This document shows, piece by piece, positions 1 through 64,000 of a stretch of 64,000 bases of DNA (positions are counted from its first letter, which is position 1; every line of letters begins with the position of its first letter). The notes under the pieces are model-generated. The model searched no databases. It saw only the letters and a list, made by a program, of their open reading frames with translations, and was not told the DNA's origin. The position numbers and the translations under genes are program-made. The stretch covers positions 1 through 64,000 of the forward strand of contig JAPOVS010000039.1 of assembly GCA_026708055.1 (NCBI GenBank), read 5' to 3'. The stretch is from a bacterium. Lineage in GTDB: Bacteria; Actinomycetota; Acidimicrobiia; Acidimicrobiales; CATQHL01.

Positions 1-211
1 CCGCGGCGGCTTCGGCTGCTGCGTCGGCCGCGGTGGCGGCGCTGTCGGCGGCGGTGGCCTCCGATCGGGCCGCCTGCGCGTCCGAGAGCGCATCGGCGGC
101 GGCGGCGCTCACCGCCGCCGCCTCATCGTCGCCGGTCTCGGCGCAGGCCGCGGCGAGGAGCAGGAGAACTCCGAACAGCAGAGAAGTACGGACGATTCGG
201 GAGCGGTTCAT
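1..211 (-). CDS. Lipoprotein, N-terminal part (cut by the left edge)
   Basis: Only the first 70 residues are in the window. The ATG at 211 follows AGGAGG about 6 nt upstream. Residues 1-23 form a lipoprotein signal peptide: NRSRIVR start, Leu-rich core and lipobox LAAAC with Cys23. The mature part begins with acidic residues and then becomes Ala-rich with regularly spaced Ser, Asp, Glu and Arg, which looks like a helical spacer rather than a ligand-binding domain. It should be anchored on the outer face of the cytoplasmic membrane. It could be a transporter-binding lipoprotein with a long linker or a structural lipoprotein; what is visible does not decide. Confidence 0.75.
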   Translation of the reverse strand, partial: MNRSRIVRTSLLFGVLLLLAAACAETGDDEAAAVSAAAADALSDAQAARSEATAADSAATAADAAAEAAA

Positions 212-293
212 GGTCGACCTCCTGACCGCTGCAAGCGCCTGACGGCCTCACTCCCCCGCGAGAGAATTCCCCTACCGGCAGATGCCGGGCCGC

Positions 294-299
294 ACTATA
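294..299 (-). promoter_or_regulatory. Putative -10 box (TATAGT) for the lipoprotein
   Basis: On the minus strand TATAGT lies about 80 nt before the lipoprotein ATG at 211. No convincing -35 box is visible, so this rests on the hexamer alone. Confidence 0.35.
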
Positions 300-335
300 A
301 CCCTCGGCGGACCCTGGCTGCTGAGGCTCGTTCGG

Positions 336-719
336 TCAGCCGTCGTGCGCCACGTGCGTGATGTCCAGCGGTCCCGACAGCATGCTGAGCACGACGTGGC
401 CCTCCGATCGGGCAGGGCCGTGCACGGTGCCCGGCGGCAGGCAGAAGTAGGCGGGCGCCCGTAACTCCACGTCACCGTTGTGGTAGGTGCCCTCGAGGAT
501 GAAACCCTCCTGCAGCACGCTGTGCACCTCGGGGGCTGCGGTGCTCCACCCCGGCGGGGCCTTCACGAGCACGGTGCTGGCCCCGCTCTCGTCGTCGGTG
601 CTGAGGACCTTGACGAGCAGCCCGCCGGGCACGGCCTCGCCGGTGTCGTCCCACAGGGTCTCGGCCGGCTCCCACTCCACGTCGTCCAGATTGATGCCCA
701 TCACGATCGGTCGGCCCAT
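336..719 (-). CDS. Cupin-domain protein
   Basis: The 127-residue protein is a single small beta-barrel domain. The cupin motif 1 region is EVHSVLQEGFILEG (about residues 69-82), with one His where the classical motif has two, and motif 2 is PPGTVHGP (about 95-102). The ATG at 719 follows GGGAGGGGG. It is the last gene of a leftward run with the CoA-transferase and the adenine deaminase-like gene. A metal-dependent enzyme or a sensor of a small carboxylate are both possible; no substrate can be read from the sequence. Confidence 0.75.
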   Translation of the reverse strand: MGRPIVMGINLDDVEWEPAETLWDDTGEAVPGGLLVKVLSTDDESGASTVLVKAPPGWSTAAPEVHSVLQEGFILEGTYHNGDVELRAPAYFCLPPGTVHGPARSEGHVVLSMLSGPLDITHVAHDG

Positions 720-859
720 GGCGGCGACCCCCTCCCGTCTCCGAGTTCGGTCGTAGGTTGCTCCGGTTGATTCTCCCCGAAGCGGCGGCGTCCCGCTCAG
801 CGCCGAGGATCACGCCGAGCCGGCGTCCCGAGACGAGGTCGTCCAACGGGTTCGGCCCC

Positions 860-2104
860 TCAGCCGAGGGAGTTCGCCAACCCGTCGCGGAACTGCGGCG
901 CGGCCACGCCGATGAGAGCCTCCGCCCGCTCCCGCAGGCCGAGACCCGACAGGTCGGCGACGCCGTGCTCGGTGACGACGTACTGCGTGAAGTGCCGGGG
1001 AACGCCCACCGGAGCGGTCGGATCCAGTTGCGCCACGATGCGCGACACGTCGCCGCGGCGGTTCGTGGAGGGCATGGCGATGATGCTCTTGCCCCCGGGG
1101 GAGAGCCAGGCACCCTGCGCGAAGTCGTAACCGCCGCCCACGCCGCTCAGCTGCGCGCCGGCGAGATGTTCCACGTTGGCCTGGCCCATGAGGTCGACCT
1201 GTACCGCCGAGTTCACCGACACGAATCCCTCGAAGCCGGCGATCTGTGCCGGATCGAGGATCGTGTCGAAGGGATGCATCTCGAGAGCAGGGTTGTTGTC
1301 GGCGTAGTCGTACAGCGTCGCCGTGCCCATCAACTCCGCGCAGAGGGACGACGGCTGCCCGTCACGGACCGATCGGAGCTTGCCGGCGTCATCCAGCGCC
1401 GCGATGGCGTCGACGCCCATGCCGTAGATGCGCAGGTCGCCCACATCTGACGCGCACAGGTTCTGCAGCAGCGCCTCGGGAATGGCGCCGATACCGGCCT
1501 GCAGCGTCGTCCCCGACGGGATCAGCGCCACGAGGTGGTCCCCGATGGCCGCCGCGGTCGGGGTGACCGCCGCCCGGGCGTGCTCGCCGAGCGGTTCGTC
1601 CACCTCGGTGAGCCAGTCGATCTCGGAGACGTGCAGGCTCGCCTCGCCGGCGACCCGCGGCATCCGCGGGTTTACCTGGGCGATCACCGTTGGCGCCATG
1701 CGGGCCAGCGTCAACGGGTAGCTGGTCGAGGTGCCGAGGCTGCAGCGCCCGTCAGCGTCGGGAGGCGAGACGTGCACGACGGCCACGTCGAGCGGGAGGC
1801 GCCCGGTGCGGAACAGTTGCGACACCTGCGAGCCGCGGATCGGGAGGAATCGCACCGACCCGTCGGCGATGGCCGTCCGCACCGGGCCCATGACGTGCCA
1901 CGTGGTGTAGGAGATGCCGTCGCGCAGGAACGGGTAGTCCGACAGCAGCAGGCCGCTGTAGACGTCGAGCCCGCGGAGCCGATCCGCCTGCCGGCCGATC
2001 TCACGCTCGATGGCGCCGGCGCCCCCGGCCCCCGGCGGCAGGACCACCGCGGAGGTCGGCTCGAGAGTTCCGACCGCTTCGGCGAGCGACACCCACCGGC
2101 CCAT
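860..2104 (-). CDS. Acetyl-CoA hydrolase/transferase family protein
   Basis: The 414-residue protein has the two-domain CoA-transferase architecture of the acetyl-CoA hydrolase/4-hydroxybutyrate CoA-transferase family. The N-terminal half carries VLPPGAGGAGAIE, and the C-terminal half carries GFVSVNSAVQVDLMGQ and GVGGGYDFAQGA, both typical of the family. It would move CoA between acyl-CoA and a free acid, or hydrolyse acyl-CoA, in the cytosol. It starts 34 nt after the stop of the adenine deaminase-like gene and lies before the cupin, so the three are probably co-transcribed. Family assignment is firm; the acid substrate is unknown. Confidence 0.85.
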   Translation of the reverse strand: MGRWVSLAEAVGTLEPTSAVVLPPGAGGAGAIEREIGRQADRLRGLDVYSGLLLSDYPFLRDGISYTTWHVMGPVRTAIADGSVRFLPIRGSQVSQLFRTGRLPLDVAVVHVSPPDADGRCSLGTSTSYPLTLARMAPTVIAQVNPRMPRVAGEASLHVSEIDWLTEVDEPLGEHARAAVTPTAAAIGDHLVALIPSGTTLQAGIGAIPEALLQNLCASDVGDLRIYGMGVDAIAALDDAGKLRSVRDGQPSSLCAELMGTATLYDYADNNPALEMHPFDTILDPAQIAGFEGFVSVNSAVQVDLMGQANVEHLAGAQLSGVGGGYDFAQGAWLSPGGKSIIAMPSTNRRGDVSRIVAQLDPTAPVGVPRHFTQYVVTEHGVADLSGLGLRERAEALIGVAAPQFRDGLANSLG

Positions 2105-2138
2105 CGGGCGCCCCGTCGCGGTCCGGGGGTTCGCCGGC

Positions 2139-3899
2139 CTAGACCCGGCGCACCAGGGGGCTGCAGAACGAGAGCGTGGCCTGCTCCACGAAGCCGCGGT
2201 CCAGCAGCGAGTACTGCGGGATCGCCGTGATCGGCAGGAAGATCAGCCACATGAACGGGTTCGCCAGCCCGCAGCCCAACTCACCGGCGGCGGCGATGAG
2301 CCGGTCCTCGGCGGCCACCATCTCGGCGGGCGAGATGTCGCTCATGATGCCCGCCAGCGGCAGCGGCAGCTCGGCCAGGACGTCGCCGCCGCGGGCCACG
2401 ACCTGGCCGCCGTTCAGTTCGATCACCCGGTTGATGGCCGTGGCCATCGACTCCGTGTCAGCGCCGATGCACACCACGTTCTCGTCGTCGGGTGACAGCG
2501 AGGTGGCCAGCGCCCCGTCGGTGAGACTGAAGCCCGACATGAAGGCGGTGGAGCGCGAGCCCGTGTCGTTGTAGCGCTCCAGGACCGAGACGTAGGACAC
2601 GTCGATGGACGGGTCGGCCAGAACGAATCCACCCTCGATGGTCAACTCCACGTCCCGGCGCAGCCGCAGCGGGATCTCCGGTGGGATGAACATGGAGATG
2701 GCCTCCACGCGGCCGTCTTCCATGTCGGTGCGGAACAGCAGGTCGTCGGGCTCCACCGGCGTCAGCGAGAAGGTGCGGAGCAGCTCGGGCGGGCGTTCCG
2801 GCGGCGTCAAAGTCACCTGCAACGCGCCGCCGGAGGCGACGAGCTCGCCCCCGGAGTACACCGCCGACACCTCGAAGTCCGCCAGGTCCTCCACCAGGAG
2901 GATGTCGGCGTAGCGGCCCGGCGCCACCGCCCCCACCCGGTCGTCGACCCGCAGGGCGTCGGCGGCGTTGATGGTCACCATCTGGATGGCCGTCACCGGG
3001 TCGACGCCCTCGGCGATGGCCCGGCGCACGATGTGGTCCATGTGCCCGAGGCGCACCAGCGTGGAGGTGTCGGTGTCGTCGGAGCAGAGGCTGACCCGGC
3101 GGGTGGGCAGTCCTGCCTCGGTGACCGCCTTGATGCAGTCGGCCAGGTTGAAGGCCATCGTGGCCTCCCGCAGCAGGCAGAAGAACCCGTTGCGCAGCTT
3201 GTCGATGGTCTCCTCGGCGGAGAAGCACTCGTGATCGTCGCGGGCGCCGCAGTTGGCGTAGGCGCCGAGCGCCAGGCCGGTCACGAACGGGGCGTGACCG
3301 TGGACGGGCAGCTTGTGCGCCTCGCAGAGCCCGATGGACTCGATCACGTCGGTGTCGCCGGCGCGGATGAAGTCGAAGGTGGTCTCGGCGATGCCGTTGG
3401 CCTCGTCCCACTGCATGGCGATGCGGTGGTCGTCGGGTCCCACGCTGGCCCCCAGGGTGCCCTCGGGGATCGTGTAGGGGATCTTCGAGGGCGGCGGGTT
3501 GAAGATGCGCAGCGGCAGGTCGGCCGCCTCGTCGAGCATGTAGCGGATGCCGTCGATGCCGCGCACCGGGGCGATCTGATCGAAGGCGGTGCAGACCGAC
3601 GTGGTACCGCGCGCCAGGACCACCGAGGCGAACCGGGTGATGGACATCTTGGTGACCTCGGTGTGCACGTGCGGATCGATGAGCCCCGGTACGAGGTGCA
3701 TGCCGGAGGCGTCGATGACCTCGGTGTCGTCGCCGATGGTCTCGCTCACATCGCCGATGGCGGCGATGCGGTCGCCGGCGATGGCCACGCCGGCGTCGTA
3801 CACTTCGGCGGTGAACACGTTGACGAGCTTCCCCCCGGTGAAGACCTTGTCGGCGGGGCGGCGCCCGAGTCCGACGTCGATGGCTCGCTGGCTGTACAT
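2139..3899 (-). CDS. Divergent adenine deaminase-family amidohydrolase
   Basis: The start at 3899 is chosen because GGAGGTCAGCC lies directly before it; this gives 586 residues, normal for adenine deaminase. Visible features in order: the metal-binding HVH in GLIDPHVHTE, GHAP followed by DDHECFSAEE, the SDDTDTSTL/GHMDHIVR block, GAVAPGRYADILLVEDL, and the adenine deaminase C-terminal domain ending in LGCGLANPFM. The DPHE motif that follows the HxH block in classical adenine deaminases is replaced by AFDQIAP, so substrate use may differ. A purine-type amidohydrolase is likely; deamination of adenine itself is not assured. A decayed relative lies at 7864-8254. Confidence 0.8.
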   Translation of the reverse strand: MYSQRAIDVGLGRRPADKVFTGGKLVNVFTAEVYDAGVAIAGDRIAAIGDVSETIGDDTEVIDASGMHLVPGLIDPHVHTEVTKMSITRFASVVLARGTTSVCTAFDQIAPVRGIDGIRYMLDEAADLPLRIFNPPPSKIPYTIPEGTLGASVGPDDHRIAMQWDEANGIAETTFDFIRAGDTDVIESIGLCEAHKLPVHGHAPFVTGLALGAYANCGARDDHECFSAEETIDKLRNGFFCLLREATMAFNLADCIKAVTEAGLPTRRVSLCSDDTDTSTLVRLGHMDHIVRRAIAEGVDPVTAIQMVTINAADALRVDDRVGAVAPGRYADILLVEDLADFEVSAVYSGGELVASGGALQVTLTPPERPPELLRTFSLTPVEPDDLLFRTDMEDGRVEAISMFIPPEIPLRLRRDVELTIEGGFVLADPSIDVSYVSVLERYNDTGSRSTAFMSGFSLTDGALATSLSPDDENVVCIGADTESMATAINRVIELNGGQVVARGGDVLAELPLPLAGIMSDISPAEMVAAEDRLIAAAGELGCGLANPFMWLIFLPITAIPQYSLLDRGFVEQATLSFCSPLVRRV

Positions 3900-4027
3900 G
3901 GCTGACCTCCGTGTGGATCGGGTCGGGAGTGCTGTGCCGGTGCTCGCGATCCGGGCCGGCACGCGCCGAGGCCGTCGTAGCCGGGGAGTCTAGGTTCGCA
4001 ACCGCGGCCCGGTCCGGGCCGGGTGGG

Positions 4028-5320
4028 CTAGTGGAAGGCGAGGTACTCCCGTAGCTCCCAGTCGGTGACGGCGCGGGCGTAGCGGGCCCACTCGGCGCGC
4101 TTCATGGCCACGAAGTGGTCGGTGATCTCGGTGCCGACCGCTTCGTAGAGCGCCTCGTCGGCCTCGAGGGCGTCGAGGGCCAGCGAGAGGTTCTCCGGAC
4201 AGCAGCGCTCGGTATTGGCGGTCTCCAGGGAGTCCCCCGTCTCCGCCGGCGGCGGAGGATCGCCGGCCTCGATCCCCAGTCGGGCGGCGGCCATCAGCGC
4301 CGCCGCCGACAGGTACAGGTTGGCGGTGCCATCGGGGAGCCGGTGCTCGAGGCGGCTGGCAGGCCCCCGCCCCGAGGGCACCCGCACCGCCACCGAGCGG
4401 TGGTCGTAGCCCCAGTTGGCCCAGTAGCCCGCCAACTCGCCGGGCTTCAGGCGCTTGTAGGCGTTCACGGTGGGCGCGCACAGGGCGGTCAGCGCCTCAT
4501 GGTGGGCGAGCACGCCGGCGATGGCTCCCTTGGCCATGTCCGACAGCCCGTCGTCGCTCTCCGGGTCGTCGAAGAGGTTCCGGCCGTCGTCAGCGGTGAC
4601 GCTGAGGTGGAAGTGGGTGCCGTTGCCGCCGCGGTCCTGGAACGGACGTCCCAGGAAGGTCAGCAGCAGGCCGTGGCGCAGTGCAACCTCACGGCACAGC
4701 TGCCTCAGCAGGAAGGCACGGTCCAGCGCCTCGAGGGCATCGCCGTAGCCGACCACCACCTCGAACTGCGGGTTGTCGTACTCGCTGCCCGCCGTCTCGA
4801 TGCCGATCCCACAGGTCGCCGCCGCGGCCAGGATGTCGTCGAACAAGCCGACCGGATCCACGACGGCGCCGGTGCCGTAGCAGTAGGCGCCGGGCGTGTC
4901 CCATGGCTCCCAGCCCCCCGAGCCGTCGGGCTGCAGTACGTAGGCCTCCAACTCGACGCCGATCTTGGGGGTGCCGCCGGTGGCCGCGGCGAGCGCCTCG
5001 ATGGCGCGCTGTGCCGCCAGGCGCGACGAGATCGCCAGCGGTCGGCCCAGCCGCTCGAGGTCGGCGATGACGACACCCGTGCCCTCGTCCCAGCTGGGAC
5101 GCACGTCCTCGAGCGAGTAGAGCGCCGAGAGGTCTCCCATGCCCTCCAGCACCTCTGCTCCCGGCGCCGGGATGAGGTCGCGGTCGTAGCCGACGCCGAA
5201 GATGGTCACGGAGAAGCCCACCTCGCCGGTGACCGCGGCGGCAGGCACGTATTTGCCGCGGGCGAAGCCGAACTGGTCGGCGAACAGGACGCGGATCCGG
5301 TGCATTCCTTCTGGCAGCAT
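4028..5320 (-). CDS. Glutamine synthetase-like ligase (PuuA/GlnT type)
   Basis: With the ATG at 5320 the protein has 430 residues, the size of the type I and polyamine-type ligases. It begins with a short beta-grasp region (FADQFGFARGKYVP), then shows IGVELEAYVL with a metal-binding Glu, the ATP-site block GGNGTHFHLS, NAYKRLKPGE and RLEHRLPDGTANLYL. No adenylylation loop can be identified. Such proteins join glutamate to ammonia or to an amine. A PuuD-like hydrolase gene at 8385 suggests gamma-glutamylated amine catabolism, but the two genes are not in one operon. It is divergent from the BMP lipoprotein gene. Confidence 0.85.
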   Translation of the reverse strand: MLPEGMHRIRVLFADQFGFARGKYVPAAAVTGEVGFSVTIFGVGYDRDLIPAPGAEVLEGMGDLSALYSLEDVRPSWDEGTGVVIADLERLGRPLAISSRLAAQRAIEALAAATGGTPKIGVELEAYVLQPDGSGGWEPWDTPGAYCYGTGAVVDPVGLFDDILAAAATCGIGIETAGSEYDNPQFEVVVGYGDALEALDRAFLLRQLCREVALRHGLLLTFLGRPFQDRGGNGTHFHLSVTADDGRNLFDDPESDDGLSDMAKGAIAGVLAHHEALTALCAPTVNAYKRLKPGELAGYWANWGYDHRSVAVRVPSGRGPASRLEHRLPDGTANLYLSAAALMAAARLGIEAGDPPPPAETGDSLETANTERCCPENLSLALDALEADEALYEAVGTEITDHFVAMKRAEWARYARAVTDWELREYLAFH

Positions 5321-5571
5321 CGTTGCTTTGCTCTCTCCGGTCGGGGTTCGTGGCTGGCGGCGCCGGACGCCGACGGACCGCAATGGCCCCCGCTGCACGC
5401 CGTCGCTCCGGCGCGGCGGATAGTAGCCTGCCGTACTGGTCGTACCGGCTGCGACCACGGCGAGTAGCACACGGGCCGCTGGTCCGCGATGAGGCCACAC
5501 ATCGGGGTGTGGCGTCGGGCTCAGCGCCGAACATCGAAGCGTCCCGGCGGGGCGCCCGAGGGGAGGACACC

Positions 5572-6786
5572 TTGAACGAATCCACTGCACGATGCACGAC
5601 GAGGCGACGGGCACGGCGGCGCCCTGCCGGCCTGCTGATGGCCCTGCTGGCGGTGGCGCTGATTGCGGCCGCCTGCGGCGGGGATGACGACGACGCGCCG
5701 GCCGCGCCGCCCCCTGCGCCCGAGCCTGCCGCTCCGGCGCCCGCGCCTGAACCCGCGCCTGAGACCGCGCCCGCGCCCGAGCCTGCGCCGGCTCCGGAAC
5801 CGGCCCCCGAACCTCCGCCGCCGCCCGAGCCGGCCCCGGCGGCTGCCGAGGACGAGGGGCTGCGCGTGGCGCTGCTGCTGCCGGGCATCAAGAACGACAA
5901 CTCCTTCAGCCAGGCCGCGGCGGAGGGTCTGCTCGACGCCGTGGAGGCCGACGGCCACATCGCCGAGTTCCAGATGCTGGAGGAGATCATCGAGCCCACC
6001 GATTCACTGCCGGCGATCCGGGGCTTCGCCAGCCGGGGCTTCGACCTGATCATCGGTCACGGGATCGAGTACGTGGACCCGATCATGGAGCTCTACGCGG
6101 AGTTCCCCGACGTGGACTTCGCCATGACCGGCGGTGTGCTCGTGGAGGGCGCCGACCCGCAGGACAACGTCGTGGACTGGCTCTACAACGTCCAGGACAT
6201 GGCCTATCCCAACGGCATCGTGGCCGCGCACGCCCTGATCGGCGACACAATCGGCATCGTCGGCGGGCCGGAGTTCGACTTCGTGAAGGTCATGCACCTC
6301 TCGTTCCAGCAGGGCGTGGCCTCGGTCAACCCCGACGTGCAATTCCTGGAGGGCTTCGCGGGCGACTTCGTGAACGTGCAGAAGGCCGCCGAGGTGGCGA
6401 CGTCGCTCATCGACCAGGGCGCCGACCTCATCTACTGCTCCGGTGACGGCATCTGCATCGGCGCCGCCCAGTCGGCCTCGGCCGCCGGGATCCCGATCCT
6501 GGTGGGCTTCGGTTCGCAGTACGAGACCGCACCCGACGTGTACCTCGGGGCCACGGTCATCCGCCTCAGCGAGTTGTTCCAGACGTACTTCGACACGGTG
6601 CGCGACGGCTCGTTCGGCAACGCCTTCTATCCCGGCAGCCTGCAGAACGGCGGCATCGAGGTGCTGCCCATCAACATGGACGCCACCGTGGAGACCGCCA
6701 CGAGTCTCGAGGAGTTGCAGCAGATCCTCGACGACTTCGTGGGTGCCGTGGTGGCCGGGGAGATCGAGATCCCGTTCCCGTTCTAG
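5572..6786 (+). CDS. BMP-family nucleoside-binding lipoprotein
   Basis: The TTG at 5572 is chosen because GGGGAGGA precedes it at ideal distance and the reading frame then starts with a perfect export signal: an RRRARRR n-region, a hydrophobic core and lipobox LIAAAC. The 404-residue product has a Pro/Ala/Glu linker (about residues 40-90) and then the PnrA/BMP fold: VALLLPGIKNDNSFSQAA, LIIGHG, LIYCSGDGICIGAAQSA and LVGFGSQYETAPDVYLGATV. Family members bind purine nucleosides for an ABC importer. No permease or ATPase gene lies next to it, so its transporter must be elsewhere. The divergent adenine deaminase-like cluster fits purine salvage. Confidence 0.88.
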   Translation: MNESTARCTTRRRARRRPAGLLMALLAVALIAAACGGDDDDAPAAPPPAPEPAAPAPAPEPAPETAPAPEPAPAPEPAPEPPPPPEPAPAAAEDEGLRVALLLPGIKNDNSFSQAAAEGLLDAVEADGHIAEFQMLEEIIEPTDSLPAIRGFASRGFDLIIGHGIEYVDPIMELYAEFPDVDFAMTGGVLVEGADPQDNVVDWLYNVQDMAYPNGIVAAHALIGDTIGIVGGPEFDFVKVMHLSFQQGVASVNPDVQFLEGFAGDFVNVQKAAEVATSLIDQGADLIYCSGDGICIGAAQSASAAGIPILVGFGSQYETAPDVYLGATVIRLSELFQTYFDTVRDGSFGNAFYPGSLQNGGIEVLPINMDATVETATSLEELQQILDDFVGAVVAGEIEIPFPF

Positions 6787-6815
6787 GGGGCAATCACCCG
6801 ACCGCATAGACCTGA

Positions 6816-6837
6816 GCCCCCGCCGCTGGGCGGGGGC
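6816..6837. terminator. GC-rich hairpin after the BMP gene
   Basis: A perfect 9-bp stem (GCCCCCGCC and GGCGGGGGC, loop GCTG) begins 30 nt after the stop of the lipoprotein gene. It lacks a T run, so it is a candidate terminator of the actinobacterial T-less kind. Confidence 0.5.
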
Positions 6838-6938
6838 ATCGGGTGCGGCGACATCCGGCGGGCCGCCGTGGCCCCGTGCCCGCCGGCCCCTGTACGATCC
6901 GCGCCAGTTGTGCAGAGAGCGCGATCGGGAGGTCGGCG

Positions 6939-7862
6939 ATGCGATCAGGACCTGCAGCAGCAGTGGAGATCGTCGATGTCGCGGCGCGGGACGGGCTGCA
7001 GAGTGATCCGACGGCGGTCTCGACCGCCGGCAAGGTGGAGTTGATCGCTCGGCTGGTCGACGCCGGTGTCCGGCGCCTGGAGGCTGCGAGCTTCGTCAAC
7101 CCCGAGCGCGTTCCGCAGATGGCCGACGCCGAGGCTGTCATGGCTGCGCTCCCACGGTCCGACGACGTGACCTACATCGGTCTCGTCATGAACCGGAGAG
7201 GGCTCGACCGGGCGCTCGCCGCCGGCGTGGACGAGATCAACGCTGTGGTGGTCTGCTCGGACACGTTCTGCGAACGAAACCAGGGCACGGACACCGCGGG
7301 GGCGGTGACGCTCTGGGAGGAGCTCGCCGAGGGTGCGCGTGCCGGTGGGATCTCCGCGGGGGTGACGCTCTCGGCGGCATTCGGATGCCCCTACGAGGGC
7401 CCCGTGCCTGTCGAGCGCCTCGCCGCGGTGGCCGCGGAGGTGGTCCGGAGCGGCCCCGCCGAGATCGCCATCGCCGACAGCATCGGTGTGGCCGTGCCGC
7501 AGGATGTGACCGGGCGCGTCGCAGCGGTCCGGGAGGCGGTCGGCGGCGGGGTGCGCCTGCGGGCGCATTTCCACAACACCCGCAACACGGGCTACGCCAA
7601 CGCGCTGGCCGCGGTCCACGCCGGGGTGGAGGTGCTCGACGCCAGCCTCGGCGGGATCGGCGGCTGCCCCTTCGCTCCGAATGCCACCGGGAACATTGCC
7701 ACCGAGGACCTCGTGTACCTGCTGGACCGCTCTGGTGTCGAGACCGGTGTCTCGCTGGAGTCGCTGTGCGAGTCGGTGCGATGGCTCGAGGGGATCCTCG
7801 ACCACCCCGTCCCCGGTTACCTCTCCAAGGCCGGCGGTTTTCCCGACGGCGCCGCCCCCTGA
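6939..7862 (+). CDS. mvaB: Hydroxymethylglutaryl-CoA lyase family protein
   Basis: The ATG at 6939 follows GGGAGG and gives 307 residues, the normal length. The DRE-TIM metallolyase features are present: AARDGLQSD near the N terminus, EAASFVNPERVPQMAD, the metal-binding His pair in AHFHNTRN (His210 and His212) and the signature GGIGGCPFAPNATGN with its catalytic Cys. The enzyme cleaves HMG-CoA to acetoacetate and acetyl-CoA in leucine breakdown. No other leucine pathway genes are adjacent. A close relative acting on another 3-hydroxy-3-methyl acyl-CoA is possible. Confidence 0.88.
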   Translation: MRSGPAAAVEIVDVAARDGLQSDPTAVSTAGKVELIARLVDAGVRRLEAASFVNPERVPQMADAEAVMAALPRSDDVTYIGLVMNRRGLDRALAAGVDEINAVVVCSDTFCERNQGTDTAGAVTLWEELAEGARAGGISAGVTLSAAFGCPYEGPVPVERLAAVAAEVVRSGPAEIAIADSIGVAVPQDVTGRVAAVREAVGGGVRLRAHFHNTRNTGYANALAAVHAGVEVLDASLGGIGGCPFAPNATGNIATEDLVYLLDRSGVETGVSLESLCESVRWLEGILDHPVPGYLSKAGGFPDGAAP

Positions 7863-7863
7863 C

Positions 7864-8254
7864 TCAGCCTGCGTGCGCCGGGCAGCGGCAGCAGACCAGC
7901 ACGGGCAGGAACGTCTGGGTGAACGTGTCGATGAGGCCCTTCTCGGTGAGGCCGTCGTCGGGCACGCCGGCGAGGCCGACGAACGACAGGATCATGAACG
8001 GCGAGGCGATGGCGCAGCCCAGCGACCGGGCCGCCGCGGTCACCTCCTCGAGGCCCGCGTGGACCTCCTCCCACGGCCGGTCGCTCATGCAGCCGCCGTA
8101 GGGCAGCGCCAGGGTGGCCAGCACCTCGCCGCCGGCCAGCACCGGCGGGGGCGGACGTCGGTGAGATCCTCCAGCAGCATCAGGTCGGCGAGGCGAGTGG
8201 GCGTGATCGAGCCGACCAAGTGGGCGCCGATGAAGTCGACGTCGCTCACGGACT
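7864..8254 (-). pseudogene. Adenine deaminase remnant (internal deletion)
   Basis: Two separated pieces of an adenine deaminase are joined here. The minus strand first reads GSITPTRLADLMLLEDLTDV, which matches the GAVAPGRYADILLVEDL part of the gene at 2139. After a frameshift near 8155 it reads LAGGEVLATLALPYGG and then LGCAIASPFMILSFVG, which matches the C-terminal domain. The catalytic N-terminal two thirds and the stretch between the pieces are missing. The second piece could still yield a short peptide, but no active enzyme. The remnant resembles the intact gene closely enough to be a decayed paralogue. Confidence 0.8.
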
Positions 8255-8370
8255 CTCACTGTACGGGAAAGCTCTCGGGCGTCTGGATCCGGTCGGCGGG
8301 CCTTCGCACGAAGCTCGGCGGCGCAGTAGGCGGCGGCCGGCCCCCCCGGTGTGGCGGGCATCGGTGTCCT

Positions 8371-8376
8371 TACACT
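8371..8376 (+). promoter_or_regulatory. Leaderless -10 box TACACT
   Basis: TACACT ends 8 nt before the ATG at 8385, which would place transcription start at or next to the A of the start codon. There is no ribosome-binding site, as expected for a leaderless mRNA. Confidence 0.55.
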
Positions 8377-8384
8377 GGCCACCC

Positions 8385-9128
8385 ATGCCGCCATCTGCGG
8401 GGAATTCGGGGCAGCGCCCGCCCCTCATCGGGCTGCCGGGACGGCGGAAGAGCGCCGGCGGCGTGGCGGGCATCCTCCCGGTACTGGCCAAGCTGGAGTT
8501 GGAGCTCTATTTCCGGGACTACGCCCGGCGGGTGGCCGAGGCCGGCGGGCTACCGGTTCTGCTGTCTCTCGAGACCGATCCGGCGCAGGTCGTCGAGCGC
8601 CTCGACGGGATCGTGCTGCCGGGCGGCACCGACGTGGACCCCGCCCTGTACGGTGCCGAGCCCGAGCCCGATGCACTGGACCCCGAACCCGCCCGCGACG
8701 CACACGAGTTGGCGCTGCTCGACGCCGCCGCCGAGGCCGACGTGCCGGTACTGGCCATCTGCCGGGGCCTGCAGGTGGTGAACGTCTGGCGGGGCGGGAC
8801 GTTGAACCAGCACGTCCCCGAACACGGACTGTTCGACGAGCCCCCCGAGAAACTCCAGCACGAGGTGACCTTCGCGCCGGGTTCGGTCCTGGCGGGTGTC
8901 TACGGCCGGTCAGTGATGGTCAACTCGCTGCACCACCAGACCGTAAACCGCCTCGGCGAGGGTCTGGAGATCACCGCCGAGGCGCCCGACGGCTCCGTCG
9001 AAGGCCTCGAATGCGGCGACGCCCCCGTGGTGGCCGTCCAGTGGCATCCCGAACTGTTGCCCGAGCGAGACCCCATCTTCGACTGGTTCGTCGCCCGCAC
9101 CCGGCGAGTCGGCAATGAACAGCGGTAG
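8385..9128 (+). CDS. Class I amidotransferase-type hydrolase (peptidase C26, PuuD-like)
   Basis: The 247-residue protein shows the gamma-glutamyl hydrolase form of the glutaminase fold: GIVLPGGTDVDPALYG, the nucleophile in LAICRGLQVVNV, VNSLHHQTV, and the His-Glu pair in VAVQWHPELL. It would cleave gamma-glutamyl amides such as gamma-glutamyl-GABA in the cytosol. No synthetase partner domain is attached. The PuuA-like ligase gene at 4028-5320 makes a polyamine or amine route plausible. Its last 14 nt overlap the start of the HigA-like gene, so the two are probably translated from one transcript. Confidence 0.87.
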   Translation: MPPSAGNSGQRPPLIGLPGRRKSAGGVAGILPVLAKLELELYFRDYARRVAEAGGLPVLLSLETDPAQVVERLDGIVLPGGTDVDPALYGAEPEPDALDPEPARDAHELALLDAAAEADVPVLAICRGLQVVNVWRGGTLNQHVPEHGLFDEPPEKLQHEVTFAPGSVLAGVYGRSVMVNSLHHQTVNRLGEGLEITAEAPDGSVEGLECGDAPVVAVQWHPELLPERDPIFDWFVARTRRVGNEQR

Positions 9129-9429
9129 TGGTATGCAGCCTGTGCATCCCGGGGAGATTCTGGGCGAGGAACTCGCTGAGCGAGGCCTGTCGGCCAGTGC
9201 TCTCGCGTCAGCTCTGGGTGTTCCCACCAATCGGGTGACGGCGATTCTTAACGGCCAGCGCGGTGTCACGGCGGACACGGCTCTTCGCCTGGCGCGCTAC
9301 TTCGGCACGACGCCACAACTCTGGCTGAATCGGCAGAAGACGTTCGAACTGCGCGTCGCGGAGATTCGATCCGGAAGCGAGATTGCGCGCCGGGTGCAGC
9401 CCGCCGAACCCATACGGGCAACCGGTTGA
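9115..9429 (+). CDS. HigA-type antitoxin, no toxin partner
   Basis: The 104-residue protein carries the HigA/VapI signature: PVHPGEILGEELAERGLSAS, a helix-turn-helix (ALASALGVPTNRVTAILNGQ) and RGVTADTALRLARYFGT with WLNRQ. An alternative start at 9133 would remove six residues. HigA antitoxins bind DNA and the HigB ribonuclease, whose gene normally lies just upstream. Here the upstream gene is the C26 hydrolase and downstream is mcrC on the opposite strand, so no toxin is present. It may be a solitary regulator or the survivor of a broken pair. Confidence 0.88.
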   Translation: MNSGSGMQPVHPGEILGEELAERGLSASALASALGVPTNRVTAILNGQRGVTADTALRLARYFGTTPQLWLNRQKTFELRVAEIRSGSEIARRVQPAEPIRATG

Positions 9430-9516
9430 CGAACACAGGGGCATGGTGGCCGTCAAGAATCTCCTACATGCGGGTGAGGATCGATCCGATAGTCGTGCGC
9501 CGGCGAGTCGTCGGGC

Positions 9517-10728
9517 TCAGGCGGCGTTCGGCCACGCTGTTGCCTCGTCGCGCAGGGCCTTCACTCTGTCCGCGATCGCGCTGAGGCGCTCCAGCACCTC
9601 GTCCAATGTCCCCGACAGGTCGAGGGCGACGACTTCGAGTCGGCGGTGTGATCCCCTGAGGCGGTAGATCGCGGGTTCGGCCTCGCCCTTGGCATAGACG
9701 AGCAGTCCGCCGGGCAGGTCGGCGGCGGTGACGTAGGCGAGCAATTGGTAGATGTCGGCGTTCGGCAGGCCCCCGGCGAGGTTCTTGTACTTGGCGTCGC
9801 CCACGAACACCACCGAAGCGCCGTGGCGCCAGGTGAGGTCGGGTCGGAGGCTCACCGCTCCGCCCTCGTCGAGGCTCCGGATCTTCTGTTCCCCGAATGT
9901 CTCGGCGGAGAGTCCGAGCGCCTGCCGGAGCCCGGTGGTCACGAGATCCTGGAAGACGGTGGTCATGTCCACCCGGAATCCGGACGCCCGCAAGCCGCCG
10001 CGGCCCGACTCGAAGGCGCAGTGCTGTAGCACCAGGCGAGCTAGCCCCACGACCTCGCGGTAGTGCTCGTTCAGCCGGTCGAAGTGAACGCCCGGGACGG
10101 CGCCGGCCGGATACTCCACCGTCGAGACGTTCGTCAGGATCCCAGCGATCCAGCCGAGTTCCCTGCGGGCGGCCGGCGAGCGGAGCCGCATCCGGCCCAG
10201 TATGCCGACCGCCGACTTCACGAGCCGGTTCGCTGTGATGTCGTCGGTGAATTCGTCGAAGCGAACCTCGATCGGCGGTGCAATGCCGTGCCGCCGGCGG
10301 ATCTGCTCGTCGATCCTGATCCGGCCGCGCACCGTCGGCAGCGCGTCGTCCTCACTGCGGTACCCGTGAAGCAGGCCGCGCCCGAAGGCCCGGCGGGCGG
10401 CTGATCCCAGCGCCAGGGCCAGCACGTCGGCCGGTGCCTCGTCACGCGGATAGTCGAACAACTCGTGCCTGGGTTCGAAGGTGCCGGCGGCGAAGCAGAC
10501 GAGCGTCAGCAGCTGCGGGATGCCGATCTTCGGTGCGATGAGCACCGACAGGTCGCCGACCTCGACCGCTCCGACGACCGAACCGGGTGTGAGATGGTAC
10601 GCCCCGTCGGTCCCCGCAGCGGGCTCCATCGTCAGCGACAGCCCGGCCTGATCGAGGGAGTCGCGCTGCTCGACGGACAGGCGGTGCGGCCCGCTGCGGA
10701 CGTGCTCCCGCAGGTCAAGCCGCCTCAC
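9517..10728 (-). CDS. mcrC: McrC-family restriction subunit
   Basis: The 403-residue protein begins at a GTG (10728), has a long N-terminal all-beta/helical domain, and ends with a PD-(D/E)xK nuclease core: SLRPDLTWRHG followed by VVFVGDAKYK (about residues 290-312). McrC is the nuclease partner that is delivered by the McrB NTPase ring and cuts DNA carrying modified cytosine. It lies 132 nt downstream of mcrB on the same strand. The catalytic Asp and the D-x-K pair are intact, so the system looks functional. Confidence 0.88.
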   Translation of the reverse strand: MRRLDLREHVRSGPHRLSVEQRDSLDQAGLSLTMEPAAGTDGAYHLTPGSVVGAVEVGDLSVLIAPKIGIPQLLTLVCFAAGTFEPRHELFDYPRDEAPADVLALALGSAARRAFGRGLLHGYRSEDDALPTVRGRIRIDEQIRRRHGIAPPIEVRFDEFTDDITANRLVKSAVGILGRMRLRSPAARRELGWIAGILTNVSTVEYPAGAVPGVHFDRLNEHYREVVGLARLVLQHCAFESGRGGLRASGFRVDMTTVFQDLVTTGLRQALGLSAETFGEQKIRSLDEGGAVSLRPDLTWRHGASVVFVGDAKYKNLAGGLPNADIYQLLAYVTAADLPGGLLVYAKGEAEPAIYRLRGSHRRLEVVALDLSGTLDEVLERLSAIADRVKALRDEATAWPNAA

Positions 10729-10751
10729 GACTCGGGCCCCTCGGCGGAACC

Positions 10752-10835
10752 GGAGATGCCACCTGTTCGGGGGGCGCCCCGCGGTGGGTGCCCTGGGCCA
10801 GCCAAAGGGCCGGGAGATGTCACCTGTTCGGGGGG
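10752..10835. repeat. Two 23-bp direct repeats between mcrB and mcrC
   Basis: The segment GGAGATGCCACCTGTTCGGG continuing with three more G occurs at 10752-10774 and again, with one mismatch (C to T), at 10813-10835, 61 bp apart. Both copies lie in the 132-nt mcrB-mcrC spacer. They could come from an insertion or slippage event, or form paired sites or RNA structures controlling mcrC. Confidence 0.7.
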
Positions 10836-10860
10836 TCCGCTGCCCGCGGCGGCGAATGCA

Positions 10861-12666
10861 TCACCCGGTCTCCTCGCCGTCGCCGGAGCCGTCACGATCC
10901 GTCCTGCCGTGCTCGTCGGGTGGTTCGCCGTCGGCCTGTGGCGTGCCCGGTCCGCCCGTCTGTTGCAGCGCGGCGAGGTCGAATTCGCTCAGCCGGTCGT
11001 GCTGCCCGTAGAGGCACTCCTCGACGTAGGGGAGGACGCTGTGCGTCCAGATGCGCTCCACGGCCTCGTCGTCGAGGCCGGACTTCATGAAGTGGCTCGG
11101 TCCGACGGCGGCGTGCCGGTCGTCGCGGAGGAGTTCGTTGGCTCGTTCCAGAACGTCGGCGACCCAATCCATGCCGCGGGCGTTGACCTTCAGCCAGCGG
11201 CGCAGCAGACCCTTGATCGGCTCGGCGTCCGGATGGAACTCCACGAAGTAGAAGCGCCGGCGCAGCGCCGAGTCGACCAGCGCGATCGATCGGTCGGCCG
11301 TGTTCATCGTGCCGATGAAATAAAGGTTGGGTGGGAGCGAGAAGTCCGCCTCTTCGCCGCTCTGGTACTGGAGCCTGATTCCCCGCTTGCGGTACTCCAG
11401 CAGGAAGTACAACTCCCCGAACACCTTGGCGAGGTTGCCGCGATTGATCTCGTCGATGATCAGGAAATGCTTCGCGGCCGGATTAGCCCGCGCCGCCTCG
11501 GCGACCCGCGGCAGCGGGCCGTCGCGCAACTCGAACCCTGGCTGCCCACCCTGCATCGTCGGGCGGAAGCCCTGCACAAAGTCCTCATAGGCGTAGGAGG
11601 GGTGCATCTGCACGAGCGTGACCCGGTCGTCGGACCCGGCAAGGTGTTGAGCCAGCGCCTGCGCGACGTACGTCTTCCCCGTGCCCGGCGGCCCCTGGAA
11701 GATGATCTGCCGCTTGTCGTCGAGCAGTTTCTCGATCCGGTGAAGGAAATCATCGGGCTCGGTCAGGAGCAGCTTGCGGGCGAGTTCGGCGAGACCAGGT
11801 GCCGGGGGTTCGCTGGCATCCTCCGCGGGGTCGTCCTCACCGGTGGCGTCGTCGTCACCCGTTGCTTGCAGTACGTTCACATAGAAGTCGAAGTCCGCGC
11901 CGTGCTCGGCCTCGAGGGCGCTGCGGATCTGTTGCAATTTCCGGTCGGTGTCGGTCGTCTCCTCGGTCACGAGATCTGCGAAATCATTGACGAGCTTCTC
12001 GCTATCGTCGGCAGTGAGGATCCGCTCGAACGTGTCGGGGTGCACCAAGTGGAGCACGGCCCTCCGCTGCGCACGGGCCTTGTTCGGGTGCCCGCGGAGC
12101 AGTCGGCCACGAGGGTCCACCCCGTTGACGAACTCCTTGAACGCCCACGGATCGTCCAGTCGGGGCCCTCGCTCGACACGCGGGACCTCCTTCCACTGCT
12201 CGGCGAACTCGATGATGAATCCAACCTGCTCGGGGCGGTAGAGGTTGAGCGCCTGACTGAAGGCGACTCCAGGTGTGAGGCCCTTGGCGACCGCGTCGGG
12301 CATTGTTGCAATCGGCGCCCCCCAGCCGAGCACCACATCGATCTTCCTGCGCTTGGTCTCACCTTTCATGCTGTTCCGGCTGATGATCAGAAGGTGTGCA
12401 TACAGCACCTCTGCCATCAGCTGGTGGACCTCCGGCGGGCTTCCTTCGAGTTGCTCCCTCAGCTTGTCCTCGAAACTGCCAGCGCCCTCGTCGGGTCTGT
12501 CGAGAAATCGTTCCCGCAGCTCGCGCAGCCTGCTGAGCGTCCAGATCGGCGCGCCTGGCGTGAACAGCGAATCGTCGTCGCGCAGAGCGCGTTCCACCCA
12601 GAGGTCTGCCGCGGCGTAGACGTTCTCGACACCCTCCCATACCGCGCTGGTCAGTCTGCTGGTCAT
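10861..12666 (-). CDS. mcrB: McrB-family AAA+ restriction NTPase
   Basis: The 601-residue protein has an N-terminal half of about 300 residues that probably recognises DNA, then a McrB-type AAA+ module: GPPGTGKT at residues 325-332, HPSYAYEDFVQGFRP, Walker B FLIIDEINRGN, and the family signature GTMNTADRS (about 452-460) followed by ALRRRF. McrB forms hexamers that use GTP or ATP to drive the McrC nuclease. The C-terminal tail after WTHSVLPYVEECL is acidic and low-complexity. The ATG at 12666 follows GCGAGG at a somewhat long distance. The N-terminal domain type was not recognised. Confidence 0.9.
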   Translation of the reverse strand: MTSRLTSAVWEGVENVYAAADLWVERALRDDDSLFTPGAPIWTLSRLRELRERFLDRPDEGAGSFEDKLREQLEGSPPEVHQLMAEVLYAHLLIISRNSMKGETKRRKIDVVLGWGAPIATMPDAVAKGLTPGVAFSQALNLYRPEQVGFIIEFAEQWKEVPRVERGPRLDDPWAFKEFVNGVDPRGRLLRGHPNKARAQRRAVLHLVHPDTFERILTADDSEKLVNDFADLVTEETTDTDRKLQQIRSALEAEHGADFDFYVNVLQATGDDDATGEDDPAEDASEPPAPGLAELARKLLLTEPDDFLHRIEKLLDDKRQIIFQGPPGTGKTYVAQALAQHLAGSDDRVTLVQMHPSYAYEDFVQGFRPTMQGGQPGFELRDGPLPRVAEAARANPAAKHFLIIDEINRGNLAKVFGELYFLLEYRKRGIRLQYQSGEEADFSLPPNLYFIGTMNTADRSIALVDSALRRRFYFVEFHPDAEPIKGLLRRWLKVNARGMDWVADVLERANELLRDDRHAAVGPSHFMKSGLDDEAVERIWTHSVLPYVEECLYGQHDRLSEFDLAALQQTGGPGTPQADGEPPDEHGRTDRDGSGDGEETG

Positions 12667-12885
12667 CGGTGTGGTGCCTCGCTTCGGTCGGGAGGATCGT
12701 CACGGTTCGATGGGAACTCGGGCTCATCGGTGTTGAACCGGTGGTGAGCCCGTCGTCCGCCGGGCAGCCTACGCCCCGCCGATAGGCGGTCGTCGTGGCC
12801 AGCGCCGCCTTGACGGAGTCTGCCGGGCCCGACCCGATCTCCGGCTGGTTCGTCGCCCGCGCCGCGCTCGACTGACTGGGCGGGA

Positions 12886-12950
12886 CTTGCACAGTGGTCT
12901 GCGCAATACTTGTACTATCAAATGTGCAGTTCTTGTATTATTAGTTGTGC
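12886..12950. repeat. Three 19-bp units with a 23-bp period
   Basis: Units begin at 12886, 12909 and 12932. The second (CTTGTACTATCAAATGTGC) and third (CTTGTATTATTAGTTGTGC) match at 15 of 19 positions; the first is more degenerate and matches mainly at the ends. A 23-bp period puts the units on roughly the same face of the helix every second turn. They overlap the promoter of the gene at 12971 and look like operator sites. Confidence 0.6.
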
Positions 12951-12958
12951 GAGAGGTG

Positions 12959-12964
12959 TAGTAT
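12959..12964 (+). promoter_or_regulatory. Leaderless -10 box TAGTAT
   Basis: TAGTAT ends 6 nt before the GTG at 12971. TTGTAT at 12933-12938 could act as a -35 element, though its 20-nt spacer is long. Confidence 0.6.
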
Positions 12965-12970
12965 CGCGGT

Positions 12971-14242
12971 GTGAGCGATGGCGGACACCTCAGCAGAGCG
13001 GCCACCCACGCCGGATCGGACGGCTATTTGCCCCGGTTGGTGGACCCTTGGATCGCCGAGATCCTGGACTCGGCGCCCGCGGTGATGATCACCGGGCCGC
13101 GGGCCGCGGGCAAGACCACGACAGCGTCGCGGCACGCGAGGCGCGTCGTGCGCCTCGACGAGGAGTCCGAGGCGCTGGCGTTCAGAGCCGATCCCGACGC
13201 GGCTCTGCGAGGTCTCCCCGAGCCTGTTCTGCTGGACGAGTGGCAGGAGTGCCCCGGGGTGCTGGGCGCCGTGAAGCGCGCGGTGGACAGTCAGCGGCAG
13301 CCGGGCAGGTTCATAATCGCCGGATCCGTGCGCACGGAGTTCGACCCGGCACTGTGGCCCGGAACCGGGCGCTTGATCCGGGTGGCGATGCACCCCTTGA
13401 CCGCTGCCGAGCGCCTCGGCTCCGGCAGCCGCCCGTTTCTGAGCCGGCTCTTGGATGACGCCCCGCCGATGCCGGCGCCCGATACTCCGGACCTGCGCGG
13501 CTACGTCGAGTTGGCCGTAGTGGGCGGGTTCCCCGAGCCCGCGACCCAACTGCAGGGACGGGTGAGGGACGCCTGGTTCGAGACCTACCTGACGCAGCTG
13601 ACCGTTCACCGGCCAGGGCCTCCCAACGGCCCCGACCCGGCGCGCATCGGCGCGTTCTTCCAGGCGTACGCGTTCAACACGGCGGGTGTTGTGAACGACG
13701 CCACCCTCGCCGGCACCGCCGGCATCAACCACCGAACTTGCGTGGCGTACACGCGGCTGTTGATCGACGAGGGGGCCATCGGGCAACTTCCCGCATGGAG
13801 CAGCAACCTATTGAAGAGGCTGACGCGAAGTCCGAAGCGGTACGTGGCCGATACCGGACTTTGGGCGGCTGCGGTCTCTGCCGACGCAAGCGTGGTCATG
13901 AGCAACGGCGACCTGCTGGGCCGCCTGATCGAGACCTTCGTGGTCAATCAGTTGCGGGCCGAGTCCGTGGTTGATCCGTGCCGGCCGCGCCTGTACCACC
14001 TACGAGACCGCGAGGGCAGGCACGAGATCGACGTGATCGCCGATCTCGGGGCCCGTGGGGTCATCGCCATCGAGATCAAGGCCCACAGCGCGCCCGGTGC
14101 GCGGGACGCCCGGCACCTCCTGTGGCTGCGCGACCAGTTGGGGCACCGCTTCGTTGCCGGCGCGGTGCTTCACACCGGCCCGAGGCACTTCCGGCTGACC
14201 GAGGGAATCGAAGCGATCCCGATCAGCGCCCTCTGGTCCTGA
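12971..14242 (+). CDS. DUF4143-type ATPase (AAA_14 family)
   Basis: The 423-residue protein has a P-loop domain with Walker A GPRAAGKTT (about residues 42-50) and VLLDEWQECP as Walker B/sensor region, then the DUF4143 C-terminal domain containing KRYVADTGLWAA, a helix region and HEIDVIADLGARGVIAIEIKA, which has the E-x-K arrangement of a restriction-nuclease-like fold. Such proteins are common accessory genes in bacteria and archaea; their function is not established. The GTG start at 12971 is fixed by the leaderless promoter just upstream. It stands next to McrBC but is transcribed away from it. Confidence 0.85.
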   Translation: MSDGGHLSRAATHAGSDGYLPRLVDPWIAEILDSAPAVMITGPRAAGKTTTASRHARRVVRLDEESEALAFRADPDAALRGLPEPVLLDEWQECPGVLGAVKRAVDSQRQPGRFIIAGSVRTEFDPALWPGTGRLIRVAMHPLTAAERLGSGSRPFLSRLLDDAPPMPAPDTPDLRGYVELAVVGGFPEPATQLQGRVRDAWFETYLTQLTVHRPGPPNGPDPARIGAFFQAYAFNTAGVVNDATLAGTAGINHRTCVAYTRLLIDEGAIGQLPAWSSNLLKRLTRSPKRYVADTGLWAAAVSADASVVMSNGDLLGRLIETFVVNQLRAESVVDPCRPRLYHLRDREGRHEIDVIADLGARGVIAIEIKAHSAPGARDARHLLWLRDQLGHRFVAGAVLHTGPRHFRLTEGIEAIPISALWS

Positions 14243-14268
14243 CCACTCCGACCCGGTCTGAAGTTGGC

Positions 14269-14904
14269 TCAGGCCAGGCCGAATTGGCGGTCGCCGGCGT
14301 CGCCGAGGCCGGGGACGATGAAGGCGACCTCGTTGAGGTGGCTGTCGACGGCGGCGGTGAAGATGTCGGCGTCGAATCCCTTGGCGCGGAACGCCTCGAC
14401 GCCCTCGGGGGCGGCCAGCACGCAGACGACTGTGATCGGCCCGGCGTTGGAGTCGGTGAGCAGGCCGCAGGTGTGGATGAGCGAGCCGCCGGTGGCGAGC
14501 ATGGGGTCGAGCACCAAGACCGGGTGGCCGTCCAGATCCTCGGGGACGGTGTTGACGTAGGCGTCGGGCAGCAGGGTCTCCTCGTTGCGTTTGGCGCCGA
14601 CGAAACCCACCCGGGCGTTCGGCAGCAGTTCCAGCGTGGCGTTGAGCATCCCCAGCCCGGCCCGCAGCACCGGCACCACCAAGGGTGGATCGGTGATTTG
14701 CACGCCCACCGACGGAGCCATGGGCGTGTCGATCTGCACGGTGGTGACCGGTTGGGATCGCAGCGCCTCGTAGACCAGGAAGGTGGACAGCTCGGCCAGG
14801 TTCCGCCGGAATCCGGCCCGCTTGGTCTCGGTTCGGCGGAGGCGCGTGAGCCTCTCGGCCGCGAGGGGATGATCGACGACGGTGACGTTCACGGCGTCAA
14901 GCAT
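14269..14904 (-). CDS. upp: Uracil phosphoribosyltransferase
   Basis: The 211-residue protein matches UPRTase throughout: HPLAAERLTRLRR, FRRNLAELSTFLVYEA, VPVLRAGLGM, and the PRPP loop VLVLDPMLATGGS followed by FIVPGLGDAGDRQFG. It converts uracil and PRPP to UMP for pyrimidine salvage. The start at 14904 gives MLDAVNVTVV; a GTG four codons later is an alternative, since neither has a strong ribosome-binding site. It is divergent from deoC, which salvages the sugar part of deoxynucleosides. Confidence 0.95.
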   Translation of the reverse strand: MLDAVNVTVVDHPLAAERLTRLRRTETKRAGFRRNLAELSTFLVYEALRSQPVTTVQIDTPMAPSVGVQITDPPLVVPVLRAGLGMLNATLELLPNARVGFVGAKRNEETLLPDAYVNTVPEDLDGHPVLVLDPMLATGGSLIHTCGLLTDSNAGPITVVCVLAAPEGVEAFRAKGFDADIFTAAVDSHLNEVAFIVPGLGDAGDRQFGLA

Positions 14905-14987
14905 GCCCGATGGTGCCGCCGCCAGCCAGCGAGCCCGACCGCAGCCGCGCCGTGGACGCCGACTGTCCGAATCCGGGGCGCGGGCTC

Positions 14988-14993
14988 TAGTGT
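14988..14993 (+). promoter_or_regulatory. Leaderless -10 box TAGTGT
   Basis: TAGTGT ends 7 nt before the GTG at 15001; there is no ribosome-binding site before that start. Confidence 0.55.
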
Positions 14994-15000
14994 CAGGAAT

Positions 15001-15966
15001 GTGAACACCGTGGCGACACGGGCGGCATCGGTGGCGGTCGCCGAGCGCACCGGCGAGCGAGAGGCGCTTCCCGAACGTCTCGTCGGTCTGCCGATCACTC
15101 CCACCGACGCCGTCGGGTTGACCGAGCGTGCCGACGCCCTCGCCAAGCGGTCGATCAAGACGACGGCCAAGGCTGCCGCGCTCGCGCTGGCGGTGCGCTG
15201 CATGGACCTCACCACCCTCGAAGGCGCCGACACGCCGGGCAAGGTGCTGTCGCTCTGCGCCAAGGCGCTGCGGCCCGAACCGGCCGACCCGGCGGTCCCG
15301 CCCGCGGCGGCGGTGTGCGTGTACCCCGAACTGGTGGGTGTGGCCGCCGGCGCCCTGGCCGGCGCGCCGGTGCGCGTCGCCAGCGTGGCGGGTTCGTTCC
15401 CCGCCGGGCTCGGCCCGATCGGGGTGCGCCTGGCTGAGATCGCCGACGCCGCCGCCGCCGGTGCCGACGAGATCGACATCGTGCTGAACCGCTCGGCGTT
15501 CCTGGCGGGCCGCTACCGGCAGGCATTCGACGAGGTGGCAGCCTCGAAGGAGGCGGCAGATCACGCCCACCTGAAGGTCATCCTGGAGACCGGCGAGCTG
15601 GGGTCCTACGACGCGGTGCGCAAGGCGTCGATGCTTGCGATGGCCGCCGGAGCGGACTTCATCAAGACCTCCACCGGCAAGATCGGCACGTCGGCGACCC
15701 TGCCCGTGGCGCTGTGCATGGCCGAGGCCATCAGGGATTTTGCCGACGCCGACGGCCGAGCCGTTGGCCTGAAGGTGGCCGGCGGCATCCGCACGGCCAA
15801 GCAGTCCTGGCAGTACCTGGTGGTGATGGCCGAGACCCTGGGGTCGCAGTGGCTGCACCCCGACCTGTTCCGCATCGGCGCCTCCAGCCTGCTGAACGAC
15901 GTGCTGCTGCAACTGGATCGACTGGGCACGGGTCGCTACCCGCGCCCGGACAAGACAGTGGTGTGA
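15001..15966 (+). CDS. deoC: Deoxyribose-phosphate aldolase
   Basis: The 321-residue protein has the class I DERA signature: VCVYPELVGVA, ADEIDIVLNRSAFLAG, the Schiff-base Lys222 in GADFIKTSTGK and Lys258 in LKVAGGI. It splits 2-deoxyribose-5-phosphate into acetaldehyde and glyceraldehyde-3-phosphate. The N-terminal ~50 residues extend beyond the short E. coli-type enzyme and resemble the longer DERA subgroup. The aldehyde dehydrogenase gene starts 4 nt after its stop, well suited to oxidise the acetaldehyde or a related aldehyde. Confidence 0.94.
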   Translation: MNTVATRAASVAVAERTGEREALPERLVGLPITPTDAVGLTERADALAKRSIKTTAKAAALALAVRCMDLTTLEGADTPGKVLSLCAKALRPEPADPAVPPAAAVCVYPELVGVAAGALAGAPVRVASVAGSFPAGLGPIGVRLAEIADAAAAGADEIDIVLNRSAFLAGRYRQAFDEVAASKEAADHAHLKVILETGELGSYDAVRKASMLAMAAGADFIKTSTGKIGTSATLPVALCMAEAIRDFADADGRAVGLKVAGGIRTAKQSWQYLVVMAETLGSQWLHPDLFRIGASSLLNDVLLQLDRLGTGRYPRPDKTVV

Positions 15967-15970
15967 GGCG

Positions 15971-17515
15971 GTGAGCGACCCCGGCGACCACCTGCCCGCC
16001 CCGCCTGCCGGGGACTCTCCCGGCGCCGAGGTCCCCGAGAGGGTGCCGGCCGCGCCGGCGGACTTCGGCCCGGCCTCCTACGCCCCGGCGCCCGAAGGCA
16101 CCGACCTGGTGCAGATCGCGGCGGACTACGGCCTGTTCATCGGCGGCGAGTTGGTGCCGGCCCGCAGCGACCGGGCGGCGCCGACGGTGAACCCCGCCAC
16201 CGGGGAGACCCTGGCGACGTTCGCGGTCGGGGGCACCGAGGACGTGGACCGGGCGGTGCTTGCCGCCCGCGACGCCTACGAATCGCGATGGCGGGACACG
16301 CCGGGCCGCGTGCGGGCGCGCTATCTGTACCGCATCGCCCGGCTGCTTCAGGAGCGGTCCCGGGAGTTCGCCGTGCTGGAGACGCTCGACGGCGGCAAAC
16401 CCATCAAGGAGTCCCGCGACGTGGATCTGCCCCTGGCGGCGGCGCACTTCTTCCACCACGCCGGCTGGGCCGACAAGCTGGACTACGCCTTCGCCGGCGC
16501 CGAGGCGCGGCCGGTGGGCGTGGTGGGGCAGGTGATCCCCTGGAACTTCCCGCTGCTGATGGCGGCCTGGAAGCTGGCCCCCGCCCTGGCCGCCGGCAAC
16601 ACCGTCGTGCTGAAGCCGGCGGAGACCACGCCGCTGACCGCGCTGCTGCTGACCGAGGTGCTGCAGGACGCCGACCTTCCGCCGGGGGTGGTCAACATCG
16701 TCACCGGCGACGGCACCACCGGTGCCGCCACGGTGGCCCATCCCGGCGTCGACAAGGTGGCGTTCACCGGGTCCACGGCGGTCGGCAAGGAGATCCAGCG
16801 CACCCTGGCCGGCACTGGCCGGCGCCTCACGCTGGAACTCGGCGGCAAGGCGGCCAACGTCATCTTCGAGGATGCGGCGCTGGATCAGGTGACCGAGGGC
16901 ATCGTCGGTGGCATCTACTTCAACCAGGGGCAGGTCTGCTGCGCCGGTTCGCGCCTGCTGGTGCAGGAGAGCGTGGCGGACGTGGTGATCTCCAAGCTGC
17001 GCCATCGCATGGACACACTGCTGGTCGGTGACCCCTTGGACAAGAACACCGACATCGGGGCCCTCAACTCGGCCGCCCAGCTGCGCAAGATCACCGAGCT
17101 CGTGGAGTCGGGCGTGCAGCAGGGCGCCGAGCTGTACCAGCCGCCCTGCGCCCTGCCGGAGCGGGGCTGGTTCTTCCCGCCGACGCTGTTCTGCGACGTG
17201 TCGCCGTCGCACCGGATCGCCCGGGAGGAGATCTTCGGCCCGGTGCTGTCGGTGCTGACGTTCCGCACCGCGGAGGAGGCCGTGGAGAAGGCCAACAACA
17301 CCCCCTACGGGCTGTCGGCGGGCATCTGGACCGAGAAGGGGTCGCGGATCCTGTGGATGGCCGAGCGGATGCAGGCCGGCGTGGTGTGGGCCAACACGTT
17401 CAACCGCTTCGACCCGGCCAGCCCGTTCGGCGGCTACCGGGAGAGCGGCTTCGGGCGCGAGGGCGGCCGTCAGGGGCTGCTGCCGTACCTGGAACTGCAG
17501 GGAAGCGTCCGATGA
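15971..17515 (+). CDS. Aldehyde dehydrogenase family protein
   Basis: The 514-residue protein is a full-length NAD(P)-dependent aldehyde dehydrogenase. After a 45-residue Pro-rich N-terminal extension come IPWNFPLLMAAWKLAPALA, VAFTGSTAVGK (cofactor site), the general base Glu289 in TLELGGKAAN, the nucleophile Cys323 in NQGQVCCAGSR, and REEIFGPVLSV near the C terminus. It is probably co-translated with deoC (4-nt gap) and with the shorter homologue that follows (ATGA overlap). The deoC-ALDH-ALDH order is seen in other actinobacteria; oxidation of acetaldehyde from deoxyribose breakdown is the simplest role. Confidence 0.9.
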   Translation: MSDPGDHLPAPPAGDSPGAEVPERVPAAPADFGPASYAPAPEGTDLVQIAADYGLFIGGELVPARSDRAAPTVNPATGETLATFAVGGTEDVDRAVLAARDAYESRWRDTPGRVRARYLYRIARLLQERSREFAVLETLDGGKPIKESRDVDLPLAAAHFFHHAGWADKLDYAFAGAEARPVGVVGQVIPWNFPLLMAAWKLAPALAAGNTVVLKPAETTPLTALLLTEVLQDADLPPGVVNIVTGDGTTGAATVAHPGVDKVAFTGSTAVGKEIQRTLAGTGRRLTLELGGKAANVIFEDAALDQVTEGIVGGIYFNQGQVCCAGSRLLVQESVADVVISKLRHRMDTLLVGDPLDKNTDIGALNSAAQLRKITELVESGVQQGAELYQPPCALPERGWFFPPTLFCDVSPSHRIAREEIFGPVLSVLTFRTAEEAVEKANNTPYGLSAGIWTEKGSRILWMAERMQAGVVWANTFNRFDPASPFGGYRESGFGREGGRQGLLPYLELQGSVR

Positions 17516-18420
17516 CCGGCGCGGAGCGGGGCCGCCTCGGGGTCCCCAAGACCTACAAGATGTACGTCGGCGGGGCGTTCGTGCGCTCGGAGTCCGGTCG
17601 CACCTTCCCGGCGCGCTCGGCGGGTGGCGAGCTGCTGGCCCACGCCGTGGCCGGGTCGCGCAAGGACGTGCGCGACGCCGTGCGGGCGGCGCGTGGGGCG
17701 CAGGCGGCGTGGGCGGCCCGCACCGCCTACAACCGGGGTCAGATCCTCTACCGGGTGGCGGAGGTCATGGACAGCCGCCGCGCCGAGTTGATCGGCGAGC
17801 TGACCCGGGCCACCACCGGCGCCGAGGCGGCCGCCGACCCCGCCGCAGAAGTGGACGTGGCCACCGAGCGATGGGTCTGGTACGCCGGCTGGTGCGACAA
17901 GTACCCGCAGGTCCTGGGCGGGGCTAACCCCGTGGCCGGGCCCTACTTCAACTTCACCGTGCCCGAGCCCATGGGAGTGGTGGGTCTGGCGGCACCCGAC
18001 GAGGCGCCTCTTCTGGGAATCGTGTCGCGCCTGGCTCCGGCCCTGGTCCCGGGAAACGCCGCGGTGGTGCTGGCCGGCGAACGCCACCCGCTGGTGGCGG
18101 TCACTCTGGCGGAGATCCTGGCAACCAGCGACGTGCCCGCCGGCGTCGTGAACGTCCTGACCGGGCGCCGGGCACCGCTGGTGCGGGCGCTGGCCGGACA
18201 CGGCGACGTGGACTGCGTCGACCTGACCGGCTGCGACCCGGCGGGCGACGACGGTGCCGACGTGGCGGGCGAAGCCGAGCGGCTGGCCGCGGAGACCGTG
18301 ACCCGGGTCGTCCACGCCGCGCCCCGCGAGCGCCGCTGGCTGGAGGCCGCCGCCCAGAGCCCCTACGCCATCTCCGCCTTCTGCGAGTACAAGACGGTGT
18401 GGCACCCCAAAGGCCGCTGA
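17512..18420 (+). CDS. Aldehyde dehydrogenase-like protein lacking the catalytic half
   Basis: This 302-residue protein matches only the cofactor-binding N-terminal half of aldehyde dehydrogenases: KMYVGGAFVRSESGRTF, AYNRGQILYRVAEVMDSRR, WVWYAGWCDK, PEPMGVVGLAAPDEAPL and LAPALVPGNAAVVLA. It has no Glu-Cys catalytic pair and ends with a divergent tail (AISAFCEYKTVWHPKGR). The reading frame is clean, it overlaps the preceding gene by ATGA, and codon use matches its neighbours, so it is a real gene and not a pseudogene. A role as partner subunit or regulator of the full-length enzyme is inferred. Confidence 0.82.
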   Translation: MTGAERGRLGVPKTYKMYVGGAFVRSESGRTFPARSAGGELLAHAVAGSRKDVRDAVRAARGAQAAWAARTAYNRGQILYRVAEVMDSRRAELIGELTRATTGAEAAADPAAEVDVATERWVWYAGWCDKYPQVLGGANPVAGPYFNFTVPEPMGVVGLAAPDEAPLLGIVSRLAPALVPGNAAVVLAGERHPLVAVTLAEILATSDVPAGVVNVLTGRRAPLVRALAGHGDVDCVDLTGCDPAGDDGADVAGEAERLAAETVTRVVHAAPRERRWLEAAAQSPYAISAFCEYKTVWHPKGR

Positions 18421-18478
18421 GCCGACCCGTGCGCACGATGCCGCCGTCGGGTCCGACGCGTCCCGAGGCGTGGCCGCG

Positions 18479-19165
18479 ATGAGCGAGGGCAGGCAGTTCG
18501 TGCTCGGTGTGGACCTGGACGGCGTGTGCGGCGACTACATCGGAACGTTCCGGCGGATCGTGGCCGAGAGGTTGGGCGTGCCCGCCGAGTCGCTGAGCAG
18601 GGACGTCTCCTGGGGATGCGAGGAGTGGGGCATCCGGACCCCCGAGGAGTTCGACGAGCTGCACCGTCACGCCGTCCTGGAACGCCACATGCTGCGGCAC
18701 ATGGACCTGATCCCGGGCGCGGCCGAGGTGCTGTGGCGGCTGTCCGACGCCGGGGTCTGGATCCGCATCGTGACTCACCGGCTCTACGTGAACTGGGGCC
18801 ATGCCGTGACCGCCGGCGACACCGCCGAGTGGCTCGACACGGCCAGGATCCCCTACCGCGACCTCTGCTTCATCGCCGCCAAGTCCTCGATGAACGCCGA
18901 CGCCTTCGTGGACGACGCCCCCCATCAGATCGAGGACCTGCGCGCCGCGGGCCAAACCGTCATCGTGTTCGACCAGCCCTACAACCGCCATCTGGCGGCC
19001 CCCCGGGCCGCCGACTGGGGCGAGGTGGAGGAACTGGTGCGCGACCTCGTGGTCGAGCGCACCGGCAGCTTCCCGATGCAGCTCCCCGGCATCGACCCCG
19101 GGGCCGACCGCTTGGCCCGCCGCCTCTACCGCCACCCGGCGCGGACCGCTGAGGACGGTGGCTGA
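18479..19165 (+). CDS. HAD-superfamily 5'(3')-deoxyribonucleotidase-like phosphatase
   Basis: The ATG at 18479 is preferred because GAGG lies 9 nt before it; a GTG at 18470 is possible. The 228-residue protein starts with HAD motif I LGVDLDGVCGDY, has IVTHR as a motif II candidate and ends the core with AFVDDAPHQIEDL, resembling the NT5C nucleotidase family. It would remove phosphate from a (deoxy)nucleotide or another small phosphate ester. It overlaps the following dehydrogenase gene by 8 nt, within a tight rightward cluster that begins at deoC. Confidence 0.75.
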   Translation: MSEGRQFVLGVDLDGVCGDYIGTFRRIVAERLGVPAESLSRDVSWGCEEWGIRTPEEFDELHRHAVLERHMLRHMDLIPGAAEVLWRLSDAGVWIRIVTHRLYVNWGHAVTAGDTAEWLDTARIPYRDLCFIAAKSSMNADAFVDDAPHQIEDLRAAGQTVIVFDQPYNRHLAAPRAADWGEVEELVRDLVVERTGSFPMQLPGIDPGADRLARRLYRHPARTAEDGG

Positions 19166-20144
19166 GCGAGGCGGCGCCCGGCTGCGGGCGTTCGTGACCG
19201 CTCCGCTGCGCGGGCCCGGCTTCGAGGCCCTGCAGCGCTTGGCCGACGTGGTCTACGAGCCGTGGCTGGAGTACACCCCCGTCCGCCTCTACGACCCGCC
19301 CCGCCTGGCGCAGCGGCTCGCCGAGGTGGGCGCCGACCTGCTGATCTGCGAGGCCGACTTCTGCTCCGGAGAGGTCATGGAGCTCCCCTTGCGGGCCATC
19401 GTGGCCACCCGCGGCGAGCCGTCCAACGTGGACGTGGCCGCCGCCACGGCCGCCGGCATTCCCGTCCTGTACACGCCCGGTCGCAACGCCGACGCCGTGG
19501 CGGAGCTCACCGTTGCGTTGCTGTTCGCCGTGAACCGAAGACTCGTCCCCGCCGATCGCGCCGTGCGCACCGGGCGGATCTTCACCGAGACGCTGCCCTA
19601 CCAGCGCTACCGCAGCGGCCTCCTGGCCGGGCAGACCTTCGGGATCGTCGGCCTGGGTGCGGTCGGCCGGGCGGTACGCCGGCGGATGGAGGGACTGGGC
19701 CTGGGGGTGATCGCGCACGACCCCCACGTCGGCGAGGCGCGGCACAGCCTCGAGGACCTGCTCGCTACCGCCGACATCGTGTCGATGCACGCCCCGCCCA
19801 GCGCCGAGACTGCGCACATGATGAGCGCGCCGCAGTTCGCGGCCATGCGGCCCGGAGCTGTCTACCTCAACACCGCCCGGGCGGTGCTGCACGACTTGGA
19901 CGCCCTCGTGGCGGCGCTGGAGTCGGGACACCTCGGCGGCTGCGGGCTCGACCACTTCGACGGCGAGCAACTGCCCGAGGGCCATCCGCTGTGCGGGCGC
20001 GACGACGTGGTGCTGACGCCGCACATCGGCGGGGCCAGCTACCACACCGAGCAGGTGCAGGCCTCGATGGTTGCCACCGACCTGCAGAGGCTGCTCGACG
20101 GTGAGCGGCCCGCCCACGTCGCCAACCCGGAGGTCCTCTCGTGA
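19158..20144 (+). CDS. D-isomer-specific 2-hydroxyacid dehydrogenase
   Basis: The 328-residue protein has the NAD-binding motif FGIVGLGAVGRAVRRR (about 158-173), the substrate-binding Arg in YLNTARAVL, the Asp/Glu region LDHFDGEQLPEGHPL and the catalytic His in LTPHIGGASYHT. It reduces a 2-keto acid or oxidises the D-2-hydroxy acid. Its GTG start lies inside the preceding gene and its stop overlaps the next start (GTGA), so three genes (phosphatase, dehydrogenase, class II aldolase) are translationally linked. The combination suggests a sugar-acid or sugar-phosphate catabolic branch; the substrate is unknown. Confidence 0.88.
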   Translation: MAERGGARLRAFVTAPLRGPGFEALQRLADVVYEPWLEYTPVRLYDPPRLAQRLAEVGADLLICEADFCSGEVMELPLRAIVATRGEPSNVDVAAATAAGIPVLYTPGRNADAVAELTVALLFAVNRRLVPADRAVRTGRIFTETLPYQRYRSGLLAGQTFGIVGLGAVGRAVRRRMEGLGLGVIAHDPHVGEARHSLEDLLATADIVSMHAPPSAETAHMMSAPQFAAMRPGAVYLNTARAVLHDLDALVAALESGHLGGCGLDHFDGEQLPEGHPLCGRDDVVLTPHIGGASYHTEQVQASMVATDLQRLLDGERPAHVANPEVLS

Positions 20145-20830
20145 ACGCCGAAGACCGCGCCGCACCCAGCCGGTCCCGCCAGGAATCAGCCCGGGCCGTG
20201 CTGGAGACGGCGCAGGCCATGTACGCCAAGGGGCTGGTGGAGGGCACCGCCGGCAACGTCTCCGGACGTGTCGGCGACGGCACGTTCTGCCTCACGCCGT
20301 CGTCGCTGGGCTACCAGGCGATGCGAACCTCCGATCTGGTCTTCGTGGACGCCGGCGGCGATGTGGTGGCCGGCGACGGCCATCCCTCCAGCGAGAAGTC
20401 GCTGCATCTGGCCTGCTACCGGCATTGGTCCGAAGTAGGCGGCGTGGTGCACTGCCATCCGCTGTACGCCTCCATGTTCGCGGTGGCCCGCCGGACCATT
20501 CCGGCCGCCATCGAGGAGGTCGTGATCTACATCGGCGGCGACGTCGAGGTCTGTGACTACCACCTCACCGGGAGCGACGAACTCGGCGAGGCGGTGGCGG
20601 CAGCGCTCGGCCGGCGCAGCGCCGTGCTGATGGCCAACCACGGGTTGGTGACGGTGGGGCGCGATCCGGCCGACGCCCTCCACGCCGCCCTCGTCGTGGA
20701 GCGCACCGCCCACATCGTCTGGGGAGCCCGGCTGCTCGGCACTCCCGGCAGCGTTCCGGAGAAGGTGAACCAGGACTTCGCCGGCGTCTACCGCTGGGTG
20801 CGCGAGTCCAGTTGGGGCGGGGAGGCCTGA
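20141..20830 (+). CDS. Class II aldolase/adducin family protein
   Basis: The 229-residue protein resembles L-fuculose-phosphate aldolase: GLVEGTAGNVSGR for phosphate binding, the SSEKSLHL segment with the catalytic acid, the zinc ligands in VVHCHPLYASMF and the third zinc His in LMANHGLVTVG. It would cleave a ketose phosphate to DHAP (or pyruvate-type product) and an aldehyde. It is the last gene of the linked cluster with the phosphatase and the hydroxyacid dehydrogenase, and its aldehyde product could feed the aldehyde dehydrogenase upstream. Confidence 0.87.
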   Translation: MNAEDRAAPSRSRQESARAVLETAQAMYAKGLVEGTAGNVSGRVGDGTFCLTPSSLGYQAMRTSDLVFVDAGGDVVAGDGHPSSEKSLHLACYRHWSEVGGVVHCHPLYASMFAVARRTIPAAIEEVVIYIGGDVEVCDYHLTGSDELGEAVAAALGRRSAVLMANHGLVTVGRDPADALHAALVVERTAHIVWGARLLGTPGSVPEKVNQDFAGVYRWVRESSWGGEA

Positions 20831-20873
20831 GAAGGTCATGGCGCCGCGCCCGGCCCGCCCGGCCCGAAAAGAA

Positions 20874-20911
20874 GAGCAGCGGACCGGCGAAGAAGGGCCG
20901 GTCCGCTGCTC
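20874..20911 (-). terminator. Perfect 15-bp hairpin, T run on the minus strand
   Basis: Arms at 20874-20888 and 20897-20911 are perfect complements with an 8-nt loop. On the minus strand the hairpin is followed by TTCTTTTC, the form of an intrinsic terminator, while on the plus strand no T run follows. The genes on both sides run rightward, so the stronger orientation points the wrong way; it may act in both directions. Confidence 0.6.
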
Positions 20912-20953
20912 AGGGCGGTGATGGTGGCTCCCCACCCTAGTGGTCGCACCTTG

Positions 20954-20979
20954 TGTCCGCAAGAGGTGTCCGCAAGAGG
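20954..20979. repeat. 13-bp tandem duplication
   Basis: TGTCCGCAAGAGG is present twice back to back (20954-20966 and 20967-20979) in the leader region of msrA. It is most simply a slippage duplication. Confidence 0.6.
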
Positions 20980-21109
20980 CTCCGGCGACGGACCGCACCC
21001 GGCCGCGACCGGCGGGAGCCTCGGGCGCGCGAGACTGCGCGACGAGGCGATGACGCGAGCAGGTCCGGTCCTGAGTCCAGCCCGGAGCCAACACAGACAG
21101 GGGAGGCCG

Positions 21110-21808
<699 letters not shown>

Positions 21809-21848
21809 ACCGGCCGGACCTCCCCGGCGCGCCGCTCCGACCGGTCCG

Positions 21849-22706
21849 GTGAGCGCGGTCACCCTCGACGGCGAACGTCTCGCCGGCGAGATCCGCGAGC
21901 AGTTGCGCGGCCGCATCGAGGCGCTGGCACGCCGGGGTGCGACCCCGGGGCTGGGCACCGTGCTGGTGGGCGACGACGGCCCCTCGGCCAACTACGTGGC
22001 CATGAAGCACCGGGACTGCGCCGAACTGGGCATGGAATCCCACCACGTGCACCTGCCCGCCGATGCCACGCAGGCCGACGTCGACGGCGTCGTCGACCGC
22101 TTCAATGCCGACGACGCCGTGCACGCCTACCTGATGCAGTACCCCTTCCCGGGCCACCTCGACTACGAGTCCGCCCTGCTGCGCGTGGACCCGACGAAGG
22201 ACTCCGACGGGCTGCACCCGGTGAACCTGGGCAAGCTGGTGCAGGGCATCGATGCGCCGCTGGCGTGCACCCCTGCGGGAATCCAGTACATGCTCGAGGC
22301 CTACGACATCCCGATCAAGGGCGCCGCCGTCGTGATCGTGGGGCGCGGGCTCACCATCGGCCGGCCCCTGGCCAACCTGTTGACCCTGAAGCGCCCGGGC
22401 GCCAACGCCGCGGTCACCGTGGTGCACACCGGCGTGGCGGACCTGGCGATCCACACGCGCCGGGCGGACATCCTGATCGCGGCGGCGGGGTCGCCGGGCC
22501 TCATCACCGCCGACATGGTGAAGCCCGGGGCGGCAGTGGTCGCCGCCGGTGTCTCGTTCTCGGGACGCCGGCTGCTGTCGGACGTGGACGACGGCGTGGC
22601 CGAGGTGGCGGGATGGCTCTCGCCCCGCATCGGCGGTGTCGGACCCATGACCCGCGCCATGCTGCTGCGCAACACCGTGGCCGCTGCCGAGGCCGCAGCG
22701 GGGTGA
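21849..22706 (+). CDS. folD: Methylenetetrahydrofolate dehydrogenase/cyclohydrolase
   Basis: The 285-residue protein has the FolD features: the catalytic Lys in [27 protein letters not shown], the ACTPAGIQ substrate segment and the NADP-binding [15 protein letters not shown], then [14 protein letters not shown]. It interconverts methylene-, methenyl- and formyl-tetrahydrofolate. The GTG at 21849 gives a standard N terminus ([11 protein letters not shown]) but no good ribosome-binding site is seen, so an upstream start is not excluded. Confidence 0.94.
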
Positions 22707-22741
22707 CGCATCGGGCCGGCGTGGTGCCGGGGGGATGCCCG

Positions 22742-22747
22742 TAGGCT
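22742..22747 (+). promoter_or_regulatory. Leaderless -10 box TAGGCT
   Basis: TAGGCT ends 8 nt before the ATG at 22756, with no ribosome-binding site between. Confidence 0.55.
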
Positions 22748-22755
22748 GCACTTCC

Positions 22756-23976
22756 ATGCGAGACGCCAGCGGAAGTACAGCCGCGGCACGAATCGCCATC
22801 GGCAGCGACGGCGTGCTGCAGGTCCCCGACGTGCCGATCATCCCGTATGTGGAGGGCGACGGCACCGGGGTGGACATCTGGCCGGCGGCGCGAGCCGTGC
22901 TCGACGCGGCCGCGGCCCGCTTCGGCAGGCGGGTCCAGTGGATGGAGGTGCTCGCCGGGGAGAAGGCCTTCAACGAGACCGGCGAGTGGCTGCCGACCGA
23001 GACGATCGACGCCTTCCGGGACTACCTCATCGGCATCAAGGGGCCGCTCACGACGCCGGTGGGCGGCGGGTTCCGCAGCCTCAACGTGGCCATCCGCCAG
23101 CTGCTGGACCTCTACGTCTGCCTGCGGCCGGTGCGCTGGTTCCGGGGCGTGCCCTCGCCGGTGCGCAACCCCGAACTGGTGGACATGGTGATCTTCCGGG
23201 AGAACACCGAGGACATCTACGCCGGGATCGAGGCTGAGGCCGGGACGCCCGAGGCGGCGCGGGTCCGGGAGATCGTCCGGGAGGTATTCGGGCGGGAGTT
23301 GCGCGCCGACAGCGGGATCGGCATCAAACCGGTGTCGCGCACGGGCTCGCAGCGCCTGCAGCGTGCCGCCCTGAACTACGCCGTGGCCCGCAAGCGCTCA
23401 CGGGTCACGTTCGTGCACAAGGGCAACATCATGAAGTTCACCGAGGGCGCCTTCCGCAACTGGGGCTACGAGTTGGTGCGGGAGGAGTTCGCGGCGGCAG
23501 CGGTGGGCTGGGACGACTGCGGGGGCGATCCCGGAGGGCGGATCCTCGTCAGCGACACCATCGCCGACATCGCCCTCCAGCAGGTACTGACCCGCCCGGC
23601 CGAGTTCGACGTGATCGCCACGATGAACCTCAATGGCGACTACCTGTCCGACGCCCTGGCCGCCCAGGTCGGCGGCATCGGCATCGCCCCCGGCGGCAAC
23701 ATCAACTACGTCACCGGCCACGGCGTCTTCGAGGCCACACACGGCACAGCCCCCAAGTACGCCGGCCAGGACAAGGTGAACCCGTCATCGGTTCTGCTCT
23801 CGGGCGTGATGATGTTCGAGCATCTGGGCTGGGACGCCGCCGCCGATGCGATCGTCGCCGCCATGGAGGAGACGATCGCCGCCGGGATCGTGACCTACGA
23901 CTTCGCCCGGCTCATGGAGGGTGCCACCGAGGTGCGCTGCTCGGAGTTCGCCCAGGCGATCATCGACCGGCTCTGA
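22756..23976 (+). CDS. icd: NADP-dependent isocitrate dehydrogenase
   Basis: The 406-residue protein is a type I homodimeric isocitrate dehydrogenase. Visible features: [17 protein letters not shown], the isocitrate/phosphorylation loop [38 protein letters not shown], and the cofactor/metal region [19 protein letters not shown] with [25 protein letters not shown] split across about residues 313-340. It makes 2-oxoglutarate and NADPH in the TCA cycle. The start at 22756 is set by the leaderless promoter. Malate dehydrogenase follows 22 nt later, forming a TCA pair. Confidence 0.95.
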
Positions 23977-23998
23977 CAGAGCGGGGACGGGGAGCGAC

Positions 23999-25009
23999 AT
24001 GAGCGAGACCGCAACGCAGAAGCACGCGCCCGCGCGGGTGGCCGTCACGGGCGCCGCCGGCCAGATCGGCTACAGCCTGATGTTCCGCATCGCTTCGGGA
24101 CAACTGCTGGGGCCGAACGTGCCGATCATCCTGCAGATGCTGGAGATCCCGCCGGCCGTGGGCGCCCTCGAGGGCGTGGCCATGGAGTTGGACGACTGCG
24201 CGTTCGGTCTGCTGGCCGGCATGGAGTTGACCGACCGACCCGAGACGGCTTTCTCGGGGGCCTCCTGGGCCCTGCTGGTCGGCAGCCGGCCCCGAACCAA
24301 GGGCATGGAACGCAAGGACCTGCTGGAGGCCAACGGCGGCATCTTCACGCGCCAGGGTGCGGCCCTGGCCGCCAACGCCGCCGACGACATCCGTGTCCTG
24401 GTGGTGGGCAACCCCGCCAACACCAACTGCCTCATCGCCCAGCGCAACGCCCCGGGCGTCCCCGCCGAGCGCTTCACGGCGATGACCCGGCTCGACCACA
24501 ACCGCGCCATCGCCCAGCTGGCGGACCGGGCAGGTGCCGCCGTGGCTGACATCAGCCGCATGACGATCTGGGGCAACCACTCGGCCACGCAGTATCCCGA
24601 CATCTTCAACTGCCGCATCGGCGACCGGCCGGCGAGCGCGGTGGTCGACGACCAGGATTGGCTCGAGGGCGGATTCATCCCCACCGTGCAGCAGCGGGGC
24701 GCCGCCATCATCGAAGCGCGAGGGGCCTCATCGGCCGCCTCGGCCGCCAACGCGGCCATCGATCACGTCGGGGACTGGGCGGCAGGGACACCCGCCGGCG
24801 ACTGGGTCAGCGTGGCGCTGCCCTCCGAGGGCAGCTACGGGGTCCCCGAGGGTCTGATCAGTTCCTTCCCGTGCACCAGCGACGGCACGAGTTGGCAGAT
24901 CGTGGAAGGTCTCGAGCACAACTCCTTCAGCCGGAGCCGGATCGACGCCTCGGTCGCCGAACTTGCCGCCGAGCGGGACACGGTGACCGAACTGGGCCTG
25001 ATCGGCTGA
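23999..25009 (+). CDS. mdh: Malate dehydrogenase
   Basis: The 336-residue protein is a cytosolic-type malate dehydrogenase: NAD-binding [33 protein letters not shown] with the substrate Arg loop, [13 protein letters not shown], the catalytic Asp in TRLDHNRA and the catalytic His in [22 protein letters not shown] precedes its ATG. It oxidises malate to oxaloacetate with NAD, next to icd. Confidence 0.95.
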
Positions 25010-25034
25010 GGCATCGGCATGAGCGGGGGCCGGG

Positions 25035-25418
25035 CTAAAAGTCGGTGATCTCCCGGAGGCCGGCGAGCGCGGTGCTGAGCCTCTCGAGCGCGGCGCGGTG
25101 GCCGACGAGGGCCTTGGTGTCGCCGGAGACGACGACACGACCCATCAGGAACTCTACGTGGGCGTCGAGTTCTCCCCTGGCGATGCCGCGCGCCACCTCG
25201 TAGCTCTGGCGGTAGACGACCGTGGCCTCGCCGGAGAACCCGCCGAGTGCCTCGGCGCCGTCCGCGTCAATCCGGATCCGGTAGGCACTGCGGATCCCGC
25301 CGGGGTGCTCCACGAGTTGCTGGATGACGAGCGGTGGTCCGCCGTCGGTGGTCACCCCGGCCTTCTGCAGCGCCTCGCCGGCGGCTGCCACCCATTCGGC
25401 GCTGAGGAACCCGACCAC
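25035..25418 (-). CDS. SCP2-like sterol/lipid-transfer domain protein
   Basis: The 127-residue protein begins FLSAEWVAAAGEAL and ends with GELDAHVEFLMGRVVVSGDTKALV, the pattern of SCP2-type lipid-binding domains. These small proteins carry or bind hydrophobic acyl compounds; the ligand here cannot be read. It is transcribed leftward after sodB with a 38-nt gap and converges on mdh. Confidence 0.65.
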   Translation of the reverse strand: MVGFLSAEWVAAAGEALQKAGVTTDGGPPLVIQQLVEHPGGIRSAYRIRIDADGAEALGGFSGEATVVYRQSYEVARGIARGELDAHVEFLMGRVVVSGDTKALVGHRAALERLSTALAGLREITDF

Positions 25419-25456
25419 GGAGCACGGACCTCGTTCGTGGCGCAGCCGCGGTGTGT

Positions 25457-26053
25457 TCAGAGAGCTGCGAGGTTCGCCGCGGCGAACTCCCAGTTCACGA
25501 GCTTCTCGATCCAGCGCTCTACGTAGGCGGGACGGGCGTTGCGGTAGTCCAGGTAGTAGGCGTGCTCCCAGACGTCGATGGTCAGCAGCGGCGTCCGGTC
25601 ACAGCGCTGGGGGAGGTCGGCGTTCGCCGTCGCCATGACCTCCAGGTCGTTGCCGCCCGCCACCAGCCACACCCAACCCGAGCCGAAGTGACCGCATGCG
25701 GCGTCGGTGAACTGCTTGCGGAACCCGTCGACCGATCCGAAGCCGCCCTCGATGGCGGCGCGCAGCCGGCCGCTGGGGTCGCCGCCACCGGCGGGATGCA
25801 TGGAGTGCCAGTAGAAGGTGTGGTTCCAGACCTGGGCCGCGTTGTTGAAAAGGCCCCCGGCAGTGGTGACGATGAGGTCCTCCAGCGGGGCGCCTTCGGC
25901 TGCGGATCCCGCCACCAGCCGGTTCACGTTGGCCACGTAGCCGGCGTGGTGCTTGCCGTAGTGCAGCGCAACCGTGTCGGCGCTGATGTGCGGGGCGAGC
26001 GCGTCCTCCGGGTAGGGGAGCGGCGGCAGGTGAACGGTCGCCGGGTTACTCAC
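25457..26053 (-). CDS. sodB: Superoxide dismutase, Fe type
   Basis: The 198-residue protein has all four metal ligands: the His of LHYGKHHAGYV, His in AQVWNHTFYW, and Asp and His in DVWEHAYYLDY. The sequence GLFNNAAQVWNHTFYW and GSGWVWLV follow the Fe-enzyme pattern, with the Gln in the first segment. The GTG at 26053 follows GGAGG. It detoxifies superoxide in the cytosol. Metal choice is inferred from sequence and could be cambialistic. Confidence 0.92.
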   Translation of the reverse strand: MSNPATVHLPPLPYPEDALAPHISADTVALHYGKHHAGYVANVNRLVAGSAAEGAPLEDLIVTTAGGLFNNAAQVWNHTFYWHSMHPAGGGDPSGRLRAAIEGGFGSVDGFRKQFTDAACGHFGSGWVWLVAGGNDLEVMATANADLPQRCDRTPLLTIDVWEHAYYLDYRNARPAYVERWIEKLVNWEFAAANLAAL

Positions 26054-26101
26054 GAGGGACCTCCGGGGGACGCAGGGGGTGGTCGCGTCCTGTGATAGCT
26101 G

Positions 26102-27088
26102 TCAGGGTGCCTCCAGTAAACCGTCTCGGGGCCCCGATCCGGCGGGCGCGCGGTGCGCGGTCCGGGAGGCCGCCAGTGCCAGGGCGAACGCCGCGACGGC
26201 GCAGACCACCGGCCAGAGCACCTCGCCGCGATCAGGCCACTCGAGACCGGTCCCGCTGATCACCTCGCCGTCCCCGGCGAGGTGCCCGACGCCGTTCGGC
26301 CAGGGCCAGAGCACGCGCAACGAGCCCAGCATCAACCCGACCATCGTCGCCATCACGTTGTCGTGATGCCTGGCGAGAAGCTTGCTGAGCAACGATGCGA
26401 ACACCAGGGCCCCCGCCACCGCGCCCGCCGCGAACAGCCCGATCGGCGCCCAGTCCCGGTTGCCGAGAGCGTCGACGAAGGAGGCGTACAGCCCGATGAT
26501 CAGCAGGACGAACGCACCCGAGATCCCCGGCAGGATCATGGCGCAAATGCCGAGCGCGCCGGCTCCGAGCCAGACGATCGTGACCGGCTCCGCCACGGGC
26601 GTGGCGCTGAGCCCGAACAGCCAGGCGCCGAGGGTGGCCACGGCCGCGGTCAGCAGCCCGCGGGGGACTCGCCAGGCGCGCACCTGGCGTGCCGCAACCA
26701 GCACGGCGGCGCAGACCAACCCGCCGAAGGCGCCGGCAGTGGATTCGGGGCGGTTCGTCAGCAGCCAGTCGACGGCACGTGCCAGCGCGGCCAGTGCCAC
26801 GACGGCACCGGCAGCCACCGGCGCCACGAGTGCCCAGTCGATCCGGCGCAACCGCCCCGCAGCCCCTCGCGGGTCGCCGCGCAGCAGGTGCGCCAGTGCC
26901 CCGGCAACGCTCCTGACTGCCTCCAGGAGCCGCTCGTAGACACCGAGCAGCACCGCCACCGTGCTGCCGGAGACCCCGGGCACCAGATCGGCCACCCCGA
27001 TGCAGAATCCTCGCAGGCCGTCGCCGGCCCACCGCAGCACGCCGGCGCCGCTCGGACGCTGCGCCGCTTGGCCGATCCCGTCGCGCAC
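26102..27088 (-). CDS. DUF368 membrane protein (polyprenyl-phosphate flippase type)
   Basis: The 328-residue protein has about eight to ten hydrophobic segments and the paired DUF368 motifs: GVADLVPGVSGSTVAV near residue 35 and LPGISGAFVLLIIGLY near the middle. Members of this family have been implicated in recycling undecaprenyl phosphate across the membrane; applying that here is inference. The GTG at 27088 lies 15 nt after the sdhB stop, so it may be read through from the sdh operon. Confidence 0.82.
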   Translation of the reverse strand: MRDGIGQAAQRPSGAGVLRWAGDGLRGFCIGVADLVPGVSGSTVAVLLGVYERLLEAVRSVAGALAHLLRGDPRGAAGRLRRIDWALVAPVAAGAVVALAALARAVDWLLTNRPESTAGAFGGLVCAAVLVAARQVRAWRVPRGLLTAAVATLGAWLFGLSATPVAEPVTIVWLGAGALGICAMILPGISGAFVLLIIGLYASFVDALGNRDWAPIGLFAAGAVAGALVFASLLSKLLARHHDNVMATMVGLMLGSLRVLWPWPNGVGHLAGDGEVISGTGLEWPDRGEVLWPVVCAVAAFALALAASRTAHRAPAGSGPRDGLLEAP

Positions 27089-27102
27089 GCGTCCGGAGCG
27101 TC

Positions 27103-27888
27103 TCAGCGCTGGCCGGTGAGCTTGCGGTTCTTCAGCTTGGCCCTGACGTAGTCCCGGTTCGTCCAGGCGATGAAGTCGATGGAGATCTCCTTCGGGCAGG
27201 CCTCCTCGCACTCCCCGTGGTTGGTGCAACTGCCGAAGAATCGCTCCATGGTCTCCACCATCGCCTCGGTGCGCGCCCAACGCTCGGGTTGGCCCTGCGG
27301 GAGCAGGTTCAGATGCTGCACCTTCGCCGCCGTGAAGAGTTGTGCGGCGCTGTTCGGGCAGGCGGCGACGCAGGCGCCGCAGCCGATGCAGGCGGCCGCG
27401 TCGAAGGCACACTCCGCCGCCTCCTTGGGGACGGGCACCAGGTTGGCGTCGGGCGCCGCGCCGGTGTTGACCGAGATGTACCCGCCGGCGGCGATGATCC
27501 GGTCCAGAGCCGTCCGGTCGACCGCGAGGTCCCGGATTACCTCGAAGGATCCGGCGCGCCACGGCTCGACGGTGATGAGGTCCCCGTCGGAGAACTCGCG
27601 CATGTGGAGTTGGCACGTGGCCGTGCCCTTCTGCGGGCCGTGGGCGCGCCCGTTGATCATCAGGCCGCAGGTGCCGCAGATGCCCTCCCGGCAGTCCGAC
27701 TCGAAAGTGATGGGTTCCCGGCCTTCCAGCGTGAGACGCTCGTTGAGCACGTCCAGCATCTCCAGGAAGGAGGCGTCGGGGCTGATGCCGCCGACGTCGT
27801 AGGTCTCGAAGCGGCCGGCGTCGCCGGGACCGTCCTGGCGCCAGACGCGCAGGCGCACGTTCAGCATTCCGTTCTCGCCGGCGCTCAC
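27103..27888 (-). CDS. sdhB: Succinate dehydrogenase iron-sulfur subunit
   Basis: The 261-residue protein binds three Fe-S clusters: [11 protein letters not shown] and TATCQLHM (2Fe-2S), [15 protein letters not shown] (4Fe-4S) and [13 protein letters not shown] (3Fe-4S/4Fe-4S region). It passes electrons from SdhA to the membrane subunit. The GTG at 27888 overlaps the sdhA stop (GTGA); an ATG at 27867 would remove seven residues. The sequence is of the type found with a single cytochrome b subunit. Confidence 0.93.
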
Positions 27889-29807
27889 TTGTAGGACCTC
27901 GTGGTGGGTGTCACGGCGCTGAAGGTCAGTTCCTCGCGGTGGCGGATCGGCTCGTCGTCCGGCCCTGCCCATTCCCACGCCGCCACGTGCGTGAAGTGCT
28001 CGTCGTCGCGGCGGGCCTCGCCCTCGGCGTCCTGGTGCTCCTCGCGGAAGTGCCCTCCGCAGGACTCCTCGCGCTCCAGCGCGTCGCGCGCCAGCAGCTC
28101 GGCGAGCTCGAAGAAATCGTCGACCCGTCCGGCCTTCTCGAGGGACTGATTCAGGGAGGCGGCCGAGCCGGGGACACACACGTCGGCGTGGAACTCCTGG
28201 CGTAGGGCGGGGATCTCCGCCAATGCCTTCCGGAGCCCGGCGGCGTTGCGCGCCATGCCGCAGTGGTCCCATACGATCCGTCCCAGCTCGCGGTGGAACC
28301 AGTCCACGGTGCGCGACCCCCGGGCGGCCGTCCAGCGGGCGGTGCGATCGCTCACCTCCGAGACGGTGTCGGCGAAGGCGGGATGATCGGTGCGGGGTCC
28401 CTCCTCGCCGAGGCGCCCCGCCAGGTAGTCCCCGACGGTGTAGGGGGCGATGAAGTAGCCGTCGGCCAGCCCCTGCATCAGCGCCGAGGCTCCGAGGCGA
28501 TTGGCTCCGTGGTCGGAGAAGTTGGCCTCTCCGGCCACGAAGAGCCCCGGCACGTTGCTCATGAGGTTGTAGTCCACCCACAGCCCGCCCATCGTGTAGT
28601 GGACCGCCGGGTAGATCCGCATGGGTGCCCGGTGGGGATCCTCACCGGTGATGCGCTCGTACATGTCGAAGAGGTTGCCGTACTTGGCCCCCACCACGTC
28701 GGCGCCGTCACGCGCCAGCGCATCGGAGAAGTCCAGGTAGACCCCGTTGCGCAGCGGGCCAACACCCCGGCCGGCGTCGACGACGGCCTTGGCGTTGCGC
28801 GAGGCCACGTCGCGCGGCACCAGGTTGCCGAAGGCTGCGTACTTCTCCTCGAGGTAGTAGTCGCGTTCGGCCTCGGGTATGTCGGCGGGCGCTCTCGCGT
28901 CGTCGAAGGCTCTCGGCACCCAGATGCGCCCGTCGTTGCGCAGCGACTCGGACATCAGCGTCAGCTTGGACTGGAAGTCGTCGCCCGCGGGGATGCAAGT
29001 GGGGTGGATCTGCGTGTAGCAGGGGTTGGCGAAGAGGGCGCCACGCCGGTGTGCCCGCCAAGCCGCGGTGACGTTGCACATCTTGGCGTTCGTCGAGAGG
29101 AAGTAGACGTTGCTGTAGCCGCCGGTGGCCAGGATGACGGCGTCGCCGGCGTGGGCGGTCACCTCGCCGGACAGCAGATCCCGCACCACGATGCCGACCG
29201 CCCGCCCTTCGGCGACCACCAGGTCGAGCATCTCGGCCCGGGTGTGCAGGTTGACGGTGCCCGCCGCCACCTGCCGCATCAACGCCGAATAGGCGCCGAG
29301 AAGGAGCTGCTGGCCGGTCTGGCCGCGGGCGTAGAAGGTGCGGGACACCTGCGCGCCGCCGAAGGAGCGGTTGTCCAGCAGGCCGCCGTACTCGCGGGCG
29401 AAGGGAACGCCGGCCGCGACGCACTGGTCGATGATCGCCAGTGACGTCTCGGCGAGGCGGTACACGTTGGCCTCGCGGCTGCGGTAGTCGCCGCCCTTGA
29501 TGGTGTCGTAGAACAGGCGGAAGACGCTGTCGCCGTCGTTCTTGTAGTTCTTGGCCGCATTGATGCCACCCTGGGCGGCGATGGAGTGCGCCCGGCGTGG
29601 CGAGTCGTGGTAGGTGAAGGCCTTGACCCGGTAGCCCAACTCGCCGAGGGAGGCCGCCGCCGCCGCCCCGGCCAGGCCGGTGCCCACCACGATGACGGTG
29701 AAACGGCGCTTGTTGTTGGGGTTGACGAGGCGCAGGGCGAACTTGTGGTCCGTCCAGGCGTCCTCCAGGGGCCCTTCGGGCAGCCGTGCGTCCAGGCTCC
29801 CGTTCAT
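27885..29807 (-). CDS. sdhA: Succinate dehydrogenase flavoprotein subunit
   Basis: The 640-residue protein shows the dinucleotide fold [17 protein letters not shown], the FAD-linking His in [24 protein letters not shown], the active-site segment with RTDHP region and [18 protein letters not shown]. It oxidises succinate to fumarate (or works in reverse). GGGAGG precedes the ATG at 29807. The long insertion after [17 protein letters not shown] and the overall length match the actinobacterial/Bacteroidetes class of complex II. Confidence 0.94.
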
Positions 29808-29955
29808 GGCGCGCCTCCCGCGGCGGTCCGGCGGCGGTCCGGCCGGGGCTGCCGGTGGCGCTCCGGCGGCCTAGAATGGCCGCCTACGTCGCCCCCGGCA
29901 TCCCCGCCCTCGATTGCGGGCGTCAGTCCTCTGGGGCTGTGATATCTGACGTCGG

Positions 29956-30900
29956 TCATGACTCGGCTCCGGCGTGGTCGATTTGCTGTTGCCGTTCCCG
30001 CACGACGGAGCGCCCGCCGTCGTCGATCACGCCGGCCTGCACCAGGATCGGGAAGCTGAGGTTGCCGACGAGGATCACCGCGGCGAAGGCTTGGGCGAAC
30101 CTGCGCCGCAGCGGGTTCCAGCGCGGGCTGTTGATGCCGAGACTCTGGAACATGCTCCAGGCGCCGTGGTAGATGTGCACCGCCAACGCCACGTTGGCGA
30201 CGATGTACCAGATGGCGACGGGCAGGTTGGAGAGGCTCGCCACCACGTTGTGGTACGGGTCGCCGCGGATGTAGTCGGGGTTGAAGTGGCCCCAGGTCAG
30301 GTCGGCCAGGTGGTACACGACGAACAGGCCGGCAAGGGGACCGGTCCAGCGCATCGTGCGCGAGGCGTAGTCGGCGGCGATGTAGTCGCGGCCCCCGGCG
30401 TAGCGCCGGTCGGCCGACCGGCTCATCCGGGTGAGGCTGTAGGCCGAGTGGATGTGCAGCGCGAAGGCGGCGATGAGGCCGAAGCGCAGGGCCCAAAGCA
30501 CCCAGGTCCGGGGGATGACCTCGGTGCCGAGATCGCGCAGGGTCTCGGCGTACTCGTGGGTCTCCCACGGGCCCTCGTAGAGATGCAGGTTGCCGAGCAT
30601 GTGCACCAGCACGAACCCCAGCAGGGCGAGACCGGTCAGCGCCATCACCCACTTCTTGCCCACCGCCGACTGGTAGAGGTTCAGCGGCCACGGGAGTTCC
30701 CGGCGCGCTGACCGCCGGGATTGCCGGCTCGCTGGCTTCTCGGCAGTCGGCGTCGGGGTGGCTGAACTCAGCGTGCTGCTCCTGCGTGCGGTCGCGGGGC
30801 GGATCCGGGGGACCGGCGACTCGGTGGGGCTCTGCGGGTCGTACGTTACCGGCGAGAACCCCCGTCGCCGGGAAACCCCGGAAAATCCCCGCTCCCGCAC
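29956..30900 (-). CDS. sdhC: Succinate dehydrogenase cytochrome b subunit
   Basis: The protein has five membrane segments in one chain, as in class B complex II. Heme-ligand candidates are in LVHMLGNLHLY, LHIHSAYSLTR, YHLADLTWGHFNPDY and VHIYHGAWSMF. The GTG at 30900 gives 314 residues with an 80-residue basic, Ser/Thr/Pro-rich N terminus that is unusual; a later start is likely but no ATG, GTG or well-placed TTG is available before the conserved core LNLYQSAVGKKWVMAL. It anchors SdhAB and passes electrons to menaquinone. Confidence 0.88.
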   Translation of the reverse strand: MRERGFSGVSRRRGFSPVTYDPQSPTESPVPRIRPATARRSSTLSSATPTPTAEKPASRQSRRSARRELPWPLNLYQSAVGKKWVMALTGLALLGFVLVHMLGNLHLYEGPWETHEYAETLRDLGTEVIPRTWVLWALRFGLIAAFALHIHSAYSLTRMSRSADRRYAGGRDYIAADYASRTMRWTGPLAGLFVVYHLADLTWGHFNPDYIRGDPYHNVVASLSNLPVAIWYIVANVALAVHIYHGAWSMFQSLGINSPRWNPLRRRFAQAFAAVILVGNLSFPILVQAGVIDDGGRSVVRERQQQIDHAGAES

Positions 30901-30951
30901 TTGATTTTGGCCGAGACGCCCGGCATACTCTCTATGACACGCTTGTAATTA

Positions 30952-30996
30952 CACAGGTGTGAATAGACCTGTGGACAACACAGGTGCCAACAGGTG
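30952..30996. promoter_or_regulatory. CAGGTG motif cluster with a DnaA-box-like site
   Basis: The sdhC/whiB divergent region holds CACAGGTG at 30952-30959 and 30979-30986, AACAGGTG ending at 30996, and an inverted CCTGTG at 30968-30973. TGTGGACAA at 30970-30978 is the complement of TTGTCCACA, the preferred DnaA box of high-G+C actinobacteria. The spacing and repetition suggest regulator binding at a divergent promoter. Confidence 0.4.
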
Positions 30997-31072
30997 CTCG
31001 GACGGCTGTCGAAGGCAACCACGCCGGGGGTCCCCCTGGGTCCGAGACTCCAAGGATCGAGAGGATGTCCGG

Positions 31073-31351
31073 ATGTTCACCCAGGAGATGCGAGTCCAAG
31101 ATCCGTGGAAGCAGTACGCCAACTGCCTCGGGGTGGATCCCGATCTGTTCTTTCCCGAACGCGGGGCTTCCACCAAGGAGGCCAAGCGGGTCTGCGGTGC
31201 ATGCGTTGTGCGCACGGAGTGCCTCGAGTACGCCCTCGAGAACGGCGAGAAGTTCGGAATCTGGGGCGGCATGAGCGAGCGGGAGCGCCGTCGCGTGCGC
31301 CGCGAGCGGGCCCTGGCACGGCGGCAGGCGAGCGAGTCCGCCACGGCCTGA
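31073..31351 (+). CDS. WhiB-family Fe-S regulator (WhiB2-like)
   Basis: The ATG at 31073 gives 92 residues and follows GAGAGGA. The four cluster-binding Cys are in YANCLGVDPDLFFPE and RVCGACVVRTECLEYAL, followed by the turn GIWGGMSERERRRVRR and a basic tail. Closest in pattern to WhiB2/WhmD, which helps control septation in other actinobacteria. WhiB proteins bind a 4Fe-4S cluster and sigma factor region 4. It stands alone between sdhC (divergent) and tatA. Confidence 0.92.
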   Translation: MFTQEMRVQDPWKQYANCLGVDPDLFFPERGASTKEAKRVCGACVVRTECLEYALENGEKFGIWGGMSERERRRVRRERALARRQASESATA

Positions 31352-31378
31352 GGGACCTCCGGTCGGCGAGCGGTTCTG

Positions 31379-31476
31379 GCCCGCTGCCGGTCTCCGCGAG
31401 CGCGGCGTCGCCTCATCCTCGACGGCGCCGGTAGGTCGGCAGACTATTTTCGCCCGCTGCCGGTCTCCGCGAGCGC
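31379..31476. repeat. 25-bp direct repeat upstream of tatA
   Basis: Identical 25-mers (starting GCCCGCTGCCGGTCTCC) lie at 31379-31403 and 31452-31476, 73 bp apart, between whiB and tatA. The second copy ends 8 nt before the tatA -10 box, where an activator or repressor would sit. Confidence 0.75.
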
Positions 31477-31484
31477 CGAGCGGG

Positions 31485-31490
31485 TAACCT
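31485..31490 (+). promoter_or_regulatory. Leaderless -10 box TAACCT
   Basis: TAACCT ends 6 nt before the GTG at 31497 of tatA. Confidence 0.5.
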
Positions 31491-31496
31491 GAAGTC

Positions 31497-31691
31497 GTGG
31501 CAGTAATCGGAACGACCGAACTGATCATCATCCTGGTGATCGTCTTGGTGATCTTCGGCGGCGCCAAGCTACCGAAGCTTGCGCGGTCCCTCGGGCAGGC
31601 CCAGAGAGAGTTCCGCAAGAACGCCGGTGACGAACTCGAGGAGTCGACCTCGAGCGGATCCGCCGAGACCAAGAACACCAGCGACACCTAG
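31497..31691 (+). CDS. tatA: Sec-independent translocase subunit TatA/E
   Basis: The 64-residue protein has one N-terminal membrane helix (ELIIILVIVLVIF), the FGGAKLPKLARSLGQA hinge and amphipathic helix, and a short charged tail, the complete TatA layout. It forms the pore-like assembly that exports folded proteins. No tatB or tatC lies next to it. It marks the left edge of the accessory island. Confidence 0.93.
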   Translation: MAVIGTTELIIILVIVLVIFGGAKLPKLARSLGQAQREFRKNAGDELEESTSSGSAETKNTSDT

Positions 31692-31804
31692 CCCCGCCGG
31701 CACGGGTGAGCCCGGCCGCGCAAACTGGCGCGGCACTCGCCGCCGGAGACCAGGGTGACCCCGTTCCGGCGTCCGCGGCCTCTCGGATCGCCGCAGTCAA
31801 GCGG

Positions 31805-31810
31805 TACAGT
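31805..31810 (+). promoter_or_regulatory. Leaderless -10 box TACAGT
   Basis: TACAGT ends 7 nt before the ATG at 31818 and decides between that start and an upstream ATG at 31755. Confidence 0.55.
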
Positions 31811-31817
31811 CTTGCCA

Positions 31818-32132
31818 ATGGCATCTGCGAGGTTGTGCTCCGACGGCCGAGTGACGATCCCCAAGGACCTCCGCGACGCCTGCGGGCTCCGTGTCGGCAC
31901 CGAGTTCGACGCCGAACTGACCGACGACGGAATCCTGCTCCGCCCGCGGCCTGAGCGGGACCCCGATCAGTGGTGGTTCTGGACCGAGGAGTGGCAGGCC
32001 AAAGAGCGCGAGGCCGAGGCGGACATCGCCGCGGGCAGGCACGGGCCGGTGTTCTCGTCGGGGGAGGAGTTCCTGACGGCGCTGCGCGAGATCGCCGGTT
32101 TGGGGCCTGGCGGCGACAGCACGGCGGACTGA
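31818..32132 (+). CDS. AbrB/MazE-type antitoxin, toxin missing
   Basis: The 104-residue protein has an AbrB-like swapped-hairpin DNA-binding domain (SDGRVTIPKDLRDACGLRVGTEF) and a C-terminal segment WFWTEEWQAKEREAEADIAAGRHGPVFSSGEEFL of the kind that binds a toxin. A toxin gene would be expected just downstream, but 30 nt after the stop the sequence turns into the decayed FnIII/SGNH gene. The partner was probably lost when that DNA arrived. Confidence 0.82.
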   Translation: MASARLCSDGRVTIPKDLRDACGLRVGTEFDAELTDDGILLRPRPERDPDQWWFWTEEWQAKEREAEADIAAGRHGPVFSSGEEFLTALREIAGLGPGGDSTAD

Positions 32133-32160
32133 GGCCACCGGAGCGCCCCGCTTTGCGCCG

Positions 32161-33112
32161 TGCCCACACATTGAGGCCACCACCTACAGTGTCGGAGCGA
32201 CAGGCGATTTCACGCTGCGAGTCCGCGGGATGCGCGCAATGTCGGAACCGAAAAATGTCGGACTTAGCCTTCGTACCGATGCGTATGGCCACCCAAGTTC
32301 GGAATTCGCTATCGCTTGGGACGCCCCAGACCACACCGGCGGTTCTCCCATCACAAACTACCAGGTGACAATCTCAAGCCCCGCGACACGGAGGGGCCTG
32401 AATCTGGGCTTGGACAATAGCCGACCCGAAAGGGTGGCCTTCAACACAACGGATAGAGACGCAACCTACGTCTCAGCCTACATGGTGTACGAAGGAAACT
32501 TCTACAGGACGTACACGGTAGCTGTACGTGCCGAGAACAGCACCGGTCTGGGCCCTCCATCGACTGCCGTGCAGATAGAGACGCCGTGTCCGCTCACTTG
32601 GTGGGCTGCTGGAGATTCTTTCTCGTCTGGCACCGGCGCAGGGAATCAGGAGGGGGATTGCAGAGGATCGTTGGTAGACGTGTATGTGCGCGGTGTCGAG
32701 AACCACCTGAGTGATCGAGGGAGGTTATATGTCATCGGATATCCGAGTATTGTTGCACCTACAGTGGAGTGGAGTTGCTGCAAAAGGGTTGGGGTTGGGG
32801 CCCGAACCTAGGTCATGGCTGCTGGGGTATTCATAGGATCTATGCCTCAACTCTTATCAGAGCTGCAACTTATCTTACACAGGTCTTGGTGCTGCAGTTC
32901 AAGAAGTAAACAGACTACTTGGAGAAAGTCGCGTTCGTTTTGTCGATGTACAAGCTGTATTTCGGGAAGGTGGGCATGAGCTTTGCGGAAGTGGTGACGA
33001 TTGGCTGCATGGAATTAAGGGTACTGACAACGCTGCCTATCATCCCAATCAGCTGGGACACGCGGCAATTGCGCAGGCTCTAGTGGATCAGATTAGTTCT
33101 GACTGGTCCTAA
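32161..33112 (+). pseudogene. Decayed secreted FnIII-SGNH hydrolase
   Basis: The piece opens mid-protein with IEATTYSVGATGDFTLRV, a repeat unit seen in secreted actinobacterial proteins. A fibronectin type III domain follows (WDAPDHTGGSPITNYQV), then the SGNH block I WAAGDSFSSGTGAGN with the catalytic Ser. The frame breaks at a stop (32809-32811), another stop lies at 32834, and a third frame then reads the hydrolase end: EVNRLLGESRVRFVD, LCGSGDDWLHGI and AAYHPNQLGHAAIAQAL with the catalytic His. The middle of the catalytic domain is missing. G+C is visibly lower than in the neighbours. No signal peptide remains. Confidence 0.82.
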
Positions 33113-33126
33113 CCCTTGGATAGTCC

Positions 33127-33252
33127 TCCATCAACGCCTGGATCGACAACTGGAACCAGAACCCCCGCCCCTTCGTGTGGCGCAAGACCGCAGACGAGTT
33201 CGTCGAGACCATGGCCACATGTCTGCAACGAATTCCCCACTCAGGGCACTAG
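33127..33252 (+). mobile_element. IS630-type transposase tail (remnant)
   Basis: Forty-one codons read SINAWIDNWNQNPRPF followed by VWRKTADEFVETMATCLQR, the characteristic end of IS630-family transposases. The rest of the transposase and the terminal repeats are absent. It directly follows the decayed SGNH gene and marks an old insertion at the island's left border. Confidence 0.75.
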
Positions 33253-34244
33253 ACGTGCGGGCCGCGGTCCTCGATGCCGCGGCGCACGTCGCGGCCGGCG
33301 ATGACGCCGCTGAGGTGGGCGCGGCGGGCCTCGGCGGCGGCGAGGTCGGGGTCCGCTCCGAGCGCCTCCTGCAGTTCGTTGGCCAGCAGGGCGGTCAGTG
33401 TGGTGGCCATGGTGGTGTATGTCTCGGCGAGGCTGTCGGCGATGGCGCCGTCGGCGGCCACGTCCGCGGTGTATCTGCCGCGCAGTCGCCACTGCGACAG
33501 GGTGGCCGCATCGACGCCGAGTCCGTCGAGTACGCCGGCGGGGGAGCGGTGCGCCGCGTCCGGGAGGAGGTCGAGGCAGGCGGCGATGTTGTGGCCCGCG
33601 CGGCGGAGTTCTTTCTCGCTCGGCGTGGGCGTGCCGTGGAGGACTGCGAGCGCCTTGATCGCGGTCTCGGCGGTGATCGCCGCGGTCGTGCAGATGCGGA
33701 CCATGCGCTCTAGGCGGGCCCGTTCGGCGACCTCCGGGGGGAGGGGCGCGTCGGCCTCTTGTGTCCCGCGGTGGGTGGCGGCCTCGAGTTCGCTGAGCCG
33801 CGGCAGGACCCAGTGGTCGAACTGGCGGAGGGCCTCGTGTGCGTCGCTCATGGGCAGAACCATCTCCTTGTTCCAGTTGACGGGGGCCCGTTCGGCGGCC
33901 GTGGCCACCGCCACGGCGGTGTCGTGGATGCGCCGTTCCAGGGAGGTCGGCACGTTGTCGATGCGGGCGCGCCATTCGGGCCGGTCGGTCACGTGTACCT
34001 GCACCGGCCACGGCGCGGCGGCGGCCCCCGCGGCCGCCTCGAGGGCTTGGCGGCGGGCCGCGCGCTGGGAGTAGTCGAGGTCGGCGTAGATCGCCACCAA
34101 GTCGATATCGCTGGACAGCGTCGCCATCCCGTCGGCGACCGAGCCGAACAGGAGGACCTCCTCGGCACCGATCTCCAGGAGCGCCGCGGCGGCTCGGCCG
34201 GCTGCTGCGAGCGTCGGCGCGGCGGGGGCGGCGATGGTCGTCAC
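33249..34244 (-). CDS. MNT-HEPN fusion protein
   Basis: The GTG at 34244 is chosen because TAGGCT lies 7 nt before it (leaderless). The 331-residue protein starts with a minimal nucleotidyltransferase domain: LLFGSVADGMATLSSDIDLVAI, with the GS and the D-x-D pair. The second half is helical and contains MVRICTTAAITAETAIKALAVL and RRAGHNIAACLDLLPD, resembling HEPN domains, though the R-x4-6-H ribonuclease motif is not clear. In separate form HEPN toxins are AMPylated and silenced by MNT antitoxins; here both are in one chain. A small lone MNT gene follows upstream at 34359. Confidence 0.72.
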   Translation of the reverse strand: MTTIAAPAAPTLAAAGRAAAALLEIGAEEVLLFGSVADGMATLSSDIDLVAIYADLDYSQRAARRQALEAAAGAAAAPWPVQVHVTDRPEWRARIDNVPTSLERRIHDTAVAVATAAERAPVNWNKEMVLPMSDAHEALRQFDHWVLPRLSELEAATHRGTQEADAPLPPEVAERARLERMVRICTTAAITAETAIKALAVLHGTPTPSEKELRRAGHNIAACLDLLPDAAHRSPAGVLDGLGVDAATLSQWRLRGRYTADVAADGAIADSLAETYTTMATTLTALLANELQEALGADPDLAAAEARRAHLSGVIAGRDVRRGIEDRGPHV

Positions 34245-34251
34245 GGCGATC

Positions 34252-34257
34252 AGCCTA
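34252..34257 (-). promoter_or_regulatory. Leaderless -10 box TAGGCT (minus strand)
   Basis: On the minus strand TAGGCT ends 7 nt before the GTG at 34244 of the MNT-HEPN gene. Confidence 0.5.
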
Positions 34258-34358
34258 CGCGCCGCGCCGTTGCGGCGGCGCCCGGGCGGGGGTATCACCA
34301 GCGGTCGCCTTCCGGATGTGCCGGACCCGGTCCTCGTCCGGCACTCGCCTGCGGGGGT

Positions 34359-34661
34359 TCAAAGGATGATCGCCTCGAGGAGCATCGCCCGATGCCCCTC
34401 GTACTCGTCGGGCTTGAGGCCGCCAGCAGAGACGACGTCCACATCGACGCCCAGCAGCTCCGCGAGGGCGCCTTGGAGGCGCGCCAGGTCGAACAGGGAC
34501 GACCCCGTCTCGAACCTGGCCAGGAAGTCCACGTCGCTGGCGGGGCCGTCATCGCCGCGGGCCGCCGAGCCCACCAACGCGATGGAGGTGGCCTTGTTGG
34601 CGGCCGCCGCGGTCTTGATGGCAGCGCGGTGGGTGCCCAGGACGAGTTCACGCCGAGTCAT
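34359..34661 (-). CDS. Minimal nucleotidyltransferase (MntA-like antitoxin)
   Basis: The 100-residue protein is a single MNT domain with the motif ALVGSAARGDDGPASDVDFLARF, including the GS and the D-x-D metal ligands, and VDVVSAGGL as the third strand. MNT antitoxins modify HEPN toxins with AMP. No separate HEPN gene follows; the nearest HEPN candidate is the domain inside the fusion at 33249-34244. GGGAGC precedes the ATG. Confidence 0.8.
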   Translation of the reverse strand: MTRRELVLGTHRAAIKTAAAANKATSIALVGSAARGDDGPASDVDFLARFETGSSLFDLARLQGALAELLGVDVDVVSAGGLKPDEYEGHRAMLLEAIIL

Positions 34662-34681
34662 GCTCCCGGAGTCCCCGGCGA

Positions 34682-35110
34682 GTGCGACGCCGCGACGCGC
34701 ATGCCCGCAACTACAGCTTCCTGCTGACCGGCAACGAGGCGAGGCTCAGCCCGCTGTACGACCTGCACTCGTCGTTGCCGTACGTGGCCCGAGGCGTCGG
34801 TGAGCGGGAGATGGCCATGCGCTACGGGTCCACCTTCACCGTCTACAGCGCCGGCTCGGACCACGCCCTGCTCGATGTCGCTGCCCGTCTCGGGTTGCCG
34901 GAGCGCCGATTGTTGGATCGCGCCGAGGATCTGGTGTCGGGGGCCTCAACCGCGCTCGAAGAGGAGGTCACTGCCTTGTCCCCCGAGTTGCAGGATCTTC
35001 CGGAAATCGAGCGGTTGCTGCGCAGGCTTGGGCGGCGCGTGGTTGGAGTCGAGCGGACGATCGAAGCGAATCGCCGCCGCCTCCGGGAGCCTCACCGGCG
35101 GCCTCGCTGA
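34682..35110 (+). pseudogene. HipA kinase C-terminal fragment
   Basis: The frame begins abruptly with RRRDAHARNYSFLL, the catalytic HipA segment normally written N-x-DAHxKN, then RLSPLYDLHSSLPY and REMAMRYGSTF from the C-terminal lobe. The N-terminal 250-300 residues with the ATP-binding loop are absent and the Asn before Asp is lost. The remaining ~140 codons are open but cannot give a kinase. Other hipA pieces lie at 49263-49826 and 50785-50873. Confidence 0.8.
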
Positions 35111-35429
35111 CTACCGGCGGCTTCGCCCCCGCCGCGCCCGCGGTCGGTCACCACCGAGGCCGTCGAGTCCGGCGGCGGACCGCGACGGCGGCGCGCCGAT
35201 CACGCGGTACCGGGCTGAGATCTATAGAGGCGCGACCCGACGGCGAGGATCGTCCGAGCGGGCCGCGCTCGGAGGGCTGGCCACCTGAACAGGGCCCCCG
35301 CGCAAGTGCTTGACATGCGGGGGGGGGGTACCTTGCCCACCGGTCGGCCGCCAGAGGTGCTGCGCCGACCGCCCCGTCCGTTGACACGAGCGGCCGCGCC
35401 CGAGCCGATCCAATGGAGCGCAACGCGCT
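35111..35429. other. Intergenic segment upstream of the five-gene operon
   Basis: No complete gene is seen. At 35170-35288 the plus strand reads DRDGGAPITRYRAEIYRGAT up to a stop, which resembles the GGSPITxYxV core of a fibronectin type III domain and may be another scrap of a secreted protein. The promoter-like TTGACA with a run of nine G follows at 35310. Confidence 0.45.
35310..35333 (+). promoter_or_regulatory. TTGACA - G9 - TACCTT, possible phase-variable promoter
   Basis: TTGACA at 35310-35315 matches the -35 consensus exactly. Nine consecutive G (35319-35327) follow, then TACCTT at 35328-35333 as a -10 candidate. The spacer is 12 nt, shorter than the usual 16-18, so the element would be weak unless the G run is longer in some cells. 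It is the best promoter candidate for the operon beginning at 35430/35565. Confidence 0.35.
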
Positions 35430-35558
35430 ATGAAGTCCCGAGTTCACCTCGTCGCCATGATCGTGACCGCCGTGTTGGCCGGGTCGTTGGTGCCGGCGGC
35501 GGCCTCCTCCCCGGCGGTGGCGCAGGAGCAGACGTCCTGGCTCGGATTCAGCTCCTGA
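35430..35558 (+). CDS. Short secreted peptide (signal peptide plus a few residues)
   Basis: The 42-codon frame starts at an ATG with GGAGCG upstream and encodes an almost bare signal peptide: MKSRVHLVAMIVTAVLAGSL, then a candidate cleavage site after AAASSPAVAQ and about ten residues. It stops inside the ribosome-binding site of the next gene, so translation could be coupled. It may be a real secreted peptide or the surviving signal sequence of the truncated secreted protein whose FnIII scrap lies just before. Confidence 0.5.
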   Translation: MKSRVHLVAMIVTAVLAGSLVPAAASSPAVAQEQTSWLGFSS

Positions 35559-35564
35559 GGAGAT

Positions 35565-36047
35565 GTGATCGTTCGGATGGATACTCGACGCGGTAGTCGG
35601 CCGTCCCGTCAGCTGGGGCGAGGCACGAGGCAACCATCCCGTGCGCAGTCGGGAGGCACGTCGAGGCGGACGGATCGGAAGAGTGTTGTGGGCCGTAGCA
35701 CGCCTCCGCGCTCCGGGACTCGCCGCGACCTGACCGGTGGCGGCAAACGAAGGATTCCCCCAATCTCAGCTTTGCCGGTCCTGTTGGCGTTGGGGAGTTC
35801 GGCATTGCTCATTGCGTCGATCGTTCTGATGGTCACAGCAACCGACTCGCTCTCAACCCTCAGGCTGTCGTACGTGCTGGGCCTTGCCGGCTTCGCCGCT
35901 GCCGCGGTGGCCGACACCGTGCACAAGCGAAAATGTGATCGAGAGATGCGAAACGATCGATTTACCGCGGCAACGATGCTGTGGTTCGGTTCTTTGGTCG
36001 TCACTGTCATCAGCGCGTATCTTGCAGCTGGCGAGGCTGCACTCTGA
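35565..36047 (+). CDS. Three-helix membrane protein (operon gene 1)
   Basis: The 160-residue protein has an Arg/Ser-rich, probably disordered N terminus of ~65 residues and then three hydrophobic segments: ALPVLLALGSSALLIASIV, LSYVLGLAGFAAAAVA and MLWFGSLVVTVISAYLA. A charged loop (HKRKCDREMRNDRF) joins the second and third. GAGGAG precedes the GTG at 35565 closely; an ATG at 35577 is an alternative. No family was recognised. Its position at the head of the VWA-tubulin-STAND genes suggests a small membrane component of that system. Confidence 0.7.
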   Translation: MIVRMDTRRGSRPSRQLGRGTRQPSRAQSGGTSRRTDRKSVVGRSTPPRSGTRRDLTGGGKRRIPPISALPVLLALGSSALLIASIVLMVTATDSLSTLRLSYVLGLAGFAAAAVADTVHKRKCDREMRNDRFTAATMLWFGSLVVTVISAYLAAGEAAL

Positions 36048-36063
36048 AGCCAAGTCGCAGTTG

Positions 36064-39000
36064 GTGATCTTCTTGTGCTCTGCACGACGACCGGCTTTCA
36101 GCTTCGACGGCACGAGATCGCCGTCGAAGCTCAGATCGCGCGGCGGTCGTGCGGCTGTTTCGGTCCGGGGAGTGTCCGCGAGTTCGGCTATTGGACGAGC
36201 GGGTGCCGCGCTGTCGCTCATCGCCACGGCGTCTGTGCTGGGCGCGGTGCTCTTCGTAGTTCTTGCATTGCCCGTCAAAGCCGAGGAGTCTGCCCAGCGG
36301 TGCGATGGACGCGAGTCGATCCGCGTGCTTTTCCTTCTGGACACGTCGCGGAGTCTGCGCGTGAATGACCCCGACGGCCGGCGGGAGACAGGCACGGTGG
36401 ATGCGCTCGACGATCTGGGCCAGATCGTCGAAGACTACCGTCTGCGATTGCGGCGCCACTACCCACACTGGTCGGTCTTTGCGGCGGTTGACACGTTCTC
36501 TGGACTCCACGACGAACCCGAGTTGAACAATCCATACAACCGCCTAAGCGGCAGCTGGCAGGATCTGGGAGATCTAGGCGGTCTTCAAGCCCTGCGTCAA
36601 GCTGCGGGTCGCGCGCTCGAGCAGCCCGGATACTGGACTGACTACCGGGAGGCGATCCGCGGTGTGCTCGACCGCTTCGCTGAACCGTTGCCGAATGGGA
36701 TCCCTTCGTGTGACTATCTATTCTGGTTCACTGACGGCGATCACGACACAATTTCAGCAGGCGTTTCTACGCCGGCAGAGCAGGCACAGATCGATGATAT
36801 GTGCCGTGTCGGAGGCTTGGTCGATCAGCTGCGACGCACGGGCGTCAATGTCACCGCTATCGAACTCCGCGTGCAGCGGGACTCGTCGGCGCAACTCCGC
36901 CGCTTGGTGGTCGGCGGCCCCGACTGTGTAGGACTTGACGGGGAGGTCGCCGATGTCGCGTCCGTGGCGGATCTTGCGACCGGAATCGAGGAGACCGTAT
37001 TCCGCTTGGTCGATCCCGATTTCCCGCGCGAGTTCCTGGATCCATGCGAGTCGAATCCGGCGGAATGCGAATACCGCTTCACTCTCTCCGACGGCGTCGA
37101 GTGGGTGAAGGTCTACGTGGACCTTCGAGGAGTCAGGGACCGCTCCGACGTGTCGATTGCCCTCCACGGACCTGACGGGACTCCGATTGCTCCGTTCGCA
37201 TTCGGAGATGACTGGACCCGGATTTCAACGTCAGGAATGTTGGGCAGGCAACCGACCCGGAACATCAGTGTCGCCTGGGCGCATCGGGTCGCACGGCAGG
37301 TCTACGGCATGGAATGGGGAGATGATCAGGTCTGGACGCTCGTCTTCTCCGGCGCGGAGGCTGCGAACGCGCGCGCCGGAATCCGCAAGGACGAGCGCGG
37401 TGCCCCGACCCTCGAGGAGTTGCAGTTCAGCGGCAGCGACTTGAGGGGGAGAATCAATCCGGCGCCCAGTGAGGATGAGATGGCGCGGCTCGTCCTGCAT
37501 CTCGATGACGGGCGCAACGTCGAGGTCAGTGGGTTGGATGGCAGGATCAGGTCCGGCGGCCGGTTCACGATTCCTGGCATTGTCGATCGCGTGGCCCGCG
37601 CCGCGCGGGGCGACGATTACCTGCCGACACGGGGCTGCGTTGGGACAGCCGAGCTGTCGGTCAACAAGGTGGTCGACTACGGGAGCTTCAGCGGTCCTTG
37701 GACTGCGCCGCTGCGGGCATCGGTGGTCGAGGTCCCCGTTCCGAGAGCACTGTGTGGATTGTCCGGCCGAATGGTGCCGACGCTCAGGGCGATCGCCGCA
37801 GACCCGGCGGACCGGTTCGACCCGGCGGGAACACTGGCGATCACGGCGGACGGTGGATTCCTTGACGGGTTGCTGACCGTGACCGATGTGCACATCGAGT
37901 CTGTCTCGGGGTCATCATCCGTGGACTTCTCGCCCGAGTGGTCGAGCGGGTGGCGATGCGACGTTCCGGCCGATGCCGTCGACTACTCCTGCGGCGATGC
38001 CTTTCGGCTCACTGTGAATGCCGACTCCGACTCCGAGGTCGACATCAGGTTGTCCCTGTCTTCCATCAGCGCCGATCCGATGCAGGAGCCGCCGGTTGTG
38101 GAGAGGACCACATACATCATCCGGGACGTCCTGGTGGACGGCAAATTGCCGGGTCCGGTGATCGCCGCGGTAGACGAGAGCCGACCGGGCGGATTTCTGG
38201 ATGTCTCCGCTGACGGCGGTACCGCGGACGGAGTATTGGTGTTGGACGGGCTGATCGCGGAGTCCGTGAACGGTTCCGCCGAGGCGGCACCGCCGATCCT
38301 GAGTGTCGGGGACTGGCGGTGCGTGATCCCGGCTGGAGCGAGAGCGCAGACCTGCCCGCCGTTGCAGGTTCTCTCGGGTCTCGCTGCGGGAGACGTCGCC
38401 GTCGACGTGGTTCTGTCGATTCGAGGCCTTGTCGACGATCCGAATCATCCACAAGTCGCTCAAGACATGAGGGTGGTAGTTCGTGACATCATTGTGCCTT
38501 CGGCGCTGCCGGCCGTCTCCGATGTCGTGGTTGAAGATCGGTTCGATCCGTCGGGCTCGCTGCGAGTCATCACTCAGGGAGGGGTGTTCGCCGGCTCGGT
38601 GACCGTTGAGACCGCATCGGACGGCCTGCTGCCCGTCGAGTCCGTGGACGGCGTTACGCCGCGACTGCGGCCCGGCGCGGAGTGGCGCTGCGAGGTGCCG
38701 GCAGGTGCAGTGGACCATGTGTGCCCTACCATGGTGATCGAGGCGACCGCTGAAGGCGACGCGACGATGGATCTGATCGTGCCGTTGCGTGCAGCGGGCG
38801 GCGATCCGGCGACGGTTCCAGGATTGACTAGTTATGTGCGGGTCGAGGACATCTCGATCGGCGTGAGGGAGACGGGCGAAGTCCTCGAGCACTTCATGCG
38901 CTACCTACTGATAGCCGTGGCTGTGTTCTTGGCGGTCCGGGTGCTGTCGGCGGGGGTGCGGCGCCGCTGGACGAAGTTGTCCAACAATATGTACTTCGTC

Positions 39001-39618
39001 GCCGACGGCCGGGTCGAGGGCGATGTGATCGTGCCGGGTGCCCTGCAGGATCATCGCTGCCGCGAGCTTCGGCGATCTGTAGCGAAGGCGGAATTGAGCA
39101 AAGCCGATGTCGCGCTGCGAGTACCGTGGTGGCCCCTGCTCGCCGGCTGGCCGTTGCGGATCGTGGCGACGGCAAAGGGGCGAGGGCGCAGCATCGCTGC
39201 GAGCGGTCAGGTCGACACGGACGTGACCAGGTTCGCAATCCGGTCCGAGCCTGACTCCAGGACGGTCGGTCAAGCGCTGAACGGCGGATGGGTCATCGTC
39301 GAACGCGATCACAACCACTATCAGCTGGTGTTGTGGGACGGACCCCGGGATGAGAAGGAACTGCTGGCGACCGTGGAGAGGATCTGGCGCGAGTTCGAGC
39401 GGCGGCCGCGGAACCGGGAGCCGTCCGACCCGAGCCGGCAGAGTCTAGCCCAGAGCGAGCCGCAGGCACCGCCCACGGGGGCCTTAAGGGACAGTCCAAA
39501 TGGCTGCCCGGACGAGCAGGACGAGCAGGACGAGCAGGGTCCGCCCGCGTCTCCGGGCCTGTCCCGCCGAAGGCAGCGACCACCGAAGGAGCCTGAGGCC
39601 CGGACGGGGCGCGCCTGA
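36064..39618 (+). CDS. Membrane-anchored VWA protein with three Cys-paired repeats (operon gene 2)
   Basis: From the GTG at 36064 the protein has 1184 residues; a GTG at 36172 is also possible. Order: basic N terminus, membrane segment or signal (about 50-70), a von Willebrand factor A domain with MIDAS residues DTSRS (93-97) and FTDGDHD (222-228), a beta-rich region, three tandem ~120-residue repeats (37780-38860) each with WRC...C and a DRFDP/GGF start, a second membrane helix (945-963) and a ~220-residue cytoplasmic tail ending in a low-complexity DEQ run. The VWA and repeats should face outside. Ligand binding through the metal site is inferred. It starts 17 nt after gene 1. Confidence 0.82.
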   Translation: MIFLCSARRPAFSFDGTRSPSKLRSRGGRAAVSVRGVSASSAIGRAGAALSLIATASVLGAVLFVVLALPVKAEESAQRCDGRESIRVLFLLDTSRSLRVNDPDGRRETGTVDALDDLGQIVEDYRLRLRRHYPHWSVFAAVDTFSGLHDEPELNNPYNRLSGSWQDLGDLGGLQALRQAAGRALEQPGYWTDYREAIRGVLDRFAEPLPNGIPSCDYLFWFTDGDHDTISAGVSTPAEQAQIDDMCRVGGLVDQLRRTGVNVTAIELRVQRDSSAQLRRLVVGGPDCVGLDGEVADVASVADLATGIEETVFRLVDPDFPREFLDPCESNPAECEYRFTLSDGVEWVKVYVDLRGVRDRSDVSIALHGPDGTPIAPFAFGDDWTRISTSGMLGRQPTRNISVAWAHRVARQVYGMEWGDDQVWTLVFSGAEAANARAGIRKDERGAPTLEELQFSGSDLRGRINPAPSEDEMARLVLHLDDGRNVEVSGLDGRIRSGGRFTIPGIVDRVARAARGDDYLPTRGCVGTAELSVNKVVDYGSFSGPWTAPLRASVVEVPVPRALCGLSGRMVPTLRAIAADPADRFDPAGTLAITADGGFLDGLLTVTDVHIESVSGSSSVDFSPEWSSGWRCDVPADAVDYSCGDAFRLTVNADSDSEVDIRLSLSSISADPMQEPPVVERTTYIIRDVLVDGKLPGPVIAAVDESRPGGFLDVSADGGTADGVLVLDGLIAESVNGSAEAAPPILSVGDWRCVIPAGARAQTCPPLQVLSGLAAGDVAVDVVLSIRGLVDDPNHPQVAQDMRVVVRDIIVPSALPAVSDVVVEDRFDPSGSLRVITQGGVFAGSVTVETASDGLLPVESVDGVTPRLRPGAEWRCEVPAGAVDHVCPTMVIEATAEGDATMDLIVPLRAAGGDPATVPGLTSYVRVEDISIGVRETGEVLEHFMRYLLIAVAVFLAVRVLSAGVRRRWTKLSNNMYFVADGRVEGDVIVPGALQDHRCRELRRSVAKAELSKADVALRVPWWPLLAGWPLRIVATAKGRGRSIAASGQVDTDVTRFAIRSEPDSRTVGQALNGGWVIVERDHNHYQLVLWDGPRDEKELLATVERIWREFERRPRNREPSDPSRQSLAQSEPQAPPTGALRDSPNGCPDEQDEQDEQGPPASPGLSRRRQRPPKEPEARTGRA

Positions 39619-39650
39619 ACCTCAAACCCAACGGACAAGGAGAGATGCAC

Positions 39651-42600
39651 ATGTTGAGTCCAGTAATCATGATCGGCTGCGGTGGGTCTGGCTCCAAGGC
39701 GATTCGCTATGTGAGATACGCCGTCAAGCGGAAGCTTCACACAGCAGGCTGGCCAGACGATATTCCCGCTGCGTGGTCGTTCATTGGAGTCGACGCCCTG
39801 AGCAAGCAAGAGGGTGGGGATGCCGACGAGATTCCGGACCTGCCCAAGGATGATTTTGTACAGATCACCAAGGGGCTCAGCGACTACTCGATGCTGAACG
39901 AAGCGCTCCTGACCATGTATCCGACGAATGATCCCTCGTATCAACATCTCATCGGTTGGCGTCCCGATCCGGATCAGGTGCAAATCGCCGTTGAGATGGG
40001 CTGCGGCCAGATCCGCACCATCGGGCGAGCCGTCGGTCTGTATACACTTCAACGCAGCCTAGGTAAGAGGATAAGCGATGCCTTTGATCGTGCTCAGGCT
40101 GGCTCGGGACTCAAGGAGGTTTCGGCCACGCTGGGGAAGACCCGATCAACCCAATCAAGTGGAGATCAGACGGATAAACCGCCGCTTGTCGTGGTCTGTG
40201 CGTCACTTGGGGGAGGGACCGGGGCTGGGATCGCTCTCGATGTCATTGATATGTTGCGACGGACAAGTGATTATGGTAAGGACACAATTCTCGTTCTATT
40301 CAGTATCGACATCTTCGGCAGGTCCGCGAGAGATATGGCGGGAAACTCGCTTGCCATGCTGTCCGAAGTCCTTGCCTCGTATTGGAAGATGCCGAGTGAG
40401 CCCGGAGCAGGAGACGTCTTTGGACAGCTGGAGGGCAGGCCGGGTCATGGGCCAAAGGCGATCTTCGTAGTCGGCTCGCAGAGCATGCAGGGCGCGACAA
40501 TTGGCAGTTCGAAGCGTGACGCGGACAACCTGGCTGTGACGGCTTATCGGTCTGTCGGAGAGGTGCTGTCCACTTGGGTCGTCGATGAGAGTGTTCAAGA
40601 GTTAGCTTCGCATTATTTGGCGACGAATTGGGCAAATCAGCAACGCAAAACGCCGGGCGGTTATGGCTTCGGTGCCAAGGAGCAGCAACCCGGCATGGTG
40701 TCGTCCTTCGGGGCGGCGACTATCACCCTCGGTCGCGAGTATTTCAGTGCTTGGGCAGCTGATCTTCTGGCGCGCCAGACGATCGGTGAACTCGTTGAAG
40801 GTCACCTTAGGAGCGATCAGTCTGGCACGGGTGGTGACGAGCGTACTGACTCCGAAAGAATCCTGCACCTAGCCGAACGGAACTTGTGGAGGCTGTTCGA
40901 TGCCAAGGATCGAACGAATCGCGAGCACCGCGCTGATTCGCCTGTGGATGTTCCGAGCCTATACGACGAGATTATCAGCCACGCCGATGCATCCGCTGTC
41001 GAGAGCAAATTCCGGGAACCGCTCAGCTATAGCGACGAGCTACCAGGCCGAGAGTGGCAGAGCAATATTCATCAAGAGTTGAATCGTATCTGGGAGTGGG
41101 TTGGAGAGCAGGGCTCTCGGTCGATCGACTACGATAAGTTGAATAGCGTCGCAAAGTCTTTCCCCCAAGCGGTGTGTCAAGCCGTCACCGAGATCATCGC
41201 GGATACCTCGATTCCTGTGGCCATCGAAGTGCTAAAGCAGGCGAAAGCGCAGGCAGCGTCGTATGTTGAAGAGCGACTGTCAGCCACAGTGCGAAACTAT
41301 GATGAGTGTGAGAAGCGTTACGACGATGTCCGAAGTCGACTCAATACGAGACGCAAACTGAAGTACACACATGACGACTGTGCGGTGTGTGTGGATGCCG
41401 CAGTGAGCTATCTGGAAGCCCTTTGGGACGAGAGACGGCACTGGGAGATCAAAGGCGTGATTGATTCAGCGTGCAATAATGTCTACGAGGAGATCATTCG
41501 CGGCCTATCAAGGGATTTGCGGGTGCTCGCGGAGAACATGCGTAAGGAACCGGTCAAGAGTTGGCCGAATGATGCAAGCGATCGGCCGGTATCCTACTTG
41601 CCCGGGCCCCTAGAATTTGCGCTCGAAGATCCGGAATGCTGGCCCGGGATGCTTGAATCTATCTGCAAAAGACTCGACGGCTATAGGCCGGGTCGAGATC
41701 CGCTGGACATGGCGCGGCGCGTGCTCATCCGAGGCTGCGAGGATGGAGAGATCGATCTTCCTGCTGGACTTAGACACAGTTCAGGCGATAGGGGATGGTT
41801 TCCATCAGACGGATCGCTCATCACAATTACGTCCGAATTGGTCGGCGATAGGATTGTGAATCGCACTAGGACTCTCATGAACTTGCGAGCATTTCGAGGG
41901 GTGATTGACGAAGGGTTGAGACAGTACCTTGGGGATCCCCAGAAAGGGGACCATACGAATCGGCTGAAGAGATTCGAGACATGCTTGGGGGATGCGCTTA
42001 GCCTGTCGCTTCCGCTGGTGCAGCTTGACAAGGATCTCTGTCAGAAGTTATACAACGATAAGGCAGGTCCGGAGGCGGTCAATCGCGTGTGCTCGGCCTT
42101 CCCATTTGATGCCGGGCATCCAGCCTTTGATATTGCTAAGACCGCTCTGGGGGATCACTATCGGCGGGTGAGCGCTGGCGATCCGCCATCAGTGATGATT
42201 TCATCGGTTATGGAGTATCCGGTTCATCCGATCGCCGTCAGCTCGCTCATGCACCCCATCGCCGAAGCCGTGCAGCGCTGCAAAACAGCCGACAGCCTGC
42301 AGGCTGACTTCTGGAACTGGCGCCGGGGTAGGACACTCCCTTCATTTATCCCTGTACCGGCCGAGGTGCGGCGCGCACTGATATGCGGTTTCGCGATAGG
42401 GAGGATGTGCGGCTATGTCACGGCTGACACCAAGAAGGCGGTGAAGATCAGCGGGACCCCGAAAGCTCTCGGTTCGAGCGAGACTGTGACCTTTCCGTGG
42501 CCGTTGTTGTCTGAGGTAAGGGATCCCCGTTGCCTGCTGCCAGCGCTTCTGGAGTCGTTTGTTCTATGCATTGCCAAGGCAGCCGCTGATCATGAAGCGG

Positions 42601-42992
42601 CCTTCGAGCCGTATGCGCGGCTGTATGATCTCGGCAAGGACCTTGAAGATGCCCAGAACTCCGAACTGCATTCCCTTATCAGGAACGGCGACGTACCGAG
42701 GGCACAGGTTGATGAGCCGAAGGTGCGAGGCCATGACGAATGTGAAAGGATGACGGCAGCCGAGAATTATCTCAAGCCCCAGATCGAATTTCTCAAGCAG
42801 CTTGAAGTCGAGCCCTTCAAGGGCGATGAGTGGTGCACCAGCAAGGGTATAGGGAGTGAAGCTGCATTTCAGAGCGAAGGCGCGTCAAGTCTGGTGCCTG
42901 TACGCGAGCTGCTGCCAGAAATGAGGGAATGCTTCGAACACATCCTTAGTTCGCTAAGGAAGGACAGAAGGGCGGAAGGCTATGACATCTGA
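39651..42992 (+). CDS. Large tubulin/FtsZ-superfamily protein (operon gene 3)
   Basis: The ATG at 39651 is preferred over 39645 because AAGGAG then lies 7 nt upstream; the product has 1113 residues. The N terminus MLSPVIMIGCGGSGSK has the first nucleotide-binding loop, and residues 186-193 read LGGGTGAG, the tubulin/FtsZ signature that contacts GTP phosphates. SFIGVDALSK and FVVGSQSMQ fit the Rossmann-like core. The remaining ~800 residues are mostly helical and unrecognised, three times the size of FtsZ. It resembles the poorly studied tubulin-like families of bacteria rather than FtsZ or TubZ. Whether it polymerises is unknown. No signal or membrane helix is seen. Confidence 0.85.
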   Translation: MLSPVIMIGCGGSGSKAIRYVRYAVKRKLHTAGWPDDIPAAWSFIGVDALSKQEGGDADEIPDLPKDDFVQITKGLSDYSMLNEALLTMYPTNDPSYQHLIGWRPDPDQVQIAVEMGCGQIRTIGRAVGLYTLQRSLGKRISDAFDRAQAGSGLKEVSATLGKTRSTQSSGDQTDKPPLVVVCASLGGGTGAGIALDVIDMLRRTSDYGKDTILVLFSIDIFGRSARDMAGNSLAMLSEVLASYWKMPSEPGAGDVFGQLEGRPGHGPKAIFVVGSQSMQGATIGSSKRDADNLAVTAYRSVGEVLSTWVVDESVQELASHYLATNWANQQRKTPGGYGFGAKEQQPGMVSSFGAATITLGREYFSAWAADLLARQTIGELVEGHLRSDQSGTGGDERTDSERILHLAERNLWRLFDAKDRTNREHRADSPVDVPSLYDEIISHADASAVESKFREPLSYSDELPGREWQSNIHQELNRIWEWVGEQGSRSIDYDKLNSVAKSFPQAVCQAVTEIIADTSIPVAIEVLKQAKAQAASYVEERLSATVRNYDECEKRYDDVRSRLNTRRKLKYTHDDCAVCVDAAVSYLEALWDERRHWEIKGVIDSACNNVYEEIIRGLSRDLRVLAENMRKEPVKSWPNDASDRPVSYLPGPLEFALEDPECWPGMLESICKRLDGYRPGRDPLDMARRVLIRGCEDGEIDLPAGLRHSSGDRGWFPSDGSLITITSELVGDRIVNRTRTLMNLRAFRGVIDEGLRQYLGDPQKGDHTNRLKRFETCLGDALSLSLPLVQLDKDLCQKLYNDKAGPEAVNRVCSAFPFDAGHPAFDIAKTALGDHYRRVSAGDPPSVMISSVMEYPVHPIAVSSLMHPIAEAVQRCKTADSLQADFWNWRRGRTLPSFIPVPAEVRRALICGFAIGRMCGYVTADTKKAVKISGTPKALGSSETVTFPWPLLSEVRDPRCLLPALLESFVLCIAKAAADHEAAFEPYARLYDLGKDLEDAQNSELHSLIRNGDVPRAQVDEPKVRGHDECERMTAAENYLKPQIEFLKQLEVEPFKGDEWCTSKGIGSEAAFQSEGASSLVPVRELLPEMRECFEHILSSLRKDRRAEGYDI

Positions 42993-45756
42993 GCAAGCCA
43001 TGTTGACGATCTGCGCTAGCGCTGCGGTCGAGCGTGTGGATCAGCTGCTCGCGTCATGGACGAGATCGCATCTGGTGAAGAACGTAGCCGTGTCTTCTCC
43101 TAGAGAGATGGCAAAAAGTGGTCCTAAGGCCGCCTGCACGTACTACGACTCAGGGGATGAGAACGCGATTAGTGAGATGCAGCTGACCGAGGTCTTGGGC
43201 CGCCAGCCTGCGGGCACCAGAGTCACCTTGGCGGTGTTTCGAGATGGAGCAGACGACCACGGCGATGCAGATGAACGTTGGAGGGAGAGCATTGAATTGG
43301 AGAAGTCGGCAAGACGTTGCCTCGAAGACGTCTTGGAGCGGAGGGTTGTCCGTAAGAGCATCACGGTTGGTGTATATGACTATCCGTGCCCCGTGGAAGC
43401 GTTTTCCGCCGATTGGGATCAACACTTGGTGCACGACAGGGTAGTTCTTCAGCTGCCTATGAGAGTCTTGAAACTTGGCACCGGTGACCTTTCGGGCCTC
43501 TGTGCGATGATGGCATTGTCTGCTGGTGGTAGCTGGGCCTTCAGTGATGGTGCGGTATTGAACTCGACATATGATGACCAAAAACAGCGGGCGAGACAGT
43601 GGGGTGCGGTGCGCATCGTTCGACCGGAGATTCGTATTGTGACCGTCGGATCGTTGGACGCAGAGATCGCAGAGGTGACGGATCGAAATTTCGTCGAAAA
43701 ACCTCCATGGCCTCTCCCATGCGATGAACCGGTCCGTTCATCGAGCAATGATCCGTTCACCAGTGTGCCCAAGGAGATCGCGCTGCCCAAGACTAGCGTC
43801 TCGGAACTGGTGAGGACGTGTGGGTTTGATGTTGATGAAATCGTGGAGTACCGCGAGTGCAATCAGTTCAGGCTTGAGCTTCGTGACGCGTTGTTCAGCA
43901 TGAACGTGGCGACGCTTGTCCGGATGCATCTGAGGGAATGGATTGCGGTATCGCAGGAGGACATTAGCGAGGCTGAGGCGGTCGTTGACGCGATCGATCG
44001 TTTCGACCATCGAGTGACGAATCTAGAAGCTGCTGTCGCGGCGCTGCGCAAGGCCAACGTGGCGGACCTCGAGCTGGGAAGGGATGTCGCGCGCCGCGCT
44101 CGGGAGCCGTGGAAAAAGATGCGCGAGTTCTTTTTCAGCCTGGTCGACGGTGGCGACTTGCCGCCGGGTGTGTCGCCGCTGAACCCGCCTGTGGACGCGC
44201 GGCCCGACCAGATGCCCGTTTGGTCAGACCCGTCGGCCCTTGCGCCCGCTCCAGATCGACCGCTCGATCCCTTCGATCTCGTTGGACTTGACCGGGCAAT
44301 TGTGGATCGCCTGGGCGTCCGATGCATTCATCCGTTGGACGTACTGCATGCGCCCAGACTCGACTCCATCATCACACGCGAAGAGGATCCATTTCCGTAT
44401 CTGACTGACGGTCTGCGCCCCGACCTCAGGGGCAAAATCGCCCCCGAGATTCGCGATAGGTGGATAGAGTGGCGAGATACGTGGTGGTCCACTCCTCTGG
44501 GAGAGTTGTCGAATATGCTCGGCAGCGCGATCGAGCGCGCGTACGGCAACTTCGTAGAATCTGTAAAGGCAATTAAGCAGATCAAGACTGACCGCTATGT
44601 CGTTGAACAGTACTCGTTCAACCATCGGCCATTCACCGCTTGCTTGCTTACGTTCTTGAGTGCGGCGGGGCTCTTGGCGTGGCGACTGCTCGGCAATGGT
44701 GGACCGGTTCCAGAAAGCGGAAGCGGATTTGTTGGCACGGTCATACTCTGTGGAGTTCTGCTTCTACTGCTGCACATTTGCTACCGAAGAGAGCTTAAGC
44801 TGATCGATCAATCAGAACTCTCTTCGAGAGAATTTCTGGATGAAGTTCAGCGAGTGCAGCACCACGCGCTTGAGGTGGCACGCCTGCATGGACTTGGCCG
44901 AGCCTTCATGGACCACCAAAGAGTTGCACGCGTACTGCTTTACGAACCCTTTGGGATCGGGGGGATCGAAGCAGAGACTGTGACGTCATCTGAGGACGCC
45001 AGCAAGCGATTCGCGAATCTTGGACCGCCCTCTGTTCTCTGTGGCTCTTCGACGCTGAGCGATGAACAGAGAGAGGCGCTTGCGAGGCTTGACAGGGACG
45101 ATGTTTATCGAAGAGGCTGGCTCACTACGGCACATACGGAGATGACCGAGTCCTGGAAGCAGGCTTTCTCCACACTCATCGGATCGGAGCATTTTGCGAT
45201 GCCTGATGACGACTATCTACCCCCGGACGAGGTCCCCTATCAGGATTCGACAGAGCAAAGGTTGCCAGGCCCGCGCCAGCACTTTCGCGAATCAATTGAG
45301 CGAGATGCGGGACTGCGGACGAACGGACGTCTCCAGATCGTTAAGGATTTGGCACAGCTGGCACGCGGTGCCGTGCAGCAAGTTGAGGAGTTGGGCTCGA
45401 TCAAGGTAGAGAGGTATCCTGAGTTGTCAGGATTGGCTAGTGACTTCGTTACATTCGCTGGCTCGGAACTTTCATCGGTTGAATTCGATCCCAGCATGCT
45501 TGAGTTCATGGAGCCCGTCTCTGTGGACGAGAGCTGTAGCATTGGTTCGGTCAGTGCGTTCCGGATCCAAGCCGATGGACTATCGCAGCCGGCCTTCGTT
45601 TCTTGGCGCATGCTGGTCTCGAAAGCATGTTTGGCTGCCGGGCTGCGGTGCGTCGCAGATGAGAACAAGCGACGAGAAGATGAGAATAGCCGACGATCGT
45701 TCGAGACGCAGACATCGCGACAACCGACGGAAGTTCTCCAAGTGCCCGAGATCTAG
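42982..45756 (+). CDS. Unrecognised 924-residue membrane protein (operon gene 4)
   Basis: No family was recognised. The gene overlaps the tubulin-like gene by 11 nt, so both are probably made together. The soluble N-terminal half (about 1-545) is mixed alpha/beta and contains DRVVLQLPMRVLKLGTGDLSG and helical segments around 300-390. Two membrane helices follow, PFTACLLTFLSAAGLLAWRLL (about 548-568) and VGTVILCGVLLLLLHICY (about 583-600), so both large soluble parts should lie on the same side, likely the cytoplasm. The C-terminal third is helical and ends in a charged tail. It may link the cytosolic tubulin-like and STAND proteins to the membrane. Confidence 0.75.
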   Translation: MTSEQAMLTICASAAVERVDQLLASWTRSHLVKNVAVSSPREMAKSGPKAACTYYDSGDENAISEMQLTEVLGRQPAGTRVTLAVFRDGADDHGDADERWRESIELEKSARRCLEDVLERRVVRKSITVGVYDYPCPVEAFSADWDQHLVHDRVVLQLPMRVLKLGTGDLSGLCAMMALSAGGSWAFSDGAVLNSTYDDQKQRARQWGAVRIVRPEIRIVTVGSLDAEIAEVTDRNFVEKPPWPLPCDEPVRSSSNDPFTSVPKEIALPKTSVSELVRTCGFDVDEIVEYRECNQFRLELRDALFSMNVATLVRMHLREWIAVSQEDISEAEAVVDAIDRFDHRVTNLEAAVAALRKANVADLELGRDVARRAREPWKKMREFFFSLVDGGDLPPGVSPLNPPVDARPDQMPVWSDPSALAPAPDRPLDPFDLVGLDRAIVDRLGVRCIHPLDVLHAPRLDSIITREEDPFPYLTDGLRPDLRGKIAPEIRDRWIEWRDTWWSTPLGELSNMLGSAIERAYGNFVESVKAIKQIKTDRYVVEQYSFNHRPFTACLLTFLSAAGLLAWRLLGNGGPVPESGSGFVGTVILCGVLLLLLHICYRRELKLIDQSELSSREFLDEVQRVQHHALEVARLHGLGRAFMDHQRVARVLLYEPFGIGGIEAETVTSSEDASKRFANLGPPSVLCGSSTLSDEQREALARLDRDDVYRRGWLTTAHTEMTESWKQAFSTLIGSEHFAMPDDDYLPPDEVPYQDSTEQRLPGPRQHFRESIERDAGLRTNGRLQIVKDLAQLARGAVQQVEELGSIKVERYPELSGLASDFVTFAGSELSSVEFDPSMLEFMEPVSVDESCSIGSVSAFRIQADGLSQPAFVSWRMLVSKACLAAGLRCVADENKRREDENSRRSFETQTSRQPTEVLQVPEI

Positions 45757-45987
45757 TTGCTTGGCGGACTCCACCAGTGGAGTGCGGGCGCAACCCCACC
45801 GCGGTCGGCGTGCGCGGCCAGCAACGACACCTCGCCGTCTCCGCTCAACGAGGCCAGCAACACTCCGCCCGCTTACTCCTCGCCTACGACCCTCTAACGC
45901 CGTGGAACCAACCATCTTCGACAAGCGAGCGCCGCGCCGCTGGTACGCACGAATTCGCCGCGGCGGCCGGACTGGAAGGAACAGTGC

Positions 45988-48900
45988 ATGAGCAAAATGT
46001 CGAACAAAGCGGAGAGGGGCTCGACACATGGCCTTTCGATGGGGTCACAGGACCTGGTCAGGGGAGGTGCGTGCAAGCCCTCTGGTGATGAGAAGAGAGA
46101 GTTGGTCGGTCGATCTCGAATTCTCTTGGTCGATGGCTTAGAAGCGATTTATGATGATGTCTTGAAGAGCAAATGCTGCTCGTGGGTGTCTCTAGAGGGC
46201 CCGTCGGGCTGGGGCAAGACGCGCGTTGTACACGAGTTATTCAAACGCCTGTCCAAGCGCCAAGAGCAGCCGCGGTACTGGCCTGATGTTATCGATGATC
46301 CCACCTTGGGCCGGAAAGCTGCACAGCCGCTATTCACGAGGACCGGTAATTCTTTGCCAGAGTTTTTGTGGTGGGGGATAGGATGCTCAACTAGCGTAGG
46401 ATTGGGGACGCAGGCTCTAGAGCGCGACGTTAAGCGGTTGTACGAGCATCGTACGTTTCTGAAGAAAGCTCGTCAAGGGCTGATTTCGCGTGGACAGTCG
46501 GTGCGAGAGACGTTCGCGCAGCGTACGCACAGCATTGGCCGAGCGGTGAAAGAGGAGGGTAGTATTGAGGCCATTTCTTACTTTGTCCAGGAGGCTGCAG
46601 GCGCGGTAATTCCTGGAAGCGGCTTGGTCTACAAGGCAGCACAACTGGGCGTCGCTGCCGGAAGGCGCAAATTGCAGCAGAGCAGGGAGGTTGCCTCTGA
46701 GACGACATTCGGTGAGGAGCGTTCTAAGGACCTCGTTGATGAAGTCGTCTACTTCCTCGGCAGCTTCACTGCGGTGGGCTTTCCTCTCGTCATATTTGTC
46801 GAAGACGCACACGCAGCCGATGACGGAGTTGTTGAACTGCTCGGCAAAGTGTTGAGCCGCGGGGGTACGGTGTTTGCCATTACGACCTCATGGCCGGACT
46901 TTGCGGCCAGGAACCCTGCCCTAGATGAACTCATGAGTGAATATGAGGGGCGCTTACACCGCGTGGGGCACACGAGCTCTGCCGGGGAACCGTTCCCCGA
47001 AGGATCAGGGCTATGCGAACTCGAATATGGTGCTCGGAGAACAATACTTCACCATCATTATGGACGAGTCGAGAAAGAGACAGAGAAATTTCTATTGGAA
47101 CGCTTTGTGAATCCCTTGGCTCTAAACTTGTTCTGCGAAGTAGGCAAGTATCGTAGGGACGAGGAGTATCGTACTCGTGATGGCGCACTGTGCCTTCCGC
47201 CCAAGGAACGAGATAGCGTTCCAACGAGTATTCGCGAACTCTACCGTGATCTCTGGAGGGAATTGTCTATCGAGACGCAATTTGCCTTGGCGGTCGCGTA
47301 TATTCTGACTCCAGCCAACATCGATTCGGCTGTCGCCAAGAATGAAGACGTATGGATGGACAGGTTGCTGATAGAAGTGATTGAGCGTTTCGAGAATCTT
47401 GAGGATCCGAATATTGGCGACGTCGTGGACGCACTCGCCAAAGCGCCGACCGCGAACGCGTGGGTCCGAATAGTCGATGATTATCTGCGTGCGTTCTCGG
47501 AGGAAGATCAAAAGGCTATTGTCAATGAGGATGGCGGCGGAGTGTTGAATGATCGGTTGGACGACCCGAGCGGACAGATACTCGCCAAATTGACGGATAT
47601 TTTGCTGAGTGCAGACAGCGACGTTAGGTGCACGATAAACGGTGCCCGGAGTATCTTGGCACTGCACGCGGTAGGAAATATCACTGATCACGGGATGGTT
47701 GCAGAAGCCATTTGTTTGCTGATGGAGGACCTCGAAAGTAACCTGCGAGAACTCCCCGAGCGCCTCCGCCTCTTTGAGATATTTGGAGATTTGGACCCTC
47801 GACCACTAAGCAGTATTACCACCTTCAAGCTCCGCCAGTGTGGAGCGTGGGCGCTCGCCGAGGCGGGGAAGACCGGCGAGGCCATCACAGTATGCGAAGA
47901 CTTGCTAAACGAGCAAGTTGGGGAGTTGGGCACCGAGCACCCTAGCACTCTCGATACCCGGCGGATCCTCGCAGGCAGGCTTGCTGAGGCGGGGCGACTC
48001 GAGGAGGCCATAACCGAACTTGAGAATGTGCTGACGGAGAGTGAACAGGTGTTGAAGCCCGGACATCCCGACACGCTGCGGATACGCCATAACTTGGCCG
48101 GTTGGGTCGGATCGGCAGGGCGCGTCGAAGAGGCGGTCGATCGGTTCAGGGCTGTGTTGGAGGATCGGTCGCGTGTCTTGGGCGCGGACGACCCGCAGAC
48201 GCTGCATACTCGTCACAACCTTGCGTACTGGCTAGGCAGGGCGGGAGGCATTGATGAGGCCGTTCGAGCGTACGAAGAACTGCTGGTGGATCGGTCGCGT
48301 GTCTTGGGTGTTGACCACCCCAGCACTCTGGACACTCGCAACAATCTGGCGCGTTGGGTTGGTGAGGCGGGGCGCGTCAAGGAGGCAATCGATGAGTTCG
48401 AGGCTGTGTTGGAGGGTCGGCGGTGGGTCTTGGGTGCTGACCACCCCCACACACTCGTAACCCGGGACTATCGGGCGCGTTGGTTGGGGGAGGCGGGGCG
48501 CGTGGAGGAGGCGATCGGGCAGTTCGAGGCTGTGTTGGAGGATCGGCGGCGGGTGTTGGGCGCGGATCACCCCCACACACTCGTAACCCGGGGCAAGTTG
48601 GCGCGTTGGTTGGGGGAGGCGGGGCGCGTGGAGGAGGCGATCGGGCAGTTCGAAGCTGTGTTGGAGGATCGGCGGCGGGTGTTGGGCGATGACCACCCCC
48701 ACACGCTGCTAACTCGCCACAATCTGGCGCACTGGGAAGGTAAAGCGGGGTTTGTCGAAAAGGCCGTTACCGCCCTTGAAAGGGTATGGGATGACCGGGT
48801 ACGTGTGCTGGGACCGAAGGATCCCGACACTCTGTTTACTCGTCATGTGCTGGGGGGCTGGCTCGGCGAGGCTGGGCACGTGGAGGAGGCCGTCAGAGCC

Positions 48901-49266
48901 AACAGAGAACTGTTGGACGATCGGTCGGCGGTTTTGGGGCGCGACAATCCCGACACATTGGATACCCACCATAACCTGGCGTACTGGCTTGGTGAGGCGG
49001 GGCGCGTCGATGAGGCGATCGATGAGTTCGCGGCACTGTTGGAGGATCGGCTGCGGGTATTGGGCACCCACCATCCCCACACGCTCGCAACCCGCTACAA
49101 CCTCGCGCGCTGGCTCGTTACGGCGGGACGTGCTGACGATATGGTTACAGCATATGCCGAGGTTATGGGAGATGAGTCGAGTGAGACGGCGCGCGACCAA
49201 CTTGACCGGCTGAGCACTTGCCAAGACCTGACGGGCTGGCTCGGTGAGGCGGGCCGCGCCGAGTGA
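45988..49266 (+). CDS. STAND-type P-loop ATPase with C-terminal TPRs (operon gene 5)
   Basis: The ATG at 45988 follows GGAAGGAAC. The 1092-residue protein has Walker A GPSGWGKT (71-78), Walker B LVIFVEDAHAAD (about 267-278) and a winged-helix-like region (about 400-480), the layout of STAND switch ATPases. From about residue 615 come eleven 42-residue TPRs with the consensus HPxTLxTRxNLAxWLGEAGRV, like kinesin-light-chain TPRs, plus a partial twelfth. STAND proteins hold an inactive ADP state and assemble when their sensor repeats bind a trigger. A 231-nt gap separates it from gene 4 and holds nothing recognised, so an own promoter is possible. No separate effector domain is seen. Confidence 0.85.
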   Translation: MSKMSNKAERGSTHGLSMGSQDLVRGGACKPSGDEKRELVGRSRILLVDGLEAIYDDVLKSKCCSWVSLEGPSGWGKTRVVHELFKRLSKRQEQPRYWPDVIDDPTLGRKAAQPLFTRTGNSLPEFLWWGIGCSTSVGLGTQALERDVKRLYEHRTFLKKARQGLISRGQSVRETFAQRTHSIGRAVKEEGSIEAISYFVQEAAGAVIPGSGLVYKAAQLGVAAGRRKLQQSREVASETTFGEERSKDLVDEVVYFLGSFTAVGFPLVIFVEDAHAADDGVVELLGKVLSRGGTVFAITTSWPDFAARNPALDELMSEYEGRLHRVGHTSSAGEPFPEGSGLCELEYGARRTILHHHYGRVEKETEKFLLERFVNPLALNLFCEVGKYRRDEEYRTRDGALCLPPKERDSVPTSIRELYRDLWRELSIETQFALAVAYILTPANIDSAVAKNEDVWMDRLLIEVIERFENLEDPNIGDVVDALAKAPTANAWVRIVDDYLRAFSEEDQKAIVNEDGGGVLNDRLDDPSGQILAKLTDILLSADSDVRCTINGARSILALHAVGNITDHGMVAEAICLLMEDLESNLRELPERLRLFEIFGDLDPRPLSSITTFKLRQCGAWALAEAGKTGEAITVCEDLLNEQVGELGTEHPSTLDTRRILAGRLAEAGRLEEAITELENVLTESEQVLKPGHPDTLRIRHNLAGWVGSAGRVEEAVDRFRAVLEDRSRVLGADDPQTLHTRHNLAYWLGRAGGIDEAVRAYEELLVDRSRVLGVDHPSTLDTRNNLARWVGEAGRVKEAIDEFEAVLEGRRWVLGADHPHTLVTRDYRARWLGEAGRVEEAIGQFEAVLEDRRRVLGADHPHTLVTRGKLARWLGEAGRVEEAIGQFEAVLEDRRRVLGDDHPHTLLTRHNLAHWEGKAGFVEKAVTALERVWDDRVRVLGPKDPDTLFTRHVLGGWLGEAGHVEEAVRANRELLDDRSAVLGRDNPDTLDTHHNLAYWLGEAGRVDEAIDEFAALLEDRLRVLGTHHPHTLATRYNLARWLVTAGRADDMVTAYAEVMGDESSETARDQLDRLSTCQDLTGWLGEAGRAE
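47833..49266 (+). repeat. 126-bp tandem repeats encoding TPRs
   Basis: The coding repeats have a 126-bp period. Units near 48475-48562 and 48601-48688 agree at all but one of 88 positions, far closer than the other units, which shows a recent duplication or gene conversion in the TPR array. Confidence 0.85.
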
Positions 49267-49826
49267 GCAGCAGCAGAGGAACTGGCGGCTCCAGAGTCGT
49301 TGGCGTTGGTGGTCGGTGAGTTCGGCGCGGTCGCAGGCGGCGTGCCACTCGTTGCGGATGGCGTCGATCTGGTGGTCCACGACGGCGGCGGCCTCGGCGG
49401 CGTTGAGCCGGTAGGTGGGTGCGTGGGCGATGCAGCGGGCGACCTGGCGAGGCGGTCACCGTCGGGGCTGTAGGCCATCGCCTGGGCTGCTTCCCCGCTG
49501 AGGCGGGGTTGGGGGCAGATGTCGTAGGCGGGCGTGAGGGTCAGGGCGGTGCCGTCCCAGAACGCTGCGTGGTTGCGGGGGTGGTCGTCGGTGTTGCCGA
49601 CGAGGATATTGAAGGTGATCCGGGCGAAGAGTTCCCGGAGCGTGGCGGTGGGGTTCGCGAAGCGGGAGCGGACCTCGGTGGCGAGGTCGGGGTAGGTGCC
49701 GTAGCGGCCGGCCATTCCGTCGGCGTCGTGCAGGCCGAGCAGGGTGAGCGCCGAGTGCATCAGGCGCCGGTGCCCCTCGGAGGTGCGGTCGAAGCGTTCC
49801 ACGAGCAGCACGTACCTGAGCCGACC
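49263..49826 (-). pseudogene. hipA remnant with a frameshift
   Basis: The minus strand reads YVLLVERFDRTSEGHRR, LFARITFNILVGNTDDHPRN and LTPAYDICPQPR, the catalytic core of a HipA kinase with the N-x-DDHxRN motif intact. Near 49450 a one-base loss shifts the frame, and the next frame continues with VARCIAHAPTYRLNAAEAAAV and DAIRNEWHAACD, the normal HipA end. The N-terminal half is missing upstream of 49826, and the 3' end abuts the STAND gene. No active kinase can be made. Confidence 0.82.
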
Positions 49827-49888
49827 CGGACGTGGTGCGAGCCGTGAAGCGCCAGTTCAGCGCCGACGCGGTGTGTCGGCCCCTGCTG

Positions 49889-49922
49889 GCATCATGACAT
49901 CAATAAAATATGATGCTATGAT
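49889..49922 (+). promoter_or_regulatory. vapB operator palindrome and leaderless -10 box
   Basis: GCATCAT (49889-49895) and ATGATGC (49910-49916) form an inverted repeat in an A+T-rich patch. The -10 box TATGAT (49917-49922) follows at once and ends 6 nt before the vapB ATG. The palindrome is well placed for autorepression by the VapBC complex. Confidence 0.65.
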
Positions 49923-49928
49923 GAGCGA

Positions 49929-50186
49929 ATGCGGACGACCCTGACTCTGGACGACGACTTGGCCGCGGCCCTTAAGGAACGCGCCCGGTGTCTGGACGAG
50001 CCGTTCCGCAAGGTCGTCAATGACGCCCTGCGGCGGGGGCTGTCCCCGGCGCTGCCCGAGCCGGAATCCCGATACCGGGTGCAGCCCCATGAGAGCGGGT
50101 TCAGGCCCGGCGTCGATCCGAGGCGCCTGAACCAACTCAACGACTCTCTGGAGGCCGCCGCGTTCGCCGGCGCGCCGGAACGGTGA
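49929..50186 (+). CDS. vapB: VapB-type antitoxin
   Basis: The 85-residue protein starts MRTTLTLDDDLAAALKERAR and continues FRKVVNDALRRGL, a ribbon-helix-helix DNA-binding domain. The C-terminal half is extended and Pro/Arg-rich, as in antitoxins that wrap around a PIN toxin. It is followed by vapC through a duplicated start region. The start is fixed by the leaderless promoter. Confidence 0.85.
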   Translation: MRTTLTLDDDLAAALKERARCLDEPFRKVVNDALRRGLSPALPEPESRYRVQPHESGFRPGVDPRRLNQLNDSLEAAAFAGAPER

Positions 50187-50257
50187 TCGCCCCGGATCTG
50201 AACCTGCTGGTCTCCGCCTCGTTCACCGCCGTCGGCGCCCACACCGCGCAGACGTGA
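50183..50257 (+). pseudogene. Duplicated 5' end of vapC (24-codon frame)
   Basis: The first 31 nt of vapC occur here with one mismatch (50183-50213 versus 50254-50284), 71 bp upstream of the real start. The copy opens at a GTG overlapping the vapB stop, reads IAPDLNLLVSASFTAVGAHT and ends at a TGA overlapping the true vapC start. It keeps the stop-start overlap on both sides and may act as a coupling relay or be a simple duplication scar. Confidence 0.7.
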
Positions 50258-50679
50258 TCGTCCCGGATCTGAACCTGCTGGTCTACGCCCACAGTACCGG
50301 CGCGCCGCTGCACACCCCGGCGCGCCGGTGGTGGGAGGAGCTGGTGAACGGTACCGAGCGGGTCGGCGTTCCGTGGGTCGTCGCGGCAGGGTTCGTGCGG
50401 CTGCTGACCCATCCCGGCGTGCTCAGCGATCCGGCCGGGCCGGAGCAGGCCGTCGACCTCATGGCCGAATGGTTCCGCGCGCCGAGCGTGTCGCCGTTGA
50501 ACCCGGGCGCCCGGCACCTTGCGATCTTCCGCAGCATGCTGGGCGCCGCCGGCGCGGGCGGGGACCTCGTCACCGACGCCCACATCGCCGCGCTGGCCGT
50601 CGAGCACCAGGCCGAGGTCCACTCCAACGACAGCGACTTCGCCCGTTTCCCCGGACTCCGGTGGCGCAACCCCATCTGA
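50254..50679 (+). CDS. vapC: VapC-type PIN-domain toxin
   Basis: The 141-residue protein is a PIN-domain ribonuclease: first acidic residue in VPDLNLLVYAH, a Glu in the WWEELVNG helix, GDLVTDAHIAALAVEH with the third acidic residue and SNDSDFARFP with the fourth. All four catalytic acids are present, so the toxin looks active. VapC toxins usually cut tRNA or rRNA. It is paired with vapB through the duplicated start region. Confidence 0.87.
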   Translation: MIVPDLNLLVYAHSTGAPLHTPARRWWEELVNGTERVGVPWVVAAGFVRLLTHPGVLSDPAGPEQAVDLMAEWFRAPSVSPLNPGARHLAIFRSMLGAAGAGGDLVTDAHIAALAVEHQAEVHSNDSDFARFPGLRWRNPI

Positions 50680-50784
50680 GCGCATGCCGCTCCTCGCCAG
50701 CCGGCTGCCTGGCGACGAACACAACACACTTGGGTTCAAGAGCGCTTCAGGTCCTCGACGTGCTGGGCCACGGCGTGGAGGTGC

Positions 50785-50873
50785 GGTCAACCGAATACGG
50801 CGCTGGACCGCGGTGGCGACGGTTGGGGCGTGCCGATCGGGAATGCGCCCACGACCCACATCCTGAAGCACGG
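50785..50873 (+). pseudogene. hipA N-lobe fragment
   Basis: In one plus-strand frame this stretch reads GQPNTALDRGGDGWGVPIG and then NAPTTHILKH, matching the HipA segment with the Gly-rich loop and the ATP-binding Lys (usually QxKTAL...PTTHILKP). Only about 30 codons survive, without start or stop. It is the counterpart of the C-terminal piece at 34682, but the order is reversed relative to an intact gene. Confidence 0.65.
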
Positions 50874-50945
50874 ATCGGCGCACCTGCGCCGGCCGCCGCC
50901 GACCGGTCCTGAGCCGATGGGTCCTGAGCCCGCCCTGGTGTGCGC

Positions 50946-51245
50946 TCAGGCGACGGCCGCGGGCCTCTCCTCCACGGGACGTTGCAACCGCTCCTGCTGC
51001 CGGCGGCGTTGCAGGCGGCGGCGCCGGCGCTCGGAGGCCCCGCCCCAGACACCGTGGGCGATGTGATTGGCGAGCGCGTACTCAAGGCACTCGTTGATCA
51101 CGGGGCAGTCCGCGCAGATCTTCTGGGCGCGCAGGACACCCACGCCGTCGGAGGGGAAAAAGACATCCGGGGACTTGCCGGAGCAGCTAGCTCGCCCCAT
51201 CCAGCCCGTGCTCGGCATCCTTGACGGCACGGTTGTGGTGTCCAT
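50946..51245 (-). CDS. WhiB-family Fe-S regulator
   Basis: The 99-residue protein has the four cluster Cys in ASCSGKSPDVFFP and KICADCPVINECLEYAL, then HGVWGGASERRRRRLQRRR and a basic tail. It would bind a 4Fe-4S cluster and act with the main sigma factor. It stands at the right edge of the island, divergent from the ppk genes. The subclass is not clear from sequence; it is not WhiB2-like as the first one is. Confidence 0.9.
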   Translation of the reverse strand: MDTTTVPSRMPSTGWMGRASCSGKSPDVFFPSDGVGVLRAQKICADCPVINECLEYALANHIAHGVWGGASERRRRRLQRRRQQERLQRPVEERPAAVA

Positions 51246-51357
51246 TGCGCTAAGTACGGGCCGAGGCGGCTAAAGGCCCCGTAAAGGATCCGCGGCCACC
51301 GCAGGAACGGCCGCTGACAATCGGAAACGGCGATTCGGCCGGCGCATGACACGGCGG

Positions 51358-51363
51358 TAGCCT
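51358..51363 (+). promoter_or_regulatory. -10 box TAGCCT for the ppk transcript
   Basis: TAGCCT lies 54 nt before the ATG at 51418, consistent with a short leader containing the ribosome-binding site GGAAGGAG at 51401-51408. Confidence 0.4.
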
Positions 51364-51417
51364 TGAGGCAGGGATCGCCTCGATGCCGAGTTCGCCGGGG
51401 TGCCGGAAGGAGTGTTC

Positions 51418-51717
51418 ATGACAAGCATCGGGCTCGACTACGAGCAGGAACTGCCGCCGCCCATCGGCCACGTCAAGGTCGTCTACATGGGTCCCGTCGC
51501 GCCGCACTGGGAGTTCCGGTCGGACTTCGGCGACAGGCAACTCATCGAGGACTTCCGTATGCGCGCGCAGGCGAGGCTGCTGCTGCTGCCCAGGGACGAC
51601 CCTCAGTTCCGCCGCAACCGGGAGCGGATCAATCGGGACGGCGTGCGCCAGAACCTCCTGATCGAATGGGACCTCGGCTACGACGAGGACGAGTTCGATC
51701 CCTACAGCGAGCCCTGA
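51418..51717 (+). CDS. Small protein of unknown function before ppk
   Basis: The 99-residue protein has no signal or membrane segment. It contains HVKVVYMGPVAPHWEF, a basic middle (FRMRAQARLLLL, RRNRERINRDG) and an acidic end (DLGYDEDEFDPYSEP). GGAAGGAG precedes the ATG. No family was recognised. The ppk start follows 11 nt after its stop, so it is co-transcribed with polyphosphate kinase and may be linked to it. Confidence 0.7.
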   Translation: MTSIGLDYEQELPPPIGHVKVVYMGPVAPHWEFRSDFGDRQLIEDFRMRAQARLLLLPRDDPQFRRNRERINRDGVRQNLLIEWDLGYDEDEFDPYSEP

Positions 51718-51728
51718 GGGGGAGACAG

Positions 51729-53834
51729 GTGCTCATCGGCGCGCCCATCGAGATCTCATCGCCTGCCACGAGTGTGACGACCGGCGAAGACTCGGACGCG
51801 GCCGGCCGCTACCTGAACCGCGAGCTCTCCTGGCTGGACTTCGATGCCCGGGTGCTGCATCTGGCGCGTGATGAGAGCATCCCGCTGCTGGAGCGGCTCC
51901 GCTTCTGCGTCATCGCCGCCGGGAACCTGGACGAGTTCTTCCAGGTGCGGGTGGCGAGCCTCAAGGCGCGCATGGCCGAGGGCCGGCTGGAGCGTTCCGT
52001 GGACGGGTTCACGCCGCAGGCGCAGCTCGCCGGCATCCATGCCCGGGTGGAGAAGCTGCTTGCGGGCCTCGAGAGCGTTCTCCGCCACCAGATCCTCCCC
52101 ACGCTGGCGACCGAGGGAATCCAGGTCGTGGACTGGAGCGATCTGGACCTGGATGACCGGAAGTTCCTGGAGGGCGAGTTCGCCGACCGGATCTACCCCA
52201 TCCTGACGCCCCTGGCGGTGGATCCCGGCCATCCCTTCCCGTACCTCTCGAACCTGTCCACGAGCCTCGGCGTGCGGCTCGTGGATCCCGGCAGCGGCCG
52301 GCACTGCTTCGCCCGGATCAAGGTGCCGTTCACCTACGGGAGGCTGCTGAGCCTCCCCGACGGCGAGCGCTTCATCCCCATCGAGCAGGTCATCTCGGCG
52401 CATCTCGAGGCGCTCTTCCCGGGCATGGAGGTCTTGGAGCACGCCTGCTTCCGGGTGACGCGCAACGCCGACCTGTCCGTCGACGATCAGGAGGCCGAGG
52501 ACCTGCTGACGGCGGTGGAGGCCGAGCTGCAGAGGCGCCGGTTCCGCGCCGTGGTCCGTCTGGAGATGTCGGCGTCGGCCTCGGTGGCGATGCGCAACCT
52601 GCTGATGGACGAGTTGGACGTTCTGCCCGACGACGTCTACTCCACGGATCTCCTGCTGGACGTCGAGGGTCTGGCCCAGTTCTGCCGCCTCAAGCGTCCC
52701 GACCTGCTGTGGCCGCAGCGCCACCAGTTCGTGCCAGCCCCGCTGCGGCCCACCGGCGAGGGCACGCCGGACTTCTTCGCCGCCATCCGCAACGCCGACG
52801 TGCTGGCACACCACCCCTACGACTCGTTCGGCGCCTCGGTGCAGGAGTTCATCCACCAGGCGGCGGAGGATCCCGACGTGCTGGCCATCAAGATGACCCT
52901 CTACCGCACCGACGGCGACGGCGACATCGTGGAGGCGCTCATCTCGGCCGCCGAGAGGGGCAAGCAGGTGGCGGTGGTCGTGGAGCTGAAGGCCCGCTTC
53001 GACGAGCAGGCCAACATCGGCTGGGCGCGGCAGCTGGAGAACGCCGGGGTGCATGTGGCCTACGGGCTGGTGGGGCTGAAGGTGCACGCCAAGATCTGCC
53101 TGGTGGTGCGCGCCGAGCCCGACGGGATCCGGCGCTACTGCCACGTCGGCACCGGCAACTACAACGCCCTCACGGCCCGGACTTACGAGGACCTGGGGCT
53201 GCTGACCGCGGACGAGGACATCGGCGCCGACCTCTCGCACCTGTTCAACCGGCTCACCGGTTACGGCCACGGGTTCACCTACAGCGAGCTCGTGGTGGCC
53301 CCCGAAGCGGTCCGGCCGCACATGGCCGAACTCATCGCCGCCGAGGCCGCGCACGGGGACCGGGGCCGCATCGTGCTCAAGATGAACAGCCTCGTGGACG
53401 CCGAGATGATCGACGCCCTGTACGCCGCCTCGTCAGCCGGGGTCCGCATCGACCTGCTGGTGCGAGGGATCTGCTGCCTGCGCCCGGGTGTGCCGGGCCT
53501 GTCGGAGACCGTCAGCGTGCGGTCGGTGGTCGGCCGCTACCTGGAGCACTCGCGCATCTACTGCTTCGGCAACGCCAACGGCGTGGGACGGCCGGTGTAC
53601 CTCATCGGCTCGGCCGATCTGATGCCCCGCAACCTGAACAGCCGCGTCGAGGCCCTCGTGCCCGTGCACGACCCGCGGCTGCAGGCCCGGCTGCAGCAGA
53701 TCCTGGATACGAGCCTCGCAGCGCGGGCACGGGCCTGGACCCTGCGCTCCGACGGCGCCTGGGCCCCGCCGCGCCCGGGCACCGTCTCGCCTCACGACAC
53801 CCTGCACGACATCCCCGGCGTTCCCGCAGCCTGA
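51729..53834 (+). CDS. ppk: Polyphosphate kinase 1
   Basis: The 701-residue protein shows all four PPK1 domains: RYLNRELSWLDFDARVLHLA at the N terminus, the head domain, and two phospholipase D-like domains. The autophosphorylated His453 is in GLKVHAKICL, followed by RYCHVGTGNYN; IKMTLYRTDGDGDIV and the later LIGSADLMPRNLNSRVE complete the active site. It makes polyphosphate from ATP reversibly. The GTG at 51729 follows GGGGGAGA. It sits just before the pst operon, so storage and uptake of phosphate lie together. Confidence 0.95.
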   Translation: MLIGAPIEISSPATSVTTGEDSDAAGRYLNRELSWLDFDARVLHLARDESIPLLERLRFCVIAAGNLDEFFQVRVASLKARMAEGRLERSVDGFTPQAQLAGIHARVEKLLAGLESVLRHQILPTLATEGIQVVDWSDLDLDDRKFLEGEFADRIYPILTPLAVDPGHPFPYLSNLSTSLGVRLVDPGSGRHCFARIKVPFTYGRLLSLPDGERFIPIEQVISAHLEALFPGMEVLEHACFRVTRNADLSVDDQEAEDLLTAVEAELQRRRFRAVVRLEMSASASVAMRNLLMDELDVLPDDVYSTDLLLDVEGLAQFCRLKRPDLLWPQRHQFVPAPLRPTGEGTPDFFAAIRNADVLAHHPYDSFGASVQEFIHQAAEDPDVLAIKMTLYRTDGDGDIVEALISAAERGKQVAVVVELKARFDEQANIGWARQLENAGVHVAYGLVGLKVHAKICLVVRAEPDGIRRYCHVGTGNYNALTARTYEDLGLLTADEDIGADLSHLFNRLTGYGHGFTYSELVVAPEAVRPHMAELIAAEAAHGDRGRIVLKMNSLVDAEMIDALYAASSAGVRIDLLVRGICCLRPGVPGLSETVSVRSVVGRYLEHSRIYCFGNANGVGRPVYLIGSADLMPRNLNSRVEALVPVHDPRLQARLQQILDTSLAARARAWTLRSDGAWAPPRPGTVSPHDTLHDIPGVPAA

Positions 53835-53869
53835 GTCCCGGCGCAGCCCGCGCCGCGCTGTCATTCCGA

Positions 53870-53924
53870 GTTCACCTTCTGTTCAGCTTCACAACGGTCA
53901 GCCGTTCCCTCGCCTCGCTACGTT
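53870..53924 (+). promoter_or_regulatory. PHO box and promoter of pstS
   Basis: GTTCACCTTCT (53870-53880) and GTTCAGCTTCA (53881-53891) are two adjacent 11-bp direct repeats of the actinobacterial PHO box type. A -10 candidate TACGTT follows at 53919-53924 and would give a leader of about 28 nt. The RegX3/PhoB-like regulator encoded at 61652 is the expected binder, activating the operon under phosphate shortage. Confidence 0.75.
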
Positions 53925-53957
53925 GCGCAGGTCTCTCGGCGGCCCAAGGAGCAGGAC

Positions 53958-55112
53958 GTGGCAACGACAGGCAAGCGTGGGATGTGCCTCGCTGCGATCC
54001 TCTGCGTCCTGACCGTGCTCGCAGCCGCGTGTGGCGGCGGTTCTGGGGCAGGGAGCGCATTCGGTCTGGCCGAGCGGCCGGACTCCTCGCCGGACTCCCC
54101 GGATCCCGGCGAGTCCACCGATCCCGGCGAATCCACCGATACCGGTGCACCCTCTGCCGGCGAGGGCGGTGCGCAGGTCCTGACCGACGTCTCCGGCCGG
54201 GTGACTGTCTCGGGGTCGTCGACGGTCGAGCCGATCTCGGTGCGTGTTGCCGAGCTGTTCCGGGACGTGGCACCGAATGTGAGCGTGACGGTCGACGGTC
54301 CGGGCACCGGTGATGGGTTCAAGTTGTTCTGTGCCGGCGAGACCGACATCTCCGATGCCTCTCGCCGGATCAAGGACGCCGAGGCGGAGGCGTGCGCCGG
54401 GGCGGGCATCGAGTGGATCGAGCTGCGTGTGGGGATCGACGGGATCGCGGTACTGACCAATCCCGAGAACGACGCGGTGGACTGCCTGAGCTTCGAGGAT
54501 CTCTACGCCATCGTCGGCCCCGAGTCGGTGGGCTTCACCAACTGGCGCGACGCAGGTGCTCTCGCCGCCGAACTGGGCTCGTCGACCTCGTTCCCCGATC
54601 TGGCTCTCGACATCACGGCGCCGGGTGCGGAGTCGGGCACCTACGACAGCTTCATCGAGATCGTGCTGGAGCACATCGGCGAGGCCCGCGCCGAAGCGGG
54701 TGCCGTCAGCGAGGACGAGGCGGCGACAACGCGCCCGGACTATGTGTCGGCAGGTGACGACAACGTGATCCTCCAGGGGATCGACGGTTCCAGGGGCAGT
54801 TTCGGATGGGTCGGCTTCGCCTTCACGGGCGACGCCGGCGTGAAGTTGCTCGAGATCGACGACGGAGACGGCTGCGTGGCCCCCACTCCGGGCACCATCG
54901 CCGCCGGCGAGTATCCGGTGTCCCGGTCCCTGTACATCTACGTCAACTCGGCCCGCGCCGCTGCAAGCGCTGCCGTGCGTGCCTACATGGACTTCTACGT
55001 CAGCGAAACGGGTCTCGGGCGGGCCGTCAGCGATGTCGGCTACGTCGTGCTCACCGACGACGCTCAGGCGACCACGGTGGCCGACTGGCACCGCCGGAGA
55101 ATCGGCGGGTGA
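53958..55112 (+). CDS. pstS: Phosphate-binding lipoprotein PstS
   Basis: The 384-residue protein has a lipoprotein signal (LTVLAAAC), a Ser/Asp/Pro linker with repeated DPGEST, and the phosphate-binding fold: VTVSGSSTVEPIS (phosphate loop), GPGTGDGFKLFCAGETDISDASR and ITAPGAESGTYDSF. It captures phosphate outside the membrane for PstCAB. AAGGAG precedes the GTG at 53958. It is the first gene downstream of the PHO box. Confidence 0.93.
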   Translation: MATTGKRGMCLAAILCVLTVLAAACGGGSGAGSAFGLAERPDSSPDSPDPGESTDPGESTDTGAPSAGEGGAQVLTDVSGRVTVSGSSTVEPISVRVAELFRDVAPNVSVTVDGPGTGDGFKLFCAGETDISDASRRIKDAEAEACAGAGIEWIELRVGIDGIAVLTNPENDAVDCLSFEDLYAIVGPESVGFTNWRDAGALAAELGSSTSFPDLALDITAPGAESGTYDSFIEIVLEHIGEARAEAGAVSEDEAATTRPDYVSAGDDNVILQGIDGSRGSFGWVGFAFTGDAGVKLLEIDDGDGCVAPTPGTIAAGEYPVSRSLYIYVNSARAAASAAVRAYMDFYVSETGLGRAVSDVGYVVLTDDAQATTVADWHRRRIGG

Positions 55113-55141
55113 CAGCGGATCGTGCTCTCGATGCGTCCGGG

Positions 55142-55147
55142 TAGCGT
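55142..55147 (+). promoter_or_regulatory. Leaderless -10 box TAGCGT before pstC
   Basis: TAGCGT ends 6 nt before the GTG at 55154, which would let pstC be transcribed independently of pstS. Confidence 0.45.
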
Positions 55148-55153
55148 CCCGTC

Positions 55154-56617
55154 GTGACCGGCATCGCCCTGCGCCTCGGCGGTCGCCGCAGCGCCCCGAC
55201 GGCGGTCGCGTCGCTGCGGGAGGCGCCGGTCTCGGCGGTCGTGGCTCTCTCGGGCCTGGTGCTCCTCGCGACGTCGGCGTTCCTGCCCTGGGCGGTGAAC
55301 GTCGCCACCGGACAGACGGCGAACGCCTTCGAGCGGGATCTGCCGTGGCTCCTCGGGGGGACCGATCTGGCCCAACAGACGGCCGGTTCGTTCGGCAACG
55401 GCTGGATCCTCGTCGGGATCGTCGCTGTTGCTTCCGTAGCCGGATACCCGCTGTTCAGCGGTCGCCGCATGGTCGCATTGCCCCTGGCGGGCATCGGCGC
55501 CGCCAGCTCGCTCTACGTGTACTTCACCTCGTACCGATTCGAGAACCAGTTCGCCAAGATCGAGGGGCTGGTGGTCGACATCGGCAGCGGATGGTGGCTG
55601 GCGCTCGTCGGCTCGCTGCTGGTGGTGGCCGGCGGGATGCTCGCTCAGATCGGCGCCGGGAAGGCACGGGCGGTCGCGCTGACCTCCGGTCCCGTGACTC
55701 TCGACGCCCTCTCCGGCAACCGCGATCGGCGCGACCGGGAGGCGGCGGTGCGGAAGGTCATGCTCGCCGCCGCGCTCGCATCCATCCTCGTGTCGGGGTT
55801 GATCATTCTGGCGCTCGTCCGGGATGCCCTGACCTTCATGATCAACATCGAGTGGGCATCGGTCTGGACCACCGGGTGGTTCCCGCGCCGGGGCTTCTAC
55901 GACATCAAGACCCTGGTCGTCTCGACGGGCCTCGTGGTCGGCGTCTCCACGCTCATCGCCACCCCCGTCGGGCTCGGCGCGGCGGTCTATCTCGCGGAGT
56001 ACGCCAAGCCGCGGACGAGACGCTGGATGAAGCCCACGCTGGAGGTCCTCGCCGGGATCCCCAGCGTCGTGTTCGGCTTCTTCGCCCTGCAATGGATCTC
56101 GCCCAACATCATCCAACACATCGACGTCTGGTTCGGCCAGGACGCCCGCCTGGGCAATCTGGCGGCGGCCGGTGTCGGCGTGGGGATCCTGAGCGTCCCG
56201 CTGATGGCCTCCATCTCCGAGGACGCCATGAAGGCCGTGCCGAACTCGCTGCGCGAGGCCTCGGCGGGCTTGGGCTCGCGCAAGGTCTCCACCACGTTGC
56301 GGATCGTGCTGCCCGCCGCCGTCTCGGGCCTCGTGGCCGCGTTCATCGTGACGACGTCCCGCGCGGTCGGCGAGACCATGGTCGTCTTCATCGCCGGCGG
56401 CGGCGGGGACACGGCCGTCTACACCCACAACGTGTTCGACGGCAGCCTCACGATGACCGCTGCCATGGCCTCGCTCGCCTCGGGCACCGACAGCGTCGTG
56501 GGTGAGGGCCTGACATTCGAGTCGCTGTACTTCGTGGGCCTGCTGCTCTTCGTGCTCACCCTCGGTATGAACCTCGTCGCCGACCGCATCGTGCGGCGGT
56601 TCCAGAACAAGTACTGA
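55154..56617 (+). CDS. pstC: Phosphate ABC permease PstC with an extra N-terminal membrane domain
   Basis: The 487-residue protein is about 150-170 residues longer than usual. The extra N-terminal part has four hydrophobic segments (for example VVALSGLVLLATSAFLPWAV and WWLALVGSLLVVAGGMLAQI). The PstC part begins near residue 200 and contains VLAGIPSVVFGFFAL and the ATPase-contact loop EASAGLGSRKVSTTLRIVLP. It forms the channel with PstA. The frame is continuous, so the extension seems genuine. Confidence 0.9.
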   Translation: MTGIALRLGGRRSAPTAVASLREAPVSAVVALSGLVLLATSAFLPWAVNVATGQTANAFERDLPWLLGGTDLAQQTAGSFGNGWILVGIVAVASVAGYPLFSGRRMVALPLAGIGAASSLYVYFTSYRFENQFAKIEGLVVDIGSGWWLALVGSLLVVAGGMLAQIGAGKARAVALTSGPVTLDALSGNRDRRDREAAVRKVMLAAALASILVSGLIILALVRDALTFMINIEWASVWTTGWFPRRGFYDIKTLVVSTGLVVGVSTLIATPVGLGAAVYLAEYAKPRTRRWMKPTLEVLAGIPSVVFGFFALQWISPNIIQHIDVWFGQDARLGNLAAAGVGVGILSVPLMASISEDAMKAVPNSLREASAGLGSRKVSTTLRIVLPAAVSGLVAAFIVTTSRAVGETMVVFIAGGGGDTAVYTHNVFDGSLTMTAAMASLASGTDSVVGEGLTFESLYFVGLLLFVLTLGMNLVADRIVRRFQNKY

Positions 56618-56621
56618 AGGG

Positions 56622-57578
56622 GTGGCCGTGCGACTCGGACGCGTCTTCGACGACAAGACCCGCAGGGTGGTGACATCGGAGGTCTACCGGCGCTCGCGTG
56701 ACGTCCGCGGCGGCGTGTTCCGGGTCCTGCTGCAGATCGCGCTGCTCGTGGCGCTGCTGGTCCTGGCGATCCTGCTCGTCGACACGGTCACCGACGGCTG
56801 GTCGATCCTCGACGGGCGGCTCGGGGACTTCCTCGCGGGGGGGCTGCGCTCGCAGTCGGGGGATCCGGAACTGGGCGTGTTCCAGGGCATCCGGGGCTCG
56901 CTCTGGATCGCGGTCTTCGTGATCGTCCTGGCGTTCCCGCTGGGGATCGGCGCCGCTGTCTACCTCGAGGAGTACGCCCCGAAGTCTCGGCTCACGAGCT
57001 TCATCGACCTGAACATCCGCAATCTGGCGGGCGTGCCGTCCGTCGTCTACGGCCTGCTGGGACTCGCCATCTTCGTGCGGGGCCTCAAGGACCTCACCGG
57101 GGGACAGTCGGTCACCGCGGCCGGGATCACCCTCGCCGTGCTCGTGTTGCCGATCGTCATCATCACCTCCGCCGAAGCGATCCGCGCCGTGCCGCAGTCC
57201 CTCCGTGAGGCGGGTTACGGGGCCGGCGCCACCCGCTGGGAGGTCATCCGCACGCAGGTCCTGCCGTACGCGGCGCCCGGGATCCTCACCGGCACCCTGC
57301 TGTCACTCTCGCGGGCCATCGGCGAGGCCGCGCCGCTGATCCTCGTGGGCGCCGTCACCGGTTTCCTCGGCGGGCAGTCGGGGCTGGTGGACGTCTCGCA
57401 ACTGCAGGAACGGTTCACGGCCCTGCCGATCATCATCACCGAATGGGTGCAGGAATCCGGCCGGGACCGCGGGTTCGCTCCTGCCGCGGCGGCCGCGATC
57501 GTGGTAATGCTGGTAGTGGTGCTGCTCCTGAACTCGGCCGCGATCCTCCTGCGGAACCACTTCGAGAAGAAGAGATGA
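56622..57578 (+). CDS. pstA: Phosphate ABC permease PstA
   Basis: The 318-residue protein has six membrane helices and the permease loop [20 protein letters not shown], plus [20 protein letters not shown] and [16 protein letters not shown]. It starts at a GTG 5 nt after pstC (a second GTG two codons later fits the GAAGGGG ribosome-binding site better). It pairs with PstC. Confidence 0.94.
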
Positions 57579-57627
57579 GTGCGAGAATCTCGAGAATCAA
57601 AAGTCCGAGGACCGAGGGTGTGAACCA

Positions 57628-58527
57628 ATGGCCACAATGACAGACGCAGCGGAGGTTGCGATGAACGGCGACGGTGCAGTGCCCCGGGCCTCCGAGGCCC
57701 CGCCGGGGGTCGCCGCGGCAGCGGCGGGAGAGGCGTTCCCGCCCGACGTCGTCTTCCGCGTCGAGGACCTGAACTGCTACTACGGTCCCAACCGGGCCGT
57801 ACGCGACGTGACAATGGACATCAGCGAGCGCGAGATCACCGCCATCATCGGCCCCTCGGGATGCGGCAAGACGACGGTGCTGCGCTGCTTCAACCGCATG
57901 AACGACCTCATCGAGGGGGCACGGGCCACCGGGACGCTGCTGTTCCGGGGGGTCGACCTCTACGACCAGCGGGTAGACCCCGTCGAGGTGCGCCGCCGCG
58001 TCGGCATGGTGTTCCAGAAGCCGAACCCTTTCCCGAAGTCCGTCTTCGACAACGTGGCGTACGGGCCGCGCATCGCCGGCTCGGTCCCCAAGAGCGAGTT
58101 CCCCGAGGTCGTGGAGGCCTCGCTGCGCCGGGCGGCCCTGTTCGACGAGGTGAAGGACCGCCTCAAGGACTCCGCCATGGGCCTCTCCGGCGGCCAGCAG
58201 CAGCGCCTCTGCATCGCCCGGGCGATCGCCACGAGCCCCGACGTGCTGCTCATGGACGAGCCCTGCTCGGCTCTGGACCCGATCTCCACGGCGCACATCG
58301 AGGAGCTCATGCACAACCTCAAGGAGGAGTACACGATCATCATCGTGACCCACAACATGCAGCAGGCGGCCCGCATCTCGGACCGCACCGCGTTCTTCAC
58401 CGCCGACGTGGACGCCGAATCGAACTCCCGCTACGGGCTGCTCGTGGAGTTCGACAATACCGAGAAGATCTTCTCCAACCCGTCCGACGAGCGCACGGAG
58501 AACTACGTGACCGGCCGCTTCGGCTGA
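57628..58527 (+). CDS. pstB: Phosphate ABC transporter ATPase PstB
   Basis: The 299-residue protein has Walker [10 protein letters not shown] (75-83), [15 protein letters not shown], the Q-loop [11 protein letters not shown], signature [16 protein letters not shown] and Walker [17 protein letters not shown] 40-residue Ala-rich N terminus precedes the domain; an ATG at 57661 would remove part of it. It powers PstCA. Confidence 0.95.
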
Positions 58528-58594
58528 AGCGGTCCGCTCGAGGTCCGACTGCTCGACGACCGAACGGTCGGCCAGCACGCCAGGAGGTGCCGCA

Positions 58595-59314
58595 ATGGTC
58601 GAGAGTCTCCGCAAACCCTTCGTGGACGAGCTCGAGGAGGTCCGGGTCGAGTTGATCCGCATGGCCGGTCTCGTCATCGAGTCGATCCCGCGCTGCACCG
58701 AGGCCCTGCTCTCGAGCGACCTGGCGGCGGCACAGGAGATCATCGACGCGGACAACATCCTCGACGCTGCCTCCCTGGCGCTCGAGCACCACTGCCAGCA
58801 GCTCCTGGCGCTGCAGCAGCCCATGGCCGGTGATCTGCGCACGATCCTGGCCGCCATGACGATCAATCACGAGTTGGAACGCTCGGGTGACCTGGTGGAG
58901 AACATCGCCAAGGCCATGCGGCGGGTGTACGGCATCGACTTCGGTCCGCGCCTGCGCGGTCTCATCACCCAGATGAGCGAGGAGGCCACGCGGCTGATGC
59001 GGTTCGCCGTGGATGCCTTCGCCGACGGCAACTCGGGCCTCGCCGCCGCCCTCGACGACATCGACGACCGCCTGGACCGGCTGAACCATCAGTGCCTCGC
59101 CCTGATCGTGGGCGAGGAGGGCCGGGAGATGGGCGATCTGATGTCGGGGGTGCAACTCGCCCTGATCGCCCGCTACTACGAGCGGATCGGTGACCACGCC
59201 GTCAATATCGGCGAGCGGGTCCGCTACATGGTGGACGGTTGGAGGCCCGGCCAGTCGGAGGAGGTGCCGGCCGATCAGGCGCCGGACCTCGGCGCCGAGC
59301 CTCCGGTCGAGTAG
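58595..59314 (+). CDS. phoU: Phosphate signalling protein PhoU
   Basis: The 239-residue protein has the two PhoU three-helix bundles, with MAGDLRTILAAMTINHELERSGD and LIARYYERIGDHAVNIGERV carrying the metal-binding E/D-x3-D type motifs. AGGAGGTG precedes the ATG. PhoU links the Pst transporter to the sensor kinase and keeps the regulon off in high phosphate; kinase and regulator genes follow in the same operon. Confidence 0.94.
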   Translation: MVESLRKPFVDELEEVRVELIRMAGLVIESIPRCTEALLSSDLAAAQEIIDADNILDAASLALEHHCQQLLALQQPMAGDLRTILAAMTINHELERSGDLVENIAKAMRRVYGIDFGPRLRGLITQMSEEATRLMRFAVDAFADGNSGLAAALDDIDDRLDRLNHQCLALIVGEEGREMGDLMSGVQLALIARYYERIGDHAVNIGERVRYMVDGWRPGQSEEVPADQAPDLGAEPPVE

Positions 59315-59317
59315 ACG

Positions 59318-60169
59318 ATGCGGGTCCTGGTCACCAACGACGACGGCATAGGCGCTCCGGGCCTGGCGGCGCTGGCGCGGCGCGCCGTCGCAGCCGGCCA
59401 TGACACCTTCGTGCTGGCGCCGCGGCAGGAGATGAGCGGTTCCGGCGCCTCCATGGGTTCGCTGGCGCTGCACCATCCCATCGAGGTTCGTCCGTGGACG
59501 ATCCCGACGCTGAACGGCGTGCCCGCCCACGCCGCGGCGGCGACACCGGCGGCGTGCGCCATCCTGGGCTGCCTCGGCGCGGTCGGGCCGCCCCCGGATC
59601 TGGTGCTGTCCGGCATCAACCACGGGTTCAATGTCGGGCGCTCCGCGCTGCATTCGGGAACGGTGGGCGCCGCCATCACCGCCGCTGCCTGGGGGGCGAA
59701 AGGGCTCGCCGTCAGCACCGCATGGGCTGACGGCGAGGTGCATTGGGAGACCGCGGCAGCCGTCGCGCTCGACCTGTCCGGTTGGTTAATGGATGCCGAT
59801 GACCTGCGGACACTGAATGTGAACGTTCCCAATACCCCCCACGACGAGCTGCGCGGTGTGCGCTGGGCGACGTTGGCACCCGTCGGCGCCATCCGGAGTG
59901 CGATTGTCGGCATTGAGGAGACGGCCGACGGCGAGGGGTTCCGGGTGCTCACCGACCACAGGTCCACCGACCCGGCGGCTGCACCGAGGGATTCGGATCG
60001 GGCGCTCGTGGCCGGCGGCTGGGTCACGTTGACGGGCCTGGGAGGGCTGGCCGAGCAGATCCCCAGCGGCGAGTGGGCCGGCAAACTGGCGCTCGTCGGG
60101 CCCCTCGGGCAGGGGGTGGGTGACGGCGACCGGAGCGACGCGGCGCCCGCCGCGGAGTCGCAGCGATGA
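59318..60169 (+). CDS. surE: 5'-nucleotidase SurE
   Basis: The 283-residue protein has the SurE metal site VTNDDGIGAPGLAAL, the conserved Ser region MSGSGASMG, and LVLSGINHGFNVGRSALHSGTVGA. It releases phosphate from nucleoside monophosphates. It starts 3 nt after phoU and its stop overlaps the following frame (ATGA). Placement inside a phosphate operon fits scavenging. Confidence 0.93.
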   Translation: MRVLVTNDDGIGAPGLAALARRAVAAGHDTFVLAPRQEMSGSGASMGSLALHHPIEVRPWTIPTLNGVPAHAAAATPAACAILGCLGAVGPPPDLVLSGINHGFNVGRSALHSGTVGAAITAAAWGAKGLAVSTAWADGEVHWETAAAVALDLSGWLMDADDLRTLNVNVPNTPHDELRGVRWATLAPVGAIRSAIVGIEETADGEGFRVLTDHRSTDPAAAPRDSDRALVAGGWVTLTGLGGLAEQIPSGEWAGKLALVGPLGQGVGDGDRSDAAPAAESQR

Positions 60170-60240
60170 CTGCGGCGGTCGCGGTCCTCGGGGCGAGCGC
60201 GATCTGGGTGCCCGGCCCGGAGAGGACCGAGCCGCGATGA
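60166..60240 (+). pseudogene. Duplicated 5' end of the sensor kinase gene (24-codon frame)
   Basis: The first 27 nt of the kinase gene (starting ATGACTGCGGCGG) occur identically at 60166 and 60237, 71 bp apart. The upstream copy opens at an ATG overlapping the surE stop, reads TAAVAVLGASAIWVPGPER and ends at a TGA overlapping the true start. The layout is the same as before vapC, including the 71-bp offset. Confidence 0.7.
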
Positions 60241-61655
60241 CTGCGGCGGTCGCGGTCCTCGGGCCGGCGCTGGCCGTCGCGGTGGTCGTACTCGGGGCCA
60301 TGGCGGTTCGTTTCCGCCGCGCGCGGCACTCGATGGAACAGCTCCTGGACGCTCGAGGCGGCAACGGCCGGACCACCGAGGGGCCCGAGGGCAGCCTGGG
60401 GGGCCTCGTGGAGTCCACCGAGGCCGACCCGCTCCGCACCACCGGCACCGCCGACGTCTGCGCTGCGATCGAAGCCGTGGGCGACCGGCTGCGTTCCCTG
60501 GAACGGTCCGGGGACGTTCGGGCCGAGTGGATGCAACGCCTCGGTGAGGTCGTGTCCCGGATGACCGAGGGCGTGGTGATCTCCGATGCCGATGGCCGGA
60601 TCGTCTTCCGCGACGACACCGTGCATCCGGCGGTCTCGACCCGGCACGGCCATGCGCTGATCGAGGCCGCTCTGAGCCGCGTCCTCGGTCAGGCCTGCGA
60701 GGGGATGACGGTCACCGAGGAGGTCCGCCTCTACGGTCCGCCCGAGCGCATCCTCCGGCTCAGCGCGTCGCCGATGGCCGAGGGGGGACTGGCGCTCATC
60801 GAGGACGTCACTGAGCGGGAGCGGCTCGAGACCATGCGCCGTGACTTCGTCTCGAACATCAGCCATGAGCTGCGCACCCCCGTCGGCGCGATCAGCCTCC
60901 TGGCCGAGACGCTCGGGGATCTGTTGGCCGACAGCGCCGGGTCGGCCGGCGAGGTGACGCTGGGTGTCGAGGACCGGGCAACCGTCGTGGGGCTCGCCTC
61001 GCGGATGGTGTCCGAGGCGGACAGGATGACGCGCGCCATCGACGATCTCGCCGAACTCAGCCGCGTCGAGCGCGACGCCGACGGTGAGCGCAGCGTCATG
61101 GCCTTGCAGGACATCGTGAGTGCCGTCGTCGAGCGACTCGCCAACGCGGCCGAGCAATGCGGCATCGCCGTCGGCGTCGCCGCGCCTGCCGAGCCGGTTC
61201 TGGTCCGGGCAGACAGGCGCCAGATCGCCTCGGCTGTCCACAATCTGCTCGACAACTCGCTCAAGTACTCCGACGCGGGGACATCGGTGAATGTGCGGAT
61301 CCGCCGCCTGGACGACGCCGCCGAACTATCCGTTCAGGACATGGGTGTCGGGATCCCCCAGGGAGACCTGCCCCGGGTCTTCGAACGCTTCTACCGGGTC
61401 GACCGCTCGCGGACGTCGGCCTCCGGCGGGATCGGCCTCGGATTGGCCATCGTCCGGCACGTCGCGATCAACCATCGCGGCGTCGTGACGGTGCAGTCCA
61501 TGGAGGGCGAGGGCAGTACGTTCACCTTGCGATTGCCGCGTGTCCCCGAGGACGGGGACGCCGTGCGACAGACCCCTTCCCTTGCGGAGTCGCCGCTCGC
61601 TGAGCCGGATGGCGCGCCCGCAACCAGGTCCCGGGTGGGCGGGAGCGAGCCGTGA
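60237..61655 (+). CDS. senX3: Phosphate sensor histidine kinase (SenX3/PhoR-like)
   Basis: The 472-residue protein has one N-terminal membrane helix, a PAS-like domain (MTEGVVISDADGRIVF), the H box FVSNISHELRTPVGAIS with His210, the N box HNLLDNSLKYS, and G boxes DMGVGIP and GGIGLGLAIV. The single helix without an extracellular domain is the SenX3 layout, which senses phosphate through PhoU and Pst. The regulator gene overlaps its stop (GTGA). Confidence 0.92.
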   Translation: MTAAVAVLGPALAVAVVVLGAMAVRFRRARHSMEQLLDARGGNGRTTEGPEGSLGGLVESTEADPLRTTGTADVCAAIEAVGDRLRSLERSGDVRAEWMQRLGEVVSRMTEGVVISDADGRIVFRDDTVHPAVSTRHGHALIEAALSRVLGQACEGMTVTEEVRLYGPPERILRLSASPMAEGGLALIEDVTERERLETMRRDFVSNISHELRTPVGAISLLAETLGDLLADSAGSAGEVTLGVEDRATVVGLASRMVSEADRMTRAIDDLAELSRVERDADGERSVMALQDIVSAVVERLANAAEQCGIAVGVAAPAEPVLVRADRRQIASAVHNLLDNSLKYSDAGTSVNVRIRRLDDAAELSVQDMGVGIPQGDLPRVFERFYRVDRSRTSASGGIGLGLAIVRHVAINHRGVVTVQSMEGEGSTFTLRLPRVPEDGDAVRQTPSLAESPLAEPDGAPATRSRVGGSEP

Positions 61656-62395
61656 ACGGTTCCCCTCGAGTGTTGGTGGTCGAGGACGAGCCGTCCTTCG
61701 TCGAGGCGCTCAGCGCGGGTCTGCGCCGCGAGGGATTCGCTCTGGACATCGCACGTGACGGTCGCGAGGCGCTGGACCGTTTCAGGGCGTGCGAGCCCGA
61801 CCTCGTTCTTCTCGACGTCATGCTTCCCCGGCTGTCGGGGTTGGACGTCTGCCGTGAGATTCGCAGCATCTCCAACGTCCCGATCGTGATGGTCTCGGCG
61901 AAGGGCGACGAGATCGACACGGTCGTGGGCCTGGAGGTGGGTGCCGACGACTACGTCCCGAAGCCCTACAGGTTCCGCGAGCTGGTTGCCCGGATGCGTG
62001 CGGCGCTGCGGCGCGCGCAGCTTCAAGCCGCGCAGTCAGGGCTCGCCGAGGCGGATCCCGGACGGCCCCTCGAGATCGGCGACGTGTCGATCGATTCGGA
62101 GGGCCACGAGGTCTGGGTCCGGGGCGAGATGGTTCGCCTGCCATTGAAGGAGTTCGATCTGTTGCGCACGCTGATGGCCAACGCGGGACGCGTCGTGAGC
62201 CGTGACGATCTCATCGACGAGGTCTGGGGTGCGGACTACGTGGGCGACACCAAGACGCTGGACGCGCACATCCGCCGGCTGCGGCGCAAGATCGAGGTGG
62301 AGCCCTCCAACCCGCAGCACATCGTCACCGTGCGGGGAGTGGGCTACAAGTACTCTGAACCCGTCGCTTCCCCAGCCGGGAAGGGAGAATCCTAG
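61652..62395 (+). CDS. regX3: Phosphate response regulator (RegX3/PhoB-like)
   Basis: The 247-residue protein has a receiver domain with VLVVEDEPSFVEAL, phospho-acceptor Asp55 in LVLLDVMLPRLSG and YVPKPYRFRELVAR with the conserved Lys, then an OmpR-type winged helix with LKEFDLLRTLMANAGRVVSR and HIRRLRRKIE. It should bind the PHO box before pstS, closing a regulatory loop within the operon. Confidence 0.93.
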   Translation: MNGSPRVLVVEDEPSFVEALSAGLRREGFALDIARDGREALDRFRACEPDLVLLDVMLPRLSGLDVCREIRSISNVPIVMVSAKGDEIDTVVGLEVGADDYVPKPYRFRELVARMRAALRRAQLQAAQSGLAEADPGRPLEIGDVSIDSEGHEVWVRGEMVRLPLKEFDLLRTLMANAGRVVSRDDLIDEVWGADYVGDTKTLDAHIRRLRRKIEVEPSNPQHIVTVRGVGYKYSEPVASPAGKGES

Positions 62396-62405
62396 AAGGA
62401 GGGCC

Positions 62406-63806
62406 ATGTCCGGCGCCGGCGGCTGGAGTCCGGTTCGAGAGCCGCGCTACCCGCGCTCACCGGACGGCGCCGGGTCGCGCCGGGTCACCAACTTCATGCG
62501 CCTGGCCCGCGTCCACGCGCTGTCCGCGGCGGGGGACGCCATGATCGCGGTGGCGCTCGCCGACTCGCTCTTCTTCTCCGTGGATCCCGGCGCCGCCCGG
62601 TCCCGGGTGCTCATGTATCTCTTCCTGACGCTGACGCCGTTCGCGGTCGTGGCGCCCCTCATCGGGCCGGCGGTCGACCGGGCGCCCGGCGGACGGCGCC
62701 TGCTCATCGTGCTGCTCAACGCCGGTCGCACCATGACGGTCTTCTTCATGATCGGCAATCTCGACTCGGGGCTGCTGTTCCCGCTGGCCTTCGCCGCCCT
62801 GGTTCTCGGCAAGGGCTACGCGGTGGCGAAGGCGTCGGTCGTCCCCGCCACGGCGCGCAGCGAGACCGAATTGGTGAACCGCAACTCCCGGCTGGCGGTC
62901 CTCAGCGGTGTGGCGGGCCTGGTCGGCGGCGTCCCGGCCTGGCTGATCCAGCGCTACGCCGGATCGGACTGGGTCATGGGGGTGGCCACCGCGGTCTTCC
63001 TGGGGTCGTGCGTGCTGTCTCTGAAGTTGCCGCGTGCCGCCGTCGAGCCCGGCGCCTCCCGAGCCTCCGGCGACGCCGGCAGCGAGATCCGGGGGTTCGG
63101 CATCCGCCTGGCCGCCTCCGGCACGGCCGTGCTGCGCGGTGTGCTGGGGTTCATGACGTTCCTGGTGGCCTTCGGGCTCCGTGACGACGCCCTCTGGCAG
63201 GTCTACCTCGTCGGGGCCTTCGCCATGATCGGGGTGCTGAGCGGCTCGGCGGTGGCCGCCCGGCTGCGCTCGGGGGCGCGCGAGGAATCGATCCTGCAGA
63301 TCATGCTTCTGGTGCCCGCGCTGGTGTGCCTGCTGGCGGTCTGGGACGGGGGTCTGAAGGGAGCGATCGTCGTGGCGCTCGTGGTCGGCCTGGCCGCCTC
63401 GGCCGGCAAGGTGGCCTTCGACTCCGTCGTGCAGCGCGACGCGCCGAACGCCGACTACGGCCGGAGCTTCGGACGGTTCGAGACCCGGTTCCAGCTTTCC
63501 TGGGTGGTCGGCTCGGCTCTGGCGGTGATCCCCATGTCACTCCGGCTCGGCTTCATCCTGATCACCCTGGCGCTGGCGGCTGCGGTCGTGCTGCACCTCG
63601 TGGGGGCCAAGAATGTCCGGCGGGGGCAGCCGCCACCCAGCCTGCCGCGCCACTTGCCGCGCCACTTGCCGCGCCACATGCCACGTCACTTGCCGGGGCG
63701 CCGGCCTCGCAAGGCGGCCCGAAGGCCTCGGCGGGAAGGCGGATCTCCTCAGCCGCCGGGATCGGGCCGACCACCGCCCGGACCCGAATCCCCGGGGCCC
63801 TCGTAG
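62406..63806 (+). CDS. MFS-like transporter with a repetitive tail
   Basis: The ATG at 62406 follows AAGGAGG. The 466-residue protein has about ten to twelve hydrophobic segments and reads like a permease of the MFS fold (LTPFAVVAPLIGPAVDRAPGGRRLL with the short basic loop, and VAFDSVVQRDAPNADYGRSFGRFETRFQL). The substrate is unknown. The last ~55 residues are a basic, Pro-rich tail containing LPRH repeats. Its last 58 nt overlap the convergent gene at the right edge. It is 10 nt after the regulator gene and may belong to the phosphate operon. Confidence 0.75.
   Translation: MSGAGGWSPVREPRYPRSPDGAGSRRVTNFMRLARVHALSAAGDAMIAVALADSLFFSVDPGAARSRVLMYLFLTLTPFAVVAPLIGPAVDRAPGGRRLLIVLLNAGRTMTVFFMIGNLDSGLLFPLAFAALVLGKGYAVAKASVVPATARSETELVNRNSRLAVLSGVAGLVGGVPAWLIQRYAGSDWVMGVATAVFLGSCVLSLKLPRAAVEPGASRASGDAGSEIRGFGIRLAASGTAVLRGVLGFMTFLVAFGLRDDALWQVYLVGAFAMIGVLSGSAVAARLRSGAREESILQIMLLVPALVCLLAVWDGGLKGAIVVALVVGLAASAGKVAFDSVVQRDAPNADYGRSFGRFETRFQLSWVVGSALAVIPMSLRLGFILITLALAAAVVLHLVGAKNVRRGQPPPSLPRHLPRHLPRHMPRHLPGRRPRKAARRPRREGGSPQPPGSGRPPPGPESPGPS
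63642..63695. repeat. 12-bp tandem repeat (LPRH units)
   Basis: Four 12-bp units beginning at 63642, 63654, 63666 and 63678 plus half a unit encode LPRH four times. The second and third are identical and the fourth has three substitutions. Length changes would keep the frame of the transporter tail. Confidence 0.8.
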
Positions 63807-64000
63807 ACCTCCAGACGAGCCAGCCACAGTCCCGGGGCGTCGATCTCGTTCGGCGTCGGCCAGTTCTCGGCGGACTGCCAGAGTCGGCCGACGCCCTCGG
63901 TGCCGGCTCGCTCGGTGACGCCCTCCACGAACCGCGCGCCACGCCCTGAGGCCTCCGGGCCCACGTCGACGCCCAGGAGTCGGGCCACCTGGCGGGCCTC
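63749..64000 (-). CDS. C-terminal end of a probable zinc metalloprotease-family protein (cut by the right edge)
   Basis: The frame is open to the window end and shows the last 83 residues: VARLLGVDVGPEASGRGARF, LWQSAENWPTPNEIDAPGLW and LARLEVYEG, then a Gly/Pro-rich tail. The LW.s.ENlPTp.EI..P..W pattern is like the end of the actinobacterial zinc-dependent metalloprotease family (DUF2342), but the catalytic part is outside the window, so the call is tentative. It converges on, and overlaps by 58 nt, the transporter gene. Confidence 0.45.
   Translation of the reverse strand, partial: EARQVARLLGVDVGPEASGRGARFVEGVTERAGTEGVGRLWQSAENWPTPNEIDAPGLWLARLEVYEGPGDSGPGGGRPDPGG

Follow-up and report, generated by a model that had tools for sequence, protein, structure and literature searches.

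The window, the whole 64,000-nucleotide stretch of actinobacterial DNA analysed here, carries on its forward strand a gene (36064..39618) for a VWA protein of 1184 residues. The open frame and hydropathy predict that this protein passes the membrane once. We read it as a single-pass transmembrane coupler, in which a metal-dependent external contact would be joined to a tubulin-family protein in the cytoplasm; our estimate for this reading is about 0.55. The pairing of the two genes has been known since 2010. The layout in which a single chain spans the membrane suggests how its outer part could be joined to the inside.

The gene cluster and the VWA head

Upstream of the VWA gene, positions 35565..36047 (+) encode a small membrane protein with three hydrophobic segments, as judged from the frame and hydropathy. 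The stop of this gene is separated by 16 bases from a GTG codon at 36064. The start of the VWA protein is uncertain; GTG 36064 gives an n-region of 48 residues and GTG 36172 is a possible alternative. Twenty-six bases after the VWA gene comes a gene (39645..42992, +) whose product, FtsZl1, matches Tubulin_2 (Pfam PF13809, 1e-31) and contains the loop GGGTGAG. A preliminary description, made from the letters of the DNA, had named a cytoskeletal GTPase as the neighbour; a tubulin-superfamily gene is indeed there. The following gene (42982..45756, +) overlaps that for FtsZl1 by 11 bases. It encodes a large protein with a predicted two-helix membrane hairpin at about residues 553–600 (hydropathy). 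With its short gaps and the overlap, the layout is as in one operon.

Its neighbours and domains place the window gene among the vWA/FtsZl1 operons predicted by Makarova and Koonin in 2010 (PMC2875224). As far as the part of that paper used here goes, the two have in common an FtsZl1 (Tubulin_2) gene, a MIDAS vWA gene and further membrane proteins. A protein kinase or P-loop GTPase is described in the same part as frequent, not universal, in such operons; neither was found among 15 window proteins scanned by profile.

The same-strand gene after the cluster (45988-49266) encodes AAA_16 and many TPR repeats. Its score against the NCBIfam model FxSxx_TPR (301.7, cut-off 300) is probably TPR-driven. 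We considered this gene as a further component and rejected it, since it was not found beside the relatives examined. Toxin-antitoxin-type remnants occupy 31755-35110, upstream of the cluster: a MazE-like gene, two nucleotidyltransferase genes and a HipA C-terminal fragment. A fibronectin type III domain occurs in a short protein encoded at 32230-32811. The product of 30959-31351 resembles what we take to be a WhiB-type actinobacterial regulator.

The N-terminus of the VWA protein is signal-peptide-like. A hydrophobic segment at residues 49–67 (36208..36264, +; Kyte-Doolittle 2.51 over 19 residues) is followed by ALPVKA, and the chain may be cut after A73. The head comprises residues 80–325 (36301..37038, +), as defined by invariant columns, matches to VWA_2 in relatives and Foldseek. 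Two MIDAS motifs had been reported as intact. Both are present as described, DTSRS at residues 93–97 and TDGDHD at residues 223–228. Sixteen columns are invariant in all 19 aligned heads. These are the MIDAS residues D93, S95, S97, T192 and D224, cysteines 80, 216, 247 and 288, and seven others; from its position, we take T192 to be the MIDAS threonine. The head would be expected to bind metal.

The VWA protein itself matched no Pfam family at E ≤ 1, no NCBIfam or PADLOC family, and nothing in a sequence search of the PDB. VWA_2 is matched by 16 of the 19 aligned members. A profile hit helps to recognise the domain, but the structure of the domain does not depend on one. A full-length model from the two-row alignment had a mean pLDDT of 36.2, mostly below 50, and was used for the VWA region only. 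Foldseek gave 22 matches at E ≤ 0.001 for the model, among them Ku80, complement factor B, TgMIC2 and integrin I domains. We base the VWA assignment on the relatives, the invariant columns and these predicted fold matches. A membrane-anchored VWA is shared with bacterial vWA membrane proteins of the MoxR/BatA type; unlike in those systems, the neighbours scanned by profile here include no MoxR AAA+ ATPase.

Stalk and membrane topology

Between the head and the membrane lie a middle region (residues 326–560; 37039..37743, +), with 35% identity to its counterpart in G008, and three tandem repeats. Repeat 1 spans residues 573–692 (37780..38139, +), repeat 2 residues 693–812 (38140..38499, +) and repeat 3 residues 813–938 (38500..38877, +). 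The proposal of three repeats of about 120 residues held when they were aligned. Pairwise local scores were 150, 143 and 129, compared with best scores of 53, 64 and 68 from 1000 shuffles each; for every pair, 0 of 1000 shuffles reached the observed score. All three repeats contain WRC (at 630, 751 and 874), then a P-A motif, and all have the second cysteine that had been described. The spacing, given earlier as 7–10 residues, is instead a fixed C-x10-C (Cys 632/643, 753/764 and 876/887). A fourth or fifth copy in residues 325–572 was rejected; scores against repeats 1–3 lay within the shuffle range (even the best of them was reached by 32 of 500 shuffles).

G008, from the same family, is the nearest relative, and it has three repeat copies with the same cysteine pair. 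Across the six copies from the two proteins, 11 columns are invariant, including both cysteines. An AlphaFold2 model of one repeat (repeat 3), built from the six repeat rows, is all-beta (mean pLDDT 86.8, pTM 0.77), with a predicted Ig-like beta-sandwich. Structural matches had modest scores. With VIA, a TRAP chain matched best, at Z 8.7, and HAP2 reached 8.6; the best Foldseek E was 5.8e-3. Between them, the searches found Ig-like domains of Fsx1, HAP2, TRAP subunits, FixG and PapD-like proteins, with further families possible outside the VIA rows listed. A PDB search with the repeat profile returned weak matches only. The matches to the predicted structure point to a common fold rather than to kinship within one family. 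The stalk had been described as built from disulfide-bonded domains. Stalk domains that are Ig-like and have paired cysteines are supported by the C-x10-C pattern together with the fold prediction.

Other VWA proteins had been suggested as a place to find the same repeat. This was true of G008 but not of two operons from the window's genus, G005 and G007, where the stalk is made of other repeats. In G005, stalk copies r3 and r4 align with a score of 218 (shuffle best 65), and the cysteine pairs are 24–29 apart. Stalks seem to have expanded separately.

A predicted membrane helix follows the repeats at about residues 947–965 (38902..38958, +; hydropathy). After this come RRRW and a tail of 219 residues, close to the 220 first described. 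Topology was judged from hydropathy, the charge step and cysteine parity, rather than with SignalP or TMHMM. The check that the VWA head lies outside had been set beforehand. The hydrophobic N-terminus, the charge step and the even number of cysteines all agree with that placement.

The same signs recur in relatives. Hydrophobic segments were found at the N-terminus in 19 of 20 frames and at the C-terminus in 19 of 20, with L043 and the truncated L044 as exceptions. In a set of 29 proteins, net charge was higher after the helix in 23, equal in five and lower in one. The ectodomain cysteine count was even in all 24 proteins having any (4 to 18 cysteines); five had none. A domain held together by disulfides in an oxidising environment would be expected to show even counts. 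For comparison, counts in 28 whole FtsZl1 frames were even in 17 and odd in 11. The 24 proteins are related and do not amount to 24 independent trials, yet their counts vary widely between groups and are still even. The set of 29 leaves out G284, G231, G010, G234, G258, G266, G414, G068 and G548, which lack an FtsZl1 neighbour, run into a contig end or are marginal. Ectodomain counts are also even in G284, G231, G010 and G234 (20, 8, 8 and 8). A topology with head and stalk outside and tail inside is supported by these sequence-derived signs.

Recurrence of the VWA-FtsZl1 pair

We searched 395 genomes of the class with a two-row VWA alignment. Matches were found in 22 genomes, the window's own included. 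Loci were examined in 20 of the other 21, leaving out G079, where only the stalk matched. FtsZl1 lies directly downstream in 14 of these 20. Two loci are cut by a contig end (G266, G284) and four have no adjoining FtsZl1 (G010, G258, G231, G234). Tubulin_2 was likewise found in 22 of the 395 genomes, again counting the window's own, and a MIDAS VWA gene is directly upstream on the same strand in 20 of the 22. The two exceptions are G414, cut by a contig end, and G068, a marginal match with no clear DxSxS head upstream. In a draw from the phylum, Tubulin_2 occurred in 10 of 296 genomes. Seven of eight newly examined loci from this draw have a VWA neighbour bearing a C-terminal helix and tail, G080 being counted both here and in the 20 of 22.

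Two loci were unusual in their FtsZl1 genes. G548 (L069 5515-9171), the eighth of the newly examined loci, has two short tandem FtsZl1-like genes (about 510–570 aa) and no VWA neighbour. In G364 (L059 2377-5650), FtsZl1 is split over two overlapping frames, by sequencing error or decay. A scan of genome contigs with the two-row alignment gave one locus only, a scan of viral contigs with FtsZl1 gave nothing, and a plasmid search gave two Rhodococcus records.

The other cluster genes recur as well. A small upstream gene with two or three hydrophobic segments is present at 19 of the 28 loci that extend far enough to show it, and a large downstream gene with at least two hydrophobic segments at 21 of 26. 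Wherever the small gene is present, the ectodomain is long (at least 558 residues in all 19 cases). The small gene is missing in all seven short forms (about 370–460) and in two long ones (G546, G663). Overall, the length of the outer part ranges between about 370 and 1090 residues, while head, helix and an inner tail are kept. Seven other genomes of the window's genus gave no match to the window VWA protein, and two (G005, G007) carry a diverged operon. The gene surroundings of the diverged operon in the same-genus loci L010 and L011 differ from those in the window. The genes beside it read like what are presumably suf iron-sulphur genes.

According to the part of the 2010 paper used here, some vWA proteins of such operons have signal peptides and/or membrane segments (PMC2875224). 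Unlike that account, the proteins described here share a nearly uniform plan of signal, head, variable stalk, one helix and inner tail. The words disulfide, immunoglobulin and FHA are absent from the main text of PMC2875224, Additional File 6 (localisation predictions) lying outside that check. In the literature searched, which held few subscription papers, we found no experimental study of the VWA-FtsZl1 pair and no account of the uniform plan.

The inner tail and the proposed coupling

Behind the helix, residues 966–1112 (38959..39399, +) form an inner tail domain. Near-group tails (window, G008, G188, G334, G281 and G342) share 19 invariant columns, which lie in this domain. The C-terminus (39400..39615, +) is rich in Pro, Glu and Arg and probably disordered, the last third of the tail being of low complexity. 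No match to the inner tail was found in Pfam, or in the PDB when searched with the tail profile. Identity to G008 is 46% in the head, 35% in the tail and 34% in the repeats; only the head stands out. Comparison of tail profiles between groups gave a probability of 61% for B-C and at most 0.4% for the other five of six. One tail fold common to all lineages is unsupported by this comparison. Judged by the alignments, an inner module of about 100–270 residues persists across lineages; its sequence does not.

An FHA profile did not match the tail of the window VWA protein. Three distant actinobacterial tails, G680, G574 and G689, gave E values of 0.056, 0.02 and 0.24 against FHA, weak matches that all fall short of the cut-off. 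These FHA-like tails belong to compact VWA proteins (L063 8203-8580, L064 6688-7065 and L065 3359-3736). A PDB search with the same tails found nothing significant; among the chance-level matches was a KIF1B chain, which we take to be its FHA domain. An FHA identity for the distant tails is suggestive only.

These features lead us to the following picture. A stalk, with three disulfide-bonded Ig-like domains among its parts, would keep the VWA head away from the membrane. The head would make a metal-dependent contact outside, with a cell-wall component, a neighbour cell or a partner subunit. The helix would cross the membrane, and the inner tail would engage the FtsZl1 GTPase, either directly or via the hairpin protein. 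GTP-dependent assembly inside could then be tied to a fixed external point. The picture would entail an external ligand, contact between tail and FtsZl1, filament formation and a direction of signalling, all of which we infer. The receptor-like plan first proposed is borne out in its layout of head, stalk, pass and tail, for which the topology signs speak; the receptor role would be a further step, and we use the label provisionally.

The plan bears on a point raised in 2010. The first reviewer of PMC2875224, in the part used here, argued that a vWA protein with a signal peptide could not be in the same complex as a cytoplasmic FtsZl1. For these lineages the objection no longer stands, given a chain that crosses the membrane once and ends in an inner tail.

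A bolder version of the coupler reading is tentative. As a functional counterpart of integrins, the system would combine a MIDAS receptor, an adjustable Ig-like stalk, a tubulin-family polymer and an inner module swapped between lineages, possibly an FHA-like phosphopeptide reader in some actinobacteria. The likeness to integrins is one of working only: a metal-dependent head of VWA/I type, a stalk, one helix per chain and a tail near the cytoskeleton. Unlike integrins, the window protein is a single chain with no alpha/beta pair shown, and its partner is of tubulin type, not actin type. Homology is limited to the VWA fold.

Of the other explanations, a static envelope scaffold is the most credible, though we would put it at about one chance in four. 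Here, the VWA protein would fix to the cell wall a machine for membrane remodelling or vesicles, and would sense nothing. The two further membrane proteins of the cluster fit such a machine, as does the membrane remodelling predicted for FtsZl1 operons in the part of PMC2875224 used here. However, the 19 aligned sequences all keep the full set of five MIDAS residues, which goes beyond the needs of a passive anchor. Less likely is a secretion or transport complex, with head and stalk guiding a substrate and FtsZl1 giving the energy or a gating step. Transport or signalling was proposed by a reviewer of the 2010 paper (PMC2875224), and vWA and Ig-like proteins are combined in a predicted archaeal secretion system (PMC5898192), as far as the parts of the two papers used here go. 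Yet no transporter or substrate gene was seen to recur in the clusters, and the hairpin protein here has only two hydrophobic segments, while some relatives have five to seven. An anti-phage or conflict system, brought to mind by the adjacent AAA_16/TPR gene and the HipA_C, NTP_transf_2 and MazE-type genes upstream, is very improbable, since PADLOC gave no convincing match for the five proteins (best E 0.008) and the TPR gene was not found beside the relatives.

We favour the transmembrane coupler. Since 2010, FtsZl1 proteins have been predicted to act as a cytoskeleton that remodels membranes, and the tail of the VWA protein is a candidate link to them. If the coupling is real, an external metal-dependent contact would be linked to a tubulin-family cytoskeleton in bacteria.

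What the first reader, a model, noticed from the sequence alone, without database searches (positions are those of the whole stretch)
39651..42992. Giant tubulin-superfamily protein
Residues 186-193 read LGGGTGAG and the N terminus has IGCGGSGSK, the two nucleotide loops of the FtsZ/tubulin fold, yet the protein is about three times the length of FtsZ and is encoded outside any division or plasmid-partition context. About 800 helical residues with no recognised domain follow the GTPase core.
Basis: partly seen in the sequence, partly recalled or inferred. Interest (0 to 1): 0.7.

Follow-up and report, generated by a model that had tools for sequence, protein, structure and literature searches.

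The report
Membrane-linked giant bacterial tubulin relative
The gene encodes a known but barely studied bacterial relative of tubulin that sits in a conserved operon with an outward-facing adhesion-type (vWA) membrane protein and a second membrane protein; its predicted structure is a complete tubulin interrupted by a 400-residue helical insert, and the membrane neighbour may be a degenerate second tubulin.

Summary
In detail: the ORF, its start (39651) and the two quoted loops are as stated. The protein belongs to a known family, FtsZl1 / Pfam Tubulin_2 (110.9 bits, cut-off 27), described in 2010, in which about 1000-1200 residues is the usual length. It is not without context: it is the central gene of a conserved cassette (small 3-TM protein, bitopic extracytoplasmic vWA protein, FtsZl1, membrane partner) shared with dozens of actinobacterial loci and separate from the genome's own ftsZ. 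The downstream membrane protein's model also ranks tubulins first (Z 8-9.4, borderline), and in a sister lineage the gene in that position is a sequence-recognisable FtsZl1 paralogue (HHalign 97%). T7-region acids are not conserved. Most likely mechanism: GTP-dependent assembly on the membrane, coupled to an extracytoplasmic vWA sensor. Polymerisation and function are untested.

The parts
35565..36047 (+). small protein with about three TM segments, first gene of the cassette (start codon uncertain)
   Evidence: ORF with hydrophobic segments at 64, 101, 133; a small multi-TM ORF precedes the vWA gene in 34 of 51 loci against 12 of 260 random anchors; no Pfam match
35884..39618 (+). P0003, bitopic extracytoplasmic vWA protein (ORF; the true start is probably near 36.1 kb)
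   Evidence: homologues with N-terminal hydrophobic segment, MIDAS motif and one late TM; family profile finds solved vWA domains; the protein itself has no significant Pfam match
36340..36354 (+). vWA MIDAS motif DTSRS (P0003 residues 153-157)
   Evidence: D153, S155, S157 invariant in 19 homologues
38902..38958 (+). single late TM of P0003, followed by about 220 aa of presumed cytoplasmic tail
   Evidence: hydropathy, positive charge on the C-terminal side
39651..42992 (+). FtsZl1 / Tubulin_2 protein, 1113 aa
39672..39692 (+). T1 nucleotide loop IGCGGSG
   Evidence: glycines invariant in 69 of 69 homologues
39999..40028 (+). T3-like loop GCGQIRTIGR (family GAGQxRAVGR)
   Evidence: HHalign pairs it with the FtsZ segment GAGxxPEVG; G, G and Q invariant
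40203..40229 (+). T4 signature loop SLGGGTGAG
40824..42044 (+). about 400-residue helical insertion within the tubulin fold (borders inferred)
   Evidence: secondary structure of the model and VIA-align ranges
42045..42599 (+). second tubulin domain and following helices, about residues 800-985 (borders inferred)
   Evidence: CetZ alignments end at 884-887, tubulin alignments at 974-985
42982..45756 (+). P0002, membrane partner, 924 aa, overlaps FtsZl1 by 11 nt; possible degenerate tubulin
   Evidence: same family in 54 loci; VIA-align Z 8-9.4 to tubulins; no sequence support in this lineage
44614..44787 (+). TM hairpin of P0002 (about residues 545-602)
   Evidence: hydropathy; mid-protein TM segments in homologues and long helices there in the model
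45988..49266 (+). AAA_16 + TPR protein after the cassette; association not established
   Evidence: Pfam and NCBIfam matches

Best explanation
The gene encodes a cytoplasmic FtsZl1 (Tubulin_2) protein with a complete tubulin fold: GTPase domain, a helical insertion of about 400 residues, then the second tubulin domain. It is part of a membrane-bound complex made by one operon. Shown by sequence or model: family membership, intact T1, T3 and T4 nucleotide loops, two-domain tubulin fold, conserved cassette, vWA domain with intact MIDAS motif, TM segments. Inferred: GTP binding; self-assembly, or co-assembly with the membrane partner, along the inner face of the membrane; and coupling of the extracytoplasmic vWA domain, through its TM and cytoplasmic tail, to that assembly. 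An outside metal- or ligand-sensing domain would thus control a cytoskeleton-like scaffold, loosely as integrins do with actin. Output would come from linked effectors that vary by lineage (trypsin-like protease, AAA/TPR protein, GAP1 proteins).
For: Pfam match and loops; model and fold matches; order vWA - FtsZl1 - TM protein in nearly all loci; MIDAS and vWA profile; distances of the three proteins correlate at r 0.91-0.96 over 46 loci, which shows co-inheritance only; separate ftsZ in the genome.
Against: No experiment. T7-region acids are not conserved, so tubulin-type hydrolysis may be absent. No complex was modelled. The two 2010 and 2020 genome-context papers are themselves predictions.
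Confidence: 0.5

Rival explanations
1. The locus is a biological-conflict (defence or self-recognition) system as proposed by Kaur et al. 2020: tubulin and vWA form a thresholding platform that holds effectors in check until an invader or a damaged envelope is sensed. This is compatible with the best explanation at the level of mechanism and differs in purpose.
For: Kaur et al. place actinobacterial tubulin plus membrane vWA genes in GAP1-N2 systems; GAP1-N2 follows the cassette in Mycobacterium and Corynebacterium loci; patchy distribution; trypsin-like or AAA/TPR neighbours; lower G+C over 40-48 kb.
Against: No GAP1-N2 in this genome; no PADLOC hit to the three core proteins.
Confidence: 0.35
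2. FtsZl1 is a non-polymerising GTP-dependent switch or scaffold: the helical insertion and loss of T7 acids have ended tubulin-type polymerisation.
For: T7-region acids not conserved; large insertion between the domains; the 2010 authors left open that it forms no filaments.
Against: The second domain, needed for tubulin-type longitudinal contacts, is retained, and the nucleotide loops are invariant.
Confidence: 0.3
3. Membrane remodelling or vesicle biogenesis machinery, as Makarova and Koonin proposed.
For: TM-rich operon; their genome-context argument.
Against: No remodelling domain is recognisable in the cassette; the trypsin and AAA/TPR neighbours are not explained.
Confidence: 0.2

Closest known systems
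FtsZl1 family / Pfam PF13809 Tubulin_2 (Makarova and Koonin 2010, PMC2875224)
   Same: N-terminal FtsZ-like domain, helical remainder, about 1000-1200 residues, vWA gene next door, TM-protein neighbours
   Different: Here the model shows the second tubulin domain after a helical insertion; the 2010 paper saw no similarity to tubulin C-terminal domains. Kinase, P-loop GTPase and OmpA partners of their operons were not seen in the cassette itself.
Tubulin-containing GAP1-N2 GTPase-centric conflict systems (Kaur et al. 2020, PMC7159879)
   Same: Actinobacterial tubulin with helical region plus membrane-bound vWA protein; homologous cassettes in Mycobacterium and Corynebacterium are followed by GAP1-N2 genes
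   Different: No GAP1-N2 in this genome; an AAA_16/TPR gene follows instead; acidimicrobial relatives have a trypsin-like protease
CetZ (best fold match) and tubulin/BtubAB
   Same: T1, T3 and T4 loops and two-domain fold, Z 20-22.7
   Different: About 12-15% identity in the structural alignment, ~400-residue insertion, T7 acids not conserved
Canonical FtsZ
   Same: T1, T3 and T4 loops and fold
   Different: Scores 10.8 bits against a 295 cut-off; the genome has its own FtsZ on another contig

Membership tests
FtsZl1 / Tubulin_2 | Pfam PF13809 score over the gathering cut-off | tested here: met
   110.9 bits, cut-off 27
FtsZl1 / Tubulin_2 | T1 and T4 loops of the FtsZ-tubulin superfamily | tested here: met
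   invariant glycines in 69 homologues
FtsZl1 / Tubulin_2 | about 1000 aa: FtsZ-like domain, coiled coil, helical C-terminal region | tested here: met
   1113 aa; long helices 496-633 in the model; but a second tubulin domain lies within the C-terminal region
FtsZl1 / Tubulin_2 | vWA gene in the same operon | tested here: met
   P0003 with MIDAS, vWA profile match
Tubulin/FtsZ superfamily (fold) | two-domain tubulin fold | tested here: met
   CetZ Z 22.7, rmsd 4.0, 312 of 360 residues, on a predicted model
Tubulin/FtsZ superfamily (catalysis) | T7-loop catalytic acid | tested here: inconclusive
   no acidic position in 306-331 above 53%; exact T7 position is inferred
Canonical FtsZ (TIGR00065) | score over the equivalog cut-off | tested here: not met
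   10.8 bits, cut-off 295.2
GAP1-N2 GTPase-centric conflict system | GAP1-N2 gene | tested here: not met
   no PF20013 match in the own genome, 96% complete
GAP1-N2 GTPase-centric conflict system | tubulin plus membrane-bound vWA protein | tested here: met
GAP1-N2 GTPase-centric conflict system | FNIII-repeat proteins | tested here: inconclusive
   P0003 has beta-rich repeats but no Pfam match
Plasmid segregation tubulin (TubZ) | TubR/centromere partner on a plasmid | not tested
   no dedicated search; neighbours include polyphosphate kinase and a succinate-dehydrogenase-type flavoprotein, chromosomal in character

The most novel reading that the evidence does not exclude
The cassette is a two-tubulin transmembrane machine. 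FtsZl1 is the active GTPase subunit. The downstream membrane protein is a degenerate tubulin that has lost its nucleotide loops and carries a transmembrane hairpin inside its own insertion, so that the pair makes a membrane-anchored heteropolymer or ring governed by an outside vWA sensor. In the sister order of G653 the equivalent protein still has a glycine-rich T1 loop (GLGEFG / GLGDFG) and aligns to FtsZl1 at HHalign 97%, E 7e-11, against 0.2 for the reversed control. In this window the link rests on fold ranking only (Z 8-9.4).
Probability: 0.4. Interest if true: 0.75.

Novelty: new member of a known kind. Interest (0 to 1): 0.5.

Why it matters
FtsZl1 proteins occur across bacteria and archaea, and I found no experimental study of one in the library searched. 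If they are complete tubulins with a helical insertion, working with a membrane-embedded second tubulin and an external vWA domain, they would be a bacterial case of a cytoskeletal GTPase linked directly across the membrane to an outside sensor. The model turns this into a defined structural and biochemical test, and a culturable laboratory host (C. glutamicum) carries the family.

Tried and rejected
Chance motif: rejected. Giant size as unusual: rejected, it is the family norm. No context: rejected. Single-protein scan of genome contigs found nothing; the alignment scan found 75 loci. Sequence detection of the second tubulin domain: HHalign of residues 640-1010 or 340-400 plus 795-1010 against 30 FtsZ sequences gave nothing, so it rests on the model. 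A first FtsZ alignment was built in wrong frames and replaced. Sequence link between P0002 and tubulins: HHalign E 0.38, about the same as the reversed control; single sequences likewise. P0002 by Foldseek: no hit below E 0.16. Pfam for P0002 and P0003: no significant match. PADLOC: nothing for the three core proteins, weak sub-threshold hits for the AAA/TPR neighbour. Search with P0002 alone in 119 class genomes found only its own genome, a limit of single-sequence sensitivity. Literature search for GAP1-N2 follow-up found only the 2020 paper; only two papers name PF13809. Promoter and terminator scans were at shuffle level.

Full report
Observation. The ORF is real. Pfam Tubulin_2 (PF13809) matches residues 8-379 with 110.9 bits, cut-off 27. 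TIGR00065 FtsZ gives only 10.8 bits. The genome (87 contigs, 96% complete; the closest named relatives of the gene come mostly from Acidimicrobiia MAGs) has a single Tubulin_2 gene and a separate canonical ftsZ on contig 67.

Family. This is FtsZl1, described by Makarova and Koonin in 2010 (PMC2875224; [quoted passage not shown] They could not identify T6-H7 or T7, nor a tubulin C-terminal domain. A 2023 survey likewise sets Tubulin_2 proteins apart because they lack FtsZ_C and Tubulin_C domains (PMC9871819). Homologues are patchy: 8 of 198 genomes in the order and 21 of 395 in the class by protein search, 10 of 296 in the phylum by Tubulin_2 search, with open frames mostly about 1030-1290 residues.

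Nucleotide loops. In 69 non-redundant homologues the T1 glycines, D50, G119, G121, Q122, S187, the T4 glycines, F224 and N234 are invariant. HHalign against 30 actinobacterial FtsZ sequences aligns GAGQxRAVGR with the FtsZ segment GAGxxPEVG (T3) and aligns the T4 loops (E 0.005 for the single comparison; alignment shown). By position I infer that N234 in the next helix corresponds to the H6 asparagine of tubulins. The loop and helix after S6 and H7 (about residues 311-322) should be T7/H8; no acidic position there exceeds 53%, so a conserved catalytic acid is not shown.

Fold. The AlphaFold model from 22 homologues has pLDDT 81.9 and pTM 0.77. Foldseek finds CetZ, gamma-tubulin and FtsZ (E 1.5e-4 to 1e-3, probability 1.00). 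VIA-align gives CetZ Z 22.7 with 312 of 360 residues aligned (model range 4-884), CetZ2 313 of 334, and tubulins Z 20-21 with ranges reaching 974-985. An alignment that covers 87-94% of CetZ must include its second domain, so the model has both domains with roughly 400 residues inserted between them. From the order of elements I place S7 at 355-361 and H9 at 364-393, the insertion near 394-800, then S8 812-816, H10 826-838 and S9 849-856. The borders are inferred, since VIA-align reports only outer ranges. Sequence profiles do not detect the second domain.

Operon. Upstream lies P0003, with an N-terminal hydrophobic segment, a MIDAS motif (DTSRS at 36340-36354), a beta-rich stretch, one late TM and a cytoplasmic tail of about 220 residues. 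Ten columns, among them the three MIDAS residues D153, S155 and S157, are invariant in 19 homologues, and the profile finds solved vWA-bearing chains including calcium-channel alpha-2/delta at weaker E-values. Downstream and overlapping by 11 nt is P0002 with a TM hairpin in the middle. The order vWA - FtsZl1 - TM protein recurs in nearly all loci examined. The partner forms one family in 54 of 63 entries (a few loci are duplicates of one genome). A small protein with about three TM segments precedes the vWA gene in 34 of 51 loci, against 12 of 260 random anchors. Sequence distances of the three proteins correlate at r 0.91-0.96 over 46 loci: the cassette is inherited together, which shows co-inheritance and not interaction.

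Partner. P0002 has no Pfam match and no sequence similarity to tubulins. Its model (pLDDT 73, pTM 0.60) has no significant Foldseek hit, but in VIA-align nearly all of the top 50 rows are tubulins or BtubB, Z 8.0-9.4, about 230-260 residues, spanning 6-908. That is only just above the usual background of 7-8, so it is a lead. It gains weight from a sister lineage (G653, G759 and relatives): there the gene in the same place, also with a mid-protein TM hairpin, begins with a T1-like loop (GLGEFG, GLGDFG). One member matches Tubulin_2 at E 5.7e-4, below the cut-off, and the small family aligns to FtsZl1 at HHalign 97%, E 7e-11, with 0.2 for the reversed control. That family does not align to P0002 above its control, so orthology of the two partners is inferred from position and TM layout. 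In a cyanobacterial locus the downstream protein is a vWA domain joined to a second FtsZl1-like region. Kaur et al. report two tubulin genes in the Firmicutes systems but one in actinobacteria. I therefore give 0.4 to the reading that P0002 is a degenerate, membrane-anchored tubulin.

Function. Kaur et al. 2020 (PMC7159879) place actinobacterial tubulin plus membrane vWA genes in GAP1-N2 conflict systems. GAP1-N2 follows the cassette in Mycobacterium and Corynebacterium loci but is absent from this genome. Acidimicrobial relatives carry a trypsin-like protease after the cassette, and the window carries an AAA_16/TPR protein. I file the protein under FtsZl1, and the locus as a vWA/FtsZl1 operon that fails the GAP1-N2 test. 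The most likely working is a GTP-dependent scaffold on the inner membrane face controlled by the external vWA domain; polymerisation, GTP hydrolysis and the biological role are untested.

Noticed in passing
window 40001-48000: G+C drops to about 56-57% against about 67-73% in most of the window (64% at 36-40 kb), covering FtsZl1, the partner and the AAA/TPR gene: suggests horizontal acquisition.
   Followed up: no
window 45988-49266: AAA_16 protein with about nine very similar TPR repeats; scores 301.7 against a cut-off of 300 for NCBIfam FxSxx_TPR (FxSxx-COOH system), so only just over.
   Followed up: partly
L053:16405-17367, L054:12431-13354, L058:15480-16541, L072:16190-17302: A trypsin-like peptidase (Trypsin_2) gene directly follows the cassette in several acidimicrobial loci; one partner protein in alignment A2 itself carries a Trypsin_2 domain.
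   Followed up: partly
L123:6283-10251 (Cyanobacteria bacterium M5B4): The protein after FtsZl1 is a vWA domain fused to a second FtsZl1-like region (VWA E 1.4e-38; Tubulin_2 E 0.011; HHalign E 4.4e-8).
   Followed up: partly
L076:18800-22777 (Patulibacter minatonensis): A DUF4062 + AAA_16 protein lies downstream of the cassette, a parallel to the window's AAA_16/TPR neighbour.
   Followed up: no
window 51363-53834: Polyphosphate kinase gene with all four Pfam domains.
   Followed up: no
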